In this document: positions 1 to 64,000 of the stretch, piece by piece | Numbering within the stretch: position 1 is the first letter of the stretch | Layout: every line of letters begins with the position of its first letter | From: Aquisphaera giovannonii | GTDB taxonomy: Bacteria > Planctomycetota > Planctomycetia > Isosphaerales > Isosphaeraceae | Assembly: GCF_008087625.1 (NCBI RefSeq) | Contig: NZ_CP042997.1 | Location: 8,184,001-8,248,000 of the forward strand | DNA length: 64,000 nucleotides | Direction of reading: 5' to 3' | Translations under genes and position numbers: made by a program | The notes under the pieces: model-generated | What the model saw: the letters and a program-made list of their open reading frames with translations, nothing else | The model's database searches: none | What the model was told of the DNA's origin: nothing

Positions 1-2
1 GT

Positions 3-1325
3 CCCTCCTCGTCCGTGCTCTTCCGGCATTTCATCGCGGCGGGCGATACCAGGCTCAAGAAAGTCCCCATTCATGCGGCGCGATTCGAGCTGGTGGCGGC
101 ACCTGGCCGGATGGGGGAAGGGACCGTCGACGCGGCGGACACGCGACGGCCGCTCCCGGGCGTGACCGTCCGCGCGGGGCGATGGATGCCGGGCGGCTTC
201 CCGGACATCTGGCCGCCAATCGACTGGCCCGCGGTGTACGTCCGGGCCACTTCCGACGAGAAGGGCCATTTCCGACTGCCCGGCCTGCCGGCGACGGGGA
301 TGTTCGATCTCGTGGCCGAGCCCGCCGAGGGCCAGCCCTACATGCCGCTTTCCCGACGCCGCATCCGCTCGTCGGGCACGGAGCCGCTGCGAGTCGAGTT
401 TCCCCTATCGCGCGGCGTGCCGATTCGGGGTCGGGTGAAGGATGGGGCGGACGGCAGGCCCATCGCCGCCGTGGTCGCGTATTATCCCAAGACGGGGCTC
501 GACGGGTCGGAACTCCTGTCCTCCACGCCTCGGCGGACACACCCCGTCGGCTGGTTCGAGGTCGTGGCCTTCCCCGGCTCGGGTGTCGTGACGGCCCGGG
601 CTCGGGGTGATCGATACATGTCTTCGGACCTCGTCGGTGAGGAGAGAGGCCGGGCCGATCAACCTTTCCCGGACGCCCTGGGGCTGCCTTCCGCGCGTGA
701 CTTCGACGCGTATGCGTCCATCGTCACGCCGGAGCCTCCCGAGGCCGCCTCGTGCGACCTCGTGCTTACGCCCGCGCCAGAGCCGGTCGTCACCGTGCTC
801 GATCCCGACGGCCGCCCGCTGGCCGGGGCGGTGGCGAGCGGCGTCTCCGCCGCGGACGAGGCCCGCGAAGCTTGGTGGCAGTCGGTGGCCCAGTCGAGGT
901 TCCGCGTGACGGGCCTGACCGGTCATCGCATCCGGCGGATCTGGTTCCATCATGAGGCACGTCGGCTTGCCGGCTCGCTGTCGATCCGCGACGGCGACGG
1001 CGGGCCGCTCGTGGTCCGCATGCGGCCCTGGGGCGTCACGTCCGGGCGGCTCGTCGATCGCGAAGGACGCCCGCGGCCGGGCGTGCCCCTCTCGTACCGC
1101 GATGCCCAGTACCCCGACCCCTCATTGAAATGGCAATTTCCGAAGGCCGTGACGACCGACGGTCAGGGGGTATTCTCATTCCAAGGCCTGGTCCCCGAGC
1201 AAGAGTACACCGTCATGGTCCTCGGCGACGGTACGGTGGGGCCGTCGCCGCGAGTGGGAGACTCGCACACCCTGACCCCCGGGGAAACGAGGTCGCTCGG
1301 CGACGTTCGCGAGGCCGGGAGATGA
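3..1325 (+). CDS. Carboxypeptidase-regulatory-like repeat protein, 5' end missing
   Basis: The frame is open from base 3 without a stop, so the protein probably starts upstream of the window; the first possible in-window start is a GTG at 15. About 436 residues are visible. They contain several beta-sandwich repeats of the carboxypeptidase regulatory-like/transthyretin type, recognisable by phrases such as GRPLAG, GRPRPGVPL and DGQGVFSFQGL, where a sentence on default value is followed by a glycine-proline turn. No catalytic motif is visible. In planctomycetes such repeats occur in large exported or membrane-anchored proteins, but the missing N-terminus hides any signal peptide or partner domain. 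A specific function cannot be assigned. Confidence 0.7.
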   Translation, partial: PSSSVLFRHFIAAGDTRLKKVPIHAARFELVAAPGRMGEGTVDAADTRRPLPGVTVRAGRWMPGGFPDIWPPIDWPAVYVRATSDEKGHFRLPGLPATGMFDLVAEPAEGQPYMPLSRRRIRSSGTEPLRVEFPLSRGVPIRGRVKDGADGRPIAAVVAYYPKTGLDGSELLSSTPRRTHPVGWFEVVAFPGSGVVTARARGDRYMSSDLVGEERGRADQPFPDALGLPSARDFDAYASIVTPEPPEAASCDLVLTPAPEPVVTVLDPDGRPLAGAVASGVSAADEAREAWWQSVAQSRFRVTGLTGHRIRRIWFHHEARRLAGSLSIRDGDGGPLVVRMRPWGVTSGRLVDREGRPRPGVPLSYRDAQYPDPSLKWQFPKAVTTDGQGVFSFQGLVPEQEYTVMVLGDGTVGPSPRVGDSHTLTPGETRSLGDVREAGR

Positions 1326-1341
1326 GCTCGGCCGCTGAGGC

Positions 1342-2277
1342 TCACGACTCGCGTCCGGCCTCGATCGCCCTGCGGATGGCCTCGCGGATGCCGATCGGGC
1401 GGATCTGCGGGAAGGCCTCCGGGGCGGAGCGGTCGCGGACCACGGTCGGGTTCTTGAGGCCCTCGATCAGGTGGCGGCCGACCTCGGATTTCGTCGGCGT
1501 GACGAGCGCGAGCCAGAGGCCCGAGAGGTACGGGGTCAGGACCGGGACCGAGATCAGGGTGCGGCGGAGGCCCTTCAGCCGGGCGTACTCGCGGATCAGG
1601 TCCGCGTAGGTGCAGACGTCGGCGCCGCCGATCTCGACGACGCGGCTCTGGCCCGGCGGCAGGTCCTTCGCCGCGAGGAGGTAGGCGAGGAGGTCCTCGA
1701 TGGCGATCGGCTGGCAATCCGTGGAGAGCCATCGCGGGCACAGCATCACGGGGAGCCGCTCGGTCAGCGACTTCATCAGCTCGAACGACAGGCTCCCCGC
1801 GCCGACGACCATCGAGGCCCGGAGCTCGACCGTCTCGACGCCGGAGTCGCGGAGGATGCGGCCCACCTCGTGCCGGCTGCGGAGGTGAGGCGAGAGGGCC
1901 GGGTCGTCGTCGTCGCCGAGCCCGCCGAGGTAGATGATCCGGCGCACCCCGGCCGAGCGTGCCGCGCCCCCGAAGTTCTCCGCCGCCCGGCGGTCCTCCT
2001 TCGCGAAGTCCTCGGTCCCGGACATCATGTGGACCAGGTAATACGCCGTCTCGATGCCGCCGAGCGCCCGGTCGAGCGAGCCGCGATCGGCCACGTCTCC
2101 CGCCACGATTTCGGCGGAGGGCCCGAGCCGATCCCGGAGCGCCTCGGGCTTCCGGCCCAGGGCGCGGATCCGCGTGCCACCCGCCTCGAGGCGAGGGATC
2201 AGCCGGCCGCCGACGTACCCGCTCCCTCCGGTCACGAGGATCCTGGGCTTCTCGGCGGTCTCTGCATCCGGAATCAT
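1342..2277 (-). CDS. NAD(P)-binding SDR-family epimerase-like protein
   Basis: A protein of 311 residues. The N-terminus carries the Rossmann dinucleotide motif GGSGYVGGRL, as in NAD(P)H-binding NmrA/NDUFA9-like atypical SDRs, followed by residues typical of the family (AYYLVHMMSG, YLGGLGDD). The C-terminal third resembles the substrate-binding part of these proteins. The ATG at 2277 is preferred over a possible start at 2412 because the domain begins a few residues later and the upstream stretch is Arg/Ser-rich shadow sequence. It is divergent from the DUF1990 gene, a partner often seen near such SDRs. Substrate unknown; a role in quinone or sugar nucleotide chemistry would be a guess. Confidence 0.85.
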   Translation of the reverse strand: MIPDAETAEKPRILVTGGSGYVGGRLIPRLEAGGTRIRALGRKPEALRDRLGPSAEIVAGDVADRGSLDRALGGIETAYYLVHMMSGTEDFAKEDRRAAENFGGAARSAGVRRIIYLGGLGDDDDPALSPHLRSRHEVGRILRDSGVETVELRASMVVGAGSLSFELMKSLTERLPVMLCPRWLSTDCQPIAIEDLLAYLLAAKDLPPGQSRVVEIGGADVCTYADLIREYARLKGLRRTLISVPVLTPYLSGLWLALVTPTKSEVGRHLIEGLKNPTVVRDRSAPEAFPQIRPIGIREAIRRAIEAGRES

Positions 2278-2402
2278 GGCATCACCCCGGGGCTCGAATC
2301 GGGAAAACAGACGCTGCCCGCCTATGATACCCTCGGTGGCGAGACGATGGACGGCCGCGATCGCGGCCGGCGGCGAGTCGATGCGGAGCCGAGAGGGAGT
2401 CG

Positions 2403-3020
2403 ATGGTCTCACTGACGCACCCGTCCGCGGAAGCCATCCGCGCCTTCCTGGCCTCGCAGTCGGAGTTCCCGCTCACCTACGCCAGCTCCCGCGGGGACGC
2501 GACCGAGCCGCCGCCCGGATACGTCGTGGACCATACGAGGGCCCGGATCGGCCGCGGCGAGGAGGCCTTCGCCCGGGCCAAGGCGGCCCTGGAACGCTGG
2601 CAGCAGGTCCGCCTGGGATGGGTCGAGGCCCGGCCCGACGACGCCCCGATCCGCACCGGCCAGGAGGTCGCGATCGTCGCCCGCCGGTTCGGCGTCTGGT
2701 GGCTCAGCGCCTGCCGGATCGTGCGGGTGCTGGACGACCCCGGGCCGGGCCGTCGCTTCGGATTCGCCTACGGCACGCTCCCCGACCATGTGGGCATCGG
2801 CGAGGAGCGGTTCCTCGTCGAATGGGACCGGTCCACCGGCGAGGTCTGGTACGACATCCTCGCCTTCTCGCGGCCCAACTGGCTGGTGAGCCGGATCTTC
2901 TACGGCTACATGAGGCGCCTCCAGCGACGCTTCGGCCGGGACTCGGCCGCCGCCATGAAGCGGCTGGTCGGGGGCCAACCGGACCGGCCCATCGAGGAGA
3001 CGGATGATCATGCGACCTGA
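2403..3020 (+). CDS. DUF1990-family protein
   Basis: A protein of 205 residues matching the DUF1990 pattern: an N-terminal FPLTYASS segment, a central VDHTRARIG and a C-terminal block with FGFAYGTLPDHVGIGEERFLV and WYDILAFSRP. The middle of the family is an all-beta fold related to START-like proteins. A purine-rich Shine-Dalgarno (gagaggga) lies just before the ATG. It is divergent from the SDR gene with 125 bases between starts, which suggests shared control. The biochemical role is not established. Confidence 0.85.
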   Translation: MVSLTHPSAEAIRAFLASQSEFPLTYASSRGDATEPPPGYVVDHTRARIGRGEEAFARAKAALERWQQVRLGWVEARPDDAPIRTGQEVAIVARRFGVWWLSACRIVRVLDDPGPGRRFGFAYGTLPDHVGIGEERFLVEWDRSTGEVWYDILAFSRPNWLVSRIFYGYMRRLQRRFGRDSAAAMKRLVGGQPDRPIEETDDHAT

Positions 3021-3083
3021 AGTCCCCGCCGGCCGCGAGGCCGTCGCGGACCCGATCGGCGGCGCACGATCCCGTGGCGGCCA

Positions 3084-3112
3084 TTGACCCCGGGGAAGCA
3101 TGGGCGTATGAT
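3084..3112 (+). promoter_or_regulatory. Sigma-70-type promoter of the leuA leader
   Basis: TTGACC at 3084-3089 and TATGAT at 3107-3112 are separated by exactly 17 bases, close to the housekeeping consensus. The predicted start of transcription is near 3119, giving a leader of about 250 bases before leuA that contains a small ORF and a terminator. Confidence 0.75.
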
Positions 3113-3151
3113 CCATCCGGTTACGAGGCAACTGGACCGGGGATACCCCTG

Positions 3152-3226
3152 ATGCGTTTCGCGCCGACGAACCTTCGACTTCTCATCGCCCTCGGCCTCA
3201 TCGGCCGGGTGAGGGTGGAGTCTTAG
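3152..3226 (+). CDS. Leucine-rich leader peptide of the leuA attenuator
   Basis: A 24-codon ORF (ATG at 3152, TAG at 3224) lying between the promoter and an intrinsic terminator ahead of leuA. Nine of its 24 residues are branched-chain: Leu at 8, 10, 11, 14 and 16, Ile at 12 and 17, Val at 20 and 22, with the core reading LRLLIALGLI. A gggg-containing Shine-Dalgarno lies about nine bases upstream. By analogy with known leu and ilv leaders, ribosome stalling at these codons under leucine limitation would favour read-through into leuA. The peptide itself is expected to have no other function. The link to leucine is inferred from composition and position. Confidence 0.7.
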   Translation: MRFAPTNLRLLIALGLIGRVRVES

Positions 3227-3260
3227 GGTTCGTCTGGTCCGTGCCTCCGAGCAGACAACG

Positions 3261-3299
3261 AAGCCCCGAGACTCGCCCCACCGGCGGATCTCGGGGCTT
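3261..3299 (+). terminator. Intrinsic terminator (attenuator) in the leuA leader
   Basis: A perfect 11-bp stem, 5' arm 3261-3271 and 3' arm 3289-3299, GC-rich with a 17-base loop and followed by ttcttcgtt. It sits after the leader peptide stop and 75 bases before the leuA start. A smaller hairpin (gtctg at 3232-3236 with cagac at 3252-3256) immediately precedes it. The leader ORF contains CTCGG words that could pair with CCGAG in or near the 5' arm, but no long antiterminator helix could be picked by eye. Confidence 0.75.
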
Positions 3300-3373
3300 T
3301 CTTCGTTGACGCGATGGCGAGACGGTTCGATACGATAGAAGGACGCAGCACGAAAGGATCGGGGAGACCAGAC

Positions 3374-4987
3374 ATGAGCGCCCAGCCCGAGACGACGAGC
3401 GACGCCGAGCCCGCCGCGACCGACCCCAACCGGGTCCGGATCTTCGACACCACGCTCCGCGACGGCGAGCAGTCGCCCGGCGCGAGCATGAACCTCGCGG
3501 AGAAGCTCGAGGTGGCTCGCGCGCTCGCCGGGCTCGGGGTGGACGTCATCGAGGCCGGATTCCCGATCGCCTCGCCCGGCGACTTCGAGGCCGTCCGGGC
3601 CGTCGCCGGCGAGATCACGGGTTCCATCGTCTGCGGCCTGGCCCGCTGCAACGACAAGGACATCGCCCGCGCCTGGGAGGCCGTCAAGTTCGCCCAGCGG
3701 CCGCGGATCCACGTCTTCCTGGCCACCTCGGCCATCCACCGCGAGCACAAGCTGCGGATGACCCCCGCGCAGATCGTGGAGCGGGCGGTCGCCGGCGTGA
3801 AGCTGGCGCGGAGCCTCTGCGCGGACGTCGAGTTCTCGCCGGAGGACGCCGCCCGGACCGAGATCGACTTCCTGTGCGAGGTCGTCGAGGCCGCCATCGA
3901 GGCCGGCGCGACGACCGTGAACATCCCGGACACCGTCGGGTATGCGACCCCTTCCCAGTACGGCAAGGTGATCCGCACCCTGAGCGAGCGGGTGCCGAAC
4001 ATCGGCCGCGCGGTCATCAGCACCCATTGCCACGACGACCTGGGCATGGCCGTCGCCAACACGCTGGCGGGCGTCGAGGCCGGCGCACGGCAGGTCGAGT
4101 GCACGCTCAACGGCATCGGCGAGCGTGCCGGCAACGCCGCGCTGGAAGAGATCGTCATGGCCCTGAAGACCCGCCAGGACTACTACGGAGTGACCACCGG
4201 GATCCGGACCGAGCGGCTCTATCCGGCCAGCCGGATGGTCTCGACGATCACCGGGCTGGTCGTCCAGCGGAACAAGGCCATCGTCGGCCGCAACGCGTTC
4301 GCGCACGAGTCGGGTATCCATCAGGACGGCATGCTCAAGGAGCGCTCGACCTACGAGATCATGAGGCCCGAGGACGTCGGCGTGCCGAAGACCGACCTGG
4401 TCCTGGGCAAGCACTCGGGGCGTCACGCGCTCCGCGATCGGGTCAACGAGATGGGATACCGCCTCACCGACGAGCAGCTCGAGATCCTCTTCAACGACTT
4501 CAAGGCGCTGGCCGACAAGAAGAAGGAGGTCTACGACGAGGACCTCGCCGTGCTCGTGGAGAAGCACCTGGAGGACGTCCCGGCGCACTGGCAGCTCCTC
4601 GCCCTGCACACGACGGCCGGGACCAGCCTGCTGCCGACCGCGACGGTCTCGATCCGCCGCCCCGACGGCGAGGTCGTCCAGGACGCGGCCATCGGCGACG
4701 GCCCCGTGGACGCGATCTTCAAGGCCGTCGAGCGGGTCACGGGCGTCCGCGCCAACCTGCACGAGTTCGTCGTCCGCGGCGTGACCCAGGGGAAGGACGC
4801 CCAGGGCGAGGTGACCCTGGAGCTCGAGGTCGAGAGCGGCGACCGCAGCTTCCGCGGCCGGGCCGCCTCCACCGACATCATCGAGGCGAGCGCCCTGGCC
4901 TACCTGAACGCCGTCAACGCCATCCAGACCGTGCGCGACCGCGGCCAGGTCCGCGAGGTCGTCGGCCGGCCCGGTGCGGGGGCCTGA
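3374..4987 (+). CDS. leuA: 2-isopropylmalate synthase
   Basis: Condenses acetyl-CoA with 2-oxoisovalerate, the first committed step of leucine synthesis. The 537-residue protein has the HMGL-like TIM barrel with the signature FDTTLRDGEQSPG near the N-terminus, the metal-binding HCHDDLGMAVAN block, and LNGIGERAGNAALEE, followed by the C-terminal LeuA dimer domain that binds leucine for feedback inhibition. The ATG at 3374 is chosen over one at 3314 because ggggag lies just upstream and the family starts here. Expression is probably controlled by the attenuator ahead of it. No leuB, leuC or leuD follow in the window. Confidence 0.97.
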   Translation: MSAQPETTSDAEPAATDPNRVRIFDTTLRDGEQSPGASMNLAEKLEVARALAGLGVDVIEAGFPIASPGDFEAVRAVAGEITGSIVCGLARCNDKDIARAWEAVKFAQRPRIHVFLATSAIHREHKLRMTPAQIVERAVAGVKLARSLCADVEFSPEDAARTEIDFLCEVVEAAIEAGATTVNIPDTVGYATPSQYGKVIRTLSERVPNIGRAVISTHCHDDLGMAVANTLAGVEAGARQVECTLNGIGERAGNAALEEIVMALKTRQDYYGVTTGIRTERLYPASRMVSTITGLVVQRNKAIVGRNAFAHESGIHQDGMLKERSTYEIMRPEDVGVPKTDLVLGKHSGRHALRDRVNEMGYRLTDEQLEILFNDFKALADKKKEVYDEDLAVLVEKHLEDVPAHWQLLALHTTAGTSLLPTATVSIRRPDGEVVQDAAIGDGPVDAIFKAVERVTGVRANLHEFVVRGVTQGKDAQGEVTLELEVESGDRSFRGRAASTDIIEASALAYLNAVNAIQTVRDRGQVREVVGRPGAGA

Positions 4988-5032
4988 CGCCGCCCCGCCC
5001 CGAGGCGACCCTTCGCCCCGCCCGCCCGGGCC

Positions 5033-5299
5033 TCAGCGTGCCGGGCGGCGGCGGAGGCGGGGCAGGTCCTTGAGCTCGATCCAGGCGCGATTCGTGGTGG
5101 CCGGCGAACGCTCCGACGCCTCCTCGGCGCGTCGGCGGGCCAGGTAACGCTGCTCCGCCACGGCGTCGGCGGCCGCCTCCAACCGCTCCCCGACGGCCTG
5201 GCCGACGAGGCAGAAGGCGTCGCCGATCCACTCCCCGACCCTCTCCGCGGCCACCCCGACTCTCCGGCAAAGCCTCATGAGCAATCGCCTCTTTCGCAT
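5033..5299 (-). CDS. Small basic hypothetical protein
   Basis: An 88-residue ORF between leuA and nagB on the opposite strand to leuA. It has an amphipathic, Arg-rich N-terminus, a middle helical section (VGQAVGERLEAAADAVAEQ) and a basic C-terminus ending RLRRRPAR. No family is recognised and no strong ribosome-binding site is seen, so it could be chance coding in a GC-rich gap. Its amino-acid composition looks more protein-like than the neighbouring shadow frames. Confidence 0.4.
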   Translation of the reverse strand: MRKRRLLMRLCRRVGVAAERVGEWIGDAFCLVGQAVGERLEAAADAVAEQRYLARRRAEEASERSPATTNRAWIELKDLPRLRRRPAR

Positions 5300-5370
5300 G
5301 CGGATCGGTCTTCAAGGACGGGAAGGGCCATGGAGCGCGACGCAGCCGCCTCCGGCCGGGGGCGCCGCCG

Positions 5371-6168
5371 TCAGGATACCCCGGACGCGGCCGCCTCGTC
5401 CACGAGCCAGGTGACCCTTTCGCCGGCCGCCTGGAGGAGCGAGGCCGGGAGGCTGGCACGCATCTGGCCGGCGAGGGCGGCGGCGACGGCTTCCGCCTTG
5501 TGCGCCCCGGTCGCGAGCATGAGGATCGATCGCGCCGAGAGGATCGCCCGGACGCCGAGCGTCAGCGCGCGGGGGATGACCTTGTCGACGCCGCCGAACT
5601 CGCGGGCGGCGTCCTCCCGGGTGAGCGGGTGCAGCTCGATCAGCCTCGTCGGCAGCGCCAGGGCCTCCGCCACGGTCAATTCCGAAGGCTCGTTGAAGCC
5701 GATGTGGCCGTTCCGGCCGATCCCCAGGAGCTGGAGGTCCAGCCCGCCATCGGCCTCGATCCACCGCTCGAACTCGGCGCAATGGGCGGCGACGAAGCCC
5801 TCGGGGACGGTCCCGTCCAGCACGTGCCCCTGCTGCGGCGGGAGGTCCACGAGGCTGAAGAAGTGCCGGTGCATGTAGCACCGATAGCTCTTGGGATCGA
5901 GCGGCTGGATCGGGTAGTACTCGTCCAGGTTGTAGGTCACCGCGTCGCGGAACGAAAGCCCCCCCGCCGCGTGGAGCGAGGCCAGGTGCGAGTAGACCTT
6001 CTGGGGCGTCGCCCCCGTCGCCATCCCCAGGATGGCGCGATGGCCGGGCGAGGCGGCCCGGATCGTCGAGGCGATCCGGTCGGCGGCGGCACGGCTCGCC
6101 GCCCCCGCGTCGGGGAACACCCGGACCGTCATGCCGGCACGCTGGAACGATCGGCTCTCTTCGGGCAT
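5371..6168 (-). CDS. nagB: Glucosamine-6-phosphate deaminase (NagB/6PGL family)
   Basis: Converts glucosamine 6-phosphate to fructose 6-phosphate and ammonia. About 265 residues from the chosen ATG at 6168, the usual length. Visible motifs are LGMATGATPQKVY (phosphate loop), YNLDEYY (catalytic aspartate and glutamate) and LLGIGRNGHIGFNEP. A longer reading from 6234 adds a segment unlike the family. The next gene upstream on the same strand is a PIG-L deacetylase with 85 bases between them, so deacetylation of an N-acetyl amino sugar followed by deamination is a plausible joint pathway, though this is inferred. Confidence 0.93.
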   Translation of the reverse strand: MPEESRSFQRAGMTVRVFPDAGAASRAAADRIASTIRAASPGHRAILGMATGATPQKVYSHLASLHAAGGLSFRDAVTYNLDEYYPIQPLDPKSYRCYMHRHFFSLVDLPPQQGHVLDGTVPEGFVAAHCAEFERWIEADGGLDLQLLGIGRNGHIGFNEPSELTVAEALALPTRLIELHPLTREDAAREFGGVDKVIPRALTLGVRAILSARSILMLATGAHKAEAVAAALAGQMRASLPASLLQAAGERVTWLVDEAAASGVS

Positions 6169-6253
6169 CTTCGTCTCGATCGGCTTTCGTACGAGGAGCG
6201 GAAGAAGGACGACGATCGGATCCGGGCGCCCCACCTCGGGCTCATCGGCCGGT

Positions 6254-7249
6254 TCAGAGCGGCGTCACGTGGGAGGCGTTCAGGTCCGTGGGCGAGGCTG
6301 CGGCGGACGGCTCGACGTCGCGCCGGAGGCCTTCCTGGGCCGATCTCTGATCCCGCGGGATCTGGCCGCTGAGCATCCCGAGCGCGACCTGGATCGGGTC
6401 GCATGGGCTGTTCTTGCATCGCTCCGGGTCGAAGGACTCGACCTGGTACATCTCGACGCCCACGAAACGCTCGTCGGTCCGGTGGGCCCGCCCCGCCAGG
6501 CTGTGCCCCTCCGCCCACTCCCGCGCCAGCGCGGCGTACGCCCGGCCGAGGTGGGAGCAGAACTGGGTGTAATCCGTGAGCAGCACCTGCGAGGCGTGGC
6601 AATGGATGGCCCATTCCTTGGTCCGCTCGGCCTCGCCGTCGTAGCTAAAGTAGGCGTTGGCCTCGGGGAGCGGCCCCCATGGGGTCCAGCCGGTCAGGAC
6701 CAGCGTATCGGCCAGGTCCGCCCCGACCAGCCCGATCGCCCCCAGGGCCCGCGTCACGCGGTGGGCCGCATGCGCGTCCGTGGCCGGCGGCACGATGACC
6801 GCGCCGGGGCGTCGCCTCGCGAACCACTCGACGACCTTGTTCAGGTCGGCATGCGAGGGCAAATACCCGGGCGCCCGGTAGGCGTCGAGATTCCAGAAGA
6901 CCGCCTCGGCGCCCAGGACGCTGCATTCCAGGCGGAATTCCGCCTCCCGGACCGAGATCTTCTTCTGGTCGTTAAGCCAAGGGGCGGCGACATTCCGCTC
7001 GCCCGCGAAGACGAGGACCTCGATGACGGGCAGCCCGCGGCGTACCGCGTACTCGTGGAGCAGGCAGGCCGCGGTGATCGCGCCGTCGTCCGCGTGCGGG
7101 CATAGCATCACGAGTGGGCGGTCGGGGCCCAGCACATGACGCAGCGGCTCGCGGACGTCCACCACCTGGCCGTGCCGCCCCAGGCCCTTGACGGTTTCCA
7201 GGATGCGGTCGATGTCGGCGGAGGCGGGCGCGGTGATGGAGCTCGTCAT
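6254..7249 (-). CDS. PIG-L/LmbE family deacetylase
   Basis: A 331-residue zinc-dependent N-acetyl hydrolase of the LmbE-like family. The zinc-binding signature is LCPHADDGAI near residue 50, where His and the two Asp residues are the expected ligand and base, and a later HAAHRVT supplies the third ligand. This is a cytoplasmic-type protein with no signal peptide. It is upstream of and co-directional with nagB. The substrate may be an N-acetylglucosaminyl compound, as in related enzymes, but the exact one is unknown. Three direct repeats precede its start. Confidence 0.88.
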   Translation of the reverse strand: MTSSITAPASADIDRILETVKGLGRHGQVVDVREPLRHVLGPDRPLVMLCPHADDGAITAACLLHEYAVRRGLPVIEVLVFAGERNVAAPWLNDQKKISVREAEFRLECSVLGAEAVFWNLDAYRAPGYLPSHADLNKVVEWFARRRPGAVIVPPATDAHAAHRVTRALGAIGLVGADLADTLVLTGWTPWGPLPEANAYFSYDGEAERTKEWAIHCHASQVLLTDYTQFCSHLGRAYAALAREWAEGHSLAGRAHRTDERFVGVEMYQVESFDPERCKNSPCDPIQVALGMLSGQIPRDQRSAQEGLRRDVEPSAAASPTDLNASHVTPL

Positions 7250-7259
7250 GATCGCTCGA

Positions 7260-7287
7260 ATCGGGGATTTGATCGGGGAATCGGGGA
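7260..7287. repeat. Triplet direct repeat ATCGGGGA upstream of the deacetylase
   Basis: Identical 8-base words at 7260-7267, 7272-7279 and 7280-7287 (steps of 12 and 8), followed by the palindrome GGGAAATTCCC at 7284-7294. They lie 11 to 38 bases before the start codon of the minus-strand PIG-L gene, where a regulator or a translation-level control could act. Confidence 0.45.
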
Positions 7288-7425
7288 AATTCCCGGCCCT
7301 CCATTCTGAGGCCCACGCCGGCCGGCGTCAACCTGGGGGCGGGAGGCCGCCACGTCCCCGGGCGCACGACTGGTCCACCCCACACATCCCCCGCGGCCGT
7401 CGCCGCCGGGCCGGGAGAGCGACGA

Positions 7426-7959
7426 TCAGAGCTTCTGCTGCTCGAAGAGCCGCGATCGGAAGCGGGACCACTCGGACGAGGCCGGACTCGCCTCGCGATG
7501 GTGGGCGATGTAGTCCGTGAAGAGCCTGTCCAGGAGGTCGAACCGCTCCGAGAGCGCTCGAACGACGGCCAGGGAGAGGGCCTCGGCCGCGTGGGCGTTG
7601 TCCCGCCTCAGCGCCTCGTGCGCGGGGTGGTGCAGGGTCAGCATCCAGACCGCCGTCCTGGCCGCCACGGTCACGGTGGGGGGCTTCGGCTGGAAGAACG
7701 AGGTCGTGCCGAAGACGGCCGGCGCGGTGAGGCTGGTGATCGTCTCCTTGCGACCGTCCGGGAATGTCCGCTCCAGGACCACCGACCCCTCGATCAGGAA
7801 GGTGAGATGATCATTCGGCTGTCCCTGGGCGAGCAGGACGCTGCCGGCCGCCGCCCGCTCTTCCACGAGGGCCTCCAGGATAGCCAGCTTGGCATCATGC
7901 GCCACGTCCGAGAGCCAGGGCGCCGCCATGAACCGCGAGGCAGCCTCCTCGTCGATCAT
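7426..7959 (-). CDS. Cyclic-nucleotide-binding-domain protein (Crp-like fold)
   Basis: A 177-residue protein with one cNMP-binding jelly roll: LEALVEERAAAGSVLLAQGQPNDHLTFLIEGSVVLER, then TVFGTTSFF-type beta strands. No C-terminal helix-turn-helix is visible, so it is not a full Crp/FNR regulator; the C-terminal part is helical. The start at 7959 is supported by a strong ggaggaagg seven bases upstream. A much longer minus-strand reading continues beyond it but is a shadow of the lipoprotein gene. It may sense a second messenger or act as a scaffold. Confidence 0.85.
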   Translation of the reverse strand: MIDEEAASRFMAAPWLSDVAHDAKLAILEALVEERAAAGSVLLAQGQPNDHLTFLIEGSVVLERTFPDGRKETITSLTAPAVFGTTSFFQPKPPTVTVAARTAVWMLTLHHPAHEALRRDNAHAAEALSLAVVRALSERFDLLDRLFTDYIAHHREASPASSEWSRFRSRLFEQQKL

Positions 7960-8275
7960 AAAACCTTCCTCCGGCAAACATTGCGAGGCAGGGTAGTCAT
8001 CCGGGGGCGGACAGTCGGCATCGGCCGGCGGGCCGCTCTCCGCCGCCCTGGGCCGCACGGCCGGCCCCGGCCGCCTGTCCTTTCTGCGGGCAAGGAATGG
8101 GCCGAGTATACCGGATCTGAGAATTGTATCCCCCGCCGGCCCGACCTCTCGCTCGAAAACGACGCAGTCGAGGGCCGGGTCGGTCGATGGAAACGTCGGA
8201 GGAGGGTCGCTTGCCGTCTCGGAGAGGGGGCGGCGGCCGAGGGCGGAGTCGTAGGCCCTGGCGGAGGGAGTCGCC
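7960..8275. other. Divergent intergenic region
   Basis: 316 bases between the minus-strand cNMP-binding gene and the plus-strand lipoprotein. Two -10-like words face the minus strand, TATACT (8105-8110) and TACAAT (8123-8128), but neither has a convincing -35 partner. No other element was found. Confidence 0.4.
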
Positions 8276-10243
8276 ATGAGATCGTCGCCGAGTCGAGGGT
8301 TCGTCATACCCCTGCTCTTGCTGCTACTCGGCGGACCGGGCTGCGCGGGGCTCCAGTCCCGCCTGGCGTGGACGTCGAAGGGCCGCGAGGAGGCCCGGGC
8401 CGATCGGCCCGCCGCGTTGCCCGCCGTGGCCGAAGAGCCGGCCGACGAGGCCCCGAGGGCGATCGCCCCGTCGAGCCCGACGGCGGCCCGCCCGGCGGCC
8501 CCCTCCAGCCCGGATTCGGCGATCTGGCAGGTGCCGCAGCCGCGGACCGCCCGGCTCTCACGCTGGTTCCCGCTGCTCGGCGCCAGAGGCCGCGCCCCGG
8601 GCGCGGCCGCCCCGGCGGACCCGTACGGCCGCCTCACCGACGCCGCGCCGCCCCGGCGGGCCCTATCCTCCGGGGCCGACACCGAGGTTCGGCCGGCCAG
8701 CGGGGATGTCGCCTCGGCCGGCGACGGGCCGCGACGGGTCGACCTCGTGCTGGGCGATCCGGAGCCCATCCCCCCCTCGGACGACGCTTCGCCCCCCGCA
8801 CCGGCGCGCCGCAGATCGAAGCCGCTGAGGCGGCACAACCTCCCCGCCCCGGCGGGGGACGTGGCCCTGGGCGTCATGTTCGGTGATGCCCCGGCGAGCG
8901 ACCCCCCGGCGCTCGTCGAGACGCCCCCCGAGCTGGCGACTCCCGACGAGCCATCCGGCCCGGCCCGGGCCCCACGCCGCGAGGAGCACCTCCGCCCCGC
9001 CTCCCTCGATGCGACGCCGACCGATCTCGCCGTCACGCCCGCCCCCTCGGCCGGCCCCCAGGACGGCAAGCCCGACGCGACGGCGCCGCCCCCGGCCCCT
9101 CCGCTCGACGCCGGCGCCCCGACGAGCAGGCCGGATCCCGGCCTCGCCCAGGCCCCACCGCAGATGCCCTCGATCCCTTCCACGCAACCCCCATCGCCCT
9201 CCCCCGGGGGGGACTCTCCGCCACCCATCCCGGGTGTGACGTCCGAAACCGCCCCGACGCCGCCCGCCCCCTCGCCGGCGCAGCCCGGGCAGAAGCCCCC
9301 GGCCGCCGCACCCGAGTCCAGGCCGACGGCCGAGGTCGGCCCGAAGCCGATCACCCCGGGCCAGGAACCGGCGACCCCGCCAGCCCCCGCGGCCACGACG
9401 CCACCCCAGACGCCCGCCGCCGCCTCGCCGGCCCCCCCGGCTGCTTCCCCCGCGGCCGGCCCCCAGGGACCGGTGGCCGGGCCGTCCATCCCCCAGCCGC
9501 CCGTCGAAGGCTCCGCGCAAGGCCGTCCCGGCCCCTCCCCGACCACCTGGAGGGCGTTCACCCCGTCGAGCCAGGCCCCATCCGCCCAGTCCCCCGCGAG
9601 GCCGACCGCCCAGGCCGTCCGGCCCTCGACTGCACCCCGGACTTCCCATAGGTTTTCGTTGCTGGCCTGGCTGCACGACCTGAAGCATCCGAAGGACAGC
9701 CACGCGAAGACGGTCAGGCCTTCATCCCAGTCGCCGAACGCCCAGTCCAGCCCCCAGCTCCCGGCGGTCGCGTATCCGACGAGCTACGGCGTGACCGTGA
9801 ACCCTCCCTGCGTCAGGCCGACGCCCCCGCAGGCCAGGACCGTCGTGCGTCCCTCCCCCCAGTCGCCGGCCAACCTCGCCGGGCCGCCGGGCCCGTCGCC
9901 GCAGGCGGTTGTCGAGACGTCCGGCGTCTCCGGGAAGCACAAGTGCGCCTGGTTCCACTGGGGGATCCTGTCGGAGACGGTCCACAAGCTGAAGGCGAAG
10001 GCCGGCGGCGACTCGTGCTCGTGCCCATGCCACGCGGCCCACAAGGGCCTCCCGGGCGGGGCGGGCTCCCCTTGCTCCGGCGGCGCCTGTCCCTGGGCCT
10101 CGCCCCAGGGCTCGCCGGGCCCGCAAGCCTGGCAAGTCCCGACGGCCGGCTCAGCCTCCGCCCAGGCGGGCCGCGTCCCGAAGTCCGGGGACATCCTCGA
10201 TCGCATCGCGGCCAAGGGCCTCGACGAAGCGCCTCAACGTTAG
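8276..10243 (+). CDS. Proline/alanine-rich lipoprotein
   Basis: A 655-residue exported protein. The N-terminus has a basic start, a leucine-rich core and a lipobox (GGPGC, Cys about residue 23), so it is probably anchored to a membrane. Residues about 40-440 are very rich in Pro, Ala and Ser and are likely disordered. A C-terminal segment has short conserved-looking blocks (FSLLAWLHDLKHPKDSH, CAWFHWGILSETVHKLKAK) and a Cys cluster SCSCPCH. No enzyme family is recognised. Its last 93 bases overlap the end of the convergent sulfatase-like gene. The antisense reading across it (7426-9561) is rejected because the signal peptide and lipobox are in this frame. Confidence 0.72.
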   Translation: MRSSPSRGFVIPLLLLLLGGPGCAGLQSRLAWTSKGREEARADRPAALPAVAEEPADEAPRAIAPSSPTAARPAAPSSPDSAIWQVPQPRTARLSRWFPLLGARGRAPGAAAPADPYGRLTDAAPPRRALSSGADTEVRPASGDVASAGDGPRRVDLVLGDPEPIPPSDDASPPAPARRRSKPLRRHNLPAPAGDVALGVMFGDAPASDPPALVETPPELATPDEPSGPARAPRREEHLRPASLDATPTDLAVTPAPSAGPQDGKPDATAPPPAPPLDAGAPTSRPDPGLAQAPPQMPSIPSTQPPSPSPGGDSPPPIPGVTSETAPTPPAPSPAQPGQKPPAAAPESRPTAEVGPKPITPGQEPATPPAPAATTPPQTPAAASPAPPAASPAAGPQGPVAGPSIPQPPVEGSAQGRPGPSPTTWRAFTPSSQAPSAQSPARPTAQAVRPSTAPRTSHRFSLLAWLHDLKHPKDSHAKTVRPSSQSPNAQSSPQLPAVAYPTSYGVTVNPPCVRPTPPQARTVVRPSPQSPANLAGPPGPSPQAVVETSGVSGKHKCAWFHWGILSETVHKLKAKAGGDSCSCPCHAAHKGLPGGAGSPCSGGACPWASPQGSPGPQAWQVPTAGSASAQAGRVPKSGDILDRIAAKGLDEAPQR

Positions 10244-11641
10244 CTCGAGCTGATCCGCGGAATCCGCGAACTGCTCGATCACGTTGTTCTGGTCCCAGCG
10301 GTCCTCCGGCTTCCGGTAGAGCTCCGAGGACCGGGGCTCCTCCGGGTCGGAGACCAGGGGCAGGATGTAGTGCCAGTGGTGGGTGCGGATGGCGAATTCC
10401 TCGACGTCCATCCCCATGCACGCGTAGTCCCGCACCTTCGTCTGCTCGCCCCGGATGAGCGGCAGGATGTCGTGCCCGTGGAGCGGCGGGTCGTCGTCCT
10501 TCCCCGCGGGCACGCCCAGCGCGGCCATGATGGTCGGCAGGAGGTCCACCGTCTGGACGATCGCCTGCCGGCGGATCCCGCCGTGCTTGCCCCCCGGCAT
10601 CCGGACGATCAGGGGCGTGTGCACGAGCTCCTCGTAGAGCCACGGGCGGAAGCGACGGACGTAGCCGTGCTCGCCCAGCGGCTCGCCCTGGTCGCTCGTG
10701 AAGACGACGAGCGTGTCCTCCATCCGGCCCATCCGCCGGAGGGCATCGAACAGCTCGCCCAGCCAGCGGTCCACCAGCGTGACCGTCCCGGCATAGGTCC
10801 GCCGCAGCCGGAAGAGCTCGGCCTCGTCCAGGACCTCGCCCACCGCCCCGGCCGGCACGTCGAGGAGCACCGGGACCTCCTCGATGTCGATCTCCTCCTC
10901 GTCGCCCGCCTCCTCGACGAGGTCCCCCTCCTCCCCCGCCTCGAACTCGTCCGGCTCCTCGGTGGCGTACTGGTCCCGATAAGGCTGCGGCGGATCCCAC
11001 GGCCCGTGCGGGCTGAAGAGGTCCAGCCAGAGGAGGAACTCGTCCTTCTCGCCGCCCCGCCGCTCCAGCCAGTCGATCGCCGCGCGGACGGTCCGGGCGA
11101 CGCCCGTGTTCTCCTCCTTCGAGGTGTCCAGGGCGGCCCGGTTGCGGAGGAACTGCTCCCAGCGCTGCTTCCAGCGGTCCCGCGACTCGTCATCGTCCGG
11201 CGGCAGTCGCAGTCCCGGCTCGTCCTCGAGGCGGATGCCCTTCGCGCGGCGGTCTCCGGGCGGGATGAGCGGGTCGTAGCCGCTGCCGCGGACCCAGACG
11301 ACGTCGTCGAAGCCCCGCCCATAGCCGAGGCCGACCTCGCGGAGGAGCGGCACGTCCGAGATCAGCGCGGTCCGCACCCCGCGGTCCCAGAGCCGATCCG
11401 GCAGGATCAGCTCGTCCGGCCCCAGGGCCGTCCAGCCCCGCTCCTCGTCCGGGAAGGTGTACCGCCCGGTCCACCAGCTCCGCCGCGTCGGCAGGGTCGT
11501 CAGGTTCTCCGGGAAGTGATGGTCGAAGACCACCCCCTCGGCCGCCAGCCGGTCCAGGTTGGGCGTCTCGATCCAGGCATTGCCGTACGCACCCAGGAAG
11601 CCGAGGTGCACGCTGTTGCAGACCACCACGATGACGTTCAT
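10151..11641 (-). CDS. Sulfatase-fold protein lacking catalytic residues
   Basis: A 496-residue protein with the alkaline-phosphatase/sulfatase fold: ETPNLDRLAAEGVVFDHHF, the HGPWDPPQPY and EPLGEHGY regions, and GHDILPLI. The start at 11641 is the first Met before the conserved MNVIVVVCN strand. The usual C-x-P-x-R formylglycine motif is replaced by TLPTR (Thr49), the usual N-terminal Asp metal ligand position reads CNSVHL, and the SD-H-G-E metal site reads SDQGE. It therefore probably does not hydrolyse sulfate esters in the standard way. It follows a small 134-residue gene by 80 bases. Confidence 0.85.
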   Translation of the reverse strand: MNVIVVVCNSVHLGFLGAYGNAWIETPNLDRLAAEGVVFDHHFPENLTTLPTRRSWWTGRYTFPDEERGWTALGPDELILPDRLWDRGVRTALISDVPLLREVGLGYGRGFDDVVWVRGSGYDPLIPPGDRRAKGIRLEDEPGLRLPPDDDESRDRWKQRWEQFLRNRAALDTSKEENTGVARTVRAAIDWLERRGGEKDEFLLWLDLFSPHGPWDPPQPYRDQYATEEPDEFEAGEEGDLVEEAGDEEEIDIEEVPVLLDVPAGAVGEVLDEAELFRLRRTYAGTVTLVDRWLGELFDALRRMGRMEDTLVVFTSDQGEPLGEHGYVRRFRPWLYEELVHTPLIVRMPGGKHGGIRRQAIVQTVDLLPTIMAALGVPAGKDDDPPLHGHDILPLIRGEQTKVRDYACMGMDVEEFAIRTHHWHYILPLVSDPEEPRSSELYRKPEDRWDQNNVIEQFADSADQLELTLRRFVEALGRDAIEDVPGLRDAARLGGG

Positions 11642-11721
11642 GGGGACGATGGTATCCTGCGGATGGGCAGGGTCAAGGCCCGCGACGGCCGCCTCGCCGC
11701 CGGGCCGCTCGGCGGGGATCG

Positions 11722-12126
11722 TCAGCTCCCGGTCCTCTTCCGCGAGGCCCGGTGCGTCCGATTGGGGCGGACGACACCAACGAGCGGCAGCCGGGTGATC
11801 TCGCGGAGCTGACCCGGCGTGACGGTGACCACGAACGCCTCCGCCGCGTCCAGCCGCACCGCCTCGCGCCCCAGGCCGAGCGAGCCGAGCGCCTCCTGGA
11901 GCCGGTCCATGTCCTCGGAGCGCCCGGGGCCCTGCCCCGCGCCCGCGCGGAGGACCGCCGCGTCCGCCTCCCCCTTCCTCGGCAAGACACCGGAGGGCCG
12001 GCGGGCCGACACCTTCAAGAGTTGCCCTCCCAGCTCGACGATCACGCTCCGGCGCGACGCCCCGGACGCCGCGGCGAAGTTGCGCAGCTCCCCGAGATCG
12101 ATCTTCGAAGGGTCGAGCTCGCTCAT
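11722..12126 (-). CDS. Small protein, possible inhibitor-I9-like fold
   Basis: 134 residues from the ATG at 12126. It has a short helical N-terminus and then a beta-alpha-beta-beta pattern: SVIVELGGQLLKVS, a helix DMDRLQEALGSLGL, and EAFVVTVTPGQLREITRLPLVG followed by VVRPN. This resembles the subtilisin-propeptide/inhibitor I9 pattern, where a late strand follows a helix that ends with a P-x-V-x-x-V motif. The match is weak and by eye only. It is probably co-transcribed with the downstream sulfatase-fold gene. Longer starts upstream are shadow-like. Confidence 0.6.
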   Translation of the reverse strand: MSELDPSKIDLGELRNFAAASGASRRSVIVELGGQLLKVSARRPSGVLPRKGEADAAVLRAGAGQGPGRSEDMDRLQEALGSLGLGREAVRLDAAEAFVVTVTPGQLREITRLPLVGVVRPNRTHRASRKRTGS

Positions 12127-13252
12127 GCCCGTCCATCCTATCCATGGCCCCTGATCGCCGCAAAGACGATCCGCGACGGCCCCCATTCCGAGCCGCCGTT
12201 CGACCTCCGATCGGAGCGACCGGGGGGATGCCCTCGAGGTCGATCGAGGACCTGCCGGGTGGCTTCGGTTGCCGCGCGACGACCGAACCCACCGCGACGC
12301 CCTTCCCACAGCGTTGAAGAGGTCCGCCGCCGGCATGGCCTTCCGTATCTCCGTGTCTGATGGCTTCCGCAGCCCCGGCGTGGCTCCAGTCGTCGCGAGG
12401 GCCTGCTTCGAAAGGATCGCCGCAAGTCCTTGACCCTCGAAACGTTAGCCTCGGTTTTCGAATGGCTTCGCCGACGCGTCCACGCACGCCTTTCGAGTCC
12501 CTCGCCGGGTTGCCGCTTGCCCACCGCGCGTCGCATCGTCGCGGATCGAGACGCGAGCCTTGCCGAGCGGACCTCTCGCGCATGCCCAGGGACCGATCCT
12601 CGTCGCGCTCCATGGATTTTCCCGGATGGCACAGCCGTCCCCCTCTGGGCCGGAGACGTCCCCCGAGCAGACCGACATCCGGCCCGCCGCCGTCGCGGCT
12701 CCCCGCCCCCTCCGGCCGAGTCCTCCCACCGAACATCCTCCGCGCGAGCGGATCGTCGGTTCCACGAGCCTCGAGGAATTCCGTGCGAAGGCCAGTCGTT
12801 CCTCAACGTCCGTCGTGGTCGTTGCCGAGAAGCCAGGCGTCGAAAGCCCGGCCATCGGCCTTCGCGACCGATGAGCCCCCCGAGGGCCGCGGCGCGATTC
12901 CTCTATCGAAGACTAGCGCCATGTATCGCAATTTTCGCGAGGGGCCTGCCCGATATTTTTGGCCGAAAGACGGCGAGGAGACCGCCCCAACGGTCAAAAC
13001 AAGAGCACCCTGGGTCCCATGAGATCGGTGCCGCGCGCCCCGATTTCGAGCCCCACAACCCGCCGCCACCGGAGGAATCACCGCCCTTCCCGTCCAAGGG
13101 CCCGTCATCTGGGCTCAGGCGTCCATTGAGGCTCCCGGATGCCTCGGCCGGCCAGGATAATCAGGAATGCACTTCGCGGAGCGGCTCGACGCACTGATTA
13201 AGTTAGCACACACGTCACGGCTCCCCTCCGTCTCCTTCTCGAGGAACACGCC
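12127..13252. other. Long region with no recognisable gene
   Basis: About 1.1 kb. The open frames on both strands here are Arg/Ser/Pro-rich and lack ribosome-binding sites and domain motifs. The region includes short A/T-richer patches near 12900-12970 and 13190. No RNA gene, repeat or clear promoter was found. Confidence 0.5.
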
Positions 13253-14434
13253 ATGGCCGTCGCCGCCGAGGACATCCAGGAATTGATCGACGGCCTCGTC
13301 GCCGGGGACGTCGGCGTGGTGGTCGGGATCATCGACGAGGACCACCCCTACGACGCCTCGACTCCGTATCTGATCGCTCGCGGCAACGTGGTGAGCAGCA
13401 AGAACCACCAGCAGGCACTCGACCTGAATGGGACGACTCCCTTCAAGATCGGGTCGGTCACGAAGATCTTCACCGCCACGCTCCTGACGAACCGCTTCCT
13501 GGACCTCCCCGTCCCGAACTGGGGCTCGTTCGCGGACGACTTCACGGTCCTGGGCGTGCCTCAGGATGTGGCGGCCATCACCCTCCAGCAGATGCTCTCG
13601 TACCAGTCCGGCTTCGACGCCGACAACAAGGGGGCCGTCTGGTACAGGGGCTAGCCGGTCGGCACGATCAGCGACCTCATCGCGGTGCTCAACGCCGCGA
13701 AGAACCAGCCCCTGCCCCAGCACGCGGCCGGCTCGTGCTACTCGTACTCGAACTTCGCCTGGGGGCTTCTGGGCATGTGCGACCTCGGGATCCATTCCGA
13801 CGATCCGAATCCCGACGTCACGTCGGCCTGGGTCTCCGCCATCGAGCGGCTCCTCCCCGCGATCGGTCTGCGCATGCCGGACACCAGGCCCTTCCCGGCG
13901 ATCCAGGCGAGCAGCCTGCCGGCGGGCTTCGGGACCGACGGCACGATCCTGCCCGAGGACACGGACTACAACCCGATCTCGGTCGTCCTGGGCGGCGCCG
14001 GGGACGTCACCAGCACCGGAAACGACATGTACCAGTGGCTGGCCTTCCACATGGGTTGCGTCGGCTACACCCCCGGGGAGGTCGACGTCCAGTCCGTGAT
14101 GCAGGGCACGGCCTACCAGGCGACGACCACCTGCGGTTCCTCGGCCAATCCCGCCGTCGGCCTCGGCTGGTTCTTCCCGGCGGTCGCGGGCGGGGACAAG
14201 TCCTATGTCTCCAAGGACGGCGGCGTGACCGGCTACACCTCCTACATGGCCTTCCAACGCTATGTCGGGGAATCCGGCGATCCGACCTCGTCGCCGACGG
14301 GCGTGTTCGTCCTCGCGAACACAAGGGCCCATGGCGGCGCGGTGGGCCTCGGCCGGAAGCTGATCCAGAGGCTGCTCGGCAACTCCATGCCCGGCGCCGA
14401 GTATCCCGACGAGGGGATCATCCCGTCGCCCTGA
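13253..14434 (+). pseudogene. Serine beta-lactamase/D-Ala-D-Ala peptidase-like gene interrupted by an in-frame TAG
   Basis: One continuous frame of 393 residues in which codon 134 (13652-13654) is TAG. Before it are the SxxK motif (IGSVTKIFTA) and the N-terminal half; after it the same frame continues with the YxN motif (YSYSNFAWG) and a KDGGVTGYTSY segment like the third active-site motif. The family is class C beta-lactamase/penicillin-binding-like serine hydrolases. No frameshift is needed: CAG to TAG (Gln to stop) would restore it. Possible explanations are inactivation, a sequence error or stop-codon read-through. An SD-like gagga precedes the ATG. Confidence 0.85.
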
Positions 14435-14958
14435 ACGGGGCCGGGGCGTCCCCCTGCGATTCGGACACCGTGGACGACTCCGGGACGAGGCGGTCCCGTA
14501 TTCCCGCGACAAGCGTGCGCCCGGGACGTGCGGGGGCGATGTCGGGACGCTCCGCAGGTCATTCATCACGAGCCTCGCCCCGCTCGACGCCGAGCTTCCG
14601 GGCGACCGAGGGGCGCAGCCCGGTCGGTCGAGGCCGGCAAAGCGCCTCGCGGGCCGTGCGAAGGCCCGCCCGCTCGGGCGACGGGACCTCCTCCGGCGCG
14701 CCGGAGGCGGGAGTGCCCGCGAGGGCGTGGGGGCAAGGCGCGGCCGGCTCACCGGGGGGCGAGCCGTGCCCGCAGGCAGGGGTCCGCCCGGCCGCGCGCC
14801 TCCCCAACCCGCGCAAAATCCGCACGAGTTTATGGGAGCTTGCTTTACGCCGCGAAATAGGCATAAGCGGGAATCGATACCGGAAAACATCGCGCCATGT
14901 CTAGATAGAGGCCCGATGAGCGGCCTCACAGCCGCGACGCACATGAGGAGGCCCGCCG
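14435..14958. other. Gap before the small coiled-coil gene
   Basis: About 520 bases without a credible gene. It contains an 18-base perfect palindrome, CCTCCGGCGCGCCGGAGG, at 14690-14707, and an A/T-richer leader from about 14810 up to the coiled-coil gene. Confidence 0.5.
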
Positions 14959-15159
14959 ATGCCGACCGAAGACGCGACCATCGCCAACCTGGACACGCCG
15001 GCCGACCCGATCGCCCAGCTCGAGGCCGAGGTCGCCGACCTCAAGGCCGTCGTCGAGGCCGGGCAGGTTTTTTTCGCCCGGGTCGCCAAGGTCGTCAGCG
15101 ACCTGGCGACGATCAAGGCGACGATCCACGGCCTCTTCCCGGCGGTGACCGTCAAGTGA
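14959..15159 (+). CDS. Small coiled-coil protein
   Basis: 66 residues. Residues 18-35 have a heptad-like coiled-coil pattern (IAQLEAEVADLKAVVEAG), followed by a second amphipathic helix. A good Shine-Dalgarno (gaggagg) precedes the ATG. Its TGA stop overlaps the GTG start of the next gene, so the two are likely translationally coupled. Family unknown. Confidence 0.65.
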   Translation: MPTEDATIANLDTPADPIAQLEAEVADLKAVVEAGQVFFARVAKVVSDLATIKATIHGLFPAVTVK

Positions 15160-15797
15160 ACACGCCCAGCCCGCTCACCATCGACCTCGGGCCGGGTGAC
15201 TACGCCGGGCCGCTCCCGGACGGTTACACCCTGAGCGTCCTGATGCCCGGCGGCGCCCGGCTGGAGCGACCCGCGGGGCCCCGGAACCTCGCGGACCTGG
15301 CCGCGGCCACCGCGGGAGCGAACGGCACGTCGCCGGCGACGCCGCCGGCCCCTGCGACTGCGCCCGGCACCGCCGCCAGGATGGCCGGGAGGATCGTGAT
15401 CGGCATGGTCATCGGCCTGGCGACGGTCGCCGCCGTGCGGGGCATCGGGGCGGATTCCCCCGATGTCCCGCCGGTCGGCCCTCCCGCGCCGGCCACCCCC
15501 GTCAACCCCCAGGTCCCGGACCGGCCGTCGTGGTGGCCGCCGGACCGGCCGGTCCCCAAGCTGGACGACCCGCCCCCGGCGTCGCAGCCGGTCAACCACA
15601 CGCCCCCGCCGCTGGAGTGGCGCCCCCTCGCATTCGCACCCGGCTGGGAGGGCCTCGGCCGGGAATGGGAGGGGGAATTCCTCATCTCAACCTGGCGGCC
15701 GATCGCCCAGCCGGCCGCGCAGCCCGAGTCGCAGTCCTACGCGGCCGTCGCCGTCCAGCCGGCGACTCGCGCGATCCCCGTCTATCGGGGCCATTGA
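15156..15797 (+). CDS. Membrane-anchored Pro-rich protein coupled to the coiled-coil protein
   Basis: 213 residues read from a GTG at 15156 that overlaps the previous stop (GTGA). The N-terminal third looks globular (DLGPGDYAGPLPDGYTLSVL). Then comes an Ala/Pro linker, one hydrophobic segment around residues 75-95 (RMAGRIVIGMVIGLATVAAV), and a long Pro/Trp-rich C-terminal tail. The topology suggests a single-pass protein with its Pro-rich part on the far side of the membrane. Not recognised; the compact two-gene design recalls accessory or phage-derived modules, but no phage hallmark is present. Confidence 0.6.
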   Translation: MNTPSPLTIDLGPGDYAGPLPDGYTLSVLMPGGARLERPAGPRNLADLAAATAGANGTSPATPPAPATAPGTAARMAGRIVIGMVIGLATVAAVRGIGADSPDVPPVGPPAPATPVNPQVPDRPSWWPPDRPVPKLDDPPPASQPVNHTPPPLEWRPLAFAPGWEGLGREWEGEFLISTWRPIAQPAAQPESQSYAAVAVQPATRAIPVYRGH

Positions 15798-15862
15798 AGC
15801 CGGGCGTCCCAGGCGCCCGGTCCGTGCGCCCCGTGACGCCCCCGACGCATCACGGCCGCGCT

Positions 15863-15898
15863 CCGGGATAGCCGGGCCCTGGGCGCCGGCTATCCCGG
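15863..15898. terminator. Perfect 13-bp inverted repeat, likely terminator
   Basis: Arms 15863-15875 and 15886-15898 are exact inverse complements (ccgggatagccgg) around a 10-base loop, between the small membrane gene and the exported hotdog gene. No U-tract follows, so it could also act as a processing or regulatory hairpin. Confidence 0.55.
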
Positions 15899-15945
15899 CG
15901 GCGTAAGTCTCGCGTCCCCGCCCCGCCCGCTTCGAAGGCCACGCC

Positions 15946-16473
15946 ATGCGCCCCGATCGCACCGCCACGGCATGCCGCGCCTTCCTCGGCGGGCTCGCCG
16001 CCATTGCCCTCCCCGCCCTCGCCCTCGCGCCGGCACCCTCACCGGCCGGCGTCGGGGCAACGCCGCTCGCCTCGAGCCCGATCCGGATCCGCCCGACGGA
16101 CCTGGACGAGGACGGGCGCGTCGGCGAGGCCGCCTATGTCGCGTATCTCCAGGTCGGCCGGCGGGACTGGCTCGATTCGATCGGCATCACGGGCGACCGC
16201 GTCCGGGCCCTCGGCGTGGCCCTGGAAGTCGCTCGTATGGAAGTCGACTGCCGCCGAGAGGCGAGATACGGCACTCCCCTGGAGGTCCGATCCCGGCCGA
16301 TCAAGGTCAACCGCTCCTCGTTCGTCATCCAGCAGACCGTGAGGAGCCGCGGCGATTGCGAGGTCCGTGCCGAGGCCCTCGTGACGCTCCTGGCGGTCAA
16401 CCCCTCCACCGGCCTCTCGACCCCGCTGCCGCAGGCGATCCGCGACGCGATCGCGACGAAGGCCTCGCCGTGA
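15946..16473 (+). CDS. Exported thioesterase-like hotdog protein
   Basis: 175 residues. The N-terminus is a signal peptide-like segment (hydrophobic stretch GGLAAIALPALALAPA). After it the 4HBT hotdog pattern is clear: IRPTDLDEDGRVGEAAYVAYLQVGR with the catalytic-type Asp, then YGTPLEVRSRPIKVN and SFVIQQTVRS. Acyl-CoA thioesterases of this family are cytoplasmic, so an exported version is odd: either the substrate is not a CoA ester, or the hydrophobic segment is an anchor. A strong hairpin follows the gene. Confidence 0.78.
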   Translation: MRPDRTATACRAFLGGLAAIALPALALAPAPSPAGVGATPLASSPIRIRPTDLDEDGRVGEAAYVAYLQVGRRDWLDSIGITGDRVRALGVALEVARMEVDCRREARYGTPLEVRSRPIKVNRSSFVIQQTVRSRGDCEVRAEALVTLLAVNPSTGLSTPLPQAIRDAIATKASP

Positions 16474-16514
16474 CGCATCGGGTTCGCTGCCCCGCCCGAT
16501 ACCGAGATCCCCTC

Positions 16515-16541
16515 GCGAGCCCGGGTTCGACCCGGGCTCGT
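16515..16541 (+). terminator. Intrinsic terminator-like hairpin after the hotdog gene
   Basis: Eleven perfect base pairs (16516-16526 with 16530-16540), a three-base loop (tcg), and one more G-U pair outside. The short T-run that follows is weak, but the hairpin is very stable and lies 42 bases after the stop codon. Confidence 0.65.
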
Positions 16542-16663
16542 TCCGCGCGCCCGCCGGGCGGGCGACACCGGGCACGCCCAGGGCCGGCCATTGCGGCCGC
16601 CTCGCGGGGCGGCTAACCTCTCTTCCATTCCCGGCTCCATGCCCCGGCGAGAGGAGTGCCCCC

Positions 16664-17989
16664 ATGCGTCATCCCGCGATGAACCGCCGCTCCGCCTTGA
16701 AGCTCATGGCGGGCGGGCTCGCGTTCCCGTACATCTCCCGGGGCAACGCCGCACCGCCCTCGGAGACCCTCCGGCACGCCAGCTGCGGCGCCTCGGGCAT
16801 GGCCTGGGCGGACATCCAGTCGCTCACCGCGAGCCCTCACGTCAAGCTCGTGGCGGTCGCCGACGTGGACCTGAACCGCACCGCGGAGGTCAAGGGCCGC
16901 TTCCCCGGCGTCCGCGTCTACCAGGACTACCGCGAGCTGCTCGACAAGGAGAAGGCGCTCGACTCGGTCAACATCTCGACGCCCGATCATATGCACGCGG
17001 CCATCACCATGCGGGCGATGGAGCGCGGGCTGAACGTCTACACGCAGAAGCCGCTCGCCCAGACCATCTTCGAGGCCCGCCAGCTCGCCCGGGTCGCCCG
17101 GGAGAAGGGCCTGGTCACCCAGATGGGCATCCAGATCCACTCCCACCCCGTCCACAAGGCCGTCGTCGCCATCATCCAGGGGGGCGCGATCGGCAAGGTC
17201 AAGGAGGTCCATAGCTGGAGCGGGAAGAAGTGGGGCGACACCGCGCCCCGCCCCGAGCGCGTGGACCAGGTCCCGGCCGGCCTCGACTGGGACGGCTGGC
17301 TCGGCGTCGCCGCCGCGCGGCCCTTCATCCGCGGCTGGTATCACCCCGGCGAGTGGCGCAAGCGTCTCGACTTCGGCACCGGCACGTTCGGCGACATGGG
17401 CTGTCACATCCTGGACCCCGTCTTCGGCTCGCTCGGCCTCACCGCCCCGAATGAGGTCCTCTCCACCGGCGGCGCCCCGAACCAGCATAGCTGGGGGCTC
17501 GACTCGGTCGTCCGCTACACCTTCCCCGCCACGCCGCACACCGCCGAGAAGCCGGCCCTCACCTGGTATGACGGCGACCGCCGGCCGCCGGCCGAGGTCA
17601 CCGCGCTCATCGGCAGGCGGGAGCTCAGCGACCAGGGGTCGCTCTACATCGGCACCGAGGGCGTCCTCTACTCCCCCTACATCGACGACCCGGTCCTCCT
17701 CCCCGCCGACAAGTTCGCCGGCTACAAGGCCCCGCAGCCCGAGGGCGACGACCACTACCTCCAGTTCGTCGAGGCCTGCCGCGGTAACGGCAAGACCTCG
17801 GCCCCCTTCTCCTACGCCGGCCCGCTGACCGAGATGGTCCTCCTCGGCTGCCTCTCCACCCGCTTCCCCGGCAAGGCCCTCGCCTGGGACGCCGACGCCC
17901 TCAAGGTCACCAACCTCCCCGAGGCCAACCGCTTCGTCCGCCGAGAATACCGCCAGGGCTACGATGCCCCGGGCCTCGCGAGGAGCTGA
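16664..17989 (+). CDS. Tat-exported Gfo/Idh/MocA-family oxidoreductase
   Basis: 441 residues. The N-terminus MNRRSALKLMAGGLAFPYIS has the twin-arginine pattern used for export of folded cofactor-bound proteins. The Rossmann part (KLVAVADVDLNRTAEV, DYRELLDKEKALDSVNISTPDHMHA) binds NAD(P), with the family lysine in YTQKPLAQT; the C-terminal alpha/beta domain carries GTGTFGDMGCHILD. Substrate unknown; planctomycetes carry many such enzymes, usually linked to sugars and cyclitols. It has a good hairpin upstream and no obvious operon partner. Confidence 0.93.
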   Translation: MRHPAMNRRSALKLMAGGLAFPYISRGNAAPPSETLRHASCGASGMAWADIQSLTASPHVKLVAVADVDLNRTAEVKGRFPGVRVYQDYRELLDKEKALDSVNISTPDHMHAAITMRAMERGLNVYTQKPLAQTIFEARQLARVAREKGLVTQMGIQIHSHPVHKAVVAIIQGGAIGKVKEVHSWSGKKWGDTAPRPERVDQVPAGLDWDGWLGVAAARPFIRGWYHPGEWRKRLDFGTGTFGDMGCHILDPVFGSLGLTAPNEVLSTGGAPNQHSWGLDSVVRYTFPATPHTAEKPALTWYDGDRRPPAEVTALIGRRELSDQGSLYIGTEGVLYSPYIDDPVLLPADKFAGYKAPQPEGDDHYLQFVEACRGNGKTSAPFSYAGPLTEMVLLGCLSTRFPGKALAWDADALKVTNLPEANRFVRREYRQGYDAPGLARS

Positions 17990-18571
17990 ACCGCCGGCGC
18001 GTGAGACGGCCGCGCGAGACGCACCCGTCGACAGCATCGGTCTCTTCCCGGATGAAAGGGGCGATCCCGGCGCGGCATGCGGCGGGGCCGGTCGGACCGC
18101 CCGAGGCCCCTTCCCTGGCCCGCGCCGCCAGGTCTTTCCCCGGTCCCTAATTGCTCCGGACCGGGGGCGAAATCCTGTTTTTTGGGCCGGCAATGTCCCG
18201 CTCGCCTCTTTTGGACGTAATATCATCAACAAGGCCAATCTCCCCTGACCCTTCGCACGGGTTCGCTTGGGATGGATTGAGGATCATCGAGGGGGCTGGG
18301 CAGCCTCGGCGGAACCACCTTCCGGGCCCCCTCGACGGGATCGAGAAGCTCCCGAGATCCTTGGCCCTCGCGGTCATCCGCGAGGTTGTCGTCGCGAACG
18401 ATCGCGACGCGGAGCCCGTCCGCCATGGGACGGCCTCCGCTTTCACCGCGCCACCTTGCTGAAACATCCGCGAACGCGGTCTGCGCCGGCGGTCCGGGAT
18501 GATCCCCCGGTTATCCGGGGCGTCTCGTCGCGGCTTCGGCCATCACCAAGGACTCAGGGGAACGTCCAGCC
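17990..18571. other. Gap without a recognised gene
   Basis: About 580 bases. Short open frames exist (for example a minus-strand one at 18226-18426) but none has a domain or ribosome-binding site strong enough to call. A/T-richer words occur near 18218 without a matching -35. Confidence 0.45.
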
Positions 18572-19573
18572 ATGTCAAAGGCTACCGTCTACATCTGGAT
18601 GCCGTCCGGGAAGTTCCTGAAGAACGTCGTCGGCAAGGGGCTGGGGGTCGGACATGCCGCGGTGGAGCTGGAACGCGACAACGAGCCGATCGACTACATC
18701 ACCTGGATGGCCCACGGGAGCCCCTTCAAGGCGCTGGTGCCGAGCGTCGCCGGGGACGCCTACAGGCACATCGGCCAGTACACCCTGGCCCAGGACAAGC
18801 GGGGGATGCTGGGCTTCTTCGGGCAGGCGGAGCCCAGCTATGCGATCGAGCTGCCGGAGCTGCGACTGCCCTCGCACCGCGGCCCCCTCCAGTTCGGCGT
18901 CGACGTCGCTTGCATGGCGAACTTCTGGGAGGATCGGCTGAGGACCTCGCCCAAGTACGCGTTCCTGAGCAAGGATATGAACTGCACCGGATGCGTGGTC
19001 GACGCCCTCCGGGCCGGCGGCCTCGACCATTACCTGGACGACCCCGGGAGCTGGGTCATCCAGGGCGCCAGCTCGCTGCTGACCTGGGTCCGCGATGCCG
19101 GGACGAAGCTGACGGAGCTCAACCGTCGACAGGCCGCCGTGGACGACTACATGCGGAACGTGCGCATGAGCTACCACGGGCCCCAGCCATTGCAGGTCCC
19201 GCGGCTCGAGGACTGGAAGCGGGACAGCGACAGCAAGGTGAGCTTCCGCCCGTTCGCCTCTCGGAGCGAGCAGGTCGCGGCCCTCGACGCGATGATCAAG
19301 GACTACCCCAACGCCCGCGACGACCTCACCCGCTGCGTCCTGCTCGTGAAGATGCAGCACGAGATCTACTCGCACCTGACCACCAAGCCCAACAGCGACC
19401 GCCGCGAGGCGGTGAAGACCCTGGGAGCCCAGGTCACGGCGTCCCTGGAGCGCCTGGACCTCGATGGCGACGAGCTCGAGAATCTGGACGACGCCCGCCG
19501 CAGGTGGATCATCCGCACCATGGCATGGCGGACCGATGGCGGGCCCGCCGCCGACCCGCACAAACCCTTCTGA
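18572..19573 (+). CDS. Papain-fold cysteine peptidase candidate
   Basis: 333 residues, not exported by signal peptide. Near the N-terminus GVGHAAVELERDNEPIDYITWM has the Gly-His block of permuted papain/NlpC-like proteins (His28). In the middle MNCTGCVVDALRAGG (Cys138 and Cys141) has the NC-x-x-x-V-x-D-x-L-x-A-G-G pattern of their nucleophile helix. The C-terminal half is helical with no known motif. Similar folds occur in secreted or injected toxins, peptidoglycan hydrolases and acyltransferases. No immunity or secretion gene adjoins it, so the role is open. Start 18572 is the first Met and fits the fold. Confidence 0.65.
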   Translation: MSKATVYIWMPSGKFLKNVVGKGLGVGHAAVELERDNEPIDYITWMAHGSPFKALVPSVAGDAYRHIGQYTLAQDKRGMLGFFGQAEPSYAIELPELRLPSHRGPLQFGVDVACMANFWEDRLRTSPKYAFLSKDMNCTGCVVDALRAGGLDHYLDDPGSWVIQGASSLLTWVRDAGTKLTELNRRQAAVDDYMRNVRMSYHGPQPLQVPRLEDWKRDSDSKVSFRPFASRSEQVAALDAMIKDYPNARDDLTRCVLLVKMQHEIYSHLTTKPNSDRREAVKTLGAQVTASLERLDLDGDELENLDDARRRWIIRTMAWRTDGGPAADPHKPF

Positions 19574-19849
19574 CGCGGCCGGCAGCATTGCGGGGCGGGG
19601 GCCTACGGATCGGCTCGGTGGGCCGTTCCGGGTCGCCCCCGTGACCGAGGCGGACGCCCCCTGCTCCGCCCGATGGCCCGGGCTCGGGCCCCGTCCTCGC
19701 CCCTCGGAATTCCGCCCGCCCTGCTGCAAGGTGCGGGAGACGAGGCCGCGACACTCTCCCATCCCCGGACAATTCGTGGCGACCGGCCGGTCGGAATGAG
19801 CCGAGCCATGACGAGGGACGTGGTGCGGACGGACCTCTCCTGATGTTCG

Positions 19850-20215
19850 CTAGGCCGGATCCCTGGCATGTCCGGGCCGCGACCCATGCCCCCGGGGGGC
19901 CGACGACGGCCGCCCGTCCGGCGCGTGTTTCAGGATGCACGCCAGCAGCCCCGGGTATCGGCGTTCGAGGTCGGGCCGGAGCGAGACGAAGCAGCGCGTG
20001 CCGTCCTTTCGATGATCGATGATCCCGGCCAGACGCAGGGTCTTCATGTGGTGGCTGAGGGTCGAGGGGCAGACGTCGACGTCGAAGTCCCCCCAGCCGC
20101 GTTCGGCGCCGTCGGCGAGGCGGCCGACGATCGCCAGCCGCACCGGGTCGCTGAGCGCGGCGAGCACGCCGCACAGCGAGGTCTCCTCGATTCCGGGATG
20201 CGGCAGTTGCCTCAC
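19850..20215 (-). CDS. ArsR-family transcriptional regulator
   Basis: 121 residues with the winged-helix pattern: LAALSDPVRLAIVGRLADG, then CPSTLSHHMKTLRLAGIIDHRKDGTR as recognition helix and wing. The pair of Cys typical of metal-sensing members is not obvious apart from single Cys, so the inducer may not be a metal. It is divergent from an old-yellow-enzyme gene, with a near-perfect palindrome in the gap that is a likely operator. Confidence 0.85.
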   Translation of the reverse strand: MRQLPHPGIEETSLCGVLAALSDPVRLAIVGRLADGAERGWGDFDVDVCPSTLSHHMKTLRLAGIIDHRKDGTRCFVSLRPDLERRYPGLLACILKHAPDGRPSSAPRGHGSRPGHARDPA

Positions 20216-20232
20216 GGGCGGGCCTCCCTAGA

Positions 20233-20254
20233 ATGTTCGACGTTCGACGAACAT
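20233..20254. promoter_or_regulatory. Likely ArsR operator
   Basis: A 22-base near-palindrome whose outer arms ATGTTCG and CGAACAT are perfect inverse complements; 18 of 22 positions are symmetrical. It lies 18 bases before the arsR start and 94 before the divergent oxidoreductase gene, where binding would repress both. Confidence 0.65.
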
Positions 20255-20347
20255 CGAACGAGTTCCGCGACGAGCGGACAACGAATCTTAGCACCCCGCC
20301 CGGCGAAGGCCATCGAGGCGGGCGGAAGGCCCTGGAGGATCCCCGCG

Positions 20348-21421
20348 ATGCCCGGACTGTTCGACCCGATCCGCGTCGGCGAGCTCGACCTGCCGAACCG
20401 CATCGTCATGGCGCCCTTGACGCGATGCCGGGCCGTCGGCGGAGGGCGGGTCCCGAATGCGCTCATGGCCGAGTATTACCGGCAGCGGGCGACGGCCGGG
20501 ATGATCCTGACGGAGGCGACCTCGGTGGACCCGATGGGGGTGGGATACCCCGACACGCCGGGCATCTGGTCGCCGGAGCAGGTCGAGGGCTGGAGGGGGG
20601 TCACGTCCGCGGTCCACGAGGCCGGCGGGCGGATCCTGCTGCAGCTCTGGCACGTCGGCCGCATCTCGCACCCGACCTATCTGGACGGCAAGCTGCCCGT
20701 GGCCCCCAGCGCGGTCCAGCCGGCGGGGCACGTCAGCCTGGTCCGGCCGATCACGCCGTTCCCGACGCCCCGGGCGCTCGAGCGTGACGAGATCGCCGGG
20801 GTGATCGCGGCCTTCCGCAAGGGGGCCGAGAACGCGGAGAGGGCCGGGTTCGACGGCGTCGAGATCCACGGGGCCAACGGCTACCTGATCGACCAGTTCC
20901 TCCAGGACGGCACCAACCGCCGCGAAGACGACTACGGCGGCCCGGTCGAGAACCGCGCGAGGTTCCTGCTCGAGGTGGCCGACGCCGTCGCGTCGGTCTG
21001 GGGCCCCGGCCGCGTCGGCATGCACCTGGCCCCTCGCGGCGACCTCCACGACATGGGCGACTCCGACCTCGCGGGCACCTTCGAGCACGCCGCCAGGGAG
21101 CTCGGCGCGCGGGGCCTCGCCTTCCTCTGCACCCGGGCCAGGCAGCTCGGCGACGGCCTCGGCGCCCGCCTCAAGGCGGCCTTCGGCGGCGTCTACATCG
21201 CCAACGAGAAGCTGACGAAGGAGACGGCCGAGGCGCTCATCGCGTCGGGCGAGGCCGACGCTGCCGCGTTCGGCGTGCCGTTCATCGCCAACCCCGACCT
21301 CCCCCGCCGGTTCGCCCTGAACGGCCCCCTGAACGAGGCCGATCCGACCACCTTCTACGCGCCCGGGCCGGGCGGCTACACCGACTATCCCACGCTCGAA
21401 GGCCTTGCGAGGGCCGTCTGA
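20348..21421 (+). CDS. Alkene reductase, old yellow enzyme family
   Basis: FMN-dependent NAD(P)H enoate reductase of 357 residues. Characteristic blocks are MAPLTRCRA, AGMILTEATSV, the active-site neighbourhood LLQLWHVGRISHP, GFDGVEIHGANGYLIDQFL and the RARFLLEVAD region; the C-terminus has the FGVPFIANPDLP segment. A ggagga ribosome-binding site precedes the ATG at 20348; a longer reading upstream is a shadow through the divergent regulator. Such enzymes reduce electrophilic alkenes and nitro compounds, which fits control by a stress-type ArsR regulator. Confidence 0.93.
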   Translation: MPGLFDPIRVGELDLPNRIVMAPLTRCRAVGGGRVPNALMAEYYRQRATAGMILTEATSVDPMGVGYPDTPGIWSPEQVEGWRGVTSAVHEAGGRILLQLWHVGRISHPTYLDGKLPVAPSAVQPAGHVSLVRPITPFPTPRALERDEIAGVIAAFRKGAENAERAGFDGVEIHGANGYLIDQFLQDGTNRREDDYGGPVENRARFLLEVADAVASVWGPGRVGMHLAPRGDLHDMGDSDLAGTFEHAARELGARGLAFLCTRARQLGDGLGARLKAAFGGVYIANEKLTKETAEALIASGEADAAAFGVPFIANPDLPRRFALNGPLNEADPTTFYAPGPGGYTDYPTLEGLARAV

Positions 21422-21522
21422 TCCACGCCCCATGGACGCAGCGTCGGCGTCGGGTCGCGAGCAGGACGCCTCGTTTCTCGCGACCGGGCGGCACGACCGG
21501 TTCGCGACGGGTCCCGCGCGGG

Positions 21523-21545
21523 CGAGCTATTCTTTCGATAGCTCG
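21523..21545. repeat. Inverted repeat after the alkene reductase
   Basis: Arms cgagctat (21523-21530) and atagctcg (21538-21545) are perfect with a seven-base loop, 100 bases after the stop codon and 44 before the next gene. Could be a terminator without a U-tract or an operator. Confidence 0.5.
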
Positions 21546-21588
21546 GCGGGTCGGGCCGCCGGCGTCCTCCACCGGGCGGTCGCGGGGA

Positions 21589-21819
21589 ATGAGAATGCGC
21601 CGGATGGTCGTGGCGAGTCTGGAAACGCTCCTGATGGTCTGGGCCGTGGTGATCGGGCCGTTCGCGTGGCTGCTGCGCGACGGCCTCGGCCCCGGTGCCA
21701 CCGACAGCGGGGGATGGCAGTCCGTCGGTCGGTTCCTGATGACGTTCTACTGGGGACCGATACTCCTCGCGCTCGCCGGCCTTCGCTTCCTCGCGGGCCG
21801 GCGGCTCCCCGGAGGCTGA
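21589..21819 (+). CDS. Small two-helix membrane protein
   Basis: 76 residues with two hydrophobic segments (about 8-26, LETLLMVWAVVIGPFAWLL, and 50-69, FYWGPILLALAGLRFLAGRR). Charged and Gly/Asp-rich residues separate them, as in a short hairpin. No family is recognised. Its start has a gggg-type Shine-Dalgarno. Confidence 0.65.
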   Translation: MRMRRMVVASLETLLMVWAVVIGPFAWLLRDGLGPGATDSGGWQSVGRFLMTFYWGPILLALAGLRFLAGRRLPGG

Positions 21820-21858
21820 GCGGCTCCGCCCCGGCACGACCGGTCGACCCTCGGAGCC

Positions 21859-24048
21859 TCAGGAGGGAGCCCCCGGTGTGCCGGATCGCGGGGCGCACCA
21901 ACGATGCCACATCGCTCGATAGGCTCCTTCGATGCCCCTCGCGAATCGGTGCGGGTCCATGAGGGGCGAGGCTTCCAGACTCGGGCGGAGGGCCCGGCGC
22001 AGCGACGCGAGGCGCGGGAGATCGGCGGCGAGCGACGCGGCGATCCCCACGAACTCATCCGGGGACTCGGCCGCGAGTTCCGGAAGGCCGAGGTGGGAGA
22101 GCAGGGAGAGCCCCGCCCGCGAGGGGGCCGTGGCGCCGGCGAGGCTGACCACGGGGACGCCCATCCAGAAGGCGTCGAGGGTGGTCGTCTGGCCGTTGTA
22201 AGGGAACGTGTCGAGGCCGATGTCGATGAGGTGGTGCAGTTCCAGGTACGACGCCCGCGGCTGCCTGCCGACGAAGGCCAGGCGGTCGCGGCCCACCCCC
22301 TCCCCTTCCAGCAGATCCGAGGCTCGCTGGCGGGCGGAGCCCTCGGGGGCCAGGAGGATCAGGGTCGAGCGGTCGACGGCCAGCAGGACCTTCGCCCAGA
22401 GCGAGAGCACGCGCGCGTTGACCTTGCAGAAGTTGTTGAGGCAGCCGAAGGTGACGTGCCCGCGGTCGAGGGCCGGGAGCCGATTCGCGGAGGGCCCATC
22501 GGCGAGCGGGTCGTAGCACCAGAAGGCATCCGGGAGGCGGATCGAGCGCTCGACGTAATCGTCGTCGTGCCGCCCCGGCGGGTCGATGAGACGGTCGGTG
22601 AGGCGGTAGTCGATCGTCGAGAGCCCGGTGGTCCCCTGGTAGGCGAGCCAGCAGGCCTGGACGGGCGCCGGCCTGCGCGCGAAGGCGAGGAGGCGGTTGC
22701 CCCCCATGTGCATGGTCAGGTCGACGAGGATGTCGATCCCGTCCTCGCGGATCAGCCTGGCGAGCTGCGCGTCGTCGAGCCCCGTCGTCTCTCGCCAGGC
22801 GTCGGCGCAGGCGCGGAGCCGGGCCGTGATGCCGTCGGGCCGGCTGATGTCGGCGTAGCAGAATATCTCGAAGCCTTGGTGGTCGTGTGCCTCGAGGAGC
22901 GGCACGGTGAAGAACGACTCGGCGTGGTCGCGGAAGTCGGGCGAGACGTAGCCGACGCGGAGGCGGCGGCCCGGGTCGCGGGCATTGGCGTGGGGCCCGG
23001 CCGACCCCGAGAGGGGCTCGGCGTGGCGACGGCTCCAGCGGAGGTGCTCCTCCAGGATGTCCCGGCGCTCGTGGTCCGGGCAGAAGATCAGGGCATAGAG
23101 CAGGTTGCTGTGCGCGGCGGCGAGGGCGGGGTCGATCTCGATCGCGCGTCGGTAGCAGGCCAGGGCCTCGGCGAGCCTCCCCTGCTCGCGCAGCGCGGTG
23201 CCCAGGTTGTTGTGGGCGTCGGCGTAGCCCGGCCGGCGAGCGATCGAAGCCTCGTAGCACGCCACGGCCTCGTCGAGCCGGCCCAGCTCCCGGAGGACGT
23301 TCCCCAGGTTGTTGTGCACCTCGGCGGGTCGATCATCCAGCAGGGCCGCGCGTCGGAATGACGCTTCCGCGCGGTCGAGCCGCCCGGCCTTCCAGTAGAC
23401 GAGGCCGAGGTTGTTGTGCGCCGGCGCGGATCCCGGCTCGAGGTCCACCGCGCGTTCGAGGCTGGCCGCGGCCTCGTCGAGCCTCCCCCGACCGGCGAGG
23501 AGGTTGCCCAGGTGGTTGTGAGCCGCGGCCATCCCCGGCCGCAGTTCCAGGACGCGTCGCAGGCAGGCCTCGGCCTCATCGCGCCGTCCTCTGACGGAGA
23601 GCAGTTCGCCGAGGTTGCAGAGAGCCTCGACGTGATCCGGCCTGGATCGCAGCGCGGTCCGGTAGGACGCGACGGCCTGCTCGGCGTCGCCCAGGTCGCG
23701 GAGCGTATTCCCCAGGTGATAGGCCGCCGGTGGGAAGGCGGGGTGGAGTTCGAGGACGCGGCGATAGCGGTCGGCGGCCTCCCGGAGCCTCCCCTGGTCT
23801 CGCAGCGCGTTGGCCAGGTTGAACTCCGCCTCGGCCCAGTCCGGCCTGAGCTGGAGGGCCTGCCGGATGCATCGGTCGCCCTCCTCGTAGCGTGCGCCCT
23901 GGCAGGCCGCGACGCCGAGCAGGTGCCACGCATCCGCGTCGCGCGGATCGGCCTCGAGGACCCGTCGATAGATCGCCTCGGCCTCCCGCAGCCGCCCCCC
24001 GCGATGGTGGGCGAGTGCGGCGGCCCCTAGCTCGGAGGCCGTGGTCAT
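21859..24048 (-). CDS. SPINDLY/O-GlcNAc-transferase-like TPR glycosyltransferase
   Basis: 729 residues. The first half contains about nine tetratricopeptide repeats with the ladder A-x-N-N-L-G (for example AHNNLGLVYWKAGRLDRAEASFRRA). The second half is a glycosyltransferase-41 catalytic unit: RVGYVSPDFRDHAESFF, then AYQGTTGLSTIDYRLTDRLI, and DTFPYNGQTTTLDAFWMGVP for nucleotide binding. It likely transfers a sugar from a UDP donor to proteins, with the TPRs choosing the target. The donor and target are not known. Usual length for bacterial members. Confidence 0.93.
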   Translation of the reverse strand: MTTASELGAAALAHHRGGRLREAEAIYRRVLEADPRDADAWHLLGVAACQGARYEEGDRCIRQALQLRPDWAEAEFNLANALRDQGRLREAADRYRRVLELHPAFPPAAYHLGNTLRDLGDAEQAVASYRTALRSRPDHVEALCNLGELLSVRGRRDEAEACLRRVLELRPGMAAAHNHLGNLLAGRGRLDEAAASLERAVDLEPGSAPAHNNLGLVYWKAGRLDRAEASFRRAALLDDRPAEVHNNLGNVLRELGRLDEAVACYEASIARRPGYADAHNNLGTALREQGRLAEALACYRRAIEIDPALAAAHSNLLYALIFCPDHERRDILEEHLRWSRRHAEPLSGSAGPHANARDPGRRLRVGYVSPDFRDHAESFFTVPLLEAHDHQGFEIFCYADISRPDGITARLRACADAWRETTGLDDAQLARLIREDGIDILVDLTMHMGGNRLLAFARRPAPVQACWLAYQGTTGLSTIDYRLTDRLIDPPGRHDDDYVERSIRLPDAFWCYDPLADGPSANRLPALDRGHVTFGCLNNFCKVNARVLSLWAKVLLAVDRSTLILLAPEGSARQRASDLLEGEGVGRDRLAFVGRQPRASYLELHHLIDIGLDTFPYNGQTTTLDAFWMGVPVVSLAGATAPSRAGLSLLSHLGLPELAAESPDEFVGIAASLAADLPRLASLRRALRPSLEASPLMDPHRFARGIEGAYRAMWHRWCAPRSGTPGAPS

Positions 24049-24191
24049 GGTCCCTCCACCTCATCGGCGCGACCCCATCGGGGCCGCGGTTCGCATCCGC
24101 CGCTCCTCGACGGAGGCAGGAGGCCAGATCTCCCCTCGATCGTCAAGATCCATCGGGTCGCACGCGTCGCACGCGGCGCGACCGAGACGAC

Positions 24192-24220
24192 TGGACGCGA
24201 CGCGATCGGCCGGCTATGAT
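24192..24220 (+). promoter_or_regulatory. Promoter of the lone receiver gene
   Basis: TGGACG (24192-24197) and TATGAT (24215-24220) with 17 bases between. The gene starts at 24274, giving a 5' leader of about 50 bases. Confidence 0.5.
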
Positions 24221-24273
24221 CCCCGTTGCACGGATGTTCTCCACTCCATGGAATCCTGACCCGAGGTTGGAAC

Positions 24274-24678
24274 ATGCGGGTACACGCCGATCCTGCGCTC
24301 CGCGTCCTCGTCGTGGACGACAACGTCGATACCGCCGCCAGTCTCGCCCTCCTCTTCGAGTCATGGGGGCACGAAGTCGCCCAGGCCCACGACGGCCCGC
24401 AGGCCATCCGGGTCGCCCACGAGATGCGGCCGCACGCCGTCGTGCTCGACGTCGGGTTGCCGCTGATGGACGGGTTCGAGGTGGCCCAGAAGCTCCGCCA
24501 GCTCCCCGGCGGGGACCGCGTCCTCATCGTCTGCTCGTCGGGCTTCAATCGGGAGGTCGATCGCCGACGGGCCGACGAGGTGGGGATCGATGAATACCTG
24601 GTGAAGCCCTTCGACCCGTTCGCGCTCGAAGGGATGCTGGCCGCCTGCCGGCCCTCCCGCCAGGCCCTGTCGGCCTGA
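24274..24678 (+). CDS. Stand-alone response-regulator receiver domain
   Basis: 134 residues consisting of a single receiver domain: VLVVDDNVD with the acidic pair Asp15/Asp16, the phosphoacceptor Asp59 in VVLDVGLP, CSSG in the switch position, and Lys111 in LVKPF. There is no output domain, so it acts through a partner, as CheY-type proteins do. It runs convergent to the HK-KaiC-receiver operon, so a functional link is possible but not shown. The ATG at 24274 is chosen over a TTG at 24226 because the domain starts right after. Confidence 0.88.
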   Translation: MRVHADPALRVLVVDDNVDTAASLALLFESWGHEVAQAHDGPQAIRVAHEMRPHAVVLDVGLPLMDGFEVAQKLRQLPGGDRVLIVCSSGFNREVDRRRADEVGIDEYLVKPFDPFALEGMLAACRPSRQALSA

Positions 24679-24757
24679 CACGAATCGCCTCGAAGTCCCG
24701 CCCCGCTCGGCGAGGGCCCTCCGCACGCGGAGGGGCCGCCCCCGGGGCGGGGCGGAT

Positions 24758-25135
24758 TCACGCCCGGCCGGCTCCTTCCGGCGTGCCGACGAATCGCCGG
24801 ACGGTCCGCAGCAGGTCCTCCAGCCCGAACGGCTTGCGCAGGAACGCGTCCCAGCGGTAATCCCGCTGCTTCACGCCCGGCTGCACGGAGCTCATCAGGA
24901 CCACCGGGATCCCGTCCAGGCCCGGGATGCCCTTCATGGTGCGGAGCACTTCCAACCCGCTGAGGTACGGCAGCATCACGTCCATCAGCAGCAGGTCGGG
25001 CTTGCTCGCCTTCAGCCGTTCGAGCGCGGCCCGGCCGTTCGAGCACGAGTCCGTGCCGTAGCCTTCGCCCTCGAGTATGGACCGGAGCATGCCGACCAGG
25101 TCGAATTCGTCGTCGACCACGAGGATGCTCTTCAT
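24758..25135 (-). CDS. Receiver protein at the end of the HK-KaiC operon
   Basis: 125 residues: ILVVDDEFD, phosphoacceptor Asp52 in LLLMDVMLP, and Lys101 in FLRKPF. It has no output domain. Its start codon overlaps the stop of the KaiC-like gene (ATGA at 25132-25135), so the two are translated together. It is the likely phosphate acceptor of the upstream histidine kinase; what it binds is unknown. Confidence 0.88.
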   Translation of the reverse strand: MKSILVVDDEFDLVGMLRSILEGEGYGTDSCSNGRAALERLKASKPDLLLMDVMLPYLSGLEVLRTMKGIPGLDGIPVVLMSSVQPGVKQRDYRWDAFLRKPFGLEDLLRTVRRFVGTPEGAGRA

Positions 25136-26649
25136 GGCTGGTCCTCCTTGACCGATGGCGCCGCGGTGGCTCGCCCGAGGCCCGTCAGGATCGCCTCGGC
25201 GCTCTCGAAGGAGGCGGCCACGTCCAGGCCTTCGTCGGTGATCCTGAATTCCCGGATGGACGTGTCGTAGCGGCTCTCGCGCATCTTCATGATCGACAGC
25301 AATCGGTAGAGCTGCGACCGCAGCTCGACGTAGCGGAGCAGGATGACCGTCTCGACGACGTTGGCCAGCTCCGGGTTGGGCATGTCGATCTCGGGCCGGA
25401 AGAGCGGCAGCTCCTCGGTCATCACCGCCGTCACGTCGGACGCCCGGAGCTGATTGCAGAACGCCGAGAGGAAGCGGGGCAGCCGGTCGGGGTAGACCGA
25501 GGCGGCGCGGAACCCCTCGACCCCGTCGAAGAAGAGCCGCCGGCGCGGCTTCTGGTGCTCGCGGATCTTCTCCAGCAATTGCTCGGCCAGGGAGTCGAGC
25601 ATGTGTTCCAGCGGAGGCTGCCAGACGACATCGATCAGGCCCTCCTCGACGTATTTCTCCAGCTCGATCCCCACCTGGCCGGCCTTCTCCAGCAGCCGCG
25701 GCGGCGGCTCGTAGAACCCGAAATAGGTGCCGTGGTGACCCTGCCTGGCCCCCTCGACGAGGAACGAGAGGCCGAGCAGGGTCTTGCCGGTCCCGGGGGC
25801 GCCCAGCAGCGCCGTGGTCGAGCCCGATGGGAGGCCGCCGAAGAGCATCCTGTCCAGCTCGGCGACGCCGAACGGCATGCGGATCCGCTGCTCGGTCGCC
25901 TGGCCCGGCGGCTTGTCGAACTGGATCTCGGTGCGGGGGTGGATGACGATGCCCCCCTCGGTGATCTCGACCTCGTGACGGCCCCGCAGGTAGTCTCCGC
26001 CGCGGAACTTGTGCACCACCAGCTCGCGCACGGCCCGCGGGCCGATGAGCTGGTCGCTCAGCTCGATGACGCCGTCGACCACGGCGTTCTCGGTGAACGA
26101 GTAGCTCGGGTCCTTGAAGCACATCAGCAGCGAGGTGCAGCCGATCAGGGCCGTGAACGCCTGGAGCTCGTGGACGAACTCCTTGATCTTCTGCTCCCCC
26201 TCGGCGAACTGGCGGATGCTCTCCATGCCGTCGACGACCAGCAGGGTCGCCTGGCGGTCCCGGAGCGTCGCCCGGATCAGCTCCAGCAGGGCGTCGGGCC
26301 CGCCCTCACGCAGCGCCGAGTAGCCGCTGACGTAGTAGAGCCGCTCGGGGATCATACCGGTGTCGAAGAATTTCAGGGAGGCGAGGTGGCGGAGCATCTT
26401 GGCGTGCGACTCGACCAGCAGCGAGATGTAGACGCAGCGGCCCCCGGCCCGCCCGATGTGGTTGAAGCATAACTGGTTGCCGAGGATCGTCTTGCCGCTG
26501 CCGGGCGGGCCGATCAGGTTGTAGGTCCCGCCCTTGAGGAAGCCCCCCTTGAGGATGTAGTCGAGGCGCGGGATGCCGCTCTCGACCCGCTCCGGGCCCT
26601 CCGGCGGGGGCTGTCGTTCCTCGGGCTCGCCGATCTGATGGAATGCCAT
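25132..26649 (-). CDS. KaiC-family double RecA ATPase, lacking clock phosphosites
   Basis: 505 residues with two RecA-like repeats. Walker A motifs are GPPGSGKT (47-54) and GAPGTGKT (283-290); LLVVDGMES is Walker B of the first repeat. The C-terminal block YVELRSQLYRLLSIMKM, then IREFRIT, is the KaiC signature. Aligned with Synechococcus KaiC over the run before ILLRYVEL, Ser431/Thr432 correspond to Ala429/Asn430 here. One of each pair of catalytic glutamates also appears lost (LVES, YEPP). It is thus a KaiC relative used for signalling or scaffolding, not an oscillator as known. It sits between a histidine kinase and a receiver. Confidence 0.92.
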   Translation of the reverse strand: MAFHQIGEPEERQPPPEGPERVESGIPRLDYILKGGFLKGGTYNLIGPPGSGKTILGNQLCFNHIGRAGGRCVYISLLVESHAKMLRHLASLKFFDTGMIPERLYYVSGYSALREGGPDALLELIRATLRDRQATLLVVDGMESIRQFAEGEQKIKEFVHELQAFTALIGCTSLLMCFKDPSYSFTENAVVDGVIELSDQLIGPRAVRELVVHKFRGGDYLRGRHEVEITEGGIVIHPRTEIQFDKPPGQATEQRIRMPFGVAELDRMLFGGLPSGSTTALLGAPGTGKTLLGLSFLVEGARQGHHGTYFGFYEPPPRLLEKAGQVGIELEKYVEEGLIDVVWQPPLEHMLDSLAEQLLEKIREHQKPRRRLFFDGVEGFRAASVYPDRLPRFLSAFCNQLRASDVTAVMTEELPLFRPEIDMPNPELANVVETVILLRYVELRSQLYRLLSIMKMRESRYDTSIREFRITDEGLDVAASFESAEAILTGLGRATAAPSVKEDQP

Positions 26650-26653
26650 GCGT

Positions 26654-27832
26654 CTATCCCCGATTCGGGCCGTGCCCGCTCCCCGCGGCCGACGGCCCTT
26701 CGTCGACGGGCAGGCGTTTCCTGGGCAGCGTGACGGTGAAGGTGGCCCCCCGGCCCGGCTCGCTCCGCACGCCGATGGACCCGCCGTGAGCCTCGACCAG
26801 CGAGCGGACGATGTACAGGCCCAGCCCCAGGCTCTCCTTGCGATACCCCTTCGAAGCGCGTTCGAACCGGCCGAAGATCCTGGCCTGATCCTCGGGAGCG
26901 ATCCCCGCCCCCTGGTCCTCGACCTCGAGGACGGCCGTCTCCTCGTCGGCGTGGACGCGCACGGTGACGGGCCGCCCGCCCCCGTACTTGAACGCGTTGC
27001 TGAGCAGATTGCCGAGCACCTGCTCGATCTTCTGCCGATCGAAGTAGCCGATGATCGGCCCCGCGATCTCGGTCACGACCGGCGTCGAGGATGACTCGGC
27101 CCGCTCCCGGAATCGGCCCGCGGCTTCCTGCACCAGGTCGGCCAGGTCCAGCGCCTCGATGTCGAGCTGGATCCGGCGGTTCATGATCCGCGAGACGTCG
27201 AGGAGGTTGTCGACGAGCCCCGAGAGCCGCTCGGTCTGCCGCCGGCTCACGTCCAGGTGGTGGACGACCTGGGCCGGGATCTCCCCGTGCCGCACCAGCG
27301 CCCTCCGGAGGAGCTGGTTGGCGAGCTGGAGCGAGAAGAGCGGATCCTTCAGCTCGTGGGTGGCGATGGAGAAGAACTCGTCGCGGACCTCGAGCGCCCG
27401 CCTCAGCTCCCACTCGGTGGCCCGCCGATCGGTGATGTCGAGGAATGTCAGGAACGCCAGGGGGGCCAGCCCGTCGGCGGCGGGGAGCCTGCGACAGAAG
27501 ACCCGAAAGTCGAATTCACGGCCGCGTGCATGCCAGGAAACCTCGACGCCCCCGGGTGCCGTGGCCGGCGAGGCGATCGCCCGGGCGAGATCCCGAGGAT
27601 CGATGCGGGCGCCGTCCCGCTCGACGAAATAGTCGTCGCCGTCATGCCCTTCCGCCGGGGGCCTCAGGGGGATGTCCCTCGCCGCCGGATTGTCGATCAG
27701 GGCCTCGCCGGATTCGAGGTCCACGACCAGGGCCGGGAACGGGCAGAGGTCGACCATCATGCCAAGCCAGCCCCGCTCGTCGTCGGGGACGGGCTTCGCG
27801 ACGCGTGGTCGAACGGAGTGATGATCGCTCAT
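26654..27832 (-). CDS. PAS-type sensor histidine kinase
   Basis: 392 residues with no membrane segment. A PAS-like sensor region (about 20-135; ALVVDLESGEALIDNP) precedes the HisKA helix with phospho-accepting His159 in SIATHELKDPLFSL, then the ATP-binding part: NLLSNAFKYGGG (N box), EDQGAGIAPED (G1) and LGLGLYIVRSLVEAHGG (G2). It is four bases upstream of the KaiC-like gene, and starts at the ATG at 27832. Unlike cyanobacterial SasA it has no thioredoxin-like KaiB-type domain. It is likely the kinase for the downstream receiver. Confidence 0.92.
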   Translation of the reverse strand: MSDHHSVRPRVAKPVPDDERGWLGMMVDLCPFPALVVDLESGEALIDNPAARDIPLRPPAEGHDGDDYFVERDGARIDPRDLARAIASPATAPGGVEVSWHARGREFDFRVFCRRLPAADGLAPLAFLTFLDITDRRATEWELRRALEVRDEFFSIATHELKDPLFSLQLANQLLRRALVRHGEIPAQVVHHLDVSRRQTERLSGLVDNLLDVSRIMNRRIQLDIEALDLADLVQEAAGRFRERAESSSTPVVTEIAGPIIGYFDRQKIEQVLGNLLSNAFKYGGGRPVTVRVHADEETAVLEVEDQGAGIAPEDQARIFGRFERASKGYRKESLGLGLYIVRSLVEAHGGSIGVRSEPGRGATFTVTLPRKRLPVDEGPSAAGSGHGPNRG

Positions 27833-28305
27833 GATGGGACCGCCCTGTCCGACCGCGTCGCCGGTCCGATCGGGACACCCGCGCACGCCGCCGAAGTCCC
27901 AACGCGACAGGGGTTTCCGTCACACCCAGGGGTATGGAATCGTGAACCTGGATGGTCCAGTCCGGCTTGCGGTTGCACGGATGCCCTTCTGCGAATGATT
28001 GCGAGAATACCGGCCATCGTCGAGCCAAAAATCAGGCCGCCGTCGATTGTTCGTGAGCACATAGCAACGGCCGTGCCGAGGTCGATGCGGAACAGACCTT
28101 ATCGCGGGGGCGGGGGCGAGAGGCGGCCGCCCCGGGCGCCGGGCCGCCCCGCACTGGCGGCGTTCAGCGTGCCGATCACCTCCGGGATCGCCGACTCTCC
28201 GGCGTGTGACGGCATGACGAGGGCCGGGGGCCGGGGCGTCGGTCCCGGGCCGCATCCGGGACCGAGGCGATCCACGATCCGGGCGCAACGCCCCCTCGCC
28301 GGATG
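27833..28305. other. Intergenic region between the Ser/Thr kinase and the HK operon
   Basis: About 470 bases on the upstream side of the HK operon. Some A/T-richer words (near 28020-28060) exist but no -35/-10 pair with good spacing was found, and no ORF is convincing. Confidence 0.4.
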
Positions 28306-31300
28306 CTACTTGCGGGCGAACACGTCGGCGGGGAAGAGCAGATCGTAGATCATCAGCCTGAAGTCCGGCCGGTCCCGCAGCGAGTCCAGGTCGCCGTCCG
28401 TGAGCAGTAGCCTGAGCTGCGCCGGGTCATTGAAATGCCCCGTCGCGCGGACAAGGCCCAGGATCTCGACGGCGCGTGCGGCATACCCGGCGGAGATCGT
28501 CGCCGCACCCGGCGGAGCATTGTTCATGTGCCGAACAGCGGAACATGAAAGCGCGTAGACGCACGCGGCGTTGTAGGCGTTGAGGGGCGAGCGGAAGGCC
28601 GCCGCCGCCGAGGCCGTCGCCCGGGCGTGGTCCCCCATCCGGGCCAGCGTCAGGGCCCGGCTGGAGACATAGTCCTCGCGAGACGGCTCGGGGGCGTCGC
28701 GGATCGCCCGGTCCCAGGCGGCCAGCGCCTCCGGATACCGGCCGAGCGCCTCGAGGGCCTCGGCTCGCCCCGCGCATGTGAACGAGGCGGAGGAGTCGGG
28801 CGGCAAGCCCTCCTGAAGTTCGAGCGCCCGGTCCCAGGCGGACAGGGCCTCCGCGGGGCGGCCCAGGGCATCCAGGGCCGCGCCACGTTGACTCATCACG
28901 TTGCGGAGATAGCGCCTGGCCTCGGCGTGCCGGGGTTCGGCCCGGAGCACGCCCTCGAGCACCCCGCTCGCGCGGTCGAACCAGCCGATGGCGGCCCGGT
29001 GATCACGCCGGGACGAATGCAGCTGGCCGAGGTTGCCGTAGATCCCGCCGAGCTGGACGTTCAGCTCCACCTGCTCCGGGTGGTCGGCGGCGAGCCTCTC
29101 GCGGAGCGGGACGGCGCGTCGGTAGGCGGCCTCGGCCTCGTCGAACCGCCCAAGGGCCACGTAGGCGATGCCGAGATCGTTGAGGCAGAGGGCCAGGGAC
29201 GCCCGGTTCTCGGTGACCTCGGGCTCGTCCTCGACCAGCTCGTCCCAGAGCGGCACGGCCCCCCGCAGGGCCTGCACGGCCTCGTCCAGCCGGCCGGCCC
29301 GGCGCTGCACCTCGCCGAGGTTGAGCCGGAGCTTCGCCAGGCCCTTTCGGTACGGTGAGACGTCGGGATGCTCCTTGAGCAGGCCCGCGACGATCGCCTC
29401 GGCCCGGAGATAGGCCGCACGGGCCTCCACCATCCGTCGCGTGTCGCTGGCGAGGTGGGCCACGTTGGAGACGGCCATGGCGAGGTCGAATCGGGAATCG
29501 GCCCGCGAGGGCTCGCCCCTGGCCTGCTTGCCGTACTCGTCCACCGCCCGCTCCAGGTTCGACCTCGCCTCGCCCCAACGCCCGGTCTCCTGGGCGATCC
29601 GCCCCAGGTTGGCATAGCTGGTCCCCAGGCCCGCGTGATGGCGGAAGACCTCGGGCTGCTCCCGGACCAAAGCCTCGGCGAGGTCCCTGGCCTTGCGGAA
29701 TTCCTCCTCGGCCTCGGCCAGGCGGCCGGCCTGGAGGAAGACCGAGCCGAGGTCGACCCGCGCCCTGGCCAGGCCCTCGCGATATCCCGCGTCGTTCGGG
29801 GAGCCGGCGGCCAAAGTCTCGTACATCGCGACGGCGCGCCTGAGCATCGCCTCGGCCCGGTCGGTCCGGGAGGTGGCGGCGGCCAGTCGGCCCGCGCGGT
29901 CGAGGCCGCCGGCGAGCGTGGACCGGTATCGCGGCTCGGCGGGGGCCTCGCCGGCGAGCCCCTCGAGCACCTCAACGGCCCCCCGGTAGGCCTCCTCCGC
30001 CTCTTCGACCCGGCCGAGCTTCAGGGTGATATCGCCCGCTCGAAGGCCCGCCTCGGCGGCCTCGTGGCGGACCTCCGGCCGGCCGCTCTGGCGGAGGGCG
30101 AAGCTCCGGTAGAACCGCAGGGCCCGCTCCAGCAACCGCCGCTGGTAGGCGTCCATGCCGGGCCGCCCTTCGACGTCCGCGGCGACCTGCGTGTACATCT
30201 CGTCGACGATCTGCCGCGCCACGTCGAGATTCCCCTCGGCCTGGAGGCGCAGGCGCCGCTCGTTGCGGGCGGACAGCATGAGGCCGATCGCCGCGGCCGC
30301 GACCAGCGTCGCCAGGGCGGCCGTGAGGCCCGCCACCGCCGGGTGTCGCCCCGACCACCGCACCAGCCGGCCAATCGGGCCGACCCTCCGCGCCTGGATC
30401 GGCCGGCCGTCGAGGAACCGCCGGAGGTCGTCGCCCAGGTGCCCGGCCGAGGCATACCGCTTCGCCGGGCGCTTCTCGAGGCATTTCAGGCAGATCGTCT
30501 CCAGGTCGCGCGACAGGCCGGGGCGCAGGCGGCCCGGGGAGACCGGCTCGACCGCGATGACTTGCCGCAGCGTCTGATGCGTGGACTCGGCGCGGAACGG
30601 CGGCCGGCCGGTCAGCATCTCGTAGAGGATCACCCCCAAGGCGTAGACGTCCGCCGTCGGGCCGACCTTGCCCGGGCCGCCGGCCTGCTCCGGGGCCATG
30701 TAGCTGGCCGTCCCCAGCACGTCGCCGGTGCGGGTGAGGGACTCCCCCCCCTGGACGAGCTTGGCCAGGCCGAAGTCGGCGACCTTGGGCGTCCCGTCCG
30801 CCGCCAGGAGCACGTTGCTCGGCTTGAGGTCGCGATGGACGACCCCCCGGGCGTGCGCGTAATCCATGGCCCGGGCCAGCACCTCGGCGGTCTCCGCGGC
30901 GCGGCGGACGGCCCACGGGATGCCGTCCAGTTTCTGGGCGAGCGTCCCCCCCGCCGCGTACTCCAGGAGCAGGCAGGGCAGCCCGTCATGCTCTGCGACC
31001 TGGAACACCTGGACGATGTTCGGGTGCTGGAGCCGCGCGACGGCCTCGGCCTCGGTGCGGAAGCGGGCCGATGCCCAGGGCGAGCCGTCGGCCCCGGCCA
31101 GGATCATCTTCAGAGCGACCTCGCGGTTGAGCCCCGGCTGCCGGGCGCGGTAGACCACCCCCATGCCCCCCCGGCCGAGCACCTCCAGGACCTCGCAGCC
31201 CGCGACCATCCTCCCCGCCGGCATCGCCACGCCGTCGACGGACGCCGTCGACCGATCGCTCGCGACGGTGGACTCCACCAGCGAGGACTCGATCGCCCGA

Positions 31301-31593
31301 TGCACCTCGAACTGGACGGCCAGCTCGGTCGCCCATTGCGGGAACCGCCGTTGATACTCCTCGAGCTGGGGCGACTGGCCCGCCTGCTCGCGCAGGATGA
31401 CCTCCTGGTAGATGAGGCAGAGCGCATCCTCGGAACGATCGACCAGGTGGGGATGGCGATCGAGATACGCCTCCACCGGCGTGCGCTCACCCAGCCGCCA
31501 TCGCCGGCGCTGATCCTCGAGCACGTCCGCCCGCGTCTCGTCGCGGCCCGATCCTGCCGGCTCCGGGGTGAATGACTGGGGCGGCTGGGTCAT
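28306..31593 (-). CDS. Ser/Thr protein kinase with C-terminal TPR repeats
   Basis: 1095 residues. After a 125-residue N-terminal region comes a Hanks-type kinase (about 130-400): glycine loop LGRGGMGVVYRA, catalytic HRDLKPSNVLL, DFGLAK and ASYMAPEQA. A likely transmembrane helix around 420-440 (VAGLTAALATLVAAAAIGLM) puts the remaining ~640 residues on the other side. That part is a long TPR-like array (repeats such as LGRVEEAEEAYRGAV), possibly an external protein-binding sensor. The domain order is common in planctomycetes. Substrates are unknown. Confidence 0.95.
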   Translation of the reverse strand: MTQPPQSFTPEPAGSGRDETRADVLEDQRRRWRLGERTPVEAYLDRHPHLVDRSEDALCLIYQEVILREQAGQSPQLEEYQRRFPQWATELAVQFEVHRAIESSLVESTVASDRSTASVDGVAMPAGRMVAGCEVLEVLGRGGMGVVYRARQPGLNREVALKMILAGADGSPWASARFRTEAEAVARLQHPNIVQVFQVAEHDGLPCLLLEYAAGGTLAQKLDGIPWAVRRAAETAEVLARAMDYAHARGVVHRDLKPSNVLLAADGTPKVADFGLAKLVQGGESLTRTGDVLGTASYMAPEQAGGPGKVGPTADVYALGVILYEMLTGRPPFRAESTHQTLRQVIAVEPVSPGRLRPGLSRDLETICLKCLEKRPAKRYASAGHLGDDLRRFLDGRPIQARRVGPIGRLVRWSGRHPAVAGLTAALATLVAAAAIGLMLSARNERRLRLQAEGNLDVARQIVDEMYTQVAADVEGRPGMDAYQRRLLERALRFYRSFALRQSGRPEVRHEAAEAGLRAGDITLKLGRVEEAEEAYRGAVEVLEGLAGEAPAEPRYRSTLAGGLDRAGRLAAATSRTDRAEAMLRRAVAMYETLAAGSPNDAGYREGLARARVDLGSVFLQAGRLAEAEEEFRKARDLAEALVREQPEVFRHHAGLGTSYANLGRIAQETGRWGEARSNLERAVDEYGKQARGEPSRADSRFDLAMAVSNVAHLASDTRRMVEARAAYLRAEAIVAGLLKEHPDVSPYRKGLAKLRLNLGEVQRRAGRLDEAVQALRGAVPLWDELVEDEPEVTENRASLALCLNDLGIAYVALGRFDEAEAAYRRAVPLRERLAADHPEQVELNVQLGGIYGNLGQLHSSRRDHRAAIGWFDRASGVLEGVLRAEPRHAEARRYLRNVMSQRGAALDALGRPAEALSAWDRALELQEGLPPDSSASFTCAGRAEALEALGRYPEALAAWDRAIRDAPEPSREDYVSSRALTLARMGDHARATASAAAAFRSPLNAYNAACVYALSCSAVRHMNNAPPGAATISAGYAARAVEILGLVRATGHFNDPAQLRLLLTDGDLDSLRDRPDFRLMIYDLLFPADVFARK

Positions 31594-31674
31594 GATGGGG
31601 TCCCATCCCTATGCGGGCGGTCGATATGCTGGCGGAGCATCCCTCGCATCGGCATCGCCATGTGCGCCGATGTC

Positions 31675-31695
31675 CTAGGCGTGTCGATCGCCTAG
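31675..31695. repeat. 7-bp inverted repeat at the end of the ketoacyl-synthase remnant
   Basis: CTAGGCG (31675-31681) and CGCCTAG (31689-31695) with seven bases between. It lies at the 3' end of the decayed gene and 82 bases before the start of the divergent-end kinase gene, so it may be an old terminator or an operator. Confidence 0.45.
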
Positions 31696-32618
31696 CTTAC
31701 CCTCCTGGTCGATGCGGGCTCCAGATGCTCTTGAAGCCCGACGCTCAAGGGCCGATTCGAGCCGGATCGTCGGAGCGGCCCGCTCGCCCTCCCCTCCTCG
31801 GGTTCAGCTCCAAGGTCGTCATGGTCGGTGCGATCCAATGGTCCTCCGCACGGGGCGTCGTCACGCCGACCGACCGACTCAGCGGCCCCTCTGCCGTCGC
31901 CCAGGGCGGTCCTGGTCGCGTGGGCGTTGATGCAATCGATGTCGCCGGGGTCGAGCCCCGCGTCCTCGAGCGCGAGCTGGATCGCGCGGACCGCGCCCCG
32001 GCCCTCGGGGTCGGGCGCCGCAATCCCGTGGGCGTCGTTGGTCCGGCCGAAGCCCGTGAGCTCGCGGTAGATCCGCGCCCCACGGCGGCGGCCTTGCTCC
32101 AGCTCCTCCAGGACGACGCCTGCGCCCTCGCTGAGCACGAATCCGTCCCGGTCCCGGTCGAAGGGCCGGCTCGCCGCCGCCGGCGCGTGGTTGCGGGTCG
32201 AGAGGGCGCGGGCCGAGACGAACCCGCCCAGGCCCATGGGCTTGATGGCCGCCTCCGAGCCCCCGGACAGCATGACGTCGGACTCGCCCCGGACGACGCC
32301 CCGGCGATAGGGGCCTCCGGCCGAGAAGCCCAGCCCGCCGTCCCGGACCGCCTCGACGGCCGCGTGGACGGCGAACCGGGAGCATCGGTCCATCCTCCTC
32401 GCGGCGTGCGGGTCCGGCAGGTCCGACGGGTCGAAGCCCTTCACCTCGCCCGCGAAACGACCCGGGAAGGCGTTCGCGTCGAAGGGCGAGATCGGCCCGA
32501 TCCCGCCGCGGCCCTCGCGGAGCCCCTCCCGCGCGGACGCGACGTCGAGGCCGAGCGGGTTCACCGTGCCGAGCCCCGTGATCACCACCCGTCGTGCGAC
32601 CGCCCTCGTCTCGCTCAT
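31692..32618 (-). pseudogene. Decayed beta-ketoacyl synthase (FabF-like)
   Basis: The N-terminus is a good FabF match (VVITGLGTVNPLG, RFAGEVKGFDPSDLPD, RRMDRCSRFAVHAA). But RRGVV is joined directly to RGESDVMLSGGSEAAIK, so about 75 residues are gone including the ACATG nucleophile region; the deletion is in frame. Later parts (ALSTRN, RPFDRDRDGFVLSEGAG, INAHATRT) remain, then the reading loses homology after the NAH block and the last conserved motifs are absent. No catalysis is possible. It overlaps the alpha/beta hydrolase gene by four bases (ATGA), so the pair was once an operon. Confidence 0.88.
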
Positions 32619-33475
32619 GCGTCCCCCCCGGCGGCGTTCGCCGGGCGCGCGGCCCCCGGCCACGCCTGCCCTTCGTCTCCGTCCCGCCCGCCGAGGAACG
32701 CGACGACCCGGGCGATGACGTCCTTCGCCAGCAGGATCCGGCGATGCCCGTAGCGTTGCGTGAGCAGGAGTCGCGACCCCGGCCACGCCTCCGCGACGGC
32801 CACCGCCTCCTCGACGGGCATCTCCTCGTCGCCGCGGTCGTGGACGATCAGGGCCGGGTGGGAGAACCCCGGCGCGAGTCGCGTGAGGTCGAATCCGTCG
32901 AGGGGCTGCCCGACCCTGCCCTCGACGGCCTCCTGGAACCGAAGGGCGTCGGCCCCGGCGATTCCCCGCCGCTCGCACCACCGGACCACCACCCCGCGCA
33001 GCGTGGCCGGGCCGCCCAGCAGGACGAACCGCTCGGCGTCCAGCCCCCGGGACGCGGCGATCGCAGCGGCTGCCGCGCCCCAGGAATGGCCGACGACCCC
33101 GGCCAGGCCTCCCAGGTCGCGGCCGATCGCCGCCAGCGCCAGCCCGTATTCCAGGACGTGCGTCGTCTCGCCGGGCGAATCGCCGTGCGCGGGCGCATCC
33201 ACCGCGACGACCCGGAAGCCGGCGTCGGTGAGGGGCTCGACGAACGAGCCCCAGTGGGTCCCGCGGCTCTCCCAGCCGTGGGCCATCAGCACGGTCGGCC
33301 CCTGCCCCCACGCCGTCGCCGCCAGGCCGTCGCCGACGGCCATGGACCGGCCCCTGTCCTTCAGGGCGCGGTCCCTCGCCGTGGCCGGGACGGGCCGGGG
33401 CGTGAAGAACCGGGCGAGCTCGTCGCCGAGCGCGGGATCACTCCGGCCCGGCCCATCGGTGGATCCCTGCATCAT
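32615..33475 (-). CDS. Alpha/beta hydrolase
   Basis: 286 residues. Serine hydrolase fold: oxyanion region MAHGWESRGTHW, nucleophile GHSWGAAAAA, and the likely acid and base in ALIVHDRGDEEMP and YGHRRIL. A possible role is esterase or thioesterase; the downstream ketoacyl-synthase remnant hints at a former fatty-acid-like pathway, but this is inferred. A ggggg-rich Shine-Dalgarno is before the ATG at 33475 (a second Met follows directly). A promoter-like element overlapping an inverted repeat lies just upstream. Confidence 0.88.
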   Translation of the reverse strand: MMQGSTDGPGRSDPALGDELARFFTPRPVPATARDRALKDRGRSMAVGDGLAATAWGQGPTVLMAHGWESRGTHWGSFVEPLTDAGFRVVAVDAPAHGDSPGETTHVLEYGLALAAIGRDLGGLAGVVGHSWGAAAAAIAASRGLDAERFVLLGGPATLRGVVVRWCERRGIAGADALRFQEAVEGRVGQPLDGFDLTRLAPGFSHPALIVHDRGDEEMPVEEAVAVAEAWPGSRLLLTQRYGHRRILLAKDVIARVVAFLGGRDGDEGQAWPGAARPANAAGGDA

Positions 33476-33521
33476 CGAATTCCCCCCGGGGCAAGGAGGG
33501 CCCAACGCCCGCCTCGCCGTG

Positions 33522-33549
33522 CACATACAACATGTGGGGCGCGGATCAA
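33522..33549 (-). promoter_or_regulatory. Promoter-like element with overlapping CACAT...ATGTG repeat
   Basis: On the minus strand TTGATC (33544-33549) is followed after 16 bases by TATGTG (33522-33527). The repeat CACAT-acaac-ATGTG (33522-33536) covers the -10. Placed between the marR gene and the hydrolase, it suggests local MarR control; spacing and -10 are weak. Confidence 0.35.
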
Positions 33550-34001
33550 CGCGTCGCGCCCTCCACGTCCCGGTCTCCGCCCTGCGCCAGGCCGAGCTTC
33601 GCGGACAGTCGGCGGATCGTCTCGACCTCGGCCTGGGCCTCTTCCCACGCCGGGCGGGCGCGGGCGAGCAACTCATGCCCGGCCGGCGTGAGCCGGAGGA
33701 CCTGATTCCGGCCGCCATCGGTTGGCTCGGACTCCGGCCAACCCTTGCCTTTCATCAGCTCGACGTCCCGGCCCAGCGTCGATCGCTCGAGCCGGAGGGC
33801 CCGGCAGACTCCCGCGGGCCTCCGCTCCTCGCCGCAAGCGATCGCGATCAGGATGTTGACCTGGCTCACGCGGAGCCCGTGGGGGCGAAGGGCCTCGTCG
33901 CAGGGCGACGTCACGACCCGGTTCATCAGCCGCACCCGGGCCGCGATGCACTCGCCCGCGACCTGCTCGTATGCCCCGCGCCTGCGCGATTCCGCCTTCA
34001 T
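33546..34001 (-). CDS. MarR-family regulator
   Basis: 151 residues with the winged helix of the family: LRVSQVNILIAIACG, then AGVCRALRLERSTLGRDVELMKGKGWPE as DNA-recognition helix, and a wing (DGGRNQVLRLTPAG). It starts at the ATG at 34001; a GTG two codons earlier is possible. Upstream of the hydrolase gene on the same strand and next to a second, divergently controlled MarR gene. Confidence 0.85.
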   Translation of the reverse strand: MKAESRRRGAYEQVAGECIAARVRLMNRVVTSPCDEALRPHGLRVSQVNILIAIACGEERRPAGVCRALRLERSTLGRDVELMKGKGWPESEPTDGGRNQVLRLTPAGHELLARARPAWEEAQAEVETIRRLSAKLGLAQGGDRDVEGATR

Positions 34002-34047
34002 GGCCACGTTGTGCCCCCGACAGTAGCCGCCGTCAAGCCGCGAGCCT

Positions 34048-34602
34048 TCATGCCGGCCCCGGCTCCCGCCGACGCGCCTTGCGCCGGGGTGGCGCGGGCT
34101 CCGAGTCGGGGCCGCCCGACTTGCCGATGCCGGGATGGACGCCGGGCCTGAGGCCCTGCTGGGCGGCGATCCGGCGCAGGAAGTCGGCCATCCGGGCCCG
34201 CTCCGACGCGTCCAGCGAGGCGAAGACCTCGCCCTCGAGCCTGCGGGACAGGCCGCTGATCTGGGCCAGAGCCTCCCTGCCCGCCGGGGTCAGGTGGAGG
34301 GCATAGGACCGCCGGTCCGACGGGTTGTCCCGGCGCTCGACGAAGCCGCGACTCTCCAGGTCGTCGATCAGGCCCACCAGCCGGCTGGCGAACACGCCGA
34401 GTCGCTCGCCGAGCGACTGCTGGCTCGATCCGTCGGCCTCCCCGATCACCCGGAGGATGCCCGCATGAGACGGCTTGAGCCCCAGCGGCTCCAGGCCCGC
34501 GGCGAAGCGGGCGGACGAGTGGGATGCGACCTGCGAGAGGAGGAACCCGATCCCGTCCCACGACGCGGGCGAGGGCTCCGGGCTCGAACGGTGCCGGGGC
34601 AT
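34048..34602 (-). CDS. MarR-family regulator
   Basis: 184 residues; LKPSHAGILRVIGE, then QQSLGERLGVFASRLVGLIDDLESRG and the wing DNPSDRRSYALHLTPAG are typical. The C-terminal tail is Arg/Pro-rich and unusual. It is divergent from the VOC gene; a perfect operator-like repeat and a sigma-70 promoter overlap in the gap, a strong case for repression of the VOC gene and of itself. Confidence 0.9.
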   Translation of the reverse strand: MPRHRSSPEPSPASWDGIGFLLSQVASHSSARFAAGLEPLGLKPSHAGILRVIGEADGSSQQSLGERLGVFASRLVGLIDDLESRGFVERRDNPSDRRSYALHLTPAGREALAQISGLSRRLEGEVFASLDASERARMADFLRRIAAQQGLRPGVHPGIGKSGGPDSEPAPPRRKARRREPGPA

Positions 34603-34617
34603 TCATTACCTCGATAA

Positions 34618-34638
34618 ATCGTTATTGACCGTAACGAT
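34618..34638. promoter_or_regulatory. Probable MarR operator
   Basis: Perfect inverse complements ATCGTTA (34618-34624) and TAACGAT (34632-34638) flank a seven-base spacer. It covers the -35 of the divergent promoter and lies 16 bases before the marR start, the expected place for a self- and neighbour-repressing MarR site. Confidence 0.7.
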
Positions 34639-34653
34639 AATGACCCATAATAT
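34625..34653 (+). promoter_or_regulatory. Promoter of the VOC gene
   Basis: TTGACC (34625-34630), 17 bases, TAATAT (34648-34653). The overlap with the MarR operator would block the promoter when the regulator is bound. Confidence 0.7.
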
Positions 34654-34761
34654 TAGCCCGGCGCAAGCGCATGCCCGCGGGGCCGGCCGGCGTGGGCCTC
34701 GCCCCTTGGGGGCGGGCGCGGGCGGCCGGGGGTGCCATCGCAACGGCTCGGGGAGGCTCCG

Positions 34762-35154
34762 ATGGGGTTGAATCACGTGCAGCTCAGGGTCGCGGATGTC
34801 GCGGCGAACCGCGCCTTCTTCGAGGATCACTTCGGGCTCCGTTGCGTCGCGGACCGAGGGGACGTCCTGGCGGTCCTGGCGGACGAGGACTCGATCGTGG
34901 CCCTGAACCACTTCCCGAAGGCGGCCGACTTTACCTACCCGGATGATTACTGGGCCTTCCATATCGGCTTCCTCCAGCCGAACCGCGAGCGCGTGGACGC
35001 GATCCACGCGAGCCTGAAGGCCGGCGGCTACGCCCCCGAGGAGCCCCGGGAATTCCACGGCGCCTGGACCTTCTACGTCAAGGCACCCGGCGGATTCTAC
35101 GTCGAGGTCGGCCATCAGCACTCCCTCTCCGACGGAGGAGTGGGAGGGTCGTGA
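34762..35154 (+). CDS. VOC-superfamily protein (glyoxalase/bleomycin-resistance fold)
   Basis: 130 residues with the paired beta-alpha-beta modules: MGLNHVQLRVADVAANRAFFEDHFGLRCVA, and in the second half EFHGAWTFYVKAPGGFYVEVGH with a Glu/His metal-ligand region. The ATG at 34762 follows ggggagg. Control by the MarR regulator points to a resistance or detoxification role, not to a housekeeping one. Substrate unknown. Confidence 0.88.
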   Translation: MGLNHVQLRVADVAANRAFFEDHFGLRCVADRGDVLAVLADEDSIVALNHFPKAADFTYPDDYWAFHIGFLQPNRERVDAIHASLKAGGYAPEEPREFHGAWTFYVKAPGGFYVEVGHQHSLSDGGVGGS

Positions 35155-35161
35155 GGACAAG

Positions 35162-35190
35162 GGGGCCGGCGTCCTCCGGCGGCCGGCCCC
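35162..35190. terminator. Hairpin between convergent genes
   Basis: Arms GGGGCCGGC (35162-35170) and GCCGGCCCC (35182-35190), 11-base loop, just after the VOC stop. A second small repeat, GGCGATCCCGATCGCC, follows. Likely ends transcription from both sides, though no U-tract is seen. Confidence 0.5.
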
Positions 35191-35274
35191 GCCTCGGCGA
35201 TCCCGATCGCCTCGGCATCCGGATCCCGAGGCTCGGGAGCCCCGCCCGGCCGCGATTCGCCCCCCAGTCGGCCT

Positions 35275-36054
35275 TCACGACGGCGCCGGGTGCTGCCACA
35301 GGGCCCGCGTCTCGGCGTGGTGCTCGTGGTTCCAGCGGGTGGCGCGGTCGAGGATCTCCAGGCGGGCGGCCCTCGGGCCGCGGAGGGCTTCCAGGAGCAT
35401 CGCGGCGAGCTCGTGCTCGGGGCGGTCGGTGGAGGCCGCGAGGTCGAGCTCGGCGGCGGTCTGGGGGTCGGGGCGGGGCTGGACCGCGAGCGTGTAGAGG
35501 GCCCAGAGGCGGAGGATCGGGTCGTCGCCGCGGCAGAGGTCGCCGAGGCGCTCGCGGGGGAGGGTGTGGCCGTCGGTGGAGGCCAGGGCGAGCGGGCGGA
35601 CGAGGGCCAGGCGGAGCCAGCCGGGCCAGTCCGGGCTGCGGGCCACGGCGTTCGCGAAGCCTCGGGGGTCGGACGCGACGAGGTCGCTGCCGATCCCCTC
35701 CGCGAGGACGCAGCGGGCACGGTCCGGCAGCAGGCGGTTCAGGGCCAGGTCCCAGAGCTGCCGCGGCTCCACGCGCGGGTCCCCGGCCAGCCGGGCGGCG
35801 GCCTCGACCCGGCTGGGATCGGGCTCGCGAGGGTCATTGAGGACGTAGATGTCCCTCCAGACGTCCCGGAGGGCCCACGCCCGGTAGCCGAACCAGCCGA
35901 GCAGGCCGGCCAGGACGACCAGGCCCGCGACCCCGAGATAGAGCAGCCCGCCGTAGCGATCCGCCATGCTGCGGCGGGGCGACTCGGGCGGAGGCCCGCC
36001 CTGGATGATGGGCAGGGAGGGGAAGCGCGGCTGCGACGGGTCGCTGGGGCTCAT
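35275..36054 (-). CDS. Single-pass membrane protein of unknown function
   Basis: 259 residues from the ATG at 36054. A proline-rich cytoplasmic start is followed by a membrane segment (about 40-60, LYLGVAGLVVLAGLLGWFGY) and then a helical external part with many Arg/Leu pairs and HEAT-like periodicity (ARLEILDRATRW). No catalytic motif. Longer readings upstream are not protein-like. Confidence 0.7.
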   Translation of the reverse strand: MSPSDPSQPRFPSLPIIQGGPPPESPRRSMADRYGGLLYLGVAGLVVLAGLLGWFGYRAWALRDVWRDIYVLNDPREPDPSRVEAAARLAGDPRVEPRQLWDLALNRLLPDRARCVLAEGIGSDLVASDPRGFANAVARSPDWPGWLRLALVRPLALASTDGHTLPRERLGDLCRGDDPILRLWALYTLAVQPRPDPQTAAELDLAASTDRPEHELAAMLLEALRGPRAARLEILDRATRWNHEHHAETRALWQHPAPS

Positions 36055-36141
36055 GGGCGTCTCGTCGGCTCCTCGTCGCGGGGCCGCCCCCCCCTGACGA
36101 GTGGCGGGCTGGCATCGCGGGGCGTTTCCGCCGGGGACCCT

Positions 36142-36170
36142 TTGACCATCCCCGGTCGGCAACCTACGGT
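36142..36170 (+). promoter_or_regulatory. Possible promoter of the pilin gene
   Basis: TTGACC (36142-36147), 17 bases, TACGGT (36165-36170); only the -35 is good. It would leave a leader of about 105 bases before the pilin start. Confidence 0.3.
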
Positions 36171-36283
36171 TATCATAGCAGAGCCCCCCGGGGCCGGCGA
36201 TTTCCCGTCGCCGGCCGAGGCCACGTCGCGCGGCCACCGAATCCGGCCCGAGCGGGGGAGCCCCCACAGGATCGAGGCCCACC

Positions 36284-36466
36284 ATGCACAGGCTGCTCGG
36301 AAGGCTCCGCCGCGAGGAAGCGGGCGCGACCGCGGTGGAGTACGCCGTGCTGCTCGCCCTCATCCTGGTGGCGGTGATGACGGCCATCAACGCCCTGGGA
36401 TCGACGTCGTCGGGGATCTGGGCCAACGACACGACGAACATCACCTCGTCGATCGGCGGCTCATGA
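36284..36466 (+). CDS. Flp/Fap-type pilin subunit
   Basis: 60 residues with the type IVb (Flp) pilin pattern: a short basic leader, EEAGATAVEYAVLLALILVAVM with a Glu five residues after the processing Gly, then a short variable tail. It needs prepilin peptidase and the Tad apparatus, which are not in this window. Short and alone, upstream of truD. Function: pilus or adhesion fibre subunit. Confidence 0.85.
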   Translation: MHRLLGRLRREEAGATAVEYAVLLALILVAVMTAINALGSTSSGIWANDTTNITSSIGGS

Positions 36467-36568
36467 GGCCTCGTCCCGGGCGGTCGGCCGGTCGGCATCG
36501 CGACGGCCCCTCGCCTTCCTCGCTCCGGCCGCTCCCCTTAGAATGGGGCGGGCGGAAGCGGGGGGCGT

Positions 36569-37765
36569 ATGAAGGTCAAGCGAGAGCCGGAAGACTTTCG
36601 GGTCGATGAGCGGATCGCCGTGCGGCCGGCGGAGCGGGGCCGGTACGTCCTCTACCGCCTCTCGAAACGAGGGCTCGGGACGATCGAGGCGGTGGACCTC
36701 ATCTGCCGCCGCTGGAACCTCGCCGGCCGCCGCGTCAGCTACGGCGGGCTGAAGGACCGGCACGCGGTGACGACCCAGTACCTCAGCATCCTCGAGGGGC
36801 CGGACCGCCCAATCCGCGAGCCGTCGTTCGAGCTCGAGCCGGTGGGCCGGCTGGACGTGCCCTACGGGCCGCAGCACTTCGACGGCAACCGGTTCGGCAT
36901 CGTCCTCCGGGACATGGCCGAGGCGGACGCGGCCTCGGCGATCGACGCGCTCGAGCGGCTGCCCGCCGACGGCCTGCCCAACTACTTCGACGACCAGCGC
37001 TTCGGCTCCGTCGGGTTCTCCGGCGAGTTCATCGGCCACGCCTGGCTCAAGGGGGACCACGAGCGGGCCCTCCGCCTCGCGCTGGCCGAGCCGACGCCGT
37101 TCGACCGGTCGGGGGTCAAGGCCCAGAAGGCCGTCGTCCGCCGGCACTGGCGGGACTGGGCCGAGGCCAAGGCGCGACTCGACCGGTCCTCGACGCGGAG
37201 CATCGTGACCTACCTGGTGGACCACCCGGAGGACTTCCGCGGCGCGTTCGCCAGGCTCAAGCGGGAGCTACGGACGCTCTACTTCTCCGCCTTCCAGAGC
37301 CACCTGTGGAACCTCCTGCTCTCGGCCTGGATCGACCGGATGACCAGGCCCGACCAGCGGGTGCCGGTGGACCTGAAGGTCGCGACGCTCACCTTCCCCC
37401 GGGGACTCGACGAGGGCCAGCGGGAGGCCTTCCGCGCCGCGGCGATCCCCCTGCCGTCGGCGCGGACGCCGGAGCCGGCCGGGAGCATGGGCGAGCTCGC
37501 CCGCGAGGTCCTCACGCCGTTCCAGCTCGAATGGAAGGACCTGCGCGTGCGGCACCTGAAGGACGTCTTCCTGTCCAAGGGCTCGCGCGCGGCGATCGTC
37601 TACCCGGAGGACGTCCGGGCCGCGACGGAAGACGACGGCCTGCACCCCGGGCGGAAGGCGCTCCGCATGGGATTTTCGCTGGGCAAGGGTTCGTACGCGA
37701 CGATCCTGGTGAAGCGGATCACCGGCGCCGCGGGGGCCGCATCGCCGACGGACGGCGAGCCGTGA
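36569..37765 (+). CDS. truD: tRNA pseudouridine(13) synthase
   Basis: 398 residues. TruD isomerises U13 in tRNA-Glu. The signature GGLKDRHAVTTQYL contains the catalytic aspartate, and the N-terminal DFRVDERIAV and the later FFSAFQSHLWN-type block (YFSAFQSHLWN) are present. Usual length. Its stop overlaps the start of the next pseudouridine synthase by two bases, so the two are likely made together. Confidence 0.95.
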   Translation: MKVKREPEDFRVDERIAVRPAERGRYVLYRLSKRGLGTIEAVDLICRRWNLAGRRVSYGGLKDRHAVTTQYLSILEGPDRPIREPSFELEPVGRLDVPYGPQHFDGNRFGIVLRDMAEADAASAIDALERLPADGLPNYFDDQRFGSVGFSGEFIGHAWLKGDHERALRLALAEPTPFDRSGVKAQKAVVRRHWRDWAEAKARLDRSSTRSIVTYLVDHPEDFRGAFARLKRELRTLYFSAFQSHLWNLLLSAWIDRMTRPDQRVPVDLKVATLTFPRGLDEGQREAFRAAAIPLPSARTPEPAGSMGELAREVLTPFQLEWKDLRVRHLKDVFLSKGSRAAIVYPEDVRAATEDDGLHPGRKALRMGFSLGKGSYATILVKRITGAAGAASPTDGEP

Positions 37766-38451
37766 CGCCTGCCGTGCTGTACGAGGACAACCACTGCCTG
37801 GTCGTGGACAAGCCGGCGGGGCTGCTCTCCCAGGGGGACGTCACGGGCGACCCGAGCCTGGTGACGTGGGCGGCCGACTACCTGAAGGCCCGCTACGAAA
37901 AGCCCGGGAACGTCTACGTGGGCCTGGTCCATCGCCTGGACCGGCCGACCTCCGGCGTGGTCCTGCTAGCCAGGACGAGCAAGGCCGCGGGCCGGCTCGC
38001 CGAGCAATTCCGCTCCGGGGGCATCCAGAAGGTCTACCTTGCGGTCGTCGAGGGCGGCCCGCCTTCCGCGGAGGGGACCTGGGACGACGTGCTCGAGAAG
38101 GATCGCCGCACCAATCGCGTGCGCGTGGTGGAGCGGCCGGCGGGAGGCTCCGGGGAGAAGGATGCGGAGGTGGCCTATCGCGTCCTGGAACGCTCCCGAG
38201 GGCGTTCCACGATCGAGCTGAGGCCGATCACGGGCCGCAGCCATCAGCTCCGGGTGCAGCTCGCGGCGAGGGGATTGCCGATCGTCGGCGATCGGAAATA
38301 CGGCGCGTCGAGCGTGCTCGAGGCGGTGGACGGCGGCCGCCGCATCGCGCTCCACGCCCGGTCATTGACCTTCATCCATCCGACGCGGGGCGTCGCGATA
38401 ACGGTCGAGGCACCGCTGCCCGCGGACTGGCCGGCCGCGGCGGGTCGCTGA
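37762..38451 (+). CDS. RluA-family pseudouridine synthase
   Basis: 229 residues from a GTG at 37762 overlapping the truD stop. The catalytic block HRLDRPTSGVVLLART contains the essential Asp, followed by EKVYLAVV-like and GRSHQLRVQLA. Unlike RluC/RluD it has no S4 domain and is short. Its target RNA position (23S rRNA or tRNA) cannot be told from sequence. Operon with truD. Confidence 0.92.
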   Translation: MTPAVLYEDNHCLVVDKPAGLLSQGDVTGDPSLVTWAADYLKARYEKPGNVYVGLVHRLDRPTSGVVLLARTSKAAGRLAEQFRSGGIQKVYLAVVEGGPPSAEGTWDDVLEKDRRTNRVRVVERPAGGSGEKDAEVAYRVLERSRGRSTIELRPITGRSHQLRVQLAARGLPIVGDRKYGASSVLEAVDGGRRIALHARSLTFIHPTRGVAITVEAPLPADWPAAAGR

Positions 38452-38512
38452 TCGCGGGGCGAGCCTGCCGGGCCCTGGGGGCGGGCCTGGAGGTTGCGCG
38501 CTTCGGTGCCGG

Positions 38513-39886
38513 TCACGACGAGGCGGAAGCCGAGGAAGCGACCGGCCGCGCGGCGGGGGTGACCGGCGGGGGATCGGCGGCGGATGTGGCGTTCGAAGAG
38601 GTGGCCGGAACGGCGGCGTGGGGATCGGCGAGCGCGTCGAGGTAGTTCGTGGCGGCGAGCCAGCCTTCGGAGTCCTTCAGCCCGATGTCCTCGGCCTCGC
38701 GGCGGGCGACGTCGCGCTCGACGCGGTCGAGGGCGACCCGCCGGATGTACCAGAGGGCCCCGGCGCGGGAGCCGTCGGCGTCGAAGAAGTAGAGCGGCCT
38801 GGCGTCGTTGTCGGCGATCTCGAAGTTGAACCGGGACACCTGGTCGCGGTCGATGGCCTTGGAGGCGGCGGGAAGCGCGATGTAGCGGACGCCCCGGCGG
38901 GCGGCCTGAGAGATAATGCCGGCGCTGGCCTCGGACGGCTCGCGGAGGTCCACGATCGTCTTGTAGCCGCGATCGGCGAGCCAGTCGAGGCCCGCGCGAG
39001 TGGGGACGCTGCCCCCGGCGAGGCGCATGTCCACGACGGCGAAGTGGGCCATCCCCGGCGCCTCGCCGGCGGCCGGGGCATCCTGGGACGCCGCCGTGCC
39101 GGCGGCGGCCGCCGCCGCGGCAGGGGCCGCGGCGGGGGTCGAGGTCGTGGCGGGCGAGGGGGCCGGGGCCTTCTTCTCGCGCTCGACCGCGGGGGCGACC
39201 GGCGGGGTGATGCCGCGCTCGGTCACCTCGCGGGGGAGGTCCAGCGGGGGGAGGCGGTCGAGGACGCTGTCGCTGTCCACGTCCGCCGGGCCGCGCGCGG
39301 CGGCCTGCTTGACCTCCTGGGCCGACCGGGGGGCCGGCGCAGGGGTCGAGCCGAAGTTGCGGGCCAGGCTCTCGCCCCGCACCCGCCCCGAGGAGTCGGG
39401 GCGGAGCGTCTCGTACGTGGAGCTGGTCTTCTGGTTGGCCGGGGGCGGCACGCGTCCCGAGCTCCTGGAGGTCGGGGCCGGGCCGGGGGTGGCCGACGGG
39501 ATAGCGTCGAGCTGCGTATCCGGCGACCCCACGTTGGAGGGCGTCGACGAGGCCGGCGGGACGACGATCGGCGGCGCCGTGCTGATGCCGGGCGCCACGA
39601 CCGCCTCGGTCGCGACCCCGCCGGGGAAGCAGCCGCCGTCGGCGACGACCTCGCCGCAGGTGCCGGTGGCGCAGCCCGAGCCGCACTTGCTGAAGGGGCG
39701 CATGAGGCGACTGGTCGTGCGGCCGACGAAGCCGCACGGGCTGAACGGCCCGGACTGGCAGCCCGTCTGGGACAGGCAGGCGGCCGCCACGAGACCGAGC
39801 ACGACGAGGCGACGGCCCTGCCCGCCGGGCAGGCCGGGCCTCCCGCGGCCGTAAGCGCGGGGACCAAACCACTGCAAGCGGAACAT
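38513..39886 (-). CDS. Lipoprotein with a dead dual-specificity-phosphatase-like domain
   Basis: 457 residues. A signal peptide ends in a lipobox (SQTGC, Cys43), then a Cys-rich stretch (CGFVGR, CGSGCATGTCGE) and a long Pro/Ala/Ser linker. Residues about 280-400 look like a BLH/DSP phosphatase (GLDWLADRGYKTIVDLREPSE). The active-site loop C-x4-R reads FDADGSRAG, with Asp369 where the Cys is expected and Phe at the preceding His. It is thus probably a non-catalytic version anchored in the membrane. The ATG at 39886 is used since the signal peptide starts there. Confidence 0.78.
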   Translation of the reverse strand: MFRLQWFGPRAYGRGRPGLPGGQGRRLVVLGLVAAACLSQTGCQSGPFSPCGFVGRTTSRLMRPFSKCGSGCATGTCGEVVADGGCFPGGVATEAVVAPGISTAPPIVVPPASSTPSNVGSPDTQLDAIPSATPGPAPTSRSSGRVPPPANQKTSSTYETLRPDSSGRVRGESLARNFGSTPAPAPRSAQEVKQAAARGPADVDSDSVLDRLPPLDLPREVTERGITPPVAPAVEREKKAPAPSPATTSTPAAAPAAAAAAAGTAASQDAPAAGEAPGMAHFAVVDMRLAGGSVPTRAGLDWLADRGYKTIVDLREPSEASAGIISQAARRGVRYIALPAASKAIDRDQVSRFNFEIADNDARPLYFFDADGSRAGALWYIRRVALDRVERDVARREAEDIGLKDSEGWLAATNYLDALADPHAAVPATSSNATSAADPPPVTPAARPVASSASASS

Positions 39887-40252
39887 CGAAGGAGTCTCCC
39901 GTTCTCCGGCATCCCCCGGGGATCCGTGTAGCGCCTCGCGACCTCGATCGGGAACGAACGTCGGCCGAGGGCCCGCCGCGAGCAAGTCGCGGGGGCGGCC
40001 TTCACCCGCCGGGCGGCCGGCATGCCGGCGCGTCGCGCGGAGGGGGACTCGTCGCCTTGATACGGAGGGGAAGTTGCGCATCGGGATGCTCGGGGTGCCA
40101 ACTCGACGGATCGTTGAAGTTTCCCGGACGCGGCGACGGGTTGCCGGCGAGGCGGATGTGCAACCCTGGCCGACACCCCGGATCGCTCCGGGCTGTCGCT
40201 GAAACTTAGCCGACGTTCGCGGGGTTGCCAAAGTTTCGCGGGGCCTTCTAAG
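39887..40252. other. Divergent region with repeated (G/C)AAACTT words
   Basis: 366 bases between the lipoprotein and the glycosyltransferase-like gene. Similar words recur on either strand at 40116-40127, 40201-40210, 40229-40240 and 40284-40295. No standard promoter was recognised. Confidence 0.4.
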
Positions 40253-41662
40253 ATGAGGCCGCAAGCGTACATCGTGCAGCCGTCAAACTTTCCCCGGCTT
40301 CAACCCGAATCGCACCCTCCGATGCCGGAACCCGCCCCCAAGCCCCCCTCAGGACCGCCAACATCCGCAAGGTTTCCCGCCCTGGCCGTGGCGGTCGTCG
40401 CGGGGGTCTCCGCGCTGGTCTTCGCGTCCGAGATCCGGGACGAGCCCTTCGTGGACGAATACGCCTACATCACCCAGTCCTACCAGCCCGATGCCCTGTA
40501 CGCCGGCATGGGGAACGAGGCGGCGTGGCTGGACTTCCTCTCCTTCGACCTCGTCCCCCTGCCCAAGTATCTGATCAACGCCGCCTTTCGCGTGACCGGG
40601 ACGCCGAGGCCCGGGCCGTACGATGCGGCGTCCTGGTATCGCAACACCTCGTCTCGATGGGGCACCACGCGGGATTTGATGATCGCCAGGCTGCCGTTCG
40701 CCTGCTGTGCCGTACTCGGCTGCGCGGCGATCTGCGGCCTCGCCGGGCTGACCGCCGGCCCCCGGGTCATGGTGCTGGCCGGATTCGCGCTGGCGATGAA
40801 CCCGCTCTTCCGGCTGCACGCCCATCGCGCGATGTCCGAGGCGCCCTGCGAGGCGTTCCTGATCCTGGCCCTCCTGCTCGGGCTGATGGGCTGGACGCGA
40901 TGGTGGTCGTCCCGGGGCCTGGCGCCGGCGGCCTTGCCGCTCTGGTTCGCCTCCGGCTGCTGCGCGGGGCTCTCGATGCTGGCCAAGTTCAACGGCCTCC
41001 TCGCCCTCTTCACCATGGCCTCCTGGGGCGTGCTCGGCCTCGCCACGGCCCGCGGCGCGTCCTTCGCGCGGAGGGCCTCCCTGGTCGCCGGCGTCGGCCT
41101 GGCGATCGTATCGGCCGCGGGGACATTCGTCCTGCTCAACCCGTTCATGACCGCGCACCCCGTCGGTACGCCTGAGCCGATGCGGAGCCTCGCGGAGATG
41201 GGGGCGATTTCGCGCTTCCGCTTCCTCATCGACCAGAGGCGGGAGTCGTCCGCCTCGCAGCAGAGGATGTTCGCGCACAACGCGCTGCTCGGCCCGCTCG
41301 AGCGTGCGAAGGTCGTCGCCGTGCAGGGGCTCGGGCGATTCGGACTGCTCGGGCCGCCGAAGTCCGATTCGACGCTGCGATACGACGTGCAGGACCTCGG
41401 GGCATTGCTCTGGATGCCGCTCGTCCTCCTGGGCCTGGTGCGGGCGATCCTCCTAGGGAGGCGGCAGCGCATCGCGGGGGAGCCGCCGACGGCCTGGGCT
41501 CTCGTCCTGTGGGCCGCGGTGAGCGCCGCCGTCGTGACCTTGTACATCCCGATGGCGTGGGATCGCTACCTGCTGCCCATCCAGGCGCCGTTCGCCGTCC
41601 TGGCCGCGATCCCCCTGCGAGAGGCCCTCGGACGCCTCCTCCTGCAACCGGCGGAATCGTGA
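40253..41662 (+). CDS. PMT/ArnT-like membrane glycosyltransferase
   Basis: 469 residues with about ten hydrophobic segments. The first loop has the DEYAYI motif near residue 70, typical of glycosyltransferase-39/ArnT-type proteins that use a lipid-linked sugar. A second start at 40322 (MPEPAPK) is possible; the first has a gggg-type ribosome-binding site. Its stop overlaps the next gene by one base, so the two membrane proteins form a unit. Target glycan unknown. Confidence 0.82.
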   Translation: MRPQAYIVQPSNFPRLQPESHPPMPEPAPKPPSGPPTSARFPALAVAVVAGVSALVFASEIRDEPFVDEYAYITQSYQPDALYAGMGNEAAWLDFLSFDLVPLPKYLINAAFRVTGTPRPGPYDAASWYRNTSSRWGTTRDLMIARLPFACCAVLGCAAICGLAGLTAGPRVMVLAGFALAMNPLFRLHAHRAMSEAPCEAFLILALLLGLMGWTRWWSSRGLAPAALPLWFASGCCAGLSMLAKFNGLLALFTMASWGVLGLATARGASFARRASLVAGVGLAIVSAAGTFVLLNPFMTAHPVGTPEPMRSLAEMGAISRFRFLIDQRRESSASQQRMFAHNALLGPLERAKVVAVQGLGRFGLLGPPKSDSTLRYDVQDLGALLWMPLVLLGLVRAILLGRRQRIAGEPPTAWALVLWAAVSAAVVTLYIPMAWDRYLLPIQAPFAVLAAIPLREALGRLLLQPAES

Positions 41663-43263
41663 TGCCCTCGCGTTGGATCCGACTCCAGGCCGCGGTGTTC
41701 CTCCTCCTGCTGGGCAGCTACGCCTACTTCCGGCACGCCCGCGACTGGAACACGGCCAGCCGGCTGATCCTCACGTACGCCATCGTGGATCGCGGCACGG
41801 TCTGCCTGGACGGGTACGAGAAGCAGACCGGGGACATCGCCCGATTCCGCGGCCATTATTACGGCGACAAGCTGCCGGGCTTCTCGCTGGCCGCCGCGGT
41901 GCCGTACGCGATCGGCAAGGCGATGGCCGGACTGCCCCCGCATCCGACGGGCGTGGAGGGCCTCAAGTACTGGCCGTCGGACGCCTGGATCACGCTGGCG
42001 ACGTCCGGCCTGGCGACCGCGCTGACGGCCGTCCTGCTGATGGGCCTGGCCCGCGACCTGGGATGCTCGCCGGGGCGGGCTGCGCTGGTCGGCCTGGCCT
42101 ACGGGCTGGCGACGCCGGCGTATGCCTATGCGACCCTGGCGTACGGCCATCCGCTTTGCGCACTCTGCCTGCTCGGCTCGTTCCGCCTGCTCGGCGATCC
42201 GCCGGGCGCGGGCCGGGGCGACCTGCCCCGGATCGCCCTGGCGGGGTTCCTCGCCGCGTACGGGTCGGTCGTCGAGCTCCAGGTGGGGCCCGTCTCGGCG
42301 ATCCTGGGCCTCGACCTGCTCCTCCAGTGCGCGACCCGACGACGAAGGCCCGGTGCCCTGGCCGCCTTCGCGGCCGGCGCGGCGGTGCCCACGCTCCTCC
42401 TGCTGGGGTATAACACGCTGGCCTTCGGGTCGCCCTGGGAGATGGGCTATTTCCACCACGCGACGGAGGAGTTCGCCCGGGTCCACAGCCGCGAGAACCC
42501 CCTGGGCCTGCGACCGCCGGAGGTCGCGCTCATCGGCCCGCTGCTCTGGGGCGAGCACCGGGGCCTCCTCTTCTATGCGCCGGTCCTGGCGATGGCCCCG
42601 GCCGGCTGGCTGCTCCTCATCGCGCGCGGGCGGGTCGCGACGGGGCTCGTGTCGCTCGCCTCGGCCCTGGCCATCTTCCTCGTCAACCTGAGCTATCCGG
42701 AATGGACGGGCGGCTGGTCCACCGGGCCGAGGCTCCTGGTCCCGCTCCTGCCCTTCGCCATGGTCGCGGTGGCGGCGTGCCTCGCCGGGGACCCCGCGGG
42801 AACGCCGGGGCGATGGGCCTTCCGCCTGGCGGCCGGCCTCGCGGCCTGGGGCGCAGGGGTGATGCTCCTCTGCCAGGGGGTCGGGGCGAGGATCCCCCAG
42901 GACATGGCGCGGCCGATCCGGGACTTCGCCTGGCCGCTCTGGACGGGGCGGATGAGGGTGCCCGGCTGGTGGTCGAGCGAGCCGTTCGCGCGGAATCTGG
43001 TGTCGGAGCTGGCCCCGGGCTGGGTGGCCTCGCTCCCGGCGGACCTCAAGGGGCTCCAGTTCCTCCCGCTCGTCCTGGCGCAGGGCCTGGCGATCGGCGT
43101 CCTGGCCTTCATGATCGGGCGCGGTGCGTCGAGGCCCGCGGTCGCCCCGCAATCGAAGTCAGACCTGCGTGTTGATCAGCAGGAGGAGCGCCGTCGAGCC
43201 GATGAGGACGCCGAGGATCCAGAGGCAGAGCCGCAGCGAGTGCATCCAGATCCGGGGCCATGA
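41662..43263 (+). CDS. Multi-pass membrane protein, glycosyltransferase-like
   Basis: 533 residues. Many hydrophobic segments; the first loop (LDGYEKQTGDIARFRGHYYGDKLPGFS) suggests a membrane transferase, but the exact family is not recognised. It begins at the ATG at 41662 overlapping the previous stop (TGATG). Its C-terminal tail (about 43160-43263) is hydrophilic and overlaps the convergent small membrane gene. Confidence 0.75.
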   Translation: MPSRWIRLQAAVFLLLLGSYAYFRHARDWNTASRLILTYAIVDRGTVCLDGYEKQTGDIARFRGHYYGDKLPGFSLAAAVPYAIGKAMAGLPPHPTGVEGLKYWPSDAWITLATSGLATALTAVLLMGLARDLGCSPGRAALVGLAYGLATPAYAYATLAYGHPLCALCLLGSFRLLGDPPGAGRGDLPRIALAGFLAAYGSVVELQVGPVSAILGLDLLLQCATRRRRPGALAAFAAGAAVPTLLLLGYNTLAFGSPWEMGYFHHATEEFARVHSRENPLGLRPPEVALIGPLLWGEHRGLLFYAPVLAMAPAGWLLLIARGRVATGLVSLASALAIFLVNLSYPEWTGGWSTGPRLLVPLLPFAMVAVAACLAGDPAGTPGRWAFRLAAGLAAWGAGVMLLCQGVGARIPQDMARPIRDFAWPLWTGRMRVPGWWSSEPFARNLVSELAPGWVASLPADLKGLQFLPLVLAQGLAIGVLAFMIGRGASRPAVAPQSKSDLRVDQQEERRRADEDAEDPEAEPQRVHPDPGP

Positions 43264-43350
43264 CTCGTGGCGAGAGGCCGCGTAGACGAGGCTGATGGAC
43301 ACGACGAGCGGCAGGATCAGCCAGTAGACGTTGGCGGGGGCGATGGTCAT
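43159..43350 (-). CDS. Small membrane protein next to the DUF6677-like gene
   Basis: 63 residues with two hydrophobic helices (about 8-24 and 42-58). Its ATG overlaps the stop of the upstream gene (43347-43350), so it is probably made with it. It overlaps the end of the convergent membrane protein by 105 bases. Function unknown. Confidence 0.65.
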   Translation of the reverse strand: MTIAPANVYWLILPLVVSISLVYAASRHESWPRIWMHSLRLCLWILGVLIGSTALLLLINTQV

Positions 43351-43904
43351 GCGGGGCCTCCCGCCTTCACGCCCTCGCGGCCCGCCCCGGCGATCGCCTC
43401 GGCGGGCTCCTCGGCAGCGGGCTCCTCCGAGTCCAGGTAGGCCGGGCCCTCGAAGGCGTCGTAGATGGCCAGGATATTCAGGAGCCCCGCGACGGTCGTG
43501 TAGATCGTGCCGATTTCCACGAGCTTGCCCAGGCGGGGGTGCATCCCGTTGAGGATGTTCTGCGGCGGCTCCGCCATGAAGCCCCAGAACGGGGCATTCA
43601 TGTCGGGGGCGAAGTAATGGAGCGTGCCCTGGAGCAGGGCCGGCAGCGCCGGGAGGCCCACGAAGAACTGGCCCGGGTAGTAGATGCAGAACTTCTCCGG
43701 GTTGCTCAGGGGGCTCACCCATCGCCAGTACACGACCTTGCCCTCGCCGAGGAAGAAGCCGACGAAGTAGAGGCCGAGGATGCAGAGGGCGTAGAGCCAA
43801 CCCTTGCCGGTCCGCCCCTGGTAGAAGTGCCCCAGGCCGGGGATGAGCCAGGCGAGGAAGGCCGCCCGGTAAGGGTCGCGTAATTCGATGGTCGGTTGGG
43901 GCAT
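43347..43904 (-). CDS. DUF6677-like membrane protein
   Basis: 185 residues. The N-terminus has AFLAWLIPGLGHFYQGRTGKGWLYA, a Gly-His-x-x-x-Gly pattern shared with TM2-like and DUF6677 proteins, with further hydrophobic segments and a C-terminal acidic tail. The assignment is to the family, whose activity is not known. Upstream of a 63-residue partner. Confidence 0.78.
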   Translation of the reverse strand: MPQPTIELRDPYRAAFLAWLIPGLGHFYQGRTGKGWLYALCILGLYFVGFFLGEGKVVYWRWVSPLSNPEKFCIYYPGQFFVGLPALPALLQGTLHYFAPDMNAPFWGFMAEPPQNILNGMHPRLGKLVEIGTIYTTVAGLLNILAIYDAFEGPAYLDSEEPAAEEPAEAIAGAGREGVKAGGPA

Positions 43905-44022
43905 GGGCGGGATTTCGGGAACGGGCTTGCGGTGCTGGCGATCGTCCGACGCCCGATGCTAGCACGAAGGCCGGGCGGGAATCCAGAGCCGCCGGCGCGT
44001 CGACCGACGGCGGCCCCGGGGC

Positions 44023-44826
44023 TCACGCCGGCGGGCCCAGCCCGACCGGCAGGCGGCACTCGCCGGAGACGTCGTCCACCAGGTCCGAAGGCACGGCCTC
44101 GAGCCGCCTCAACGACGCGGCCATCAGGCTGAGCGAGGCCAGCCGGTTCAGCCCCCTCGGCGTGCCGCCGGAGAGCAGGTGCAGCCTCGCCATGGCCCGT
44201 CTGCCGAAGAGCGGCTCGGGGCAGCCGGCGGAGTCCAGGCGGCCCCGCACGTAGCCCTCCGCCTCCGTGAAGGTCAACCGCGGCATGCGGATGCGGAGCG
44301 ACCAGGACGCCAGGGCCTCCTCGGCCTCGCCCGCCTCGTCGCCGTCCTCGCCCGCGGCGATGACCGTCACCCGGCCGGCCTCCCTGGCGAGCCCCAGCAG
44401 GGCGACCAGGAGACCGCGCTGGTCCGCGTCCTCGGGGTCGCCGTCCACGACCAGGACCACCGCCGCCCCCTGGATGCGGCAGACCGCGACGGCCTGACGG
44501 AGCGATCGCAGGGCCGCGGATTCCGTGGCCGCCTCGGCGGGCCGGCCGCCGAGCTTGCGTGCCAGTGTCCCCAGGAGTGCGTCGCGGCCCATGCGGCCCG
44601 TCGCCATCGCGAACTTCCGGTCCGGCCTGCGCGCGGCCTCCAGCGCCCGGCCGAGGACGCGCGACTTCCCCGAGCCCGGGTCGCCGCGGAGGAACCCGAC
44701 CGGCTCGGCGGAGTCGATGAGGTGGAGGAGCCGGGCCACGGCCTCGTCGTGACTGGCCAGGGGGACATACGGCGCCCCCTCGTCCTGGAAAGGGTCGCGG
44801 ACGAGCCCCCAGTGCTCATACCACAT
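44023..44826 (-). CDS. ExeA-like AAA ATPase
   Basis: 267 residues. The N-terminus MWYEHWGLVRDPFQD has the typical WGL-x-x-x-PF of ExeA/GspA-type ATPases; Walker A RGDPGSGKSRVLG follows, then a Walker B VVLVVDGDPED and a long C-terminal region. Such ATPases help assemble envelope or secretion machinery or act with transposition proteins. No secretion genes adjoin. Start 44826 is chosen because the motif begins with that Met. Confidence 0.82.
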   Translation of the reverse strand: MWYEHWGLVRDPFQDEGAPYVPLASHDEAVARLLHLIDSAEPVGFLRGDPGSGKSRVLGRALEAARRPDRKFAMATGRMGRDALLGTLARKLGGRPAEAATESAALRSLRQAVAVCRIQGAAVVLVVDGDPEDADQRGLLVALLGLAREAGRVTVIAAGEDGDEAGEAEEALASWSLRIRMPRLTFTEAEGYVRGRLDSAGCPEPLFGRRAMARLHLLSGGTPRGLNRLASLSLMAASLRRLEAVPSDLVDDVSGECRLPVGLGPPA

Positions 44827-44942
44827 GCGGAACCGCCCTCCGGCCTCCAATCCGCGCCGGGGATCGCCCCGCCGCGTCGCATCCATCCCATACAATCGGA
44901 TAGGATGGGCCTCGGTCTTTCGACGCGATCCCGGAGAGAGCC

Positions 44943-45656
44943 GTGTCCGCCCGGTTTCACGCCCCCGACCCGCCCCGCGCCGGACGCTACGAGCTGCGCG
45001 CCGAGGAGGCCCGGCACCTCGCCCGGGTCTGCCGTTACGCCATCGGCGATCGCGTCGAGATCTTCGACGGCGACGGGTTCGTCACCGAGGCGGAGGTCGT
45101 CGAGATCGCGCGCGACCGGGTCGAGTTGGTGGCCGTCGGCCCGCCGATCCTCGAGGAGCCTCCCGCCTGCCCGCTCACGCTGGCGACCGCGATGCCCAAG
45201 GGCGAGCGGTTGGACTGGCTCGTCGAGAAGGCCACGGAGGTCGGCGTGTCTCGGCTCGTGCCGCTGATCACGGAACGGTCGGTCGTCGACCCGCGAGGGT
45301 CCAAGCTGGAACGGCTCCGGCGGACGATCGTCGAGGCCTCGAAGCAGTCGGGGCGGAGCCGGCTCATGGTCCTGGACGAGCCCGTGAGCTGGCCCGAGAT
45401 GGCGACGCGGGCGTTCGGCGGCGTCCGCCTGATCGCCGACCCGGGCGGGCTCCCGCATTCGCGATGGCCGGAAGTCGCCCGAGGGCCTGGGGTCGCCCTG
45501 GCGATCGGCCCCGAGGGGGGCTTCAGCCCGGGTGAGGTCCAGCTCGCCCTGGACTCGTGCTGGCATCCCGTCCGCCTGGCCCGGTCGATCCTGAGGATCG
45601 AGACCGCGGCCCTGGTCGGCGCCGCGCTGGTGCTCGGCCGCCGCGAGGAGGGATAG
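44943..45656 (+). CDS. rsmE: 16S rRNA (uracil(1498)-N(3))-methyltransferase
   Basis: 237 residues. SPOUT-type methyltransferase with the RsmE blocks: an N-terminal PUA-like part (ARHLARVCRYAIGDRVEIFDGDG), LVEKATEVGVSRLVPLITERSV, and the SAM knot AIGPEGGFSPGEV. It methylates U1498 of 16S rRNA. Normal length. The next gene follows by three bases. Confidence 0.95.
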   Translation: MSARFHAPDPPRAGRYELRAEEARHLARVCRYAIGDRVEIFDGDGFVTEAEVVEIARDRVELVAVGPPILEEPPACPLTLATAMPKGERLDWLVEKATEVGVSRLVPLITERSVVDPRGSKLERLRRTIVEASKQSGRSRLMVLDEPVSWPEMATRAFGGVRLIADPGGLPHSRWPEVARGPGVALAIGPEGGFSPGEVQLALDSCWHPVRLARSILRIETAALVGAALVLGRREEG

Positions 45657-45659
45657 AGG

Positions 45660-46142
45660 ATGAGTGTCGTGGAGATCCTGATGGTCGTGCTGCTCGGCCT
45701 CGCGGCCGGCTTCCTCAGCGGCATGTTCGGGATCGGCGGGGGGCTCGTGATCGTGCCGCTCCTCATCGTCTTCTACAACTTCGAGCCCAAGACGGCCGTC
45801 GGCACGTCCCTCTTCGCCCTGCTCCTGCCCACGGGCCTCCTGGCGGTCCTGGAATATTATCGACGCGGGGAGATGCGGCCCCTCGCGGGCCTGTTCATCG
45901 CGGCGGGCCTCTTCTGCGGGGCCTACTTCGGCGCCCGGATCACCGGCGCCATCTCCGTATCGACGATGAAGCGAAGCTACGGCGTCTTCCTGATCGTGGT
46001 CGCCATCTACTTCTTCTGGTCGAGCTCGCCCGAGAGGAATCCGATGACCGCCAGGCGGCCGAGGGCCTCCGGCGACGCCCCGGCTCTCGACCTTTCGAAC
46101 GGCTCGCCGCCGAGCGAGGCCCCCGCACCGCCGCGAGGCTGA
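45660..46142 (+). CDS. Half-size TSUP (TauE/SafE-like) transporter
   Basis: 160 residues. The first 120 contain the TSUP half: LAAGFLSGMFGIGGGLVIVPLL with the conserved GIGGG, and about four hydrophobic helices. Full-length relatives have two such halves, so this protein probably dimerises. The last 40 residues are Pro/Ala-rich and unrelated. Substrates of the family are sulfite, sulfoacetate and similar anions; not determined here. Downstream of rsmE. Confidence 0.83.
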   Translation: MSVVEILMVVLLGLAAGFLSGMFGIGGGLVIVPLLIVFYNFEPKTAVGTSLFALLLPTGLLAVLEYYRRGEMRPLAGLFIAAGLFCGAYFGARITGAISVSTMKRSYGVFLIVVAIYFFWSSSPERNPMTARRPRASGDAPALDLSNGSPPSEAPAPPRG

Positions 46143-46192
46143 AGGGACACGCCGGGCGCCCGCACGGGCCCCCGGACGCTCGAGGCCCATCC

Positions 46193-46543
46193 ATGCGTCG
46201 AATCCGATTCACGATCCGGCGTCTCATGGCCATCACGGCCGCGGCGTGCGTGACGGCGGCCGGCCTCGTGCAGATCCGACGGGACCTGACCCCGCCCCCC
46301 GCCGTGCCCTGGTCGCCTCCCAGCCTGGAGCCGCCCGCGGGGCCTTGGTTCCCCCGGCCCATGAATCACGGGGAGATCTCCTTCGTCAACATGGAAGACG
46401 ACGAGAAGGGCGTCCGCCCGCCGAGGGTGATCACGCTCCGCGACTCGTGGGGAGACCTGCGGTTCCGGCCGCCACCCGCACCGCCTCCACCCGCGGAGCT
46501 GGTCCGCTTCCTCAGGTGGGCCCTGTTCATCAGGGAGGGTTGA
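46193..46543 (+). CDS. Small planctomycete-type protein with FTIRRLM N-terminus
   Basis: 116 residues. RIRFTIRRLMAITAAACV is the short Arg/Phe-rich, hydrophobic N-terminus seen on many small planctomycete proteins and likely targets or anchors it. The rest is Pro-rich with no motif. The end is 12 bases from the convergent VOC gene. Confidence 0.68.
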   Translation: MRRIRFTIRRLMAITAAACVTAAGLVQIRRDLTPPPAVPWSPPSLEPPAGPWFPRPMNHGEISFVNMEDDEKGVRPPRVITLRDSWGDLRFRPPPAPPPPAELVRFLRWALFIREG

Positions 46544-46554
46544 AGCGTGGACGC

Positions 46555-46968
46555 TCAGACGGTCCACTGGCCGCCGGTCTTGTCCTGGTAGACGGACCAG
46601 ACGAAACCGTCCGGGTCGCGGAGGGCGAATTCCCGCCAGCCCCAGGGCTGGTCGGTCGGCTCGCCGGAGAGGGCAAGGATGGCGCCCTCGTCCATGCAGT
46701 GCTGGTAGAAGCGATCCACGTCGTCGACCTGCATCTGGAGGTGGATCCCCACGCCCAGCCGGGCGTCGACGAACTCGTCGGCGTGCGGCTCCTGGGGGTG
46801 GATCATGAGGGTGAAGTAGCCCAGGCGGAGGATCGCCAGCGTGTAGGGGGCGCCCTCGTGCTCGGCGTGGACCTGGAGCACCTCGGCGCCCACGACCTCG
46901 TTGTAGAACTCCAGCGACCGGCGAACGTCCTTGACGTAGAGAAAGACGCTCGTGACTCTGGCCGCCAT
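46555..46968 (-). CDS. VOC-superfamily protein
   Basis: 137 residues of the glyoxalase fold: VFLYVKDVRRSLEFYNEVVGAEVL in the first module and EFALRDPDGFVWSVYQD in the second. gagggga precedes the ATG at 46968. Likely a metal-dependent isomerase, dioxygenase or binding protein for a small molecule, not specified by sequence. Confidence 0.88.
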   Translation of the reverse strand: MAARVTSVFLYVKDVRRSLEFYNEVVGAEVLQVHAEHEGAPYTLAILRLGYFTLMIHPQEPHADEFVDARLGVGIHLQMQVDDVDRFYQHCMDEGAILALSGEPTDQPWGWREFALRDPDGFVWSVYQDKTGGQWTV

Positions 46969-47050
46969 GATTTCCCCTCCCCTGCCCTTGTCCCGAGAAC
47001 TCATCCCTGAGTGTCCCGGAGGATACTCGTAAGCCCGGATGATGACAACG

Positions 47051-48100
47051 TTAACCGCGAGACGGCCGGGGCCGCGGCGGCGGCCCGGGCGCGGCGAGGA
47101 AATCGACGGCCCGGCGGATCCCCGGGAGCAGGTATCCCACGGCCGAGTAATGGCCGCAATCGTACCAGAGGATCGGCGGCCGCCCGGCCGCCTCCCAGAG
47201 GGCCCGCGTCGAGGCCGGCGGGACGACCTCATCCACGTTGCCGGCGATCATGAGGACGTCCTTCCCCTTCAGCCGGGACGCGTAGGTCAGCGGGTCGAAG
47301 GGATCGGTGAGGGCCTTCAGTTCCCGGATCGTCCTGCCCGACGCCTCCCAGGACTGGCGGAACTTCGCCGTCTCCGGCATGTCCCAGAGGATCTTCGAAA
47401 GGTCGCCGCCGGCGAGCAGGAAGGCGCCCCGGCTCGCCGAGGGATCCACGGCCACCGCCACCGAGCCGACGATCCCCCCCAGGCTGATGCCGACCACTCC
47501 CAGCCGCGCGGGGTCATTCCCGGGCCTCGAGGCCAGCCATCCGAGTCCGCGGCGGACGTCGCAGACCCCCTGGCGCATCGAGGTCATCGTCCGCTCCATG
47601 TCCGACGACAGGAATTTCGTCGGCACCGGCCCCGGCCCCCCCCGGGGCCGCCGCTCGCCGTAGTAGGGCAGCTTCACGAACAGCGCCGCCACCCCGCGGT
47701 CGGCGAGCCTCGCCGCCAGGTAGCGCGAGAGCGGGAAATCCGCGCCCAGGATGTGCAGGACGACGACCGCCGGCCGCCCGCCCGGCGTGCCGCCACGCGG
47801 CTCGAAGTACTCGGCGTGGACCGTGTTGTTCTCCGCGTCGGCCGTCGCGATCGGAGACGGGAACCTGAGGCGCGAGACCGTGTACCGGGGCGTGGACAGA
47901 ACAGGCTCCAGCTCGTACCGGTACGCCTCCGGCTTGAGGCGGAAGAGCTCCGGAACCGATGATTCCTCGGGAGAGGGGCGGTAGGCCACCTCGCCCTCGG
48001 TGCAGGCGCCCCCCGCGAGGAGGGCCAGGCCGAGGATCATGCCCATTGCGGTCATCAGACGAATCACCTCCCAGGCCGAGATCCCGCGGCGACGTGACAT
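47051..48100 (-). CDS. Exported alpha/beta hydrolase (lipoprotein)
   Basis: 349 residues. A signal peptide with lipobox LLAGGAC near residue 33 anchors it to a membrane. The hydrolase core has the nucleophile block GISLGGIVGS, an acid in AGNVDEVVP and a His in DCGHYSAVG. It resembles dienelactone-hydrolase- or acetyl-xylan-esterase-like proteins. It starts at the ATG at 48100, divergent from the GT9 gene. Confidence 0.85.
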   Translation of the reverse strand: MSRRRGISAWEVIRLMTAMGMILGLALLAGGACTEGEVAYRPSPEESSVPELFRLKPEAYRYELEPVLSTPRYTVSRLRFPSPIATADAENNTVHAEYFEPRGGTPGGRPAVVVLHILGADFPLSRYLAARLADRGVAALFVKLPYYGERRPRGGPGPVPTKFLSSDMERTMTSMRQGVCDVRRGLGWLASRPGNDPARLGVVGISLGGIVGSVAVAVDPSASRGAFLLAGGDLSKILWDMPETAKFRQSWEASGRTIRELKALTDPFDPLTYASRLKGKDVLMIAGNVDEVVPPASTRALWEAAGRPPILWYDCGHYSAVGYLLPGIRRAVDFLAAPGPPPRPRPSRG

Positions 48101-48129
48101 TGCCCGGCCGACCTTCCGTCGCTAGATTA
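48101..48129 (+). promoter_or_regulatory. Promoter of the GT9 gene
   Basis: TTGCCC (48101-48106), 17 bases, TAGATT (48124-48129), about 32 bases of leader before the GTG start. Confidence 0.4.
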
Positions 48130-48167
48130 CGCGGGCATTCCAACGAAGGGAAAGGGAGTTCCCCGCC

Positions 48168-49316
48168 GTGATCCAGAACCTCGCGGAGCGACTCCGCTCG
48201 AGCCGACCCCGCAGAATCTGCGTAATCAAGCCAAGCTCCCTGGGCGACATCGTCCACGCCCTGCCCATCCTTCCCGCGCTGCGCAAATTATTCCCCGACG
48301 CCCGGATTTCCTGGGTCGTGAATCAGGGATTCCGAAGCCTCCTCGACGGCCATCCGGACCTGGACGAGGTCATCGCCTATGACCGGGGCGGCTCGGGCGT
48401 CTCGGGGCGGAGCGTCGTCGCGACCGCGAGGCTGTGCGGCATGCTCCTCGATCGCCGGTTCGACCTGACGATCGACCTCCAGGGGCTCCTCCGGTCGGGC
48501 CTGATGACCGCCGCGACGCGGGCCGGCGTCCGCCTCGGCATGGCCGACGCCCGCGAAGGGGCGACGTGGTTCTACACCGACCTGGTCACGTCCTCGAGGC
48601 TCGACACACACGCCGTGGACAGGGTGCTCCAGGTCGCCTCCGCCCTCGGGGACGACGGGCCCGTCGCCCGGTTCACCATCCCCGTCTCCGAGGACGACCG
48701 GCGATGGGCCGTCGGGGCGCTCGCGGGCCTGCCTCGCCCCCGCCTGGCCCTGAACATGGGCGCCCGCTGGCTCACGAAACGCTGGCCGCCCGAGCATTTC
48801 GCCGAGATTGCACGCCGCGCGGCGATGGAGCTGGGCGCGGGCCTCGTCGCGGTCGGATCGGCCGAGGACCGCCCGCTCGCCCGGGCCATCCGGGATGGCC
48901 TGGGAAACGTCCCCTGCCTCGACCTGACCGGGAAGACGTCCCTGCGCCGGCTCGCGGCCGTGGCCCGGGAGTGCGACCTCTTCGTCTCCAACGACACCGG
49001 CCCGCTCCACCTTGCGGCGGCCGCGGGCGCGACGGTCGTCGGGATCTACACCTGCACCGACCCCCGCCGGACCGGCCCCTACGGCGCCAACGCCACCGTG
49101 GTCCGTAGTTGCGTCTGGTGTGCCCCGAGCTTCCGGAAATCCTGCGACCGCCTCGAGTGCTTCCGGGAGCTCACCCCCGCCCGGGTCTGGCCGGCCGTCC
49201 GCCAACAACTGGAAAAGAGCCGGCACGGCACCATCCGTCCCGAACTCCCCCGGAAGACGAGCGGCCCCCACCACGCATTGCGTCAGTTTTGCAATTTTGA
49301 AATGGACTCCCTGTAG
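48168..49316 (+). CDS. Heptosyltransferase-like glycosyltransferase family 9
   Basis: 382 residues from a GTG at 48168 preceded by ggaaagggag. The signature IKPSSLGDIVHALPILPALRKLFPD is the N-terminal GT9 block; TIDLQGLLRSGLM, and in the C-terminal half NMGARWLTKRWPPEHFAEI, FVSNDTGPLHLAAAAGATVVG and YTCTDPRRTGPYG, are the nucleotide-sugar part. It would add a heptose-like sugar to a lipopolysaccharide core. The last ~25 residues look unrelated to the family. Confidence 0.93.
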   Translation: MIQNLAERLRSSRPRRICVIKPSSLGDIVHALPILPALRKLFPDARISWVVNQGFRSLLDGHPDLDEVIAYDRGGSGVSGRSVVATARLCGMLLDRRFDLTIDLQGLLRSGLMTAATRAGVRLGMADAREGATWFYTDLVTSSRLDTHAVDRVLQVASALGDDGPVARFTIPVSEDDRRWAVGALAGLPRPRLALNMGARWLTKRWPPEHFAEIARRAAMELGAGLVAVGSAEDRPLARAIRDGLGNVPCLDLTGKTSLRRLAAVARECDLFVSNDTGPLHLAAAAGATVVGIYTCTDPRRTGPYGANATVVRSCVWCAPSFRKSCDRLECFRELTPARVWPAVRQQLEKSRHGTIRPELPRKTSGPHHALRQFCNFEMDSL

Positions 49317-49418
49317 GAACCGGGCCCGGCGAAAGGCATCCAAAATGCCGGTCGGATCGACTCCGGTTCAGTGTGCCGCTCGCACCGCTTCCGTGAACTC
49401 CACCAGGGACAACGCAAA

Positions 49419-50570
49419 ATGGGCCGTGTCACCGAACTCATCGGGCGGATCGGGAGCCTGTTCGCAGCGCCGGAGGCCAGGCGGCGAGGGTTCCGTCCGG
49501 CGATCGACGGGCTGGAGGGTCGGTGGCTGTTGACGACGCTGCCGAAGGGGTTCGCGCAGTCGGTCGTGGCCCAGGGCCTGGTGCGGCCGAGCGGGATGGC
49601 GATGATGCCGGACGGCCGGATCCTCGTCATCCAGCAGACGGGCGAGGTCCGGGTGATCCGGGGTGGCCGGCTCCTCCCCTCGCCGATGCTGACCGTGAAG
49701 ACGGATGCGGCCGGGGAACGAGGCCTGCTCGGGATCGCGGTGAACCCCAACTTCAAAGCCAATCCCTCTATTTTCCTCTATTACACCGTGCCGGGTTCGC
49801 CGGCCCACAACCGGGTCAGCCGGTTCAGGGTCTCGGGGGACGTCGCCGACCCGGCGAGCGAGGCGGACCTCCTCGACCTCCCCGCGCTGGGGGACGTGCA
49901 CCACAACGGCGGCTCGCTCCAGTTCGGCAAAGATCACAAGCTGTATATCGGCGTGGGGGACAACAGGGTCTCGTCCAACGCCCAGTCGCTGGCCACGCCT
50001 TTCGGCAAGGTGCTGAGGATCAACGCCGACGGGACGATCCCCGCCGACAACCCGTTCTACAACCAGACGACCGGCGTCAACCGCGCGATCTGGGCCGTCG
50101 GCCTCCGCAATCCGTTCTCCATGGCGGTGCAGCCGAGGACCGGGCGGCTCTTCATCAACGACGTCGGGGAATCCACCTGGGAGAAGATCGACCGGGGGGC
50201 CCGGGGTGCGAACTACGGCTGGCCGATCACCGAGAACGCGACCGGCGATCCCCGATTCACCGCCCCGCTCTACGCGTACGACCACGGGCCGGCTGGGGTC
50301 AACGGCGCCGCCATCACCGGCGGCGTCTTCTACAACCCCGCGCGGCCACGCTTCCCCCGGTCCTTCGCGGGCCGCTACTTCTTCGCCGACATCGAGGGCT
50401 GGGTGAAGGTCTACAATCCCGCCAACGGCGCCGTCCGGCCCTTCGCCACGGGGCTCGCCCCCAACGTGGACGCTCTGAACGTGGACGCCGCCGGCAACCT
50501 CTACGTCCTCAGCCAGGGCGACGGCCCGGCCGCGGGCACGCTGGTGCGGATCCGCTTCGGCCGGCGTTGA
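49419..50570 (+). CDS. PQQ-dependent sugar dehydrogenase (GSDH family) with LEPR-xLL-like N-terminus
   Basis: 383 residues. Near the N-terminus IDGLEGRWLLTT resembles the LEPR-xLL sorting motif of planctomycete surface proteins. The rest is a six-bladed beta-propeller of glucose/sorbosone dehydrogenase type: PSGMAMMPDGRILVIQQTGEVRVI, GERGLLGIAVNPNF, VHHNGGSLQFGKD and NANYGWP-like ANYGWPIT. It probably oxidises sugars outside the cell. Cofactor is inferred from the family. The ATG at 49419 is chosen to include the motif. Confidence 0.9.
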   Translation: MGRVTELIGRIGSLFAAPEARRRGFRPAIDGLEGRWLLTTLPKGFAQSVVAQGLVRPSGMAMMPDGRILVIQQTGEVRVIRGGRLLPSPMLTVKTDAAGERGLLGIAVNPNFKANPSIFLYYTVPGSPAHNRVSRFRVSGDVADPASEADLLDLPALGDVHHNGGSLQFGKDHKLYIGVGDNRVSSNAQSLATPFGKVLRINADGTIPADNPFYNQTTGVNRAIWAVGLRNPFSMAVQPRTGRLFINDVGESTWEKIDRGARGANYGWPITENATGDPRFTAPLYAYDHGPAGVNGAAITGGVFYNPARPRFPRSFAGRYFFADIEGWVKVYNPANGAVRPFATGLAPNVDALNVDAAGNLYVLSQGDGPAAGTLVRIRFGRR

Positions 50571-51028
50571 GCGGGATGCGCACGCAGGCGGGGCGCGTCC
50601 GCCTCGGCGTCCCCGCGCGTCGCATCTCCCCGGCGGGCGACCGGCCACTCGCGGCCACGCCCGGGACCGCCTCGTGAGCGATGAGTCCGTGCGCAGGTTT
50701 CCCGGCCGCCACGCTTGCTGCCCGGCCGCCGCGCCCGTTGTCGCCGCGACACGTCTCGGCGTTGCCATATTCCACGGCGGATCACGAACGCGAGATGGCG
50801 TCGTTATTCTGGCGTGCGATCGATGCGGGCCGCGGGCACCTGCGATCCCAGTCAGGGGCCCGCGCAACTCCGGCATATGACCCGGAGCGCGGCGGCCGCA
50901 TCCGCAGGTCAGAGCGGGCTTAGGCGTATCGGTCCCGAGCCCTCGCGGCCTCGTTGCCCCTTCGACGCGGGGCCAGGGGATAGTGCGCGCGGGGCCGGGC
51001 AGGCGAACCGGAAAGGAAAATCGGGAGC
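50571..51028. other. Gap before the PEP-CTERM gene
   Basis: About 460 bases with no credible gene; short frames are shadow-like. No clear promoter or repeat was found. Confidence 0.45.
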
Positions 51029-51778
51029 ATGATGAACCTTCGGACGTTGTGCGGTGCGGTCGTCCTGGGAATCGCGGCGGCGATCGGCGGGGCATCCGCT
51101 TGCGCGGGGCAGGTGGACCTCTACGTCGGCGGCAGCTATACGGGCCAGGATGTGCTGAATTATACATACAAGGGTAGCTACGACGGCGGAGGCGGCAGCA
51201 TCGACGTCTCGTCCATCAACGGCGTCGCCGTGCCGTTCCTCTACTGCGTGGACATACCGGACAGCGTGAACGTCTCGGCCGACTACAGGAACACCCTGGT
51301 CACCAGCGACGCCCGGGTCTGGCTCGGCAGCGACACCTCGAATATCGGCACGATCGAGAACGCCGGCTCGGTGGCCTATCTGCTGGCCAAGTACGGGGCC
51401 GAGGCGTCGGCCTACGCGCAGTCCCACGGCGGCTCCCGCGCGGCCGAGGGGGGGCTCCAGGCGGCGATCTGGCAGGTGATCTACGGGAAGGACTTCGCGA
51501 TCGACCCCAGCTGCGCCGCCTACTCGTTCTACAGCACCTACTACGCCGACGTCACGGGCGGGAATTCCGACCCCTCCTCGTGGAAGCAGGCCGGCCTGGG
51601 CCACGTCCTCTGGCTGAGCCCGAGCAACGACCCGTCGATCAGCCTGGACCACGCGCCGGACCGCGTCTACCAGGCCCTCATCACCGCCGCGGTGCCGGAG
51701 CCCGCGAGCCTTGTGGCCGGCTGCACGGGCGCCCTGGCCCTCGCCGGCTTCGGGCTGCTCCGCCGCCGGGGGGCCTAG
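51029..51778 (+). CDS. PEP-CTERM sorted exported protein
   Basis: 249 residues. A signal peptide (about 1-27, ending SACAG) precedes a globular part rich in Tyr/Ser/Gly with a YCVDIP block. The C-terminus has the PEP-CTERM tripartite tag: VPEPAS, a hydrophobic stretch, and RRRGA. In bacteria with exosortase (EpsH) such proteins are cut and anchored during surface assembly. Function of the body is unknown. An SD-like ggaaaggaaa precedes the start. Confidence 0.88.
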   Translation: MMNLRTLCGAVVLGIAAAIGGASACAGQVDLYVGGSYTGQDVLNYTYKGSYDGGGGSIDVSSINGVAVPFLYCVDIPDSVNVSADYRNTLVTSDARVWLGSDTSNIGTIENAGSVAYLLAKYGAEASAYAQSHGGSRAAEGGLQAAIWQVIYGKDFAIDPSCAAYSFYSTYYADVTGGNSDPSSWKQAGLGHVLWLSPSNDPSISLDHAPDRVYQALITAAVPEPASLVAGCTGALALAGFGLLRRRGA

Positions 51779-51967
51779 GCCCGCGAGGGGCACCGGGCCC
51801 GCCGCCGCGCCCGGTCGGGCCCGCGCGGCGGCCGGGTCGCGCGGGGCGTCGCGGGACCCGGCTTGCCGACGCGGCGGCTTCCCTCTATCGTCGAGTATCG
51901 CGCCCTGATGGACGTCGACGGGCGGGGATCGGCGGGGGTTGGCCTGCGGAAGGGAGCGTACCTGGCG

Positions 51968-53461
51968 ATGGAATCGTATGATCTCGTGGTGATCGGTGGC
52001 GGGCCGGCGGGCATACAGGGGGCCACCACGGCGAGGATCCTCGGCAAGACCGTCGCCCTGGTGGACCGCCACCACGAGCTAGGCGGCGCGGGGGCCAACA
52101 CGGGCACGGTGCCGAGCAAGACGCTCCGCGAGACGGCCGTCGTCCTCTCGGGCCTGCGATCCCGCGACCTCTACGGCGTGGACCTGTCGCTCCGCCGCAA
52201 GGCCACCGTGGCCGACTTCCTGCGCCACGAGCAGCACGTCAAGCAGGGCCTCAACGCGCGCTTCAACCAGCAGCTCGAGGCCTGCAGCACGTGCGTCTTC
52301 TTCGGCGAGGCCACCTTCCTGGGCCCGCACACGATCCACGTCCGGGGCCGGTCCAGCGGCGAGGCCTCGGACGCCCACAAGGAGCAGGCGGCCCTCGACG
52401 AGGACCGGATCATCCGCGGCGAGAAGATCCTCATCGCCACCGGCTCCTCGCCGAGCCGGCCGGGCATCTTCCCGTTCGGGCCGGGGGTCTTCGACTCCGA
52501 CACCCTGCTCAACCTGTGCAACCTCCCGGAGACGATGGCGGTGCTCGGGGCCGGGACGATCGGCTGCGAGTACGCCTGCACGTTCGCGGCGCTCGGGACG
52601 AAGGTCCACCTGATCGACGGCCGGGACGCCCTGCTGCCGTTCCTCGACCGGGAGATCGCCGCGGCCCTCGTGGCCGAGATGGAGCGGGCGGGGATCGTCT
52701 TCCGATGGAAGGAGCGGGCCACGTCCTGCGTGGTCGAGCAGGCCCCCTGCCAGGGCGGCCCGGGGCGCGTCCGCCTCGGGTTCGACTCCGGCGAGTCCCT
52801 CGTCGTCGAGGAGGTCCTGGTCGCCGCCGGGCGGGTCAGCAACACGGCGACGCTCAAGCTGGAAGCCGCCGGCGTGAAGGTCGGGGAGAAGGGCCTGATC
52901 CCGGTGGACCCGTCATTCCGGACCAACGTCCCGCACATCTACGCCGCCGGCGACGTCATCGGCTTCCCGGCGCTGGCGTCCACGAGCATCGAGCAGGCCC
53001 AGCGCGCGGTCCAGCACGCCTTCGGCCGGTCCCCCGCGCCCGGGACGCCGGAGCTCCTGCCGCACGGGATCTGGACCATCCCGGAGATCGGCTACGTGGG
53101 GGCGACCGAGGAGGAGCTCGTCAAGAAGGGCATCCCCCACGTCGTCGGCCGGGCGTCGTACGCCGACAACCCCCGCGGCCGGATCCTCGGCGACCTGGCG
53201 GGCTTCCTCAAGCTCCTCTTCCGGCTCCCGGACCTCGAGCTGCTGGGGGCCCACATGATCGGCGAGCAGGCGACCGACGCCATCCACATCGGGATGATGG
53301 CCATGTTCGCCCAGGTCCGGGCCGATCAGTTCGACGACATGTGCTTCAACCTGCCGACCCTGGGCGAGCTGTACAAGTACGCCGCCTTCGAGGCGATCCT
53401 GGCCGCCGAGAAGATCGGGGTGGATCGCCCGCTGCCGGTCGCCGCGCCCGAGGCCCTCTGA
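51968..53461 (+). CDS. sthA: Soluble pyridine nucleotide transhydrogenase
   Basis: 497 residues. FAD-linked flavoprotein of the SthA family: DLVVIGGGPAGIQGA at the N-terminus, the NTGTVPSKTLRE block in which the two redox cysteines of the lipoamide-dehydrogenase superfamily are missing, an NAD(P)-binding GAGTIGCEYACTF and DVIGFPALASTSIEQ. It equilibrates NADPH and NAD. The start at 51968 is the Met just before the FAD motif. Confidence 0.9.
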   Translation: MESYDLVVIGGGPAGIQGATTARILGKTVALVDRHHELGGAGANTGTVPSKTLRETAVVLSGLRSRDLYGVDLSLRRKATVADFLRHEQHVKQGLNARFNQQLEACSTCVFFGEATFLGPHTIHVRGRSSGEASDAHKEQAALDEDRIIRGEKILIATGSSPSRPGIFPFGPGVFDSDTLLNLCNLPETMAVLGAGTIGCEYACTFAALGTKVHLIDGRDALLPFLDREIAAALVAEMERAGIVFRWKERATSCVVEQAPCQGGPGRVRLGFDSGESLVVEEVLVAAGRVSNTATLKLEAAGVKVGEKGLIPVDPSFRTNVPHIYAAGDVIGFPALASTSIEQAQRAVQHAFGRSPAPGTPELLPHGIWTIPEIGYVGATEEELVKKGIPHVVGRASYADNPRGRILGDLAGFLKLLFRLPDLELLGAHMIGEQATDAIHIGMMAMFAQVRADQFDDMCFNLPTLGELYKYAAFEAILAAEKIGVDRPLPVAAPEAL

Positions 53462-53489
53462 CGGGGCGGCCCGCCCGCGTCGCGGCCGC

Positions 53490-54539
53490 TCAGGGGGCGT
53501 CCTGGTCGAGCGCCGCGAACGGGTCGTCGTCCGCGAAGCCGCAGGGTGGCGGGCCGACCACGAGCTCCGTGGTGCTGATCTGCTGGCTGGACACGTCCGG
53601 AAGCTCGTGCTGGCCGGACCGGCCCGGGAGCTCGGGGAGCCGCATGGTGCTGATCGACGACGTCCCGGAGCCGCCCGGGGCGTCGTAGCCCGGCTCGCGC
53701 TCCAGCGCGTTGGGCTTCCGCCGCTCGAGGAGGTGGCCGACGTCGAAACGCTCTCCGATGTAGTGCTTGCGGACGTCGGAATTGTTGAGGATCTGCTCCC
53801 GGTTGCCGTAGGCGAAGACGCGGCCCTCGCGGATCAGGTAGCAGCGGTCGGTGACCTCCAGGGTCTCGCGGAACTGGTGGTCCGTCAGGAGGATGCCGAT
53901 GTTGTAGGTCTCGACCAGGGCGCGGATCTGGTCCTGGATCTCGGCCACGGTCTTGGGATCGATGCCGGCGAATGGCTCGTCGAGCATGATCAGCTTGGGC
54001 TCCGTGATCAGCGACCGGGCGATCTCGAGCCGCCGCCGCTCGCCGCCGGAGACGCGGTTGGCCTTCGTCTTGCGGATCTTCGTGAGGCCGAACTGGTCGA
54101 GCAGCTCGTCCTGACGGGCCTTCCGCTGCTTCCGGCCCATGCCGGGTCGGGTCTGGAGAATCGCCATCAGGTTGTCCTCCACCGAGAGCTGGCGGAAGAC
54201 GCTGGAGTCCTGCGCGAGGTAGCCCATTCCCGCGCGGGCGCGGAGGTACATGGGGAGCTTCGTGACGTTGCGGCCGTCGAACTTGACGGTGCCGCCGTCG
54301 CTGTCGATCAGGCCGATCGTCATGCGGAAGCTCGTCGTCTTGCCGGCGCCGTTGGGCCCGAGGAGGCCGACGACCTCGCCCTGGGCCACCTCGAAGTCGA
54401 CGCCGTTGACGACCTGGCGGCGGCCGTACCACTTCTCCAGCCCGCGGACCTCCAGGAGCGGCGAGCTCGGCAGGTCCGGCGGGGCGGACGAAATCGAGAC
54501 GGACGGCTCCGCGCCCTGGCGGATTTCCGGCAACGGCAT
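53490..54539 (-). CDS. lptB: LPS-export ABC transporter ATPase
   Basis: 349 residues. ABC ATPase with Walker A GPNGAGKTT, Q loop, signature VSGGERRRLEIAR and Walker B LIMLDEPFAGID; the DPKTVAEIQDQI block is LptB-like. A C-terminal extension of about 70 residues is unusual. A ggaggatcgagtc sequence precedes the chosen ATG at 54539. It drives LPS transport with LptF/LptG, which are not seen here. Last gene of the lepA-lepB-lepB-lptB run. Confidence 0.88.
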   Translation of the reverse strand: MPLPEIRQGAEPSVSISSAPPDLPSSPLLEVRGLEKWYGRRQVVNGVDFEVAQGEVVGLLGPNGAGKTTSFRMTIGLIDSDGGTVKFDGRNVTKLPMYLRARAGMGYLAQDSSVFRQLSVEDNLMAILQTRPGMGRKQRKARQDELLDQFGLTKIRKTKANRVSGGERRRLEIARSLITEPKLIMLDEPFAGIDPKTVAEIQDQIRALVETYNIGILLTDHQFRETLEVTDRCYLIREGRVFAYGNREQILNNSDVRKHYIGERFDVGHLLERRKPNALEREPGYDAPGGSGTSSISTMRLPELPGRSGQHELPDVSSQQISTTELVVGPPPCGFADDDPFAALDQDAP

Positions 54540-54593
54540 GACTCGATCCTCCATGATCGGGGCGACGGCGGCCGGCGCGGGCCTACCCCGCCC

Positions 54594-56339
54594 TCAGCGG
54601 ATCCACCGCATCCGTTCGAAGTAGGGCCGGAAAGGCAGCCTCGTGTCGCCCCCCATCACTCCGACGGTCGGCCCGAAGGGGACGCCGTGCGGCCAGTAGA
54701 CGAAGAACGCCTTCCCGGTCACCAGGTTGCGGGGGACCTCCCACGATTGGCGATTGGACGTGTCCCACGTGTCGCTCGAATCCCAGCCCCGGCTGTCCTT
54801 GCTCCGCGGGCTGTTGTCGCCGAGCATCATGTAGCGATCGTCGCCGAGCTGATAGTCGTGCGATCGGCCCTTGCCGAAGCCGGGGAAGCGGGCCGGGTCG
54901 GCGAGCACGTCGAGCAGCTCCGCGGCGTTCCGCGGGGTACGGTCCTCGAAGACGGTCGACCCGTAGTCGTGCCGGCCCGGGTACTGGGTATAGTAGATAT
55001 CGCGTTTCAGGACAAGGTTGCTCACGCGGAAGGTCCCGCCGCGGATCGCCACCGCGGCCGGCGAGAGGTCCATGGCCGTGGGGACGGGGTTGTCGTCGCC
55101 GCGGTCGTACTCCGCACCTTCGCCCTCCTCGGCCGGCGCCCGGCCGTCGACGAGCAGGGTGAGCCGGTCGTCGACGTTGGCGAGCTCGACGTGATGGCTG
55201 CCCGGCCCCCGGAGGGCCGTGGCGAACTCCTTCAGGGCCGCGTCGCCGCGGTCCAGCCGCGCCCGGCCCGTCGCCACATCGATCGTGGCACGATGGGTCA
55301 CGCCGCCCTTGATCAACTCCAGCCGGACCTCGCCCGCGGCCGCGTCCGCCTGGACGTCGGCCTGGAGCGTCAGGTCGCCGACCCAGTGAGGCTGGAGCCA
55401 GGCGCGTTCCGCGTCCTCGCCGTGCGGCTGGACCAGGTCCGAATCGCCCGACGACAGGTTCGTGTTGTAGGAGTAGAAGTCCGTGATCAGGCTGCTCCGC
55501 GGGCCGCGGAGGGGCGCCTCGTTCTGCTCCAGCGACTCCCACTGCTCGGGATCGGGCGCGAGATGCCGGTAGCGGAGCTCGGCCCATTCGGCCGTCGCGG
55601 CGGCCGAGCGGAAGGTCGCCGGGGCGGACGCGTCCTCCTTCCAGGCGTCGGCCGCGGCGGGCCGCCACCGCCGCCAGGCGTCGAGCCCCTCCAGCGCCTT
55701 GGGCCGATACCGGTCGTCGTAGACGGTGATCTGCATGGAGGACTGGTGCTCGAGCGGCTTCCGGGCCAGGGAGAAGCCCTGCCCGCCGGGGGGGCGGACG
55801 TAGACGTCGCCGTGGCGGATCCGGATGGTCTCGCCGGGGAGCCCGACCAGCCGCTTGATGTAGCTGACCTCGGGCTCCTCCGGGTAGCGGAAGACGACCA
55901 CGTCCCACCGCTCCGGGGGCGAGGCCCCGGGGAGGAAGGGCAGGTCGTAGGGGAACATCGAGACCAGGATCCGGTCGCCCTTGAAGCTCGGGGAGGAGGT
56001 GAGCCCGCGGGTTTGGTAGCGGCAGTTGACGCAGACCCCGGAATCCACCCGGCGGGGATGGCCGCGCGACTCCACCTCGTCGGAGGCGTTGATCGTGTAG
56101 ACGAAGCCGCACTGGGGGCAGGTCAGCTCCTTGTGCCGCCCCAGCAGCGTGGGGGCCATGGAGCCGGTCGGGATGACGAAGGCCTGGGCCTCGAAGCCGC
56201 GCGCGACGAGCGCCGCCACGAAGGCGACCACGACCGCCTCGGCGATCTCCCGGAAGCCGTCTCCCGGCCTCTCTTCCTCGGTCTTGCCCTTCGACTTCGG
56301 GGCGGTCCCTGGCTGCAAGGCGGAGGCGGTCCGTCCCAT
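54594..56339 (-). CDS. lepB: Signal peptidase I with zinc-ribbon and jelly-roll insertions (second copy)
   Basis: 581 residues; a longer start at 56444 is possible but this one has aagaggaag upstream. The membrane helix is about 33-50. The catalytic Ser60 is in PTGSMAPTLLG and Lys162 in YIKRLVGLPGE. Between them CPQC (74-77) and CVNC (103-106) form a zinc-ribbon-like insert. After the Lys a ~300-residue insert has a LamG-like piece (SHHVELANVDDRLTLLVDG), then MLGDNSPRSKDSR. Cuts signal peptides from exported proteins; extra domains may select substrates. Upstream neighbour is a paralogue. Confidence 0.9.
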   Translation of the reverse strand: MGRTASALQPGTAPKSKGKTEEERPGDGFREIAEAVVVAFVAALVARGFEAQAFVIPTGSMAPTLLGRHKELTCPQCGFVYTINASDEVESRGHPRRVDSGVCVNCRYQTRGLTSSPSFKGDRILVSMFPYDLPFLPGASPPERWDVVVFRYPEEPEVSYIKRLVGLPGETIRIRHGDVYVRPPGGQGFSLARKPLEHQSSMQITVYDDRYRPKALEGLDAWRRWRPAAADAWKEDASAPATFRSAAATAEWAELRYRHLAPDPEQWESLEQNEAPLRGPRSSLITDFYSYNTNLSSGDSDLVQPHGEDAERAWLQPHWVGDLTLQADVQADAAAGEVRLELIKGGVTHRATIDVATGRARLDRGDAALKEFATALRGPGSHHVELANVDDRLTLLVDGRAPAEEGEGAEYDRGDDNPVPTAMDLSPAAVAIRGGTFRVSNLVLKRDIYYTQYPGRHDYGSTVFEDRTPRNAAELLDVLADPARFPGFGKGRSHDYQLGDDRYMMLGDNSPRSKDSRGWDSSDTWDTSNRQSWEVPRNLVTGKAFFVYWPHGVPFGPTVGVMGGDTRLPFRPYFERMRWIR

Positions 56340-56444
56340 CTTCGACTTCCTCTTCGGTTCCGCACCCGGCCGCCGGCCGGCCGTCTCGAAGGGCCCGAAA
56401 CGACGCCGGGGGCGTCGCGGCGAGGCCGCGGCGGGGTGGCGCAC

Positions 56445-57938
56445 TCAGTGAATGTACCGGATCCGCCTCGGATCGGGAACCCAGTAAACCGACCGGCCGA
56501 ACACCTCCAGCGCCACGACCTGGCCCGGCAGGTGGACCAGGAACGGCTTGCCCAGGAACATCGACCGGGGCACCACCGGGCTCCCCCCCCAGAACCGGGA
56601 ATCGCTCGAGACCGGGCTGTTGTCGCCCAGCACGAAGAACTCGTCGGGCCCCAGCCTGCAGGGCTCGGACACGCCGTGGGGATGGCGGGGGATCCCCCCC
56701 AGCGTGCTCGTGTAGTAGACGTCCCGGAAGATCTTCAGGTCGCGCACCGCGACCGAGCCGCCCCGCACGCCCAGGCCGAACGGGGATTCGTCCGGGGGGG
56801 GGCCCGACGCCGGGTCGTCGTAATCGATCGGCTCGAAGAGCGGCCGGCCGTCGATCGCCACCCGCAGCCGGTGGTCCACCGCCGAGGCCTCCAGCCGGAT
56901 CGCCCTCGGCCACGGCCCCGAATCCACGACCTCGAAGGGGTCGAGCAGCGGACGGACTGCAACCCTCCGGCCGTTCCGGGCCACCTGGAGCGAGGGCCTG
57001 TCCGCGCCCCGGCCGTTGACCGGTATGCGGACCACGAACCGATCCCCCCCGGAGCGGAGCCGGATCGAGAGCGACTCGACGTCCGCTCCGACCTCCATCA
57101 CGGCCTCGACCGCCAGGTCGGCGATGACGTTATCCGCCGCGAGGTCCCCGCCGTTGTACGGATAGTGGTCGCGGATCGGCCCGTAGCGGCCCAGGACCGG
57201 GTCCCAGTGGTGGTATTGCAGCCAGTCCTCCGGCTCGTAGGCGCCGGGGATCCGGGCGATCGGGTCGTGCACGAAGCCCGTGCCGTCCCGCCGCCAGCCC
57301 GTCGGCAGGGGCCGCCTGGGCCAGCCCCTCAGGAAGTCCCATCGCGGATATCGGTCCGAATCGTCCGGGACGTACCGGCAGTCGTGCACGAGGATCTGCA
57401 TGGCCTGCAATTCCTCGGGCGTCTTGCGGGCGATCCGGCCGTCGACGTAGACGTCGCCGTCGCGGACCTGCACCGACTCGCCGGGCAGGCCCACCACCCG
57501 CTTGACGTACGCCTGGGAGGGGTCCCCGGGGAAGTGGAACACGGCGACCTCCCAGCGCCGGGGCGCCCGGAAGTCGAACAGGAACTTCTGCACGAGCACC
57601 CGGTCGCCGTTGCACTCCACGGCGTCCAGCCTCTCGAGCCCATCCTTGCCGCAGTTGGGGCAGACCGCGCGCGGCTGGCGGCCCTCCTCATCGAGGCCGA
57701 TCACGAAGGTGTAGCGGCAGTTCGGGCAGATGAGCTCGCGATGATGGCCCAGCAGCGTGGGGGCCATGGAGCCGGTCGGCACCACGTAGGCCTCCGCGGA
57801 GAACGTGCGGAACAGCAGCACCCCCAGGCAGAGCATGACGATCAGGTCCATGGTCTGCCGGACCACACCCGACGCCGGGTTCTCTCGCCAGCGATTCCCG
57901 GTCTGCGGGCCAGGTTGGGTCATCGTGCCGGGTCCCAT
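56445..57938 (-). CDS. lepB: Signal peptidase I with zinc-ribbon and jelly-roll insertions (first copy)
   Basis: 497 residues. Membrane helix about 30-47; Ser57 in PTGSMAPTLLG, Lys146 in YVKRVVGLPGE, and the last box FVLGDNSPVSSDSR. CPNC (71-74) and CPNC (93-96) form a zinc-ribbon-like insert between Ser and Lys. A LamG-like part (RLEASAVDHRLRVAIDGR) is inserted later. It is nine bases from lepA and immediately before the second copy, so the two were probably formed by tandem duplication. The two differ much in sequence, hence the duplication is old. Confidence 0.9.
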   Translation of the reverse strand: MGPGTMTQPGPQTGNRWRENPASGVVRQTMDLIVMLCLGVLLFRTFSAEAYVVPTGSMAPTLLGHHRELICPNCRYTFVIGLDEEGRQPRAVCPNCGKDGLERLDAVECNGDRVLVQKFLFDFRAPRRWEVAVFHFPGDPSQAYVKRVVGLPGESVQVRDGDVYVDGRIARKTPEELQAMQILVHDCRYVPDDSDRYPRWDFLRGWPRRPLPTGWRRDGTGFVHDPIARIPGAYEPEDWLQYHHWDPVLGRYGPIRDHYPYNGGDLAADNVIADLAVEAVMEVGADVESLSIRLRSGGDRFVVRIPVNGRGADRPSLQVARNGRRVAVRPLLDPFEVVDSGPWPRAIRLEASAVDHRLRVAIDGRPLFEPIDYDDPASGPPPDESPFGLGVRGGSVAVRDLKIFRDVYYTSTLGGIPRHPHGVSEPCRLGPDEFFVLGDNSPVSSDSRFWGGSPVVPRSMFLGKPFLVHLPGQVVALEVFGRSVYWVPDPRRIRYIH

Positions 57939-57947
57939 GCGTCCGGA

Positions 57948-59753
57948 TCAATCCTCCGCGTCGTCGAGCACCGACAGGAAGGCCTCCTGGGAGATCTCGA
58001 CGTTCCCCACCTGCTTCATACGCTTCTTGCCCTCTTTTTGCTTCTCGAGGAGCTTGCGCTTTCTCGAAATGTCGCCGCCGTAGCACTTGGCGGTCACATT
58101 CTTGCGGAGGGCAGAGATCGACTCGCGGGCGATCACCCGGCTGCCGATGGCCGCCTGGATCGCCACCTCGAACTGGTGCCGGTCGATCTCCCCTTTCAGC
58201 TTGCGGACGAGCTTCCGGCCGCGGCGGTCGGCGTGCGCCCGATGGACCACCACCGAGAGCGCGTCCACCTTCTGACCGGCCACCAGGATGTCGAGCCGGC
58301 AGAGCTCGCCCGCGCGGTAGCCGAGGAGCTCGTAATCCATCGTGCCGTAGCCGCGCGTGGCGCTCTTCAGCTTGTCGTAGAGGTCGTAGATCATCTCGGC
58401 GAGCGGCAGCTCGTAGGTGAGGATCGCCCGGGTCGTGGAGAGGTACTCCGTCTTGATGTAGACCCCGCGACGGTCCTCGCAGAGCTGCATGATCACCCCG
58501 ATGCAGTCCGACGGGATGATGAAATTCACCTTGGCGATCGGCTCGCGGAACTCCTCGACCTCGCCGGCGTCGGGGATCCGGGTCGGGTTCGAGATGTGCA
58601 GGGTCTCGCCCTGCTTCGTGAGGATCTCGTAGGTCACGTTGGGCGCGGTCTGGACGAGGGCGAGGTTACTCTCCCGCTCGAGCCGCTGCTGGACGATCTC
58701 CATGTGGAGCATGCCCAGGAAGCCGCAGCGGAAGCCGAAGCCCAGCGCGTCGGAGGTCTCCGGCTCGAACGAGAAGCTGGAGTCGTTGAGCGCCAGCTTC
58801 TGGAGGGCGGTGCGGAGGTCGTCGAACTGGTTGTGCGACGCCGGGAAGAGCCCGCAGAAGACGACGGGGACCGGCTCCTGGTACCCGGGCAGCGCCTCCG
58901 AGGCCCCGCCGAGGGCCTGCGTGATCGTGTCGCCGATCCGGACGTCGGAGAGCTTCTTGATGTTGGCCACGACGTAGCCGACCTGGCCCACCCCCAGCTC
59001 GTCGCAGGGGACCTCGCGGGGCCGGAACCTCCCCAGGGCGATGACCTCGTGCTCGGTGCCGCCGGCCATCATCCGGATCTTCTGGCCCACCTTCAGGACG
59101 CCGTCCACCACCCGGACGTAGGTGACCACCCCCTGATAGTCGTCGAACTTGGAGTCGAAGATCATGGCCCGCAGCGGACCCTTCGGGTCGCCCGCCGGCG
59201 GCGGGACCCGGTCGATGATCGCCCGGAAGACGTCGGGCACGCCCAGGCCGGTCTTGGCGCTCACCGCCAGGACATCGTCCGGGTCGATCCCGAGGGTGTG
59301 CATGATCTCTTCCTTGATCTCCTCCGGCCGAGCCGCCTGCATGTCGATCTTGTTCAGCACCGGCACGATCGACAGGTCGTTGCCGATCGCCAGGTACGCG
59401 TTGGCGACCGTCTGCGCCTGCACGCCCTGGGTCGCATCGACGAGCAGGATGGCCCCCTCGCAGGCCGCCAGGCTCCGCGAGACTTCGTAGTGGAAATCGA
59501 CGTGGCCCGGCGTGTCGATGAGGTTCAGCTCGTACGTCCGGCCGTCCAGGTCGTAATTGATGGCGACGGCCCGCGCCTTGATCGTGATCCCCCGCTCCCG
59601 CTCCAGGTCCATGTCGTCGAGCAACTGCTCGCGGAACTCGCGCTGGCTGATCGCCCCCGACTGAAGGAGCAGCTGGTCGGCCAGCGTGCTCTTGCCGTGG
59701 TCGATGTGGGCGACGATGGAGAAATTGCGGATGTACTTCGGATCAAAGGCCAT
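57948..59753 (-). CDS. lepA: Elongation factor 4
   Basis: 601 residues. Ribosome-associated GTPase: P-loop VAHIDHGKSTLADQL, the DMDLERERGITIKA effector region, DTPGHVDF, and NKIDM. The C-terminal LepA-specific domain ends with the KKRMKQVG type segment. First gene of a run with two signal peptidases and lptB, recalling the lepA-lepB operon of E. coli. The ATG at 59753 is the normal family start; longer frames upstream are shadow. Confidence 0.96.
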   Translation of the reverse strand: MAFDPKYIRNFSIVAHIDHGKSTLADQLLLQSGAISQREFREQLLDDMDLERERGITIKARAVAINYDLDGRTYELNLIDTPGHVDFHYEVSRSLAACEGAILLVDATQGVQAQTVANAYLAIGNDLSIVPVLNKIDMQAARPEEIKEEIMHTLGIDPDDVLAVSAKTGLGVPDVFRAIIDRVPPPAGDPKGPLRAMIFDSKFDDYQGVVTYVRVVDGVLKVGQKIRMMAGGTEHEVIALGRFRPREVPCDELGVGQVGYVVANIKKLSDVRIGDTITQALGGASEALPGYQEPVPVVFCGLFPASHNQFDDLRTALQKLALNDSSFSFEPETSDALGFGFRCGFLGMLHMEIVQQRLERESNLALVQTAPNVTYEILTKQGETLHISNPTRIPDAGEVEEFREPIAKVNFIIPSDCIGVIMQLCEDRRGVYIKTEYLSTTRAILTYELPLAEMIYDLYDKLKSATRGYGTMDYELLGYRAGELCRLDILVAGQKVDALSVVVHRAHADRRGRKLVRKLKGEIDRHQFEVAIQAAIGSRVIARESISALRKNVTAKCYGGDISRKRKLLEKQKEGKKRMKQVGNVEISQEAFLSVLDDAED

Positions 59754-59925
59754 GCGACAAGTCCGGTGGCGAAGGAGGGGGCGACGATTACCTGGGAGGA
59801 AGTGCCGCTCGGCCGGCGAGTCGCCGGTGGCTCGGGATGCCAATTGAGTCGCTTGATGGACGCGGACATCCGGGAGGAATCGGGGGCGACCGCCGCGGTG
59901 CCCGTGGAGCCATCGGCCCCGAACG

Positions 59926-59933
59926 ATTATATT
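59926..59933. promoter_or_regulatory. Symmetrical -10 element between lepA and the FIST gene
   Basis: On the minus strand TATAAT is exact (59926-59931); on the plus strand TATATT overlaps it (59928-59933). The -35 partners on either side are weak. It lies in the 335-base divergent gap and could serve both genes. Confidence 0.45.
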
Positions 59934-60088
59934 GCGCTTCTCGCATGAGGGAAAGCCGGCTTGCGATGCACACTCGCACGGGCGTTCGCTCCCCCGGCCG
60001 CGGATGGGCCGCGGGCGGGCGGCGGGCCCGGCGAGGGGGCGACGAAGGGACACGGCCGGGGCGTCCCCTCGTCAGGGAGGATCGGCCG

Positions 60089-61255
60089 ATGAGATGCATT
60101 TCCGCACTCTCCACCGCGCGGACGATGAACGCCGCGTTCCACCAGATCCTCGAGAAGCTCGAAGGGGACCGGGGCGACGGGCCGGCCGACCTCTGCGTGA
60201 TCTTCTCCTCCATGCATCACGCGGACGAGGTGGGCCGGATGGCCGCCCTCCTGATCGAGCAGGGTCGGGCGCTGCACGTCCTGGGCTGCACCGCGGAATC
60301 GGTCGCGGGCGAGTCGCGCGAGGTCGAAGGGGCCCCGGCCCTCGCCGTGCTGGCCCTCGACGCACCGGGGATCTCGATCGAGCCGATCCGGCTCGACGGG
60401 CCCGACCCTTCACCAACCTCTTTCGCGTCCCTGGTCGGCGACGATCCGTCCGGGCGGGCGCTGATCCTGCTGGCCGATCCGTTCTCGTTCCGGACCGATG
60501 AGTTCCTCCGGGCCGTCAACGAGGAGCTCCGCGGACTGCGGGTCGTCGGGGGGATGGCCAGCGGCAGCCAGGTCCCCCGGGGGAACCAGCTCATCCTCGA
60601 CGATCAGGCCTACCTCGATGGCGCGGTGGCCATGCTGCTGGGCGGCCCGATCGGCCTGCGGACGCTCGTCAGCCAGGGCTGCCGGCCCGTCGGCCACACG
60701 ATGATCGTGACCGGCGCGGAGAACAATGTCATCCGGGAGCTGGGCCGCCGCCCGGCGCTGGAGGCCCTGCGGGCGATGTTCCAGGAGCTCCCGCCGGACG
60801 ACCGTCGGCGGATCCAGGACGGCCTGCACATCGGCAGGGTGATCAACGAGTTCCAGGGCGAGTTCGGCCGCGGCGACTTCCTCGTCCGCAACGTGATGGG
60901 GGCCGACGATTCGGGGGCCATCCAGATCAACGACGTCGTGCGGGTCGGGAAGACCATCCAGTTCCACGTCCGTGACGCCGAGACGGCCGACGACGACCTG
61001 CGACTCGCCCTACTGCGGGTCCGCGACGATCCGTCGCGGACGTCCAGGCCGGCGGGTGCCCTGCTCTTCTCCTGCAATGGCCGCGGCACCCGCCTGTTCG
61101 ACGGGCCGGATCACGACGTCAGGACGATCAGGGACGTCTTCCCGGACCTCCCCGTCGCCGGCTTCTTCGCCATGGGGGAGATCGGTCCCGTCGGCGGGCA
61201 GAACTTCGTCCACGGGTACACCGCGAGCATCCTGCTGTTCGAGTGCCCGGCCTGA
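60089..61255 (+). CDS. FIST-domain sensory protein
   Basis: 388 residues with the FIST_N and FIST_C arrangement: ADLCVIFSSMHH, LGCTAESVAGESREVEGAPALAVLAL, RVVGGMASGSQ and, in the second half, AGALLFSCNGRGTRLFDGPDHDV and VAGFFAMGEIGPVGG. The family is thought to bind small ligands such as amino acids in signalling proteins; here there is no attached output domain. A gggagg ribosome-binding site lies before the ATG at 60089. Confidence 0.92.
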   Translation: MRCISALSTARTMNAAFHQILEKLEGDRGDGPADLCVIFSSMHHADEVGRMAALLIEQGRALHVLGCTAESVAGESREVEGAPALAVLALDAPGISIEPIRLDGPDPSPTSFASLVGDDPSGRALILLADPFSFRTDEFLRAVNEELRGLRVVGGMASGSQVPRGNQLILDDQAYLDGAVAMLLGGPIGLRTLVSQGCRPVGHTMIVTGAENNVIRELGRRPALEALRAMFQELPPDDRRRIQDGLHIGRVINEFQGEFGRGDFLVRNVMGADDSGAIQINDVVRVGKTIQFHVRDAETADDDLRLALLRVRDDPSRTSRPAGALLFSCNGRGTRLFDGPDHDVRTIRDVFPDLPVAGFFAMGEIGPVGGQNFVHGYTASILLFECPA

Positions 61256-61348
61256 CCGCCCCGCCCCGCCCCGCCGCGTCGTCGACCGCGGGGCGGGAAG
61301 CCCTCCCCGATGCGCCCCGGCCCCTGCGCCTGACGCACCGGCGGAGGC

Positions 61349-61395
61349 GCCGCCCGGGCATCCGGCGCCGAGGGGCGGCCTCCTGCCCGGGCGGC
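61349..61395. terminator. Hairpin between convergent genes
   Basis: Eleven-base perfect arms (61349-61359 and 61385-61395) with a 25-base G/C-rich loop, between the FIST gene and the convergent small exported protein. Likely ends transcription from both. Confidence 0.55.
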
Positions 61396-61399
61396 CGAT

Positions 61400-61879
61400 T
61401 CACTTCGACGCCACCCTCATCCCCGGGCCGGCGGGAAGGTTGATGTCCATGCGGCAGGAGGCGCCGCCGTCGACCTGGACGACGATGTCCGTGGTGGTCG
61501 CCTCGAAGAACTGCGGCGGGATCTGACGCCGGATCTGGGCGTCGGCATCCTGATCCGAGGAGAGAGCCGCATTCTCCCTGATCAGGTGGACGGTGTAGGC
61601 GCCCGGCTTGAGGCCCTGCTCGACGCCCCCCGAGATGAGGTGGAACTCGCCCGCCAGGTCGGTGTGCCCGGCCCCCCATCCTTCCCCGAGGGGCATGTTG
61701 CGGGGGGAGAAGACGATCGTCGTCTGCTTGACGGGCTGGCCGTTCACGGTGAGCCTGCCCTGGATGCGGGTCTCCTCCGCCGGCGGTAGGATCACCCCCG
61801 CGGCGGTCAGCACGCACAAGGCCGAGCATCCGACGGCGACCGCGACCAGCATCTTCGTCATCGAAATCAGCGAACCCAT
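61400..61879 (-). CDS. Small exported carboxypeptidase-regulatory-like protein
   Basis: 159 residues. An N-terminal hydrophobic segment (MLVAVAVGCSALCVLTAAGVIL) targets it for export; there is a Cys but no good lipobox. The rest is one beta-sandwich domain of the type IQGRLTVNGQPVKQTTIVFSP with GHTDLAGEFHL. Such small proteins are frequent in planctomycetes. gaggaag precedes the ATG at 61879. A good promoter lies 300 bases upstream. Confidence 0.75.
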   Translation of the reverse strand: MGSLISMTKMLVAVAVGCSALCVLTAAGVILPPAEETRIQGRLTVNGQPVKQTTIVFSPRNMPLGEGWGAGHTDLAGEFHLISGGVEQGLKPGAYTVHLIRENAALSSDQDADAQIRRQIPPQFFEATTTDIVVQVDGGASCRMDINLPAGPGMRVASK

Positions 61880-62398
61880 GAAACTTCCTCGAACCTGTTG
61901 AAAGGGCAGCAGAGCCACATCGACTCCGCTCGCCGGTTCAGCCCCGAGCCGTACCGGGGAGGGACGGTTCGGCCGAGAGACCCGCGAGGGCCGCGGATTC
62001 CCGGGGTACTGCCGATGGCTCCGTCGCGGGCGCGGGGAGATCATCGGTTCCATCGAAGCTCGCCCGCGGATCCCGTGGGGGTGGGCGGCTTCACTCAATT
62101 TTCAATGTGTCGGGGGAAGAGCCCGACAGGGGAGAGGGACGCCATGGGTGGTGAAGGACATTCTCTCACCGCCTCACGCCGCGTCCACTACTTTATAGGA
62201 TGTCATGCCTCAACGGTCAAGTTGACCTCGGGCGTGGCGTTGCCCGAGGTCCACAATCCGGCGCCTCCGGGCCTCGAGTCGACGGCCGGGCGGGGGGCGG
62301 CACTCCGAGGCCCGAAGATAAGCCGCCCAATCACGCCGGACGACTTTGAGGACATGCCGGAGGCGCCAACCCCGAAGCCAACCCGCCCCGCGCCACGA
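61880..62398. other. Long leader of the small exported protein
   Basis: Contains a promoter facing left at 62192-62220 and, in the transcribed leader, a hairpin with arms 62108-62114 and 62122-62128. Nothing else seen. The part right of the promoter borders the isomerase gene end. Confidence 0.5.
62192..62220 (-). promoter_or_regulatory. Strong sigma-70-type promoter
   Basis: On the minus strand TTGACC (62215-62220) and TATAAA (62192-62197) with exactly 17 bases between. It points to the exported protein at 61879, giving a leader of about 300 bases. Confidence 0.75.
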
Positions 62399-63292
62399 TC
62401 AGGCCGGGAGCGTCCTGAGATAGGCCACGCTCTTCCGGGTGAGGTCCCACGTCTGCTCGACGTAATAGCTGGTGACCCCGCCGGTTTTCGCGGCGGCGAA
62501 GGTCTTCGCCCAGTCGATGGTCCCCTCGCCGAGGGCCACCTGGGGCCGTTGCGCGGGCCGGCCCGCCTTCTTCGCGGCCGGCGGAGGGGCGTTCATGTCG
62601 ATGTCCTGAAGGTGCATCGAGTTGAACCGCCCGGGATACTTGAGGAAGTAGTCGGCCGCGACCAGCCCGTTTGTGATCGTGGACATCTGGAACTGGAACT
62701 TCACGAGCTTCGGGTCGAGGAGTTCCAGCAGCAGGTCGTAAACCCGCCGGCCGTCCACCATGGCGACCTCGAACCCCTCGTTGTGGAGCCCCTGCTGCAT
62801 GCCGGCCGCCGCCGCCTTCTCGGCGATCGCGTTGTATTCGTCGGCCGCATGCTTCACCTGGTCGAGAGTCGGCGAATCGCCGCCGTTGCCGTCGGCGAGA
62901 GTGGCGGTCACCATCTGCGTGATGCCGACCTCCTTCGCCCAGTCGATGCTCCTCGCCTGGCCCTTGCGGAGCTCGGACATGCTGAAGTGCGAGCTGACGG
63001 ACTCGATGCCCTGGTCCGCGAGGACCTTCCGGACTTCCTTGCCGTCCTTGAGGGACGCGAAATCGCGGCCGTAGCCGATCGGCGAGCAGAGCTCGAGCCG
63101 CGTCACGCCGATCCCGGCCATCGTCTTCGCGAAGGCGGAGAGGTCGCCGAGCATCGACTTCAGCGGGTAGACCTGGCAGCCGATCGGCAGGCCCAGCGGA
63201 TTCGCCAGCGCCGGCATGCTCCGCCAGGCCAGGAGGCTCGCCGCGCCCGCCGCCGCTTTCATGAATCCTCGTCTCGATGTGGTCGTGTTCAT
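62399..63292 (-). CDS. Tat-exported sugar isomerase/epimerase-like TIM barrel
   Basis: 297 residues. TTTSRRGFMKAAAGAASLL is a twin-arginine signal. The rest is an AP-endonuclease-2-type TIM barrel used by xylose-isomerase-like epimerases: IGCQVYPLKSML, VTRLELCSPIGYGRDF, GLHNEGFE and SMHLQDID. The HLQDID block provides a typical metal-ligand region. It follows an oxidoreductase by eight bases, so both may act on the same exported sugar. Confidence 0.9.
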   Translation of the reverse strand: MNTTTSRRGFMKAAAGAASLLAWRSMPALANPLGLPIGCQVYPLKSMLGDLSAFAKTMAGIGVTRLELCSPIGYGRDFASLKDGKEVRKVLADQGIESVSSHFSMSELRKGQARSIDWAKEVGITQMVTATLADGNGGDSPTLDQVKHAADEYNAIAEKAAAAGMQQGLHNEGFEVAMVDGRRVYDLLLELLDPKLVKFQFQMSTITNGLVAADYFLKYPGRFNSMHLQDIDMNAPPPAAKKAGRPAQRPQVALGEGTIDWAKTFAAAKTGGVTSYYVEQTWDLTRKSVAYLRTLPA

Positions 63293-63300
63293 CGTGATGC

Positions 63301-64000
63301 TCAGAGCTCCCAGCCGGGTCGATAGTCACGCGAGAGGTATCGGTTCGCTTCTGCGATGTTGGTGATCCTCGCCGCCTTCGGGTCCCAATGCACCCTCCGG
63401 CCGCCCAGTCGCAGCGAGATCGCCGCCAGGTTCATGGCGTCGCTGATGGGCCCGGCCAGGGTGAAATCCCCGTAGCTGGCCGGCCCCCCCTTGAACGCGT
63501 CGATCCACGCCGCATTCCGCGCGGCGGCGTCTCCGCCCTGGCGTCCGCCGCGCCCGCGGCCGGCGTCGTCGGGACGTCCCTTCTCGTTCAGGTACGCGCG
63601 CATCCGGGGCTCGGGGATGAGTCGCGGGTCCTCGGCCCGGAAGCCGCCGAGGACCTTGCCGCGATCCCCGACGAAGAGCATGCCCTCCTCGGCGAGCTCC
63701 CGGTCCTCGGCCATCAGCTCGTCGGGCACGGGGGGCTTGATGCCGCCGTCATACCAGTGGAGGTCGATCGGTCCTCGGTCGCCCTTCGCGGCGAACCGCA
63801 TCCGGACGGTGCAGGCGGCCGGGAAGGAATAGTCATTCTTGATGCGCCGGCAGATGCCATCGACGGACGTGCTGACATGGCTGGGCGTCGATTCGACGGA
63901 TTCGGGCGCATCCAACTCGAGGGCCTGGAAGATCGGCCAGAGGCTGTAATGCCCCATGTCCGCGATCGAGCCCGCGCCGAACTCGTACCAGCCGCGGAAG
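63301..64000 (-). CDS. Gfo/Idh/MocA-family oxidoreductase, 5' end outside the window
   Basis: The frame is open to the right edge; the visible ~233 residues are the C-terminal domain (FGAGSIADMGHYSLWPIFQAL), ending in TNIAEANRYLSRDYRPGWEL. The Rossmann half and any signal peptide are beyond the window. It matches the Gfo/Idh/MocA enzyme at 16664 in style. Upstream of a sugar isomerase in the same operon. Confidence 0.88.
   Translation of the reverse strand, partial: FRGWYEFGAGSIADMGHYSLWPIFQALELDAPESVESTPSHVSTSVDGICRRIKNDYSFPAACTVRMRFAAKGDRGPIDLHWYDGGIKPPVPDELMAEDRELAEEGMLFVGDRGKVLGGFRAEDPRLIPEPRMRAYLNEKGRPDDAGRGRGGRQGGDAAARNAAWIDAFKGGPASYGDFTLAGPISDAMNLAAISLRLGGRRVHWDPKAARITNIAEANRYLSRDYRPGWEL

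Follow-up and report, generated by a model that had tools for sequence, protein, structure and literature searches.

A KaiC-like ATPase and its receiver partner in Aquisphaera giovannonii: a probable non-clock signalling module

An operon of the planctomycete Aquisphaera giovannonii encodes a sensor histidine kinase (HK), a KaiC-like ATPase and a single-domain receiver (REC); it lies within a 64,000-nucleotide stretch of the genome, here called the window (Table 1). Because its self-phosphorylation residues are lost and its gene neighbours encode phosphorelay proteins, the KaiC of this operon very probably serves as a partner in signalling that uses ATP, rather than as a clock protein. The explanation that we favour, and to which we give somewhat better than even chances, is a non-clock signalling module built from KaiC and the receiver, to which a sensor kinase is attached; in it KaiC would be an ATP-dependent scaffold or effector. 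A timing function of the module is not expected.

The three genes sit exactly where the initial annotation had placed them, with 4 nt between the HK gene and kaiC and a 4-nt overlap (ATGA) between kaiC and the receiver gene. Coding bias is strong in all three (GC3, 0.90-0.95). The AAGGAGG motif lies 7 nt before the receiver ATG, and its embedding in the end of kaiC supports a predicted coupling of receiver translation to that of kaiC. An Rfam scan of the operon locus gave no match. Two other genes of the window lie beside the operon: a second receiver gene, the orthologue of which occupies the same place in another genome, and a large open reading frame directly upstream on the same strand, separated from the operon by about 470 nt.

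Table 1. Features of the operon and related loci (plain coordinates are window positions; prefixed coordinates belong to other contigs or loci)
Feature	Position	Strand	Length	Remarks
HK (sensor histidine kinase)	27832-26654	minus	392 aa	Pfam HisKA and HATPase_c
KaiC-like double RecA-domain ATPase	26649-25132	minus	505 aa	two Pfam KaiC ATPase domains, E=7e-69
Single-domain receiver (REC)	25135-24758	minus	125 aa	Pfam Response_reg; no output domain
Shine-Dalgarno-like AAGGAGG for receiver gene	25149-25143	minus		near-perfect; inside kaiC 3' end
Second single-domain receiver	24274-24678	plus		convergent with the operon
Orthologue of second receiver, genome G029	L059:7048-7485	minus		beside a 90%-identical KaiC
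Large ORF, Ser/Thr protein kinase-like	28306-31593	minus		long repeat-like C-terminal region
KaiB-KaiC locus, same genome	C2:71958-73687 (L009:5908-7754)			131.7-kb contig; KaiB 117 aa
Third KaiC locus, same genome	C1:5768189-5771600 (L010:6178-9598)			KaiC at C1:5768216
HK upstream of kaiC, Archangium lansinium	L045:3700-4959			apparently truncated or frameshifted; kaiC and rec intact

By its sequence the HK is predicted to be a cytoplasmic, PAS-like kinase with intact H, N and G boxes (H159 in THELKDPL, N279, DQGAGI and GLGLYIV). A PAS-like N-terminal region (residues ~19-132) precedes the HisKA (150-217) and HATPase_c (265-372) domains. Sequence gives weak grounds for calling this region PAS (E 0.06); in the predicted structure the N-terminal part folds with a PAS-like topology, and among the structures matched over the whole length are several histidine kinases with PAS or LOV domains. 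The receiver has the phospho-acceptor D52, the acidic residues D8/D9/E10, S82 and K101-P102. The two proteins together hold the residues of a two-component phosphorelay, namely the His and the N and G boxes of the kinase and the acceptor Asp and acidic pair of the receiver. As the receiver is without an output domain, it must act by contact.

The KaiC protein was aligned by MAFFT with Thermosynechococcus KaiC, and reference positions are given in S. elongatus numbering. As the initial annotation had read, the phosphosites S431 and T432 are replaced by A429 and N430, with no Ser or Thr placed there by the alignment, and one Glu of each catalytic pair is altered: V79 stands in place of the CI hydrolytic base E77 and Y313 in place of the CII kinase base E318, while the second Glu of each pair (E80 and E314) is kept. 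T426 is replaced by P424, R393/R385 are absent, and a loop deletion makes the KaiB-binding (B) loop in CI six residues shorter. Identity to cyanobacterial KaiC (S. elongatus/T. elongatus) is about 24%. What the operon protein shares with it is the double RecA-like ATPase architecture, both Walker A motifs (the Lys/Thr pairs of the P-loops) and the ATP-clamp residues K214/R216 and K455/R457. What it lacks, besides the autokinase base, the phosphosites, the CI base and the full B-loop, is a score typical of clock proteins: it reaches 137.7 bits against the NCBIfam circ_KaiC model (TIGR02655), below the curated equivalog cut-off of 546.25. In the cyanobacterial protein, E318 is the residue that activates the hydroxyls of T432/S431, and an E318A mutant is without phosphoryl transfer; E77 does the same for water in CI, and Mg is coordinated by E78/E319 (PMC2777353). 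Given these losses and the role of E318, autophosphorylation of the operon KaiC at the canonical sites is very unlikely. Both rings are likely to bind ATP; no hydrolysis rate can be predicted, as other KaiC classes are also without the first CI Glu. An AlphaFold prediction for KaiC, built from seven orthologues, reached a pLDDT of 47.5, too poor for hexamer or docking features, and was not used.

To see which features belong to the family, we compared 67 distinct proteins, the window's KaiC and relatives at 35-90% identity, picked by KaiC similarity alone. They come from three phyla, being found in Planctomycetota, Myxococcota and proteobacterial (alpha/beta) plasmids; since 53 of the 67 are myxococcal, sampling is uneven and the counts that follow are of non-independent events. 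A receiver gene lies directly downstream of kaiC at every one of the 67 loci, at a gap of -3 to +39 nt, and 44 have the same 4-nt overlap as the window. Seven further plasmid loci, examined afterwards, all had the receiver as well, and an adjacency seen at 74/74 loci is more than chance. D9, E10, D52 and P56 are invariant among the 67 receivers. In the KaiC proteins E77 and E318 are both replaced in 67/67 (the E318 position being Tyr or Phe in 59), Thr is never present at position 432 (0/67) and the B-loop is shortened. The Walker A Lys of both P-loops, K214/R216 and K455 are retained throughout (67/67) and R457 in all but three (64/67). Hydroxyl residues at 431/432 number none in 28 proteins, one in 35 and both in 4; with 39/67 relatives keeping one or more, some residual phosphorylation may occur outside the close clade.

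The kinase is the less constant partner. An HK gene lies directly upstream of kaiC at only 37 of the 67 loci; KaiC and the receiver are therefore the core unit, and the HK is optional, added or swapped. At 25 myxococcal loci the upstream HK carries its own N-terminal receiver, giving the order (REC-HK)-KaiC-REC, and at three loci (L065, L129 and L130) the downstream receiver is itself fused to an HK, giving KaiC-(REC-HK); REC-HK fusion within the operon is seen in two lineages. A more distant haloarchaeal kaiC has the same gene order, with a receiver after kaiC. In Archangium lansinium the HK gene upstream of kaiC appears to be damaged (Table 1).

These counts bear on the direction of signalling, which gene adjacency alone does not reveal. 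In the main alternative KaiC would instead act upstream, as an ATP-charge sensor that gates the HK or the transfer from HK to receiver (a phosphotransfer scaffold), with the receiver signalling outside the operon. We consider this unlikely, but several observations speak for it. Most of the close planctomycete/myxococcal clade keeps the order HK-KaiC-REC, and both partners co-diverge with KaiC (r=0.90 for HK distances and r=0.89 for REC distances, values that also count for the favoured module and that shared species history inflates). KaiC is also the slowest evolving of the three genes in this clade, with identities of 66-76%, against 43-55% for HK and 40-59% for REC when the near-identical G029 copy is excluded. 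However, KaiC and REC occur without an HK directly upstream at 30/67 loci, which means that the function shared by the subfamily cannot be to gate a dedicated HK next door; on the same count, the HK may have been added locally.

The rest of the genome provides a comparison for the second alternative, a reduced clock or hourglass timer. Two further double-domain KaiCs are present besides that of the operon. One, carried by a contig other than the main chromosome, is a canonical KaiC that keeps the ST phosphosites and both EE pairs (HISTITD, FEE/YEE) and groups with cyanobacterial KaiC in the tree; a KaiB gene directly upstream overlaps it, and a hybrid HK comes before both. This pair is possibly a KaiBC timer in a planctomycete. 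The other has T/Y phosphosites and SE/DE Glu pairs, and a hybrid HK-REC gene directly downstream. No KaiA was found in a search of the genome. The initial annotation had noted no KaiA or KaiB nearby, which is correct for the locus, and for KaiA extends to the genome; the one KaiB found lies on the other contig. A timer reading of the operon can draw on this KaiB and on the homology of the operon protein to clock KaiC (8e-54 against KaiC chains of solved structure), but we regard it as highly improbable. The operon KaiC has an incomplete B-loop and neither phosphosites, T426 nor a kinase base, the circ_KaiC score is far below its cut-off, the genome's KaiB adjoins a different KaiC that keeps all of those clock features, and the authors of PMC3164672 argue that KaiCs of this kind probably fail to sustain cyclic timing. 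On the residues, the B-loop and the location of KaiB, the clock reading was rejected. That the KaiB-adjacent protein of the same genome is the opposite of the operon KaiC at these sites supports the signalling module.

A third alternative, that KaiC is a pseudo-enzyme in decay which travels with an ordinary two-component pair, would account for the lost active-site residues but is scarcely credible, and was rejected on conservation: KaiC is better conserved than either of the other operon proteins, its replacement residues are themselves conserved in the close clade (AN in 11/12, Y313 in 12/12), both P-loop lysines are invariant and the kaiC frame is open with strong coding bias.

Returning to the KaiC-receiver module, the receiver acts by contact and kaiC is its only constant gene partner; hence, the most economical mechanism is one where phosphorylation of the receiver alters its binding to KaiC. 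The HK would phosphorylate the receiver on D52, as other HKs would do at loci elsewhere. KaiC would form a hexamer with a conformation set by bound ATP or ADP, and the phosphorylated receiver would dock on, or be released from, this hexamer. Output would then pass through contacts between proteins, under the joint control of phosphorylation and ATP state, and the receiver Asp would take over the role of phospho-switch that S431/T432 play in the clock.

The operon appears to have a myxococcal origin. In the tree the four planctomycete orthologues group together (100/100) inside a 12-member clade whose other eight sequences are myxococcal, and this lies inside a clade of 33 myxococcal and four planctomycete sequences (100/100). 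Relatives at >56% identity to the operon KaiC are mostly myxococcal, and 52 of 146 Myxococcota genomes carry members of the subfamily, often several. In the organism's own family, 3/45 genomes (the window's included) carry an orthologue at a level of at least 77%, and in an even draw of 392 Planctomycetota genomes three, again including the window's, had any match at 1e-40. The nesting of the planctomycete copies suggests horizontal acquisition from Myxococcota as the simplest reading.

This type of KaiC is already known, having been outlined in 2011, but is experimentally little explored. The Ramlibacter genome paper (PMC3164672) described a third ('black') kaiC context (e.g., Rta_35460) in which kaiC is frequently followed by a receiver gene or lies near an HK, nearly all members have zero or one phosphosite, and the cluster is without kaiB. 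The operon agrees on each point, with a receiver after kaiC, an HK nearby, no kaiB in the cluster and zero phosphosites. However, that context is described as heterogeneous, whereas the operon is planctomycete, has the order HK-KaiC-REC and belongs to a group with a uniform signature (E77, E318 and T432 lost). It differs from the second context, defined by a specific HK after kaiC and SY/TY sites, in its upstream HK and AN sites; the third KaiC of the genome fits that second context, and the KaiB-adjacent protein resembles the first. A study of myxobacteria reports 50 KaiC homologues that are without both phosphosites, and states that the B-loop is missing and that the genes are expressed (PMC11832031); receiver pairing and loss of catalytic Glu, both seen in the subfamily here, are not described in the passages cited. 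KaiC-REC fusions occur in Methanosarcinaceae (PMC5847659), and archaeal KaiC-like ATPases have been proposed as signal-transduction hubs (Makarova et al. 2017, as cited in PMC5847659). As cited there, these are likewise linked to two-component proteins, but they are archaeal and sometimes fused, while the operon is bacterial with separate genes. The present comparison adds the planctomycete member and shows, for the subfamily, that a receiver is paired with every KaiC sampled, that the first Glu is systematically missing from both rings and that the HK is optional. The initial proposal, in which KaiC is connected to a two-component pair and not to an oscillator, fits these findings in outline, with two refinements: the constant partner is the receiver, and the type is not new.

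Non-clock KaiCs are common and functionally unexplained. Our comparison defines a sharp, testable class, with the first Glu lost in both rings, no Thr432, a short B-loop and a receiver gene immediately 3', and makes the receiver, rather than the kinase, the first partner to test. Each of the three published kaiC contexts has a representative in this single genome, where the canonical KaiB-KaiC pair can serve as an internal control. It is possible, though we advance it tentatively, that these proteins form a coherent, bacteria-wide class of KaiC hexamers that are kinase-dead and have had their built-in phosphosites replaced by a dedicated receiver, and that receiver phosphorylation together with the ATP state of KaiC drives a conformational switch. 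If true, KaiC signalling would here follow a principle of its own, unlike that of clock KaiC and unlike that of ordinary two-component systems.
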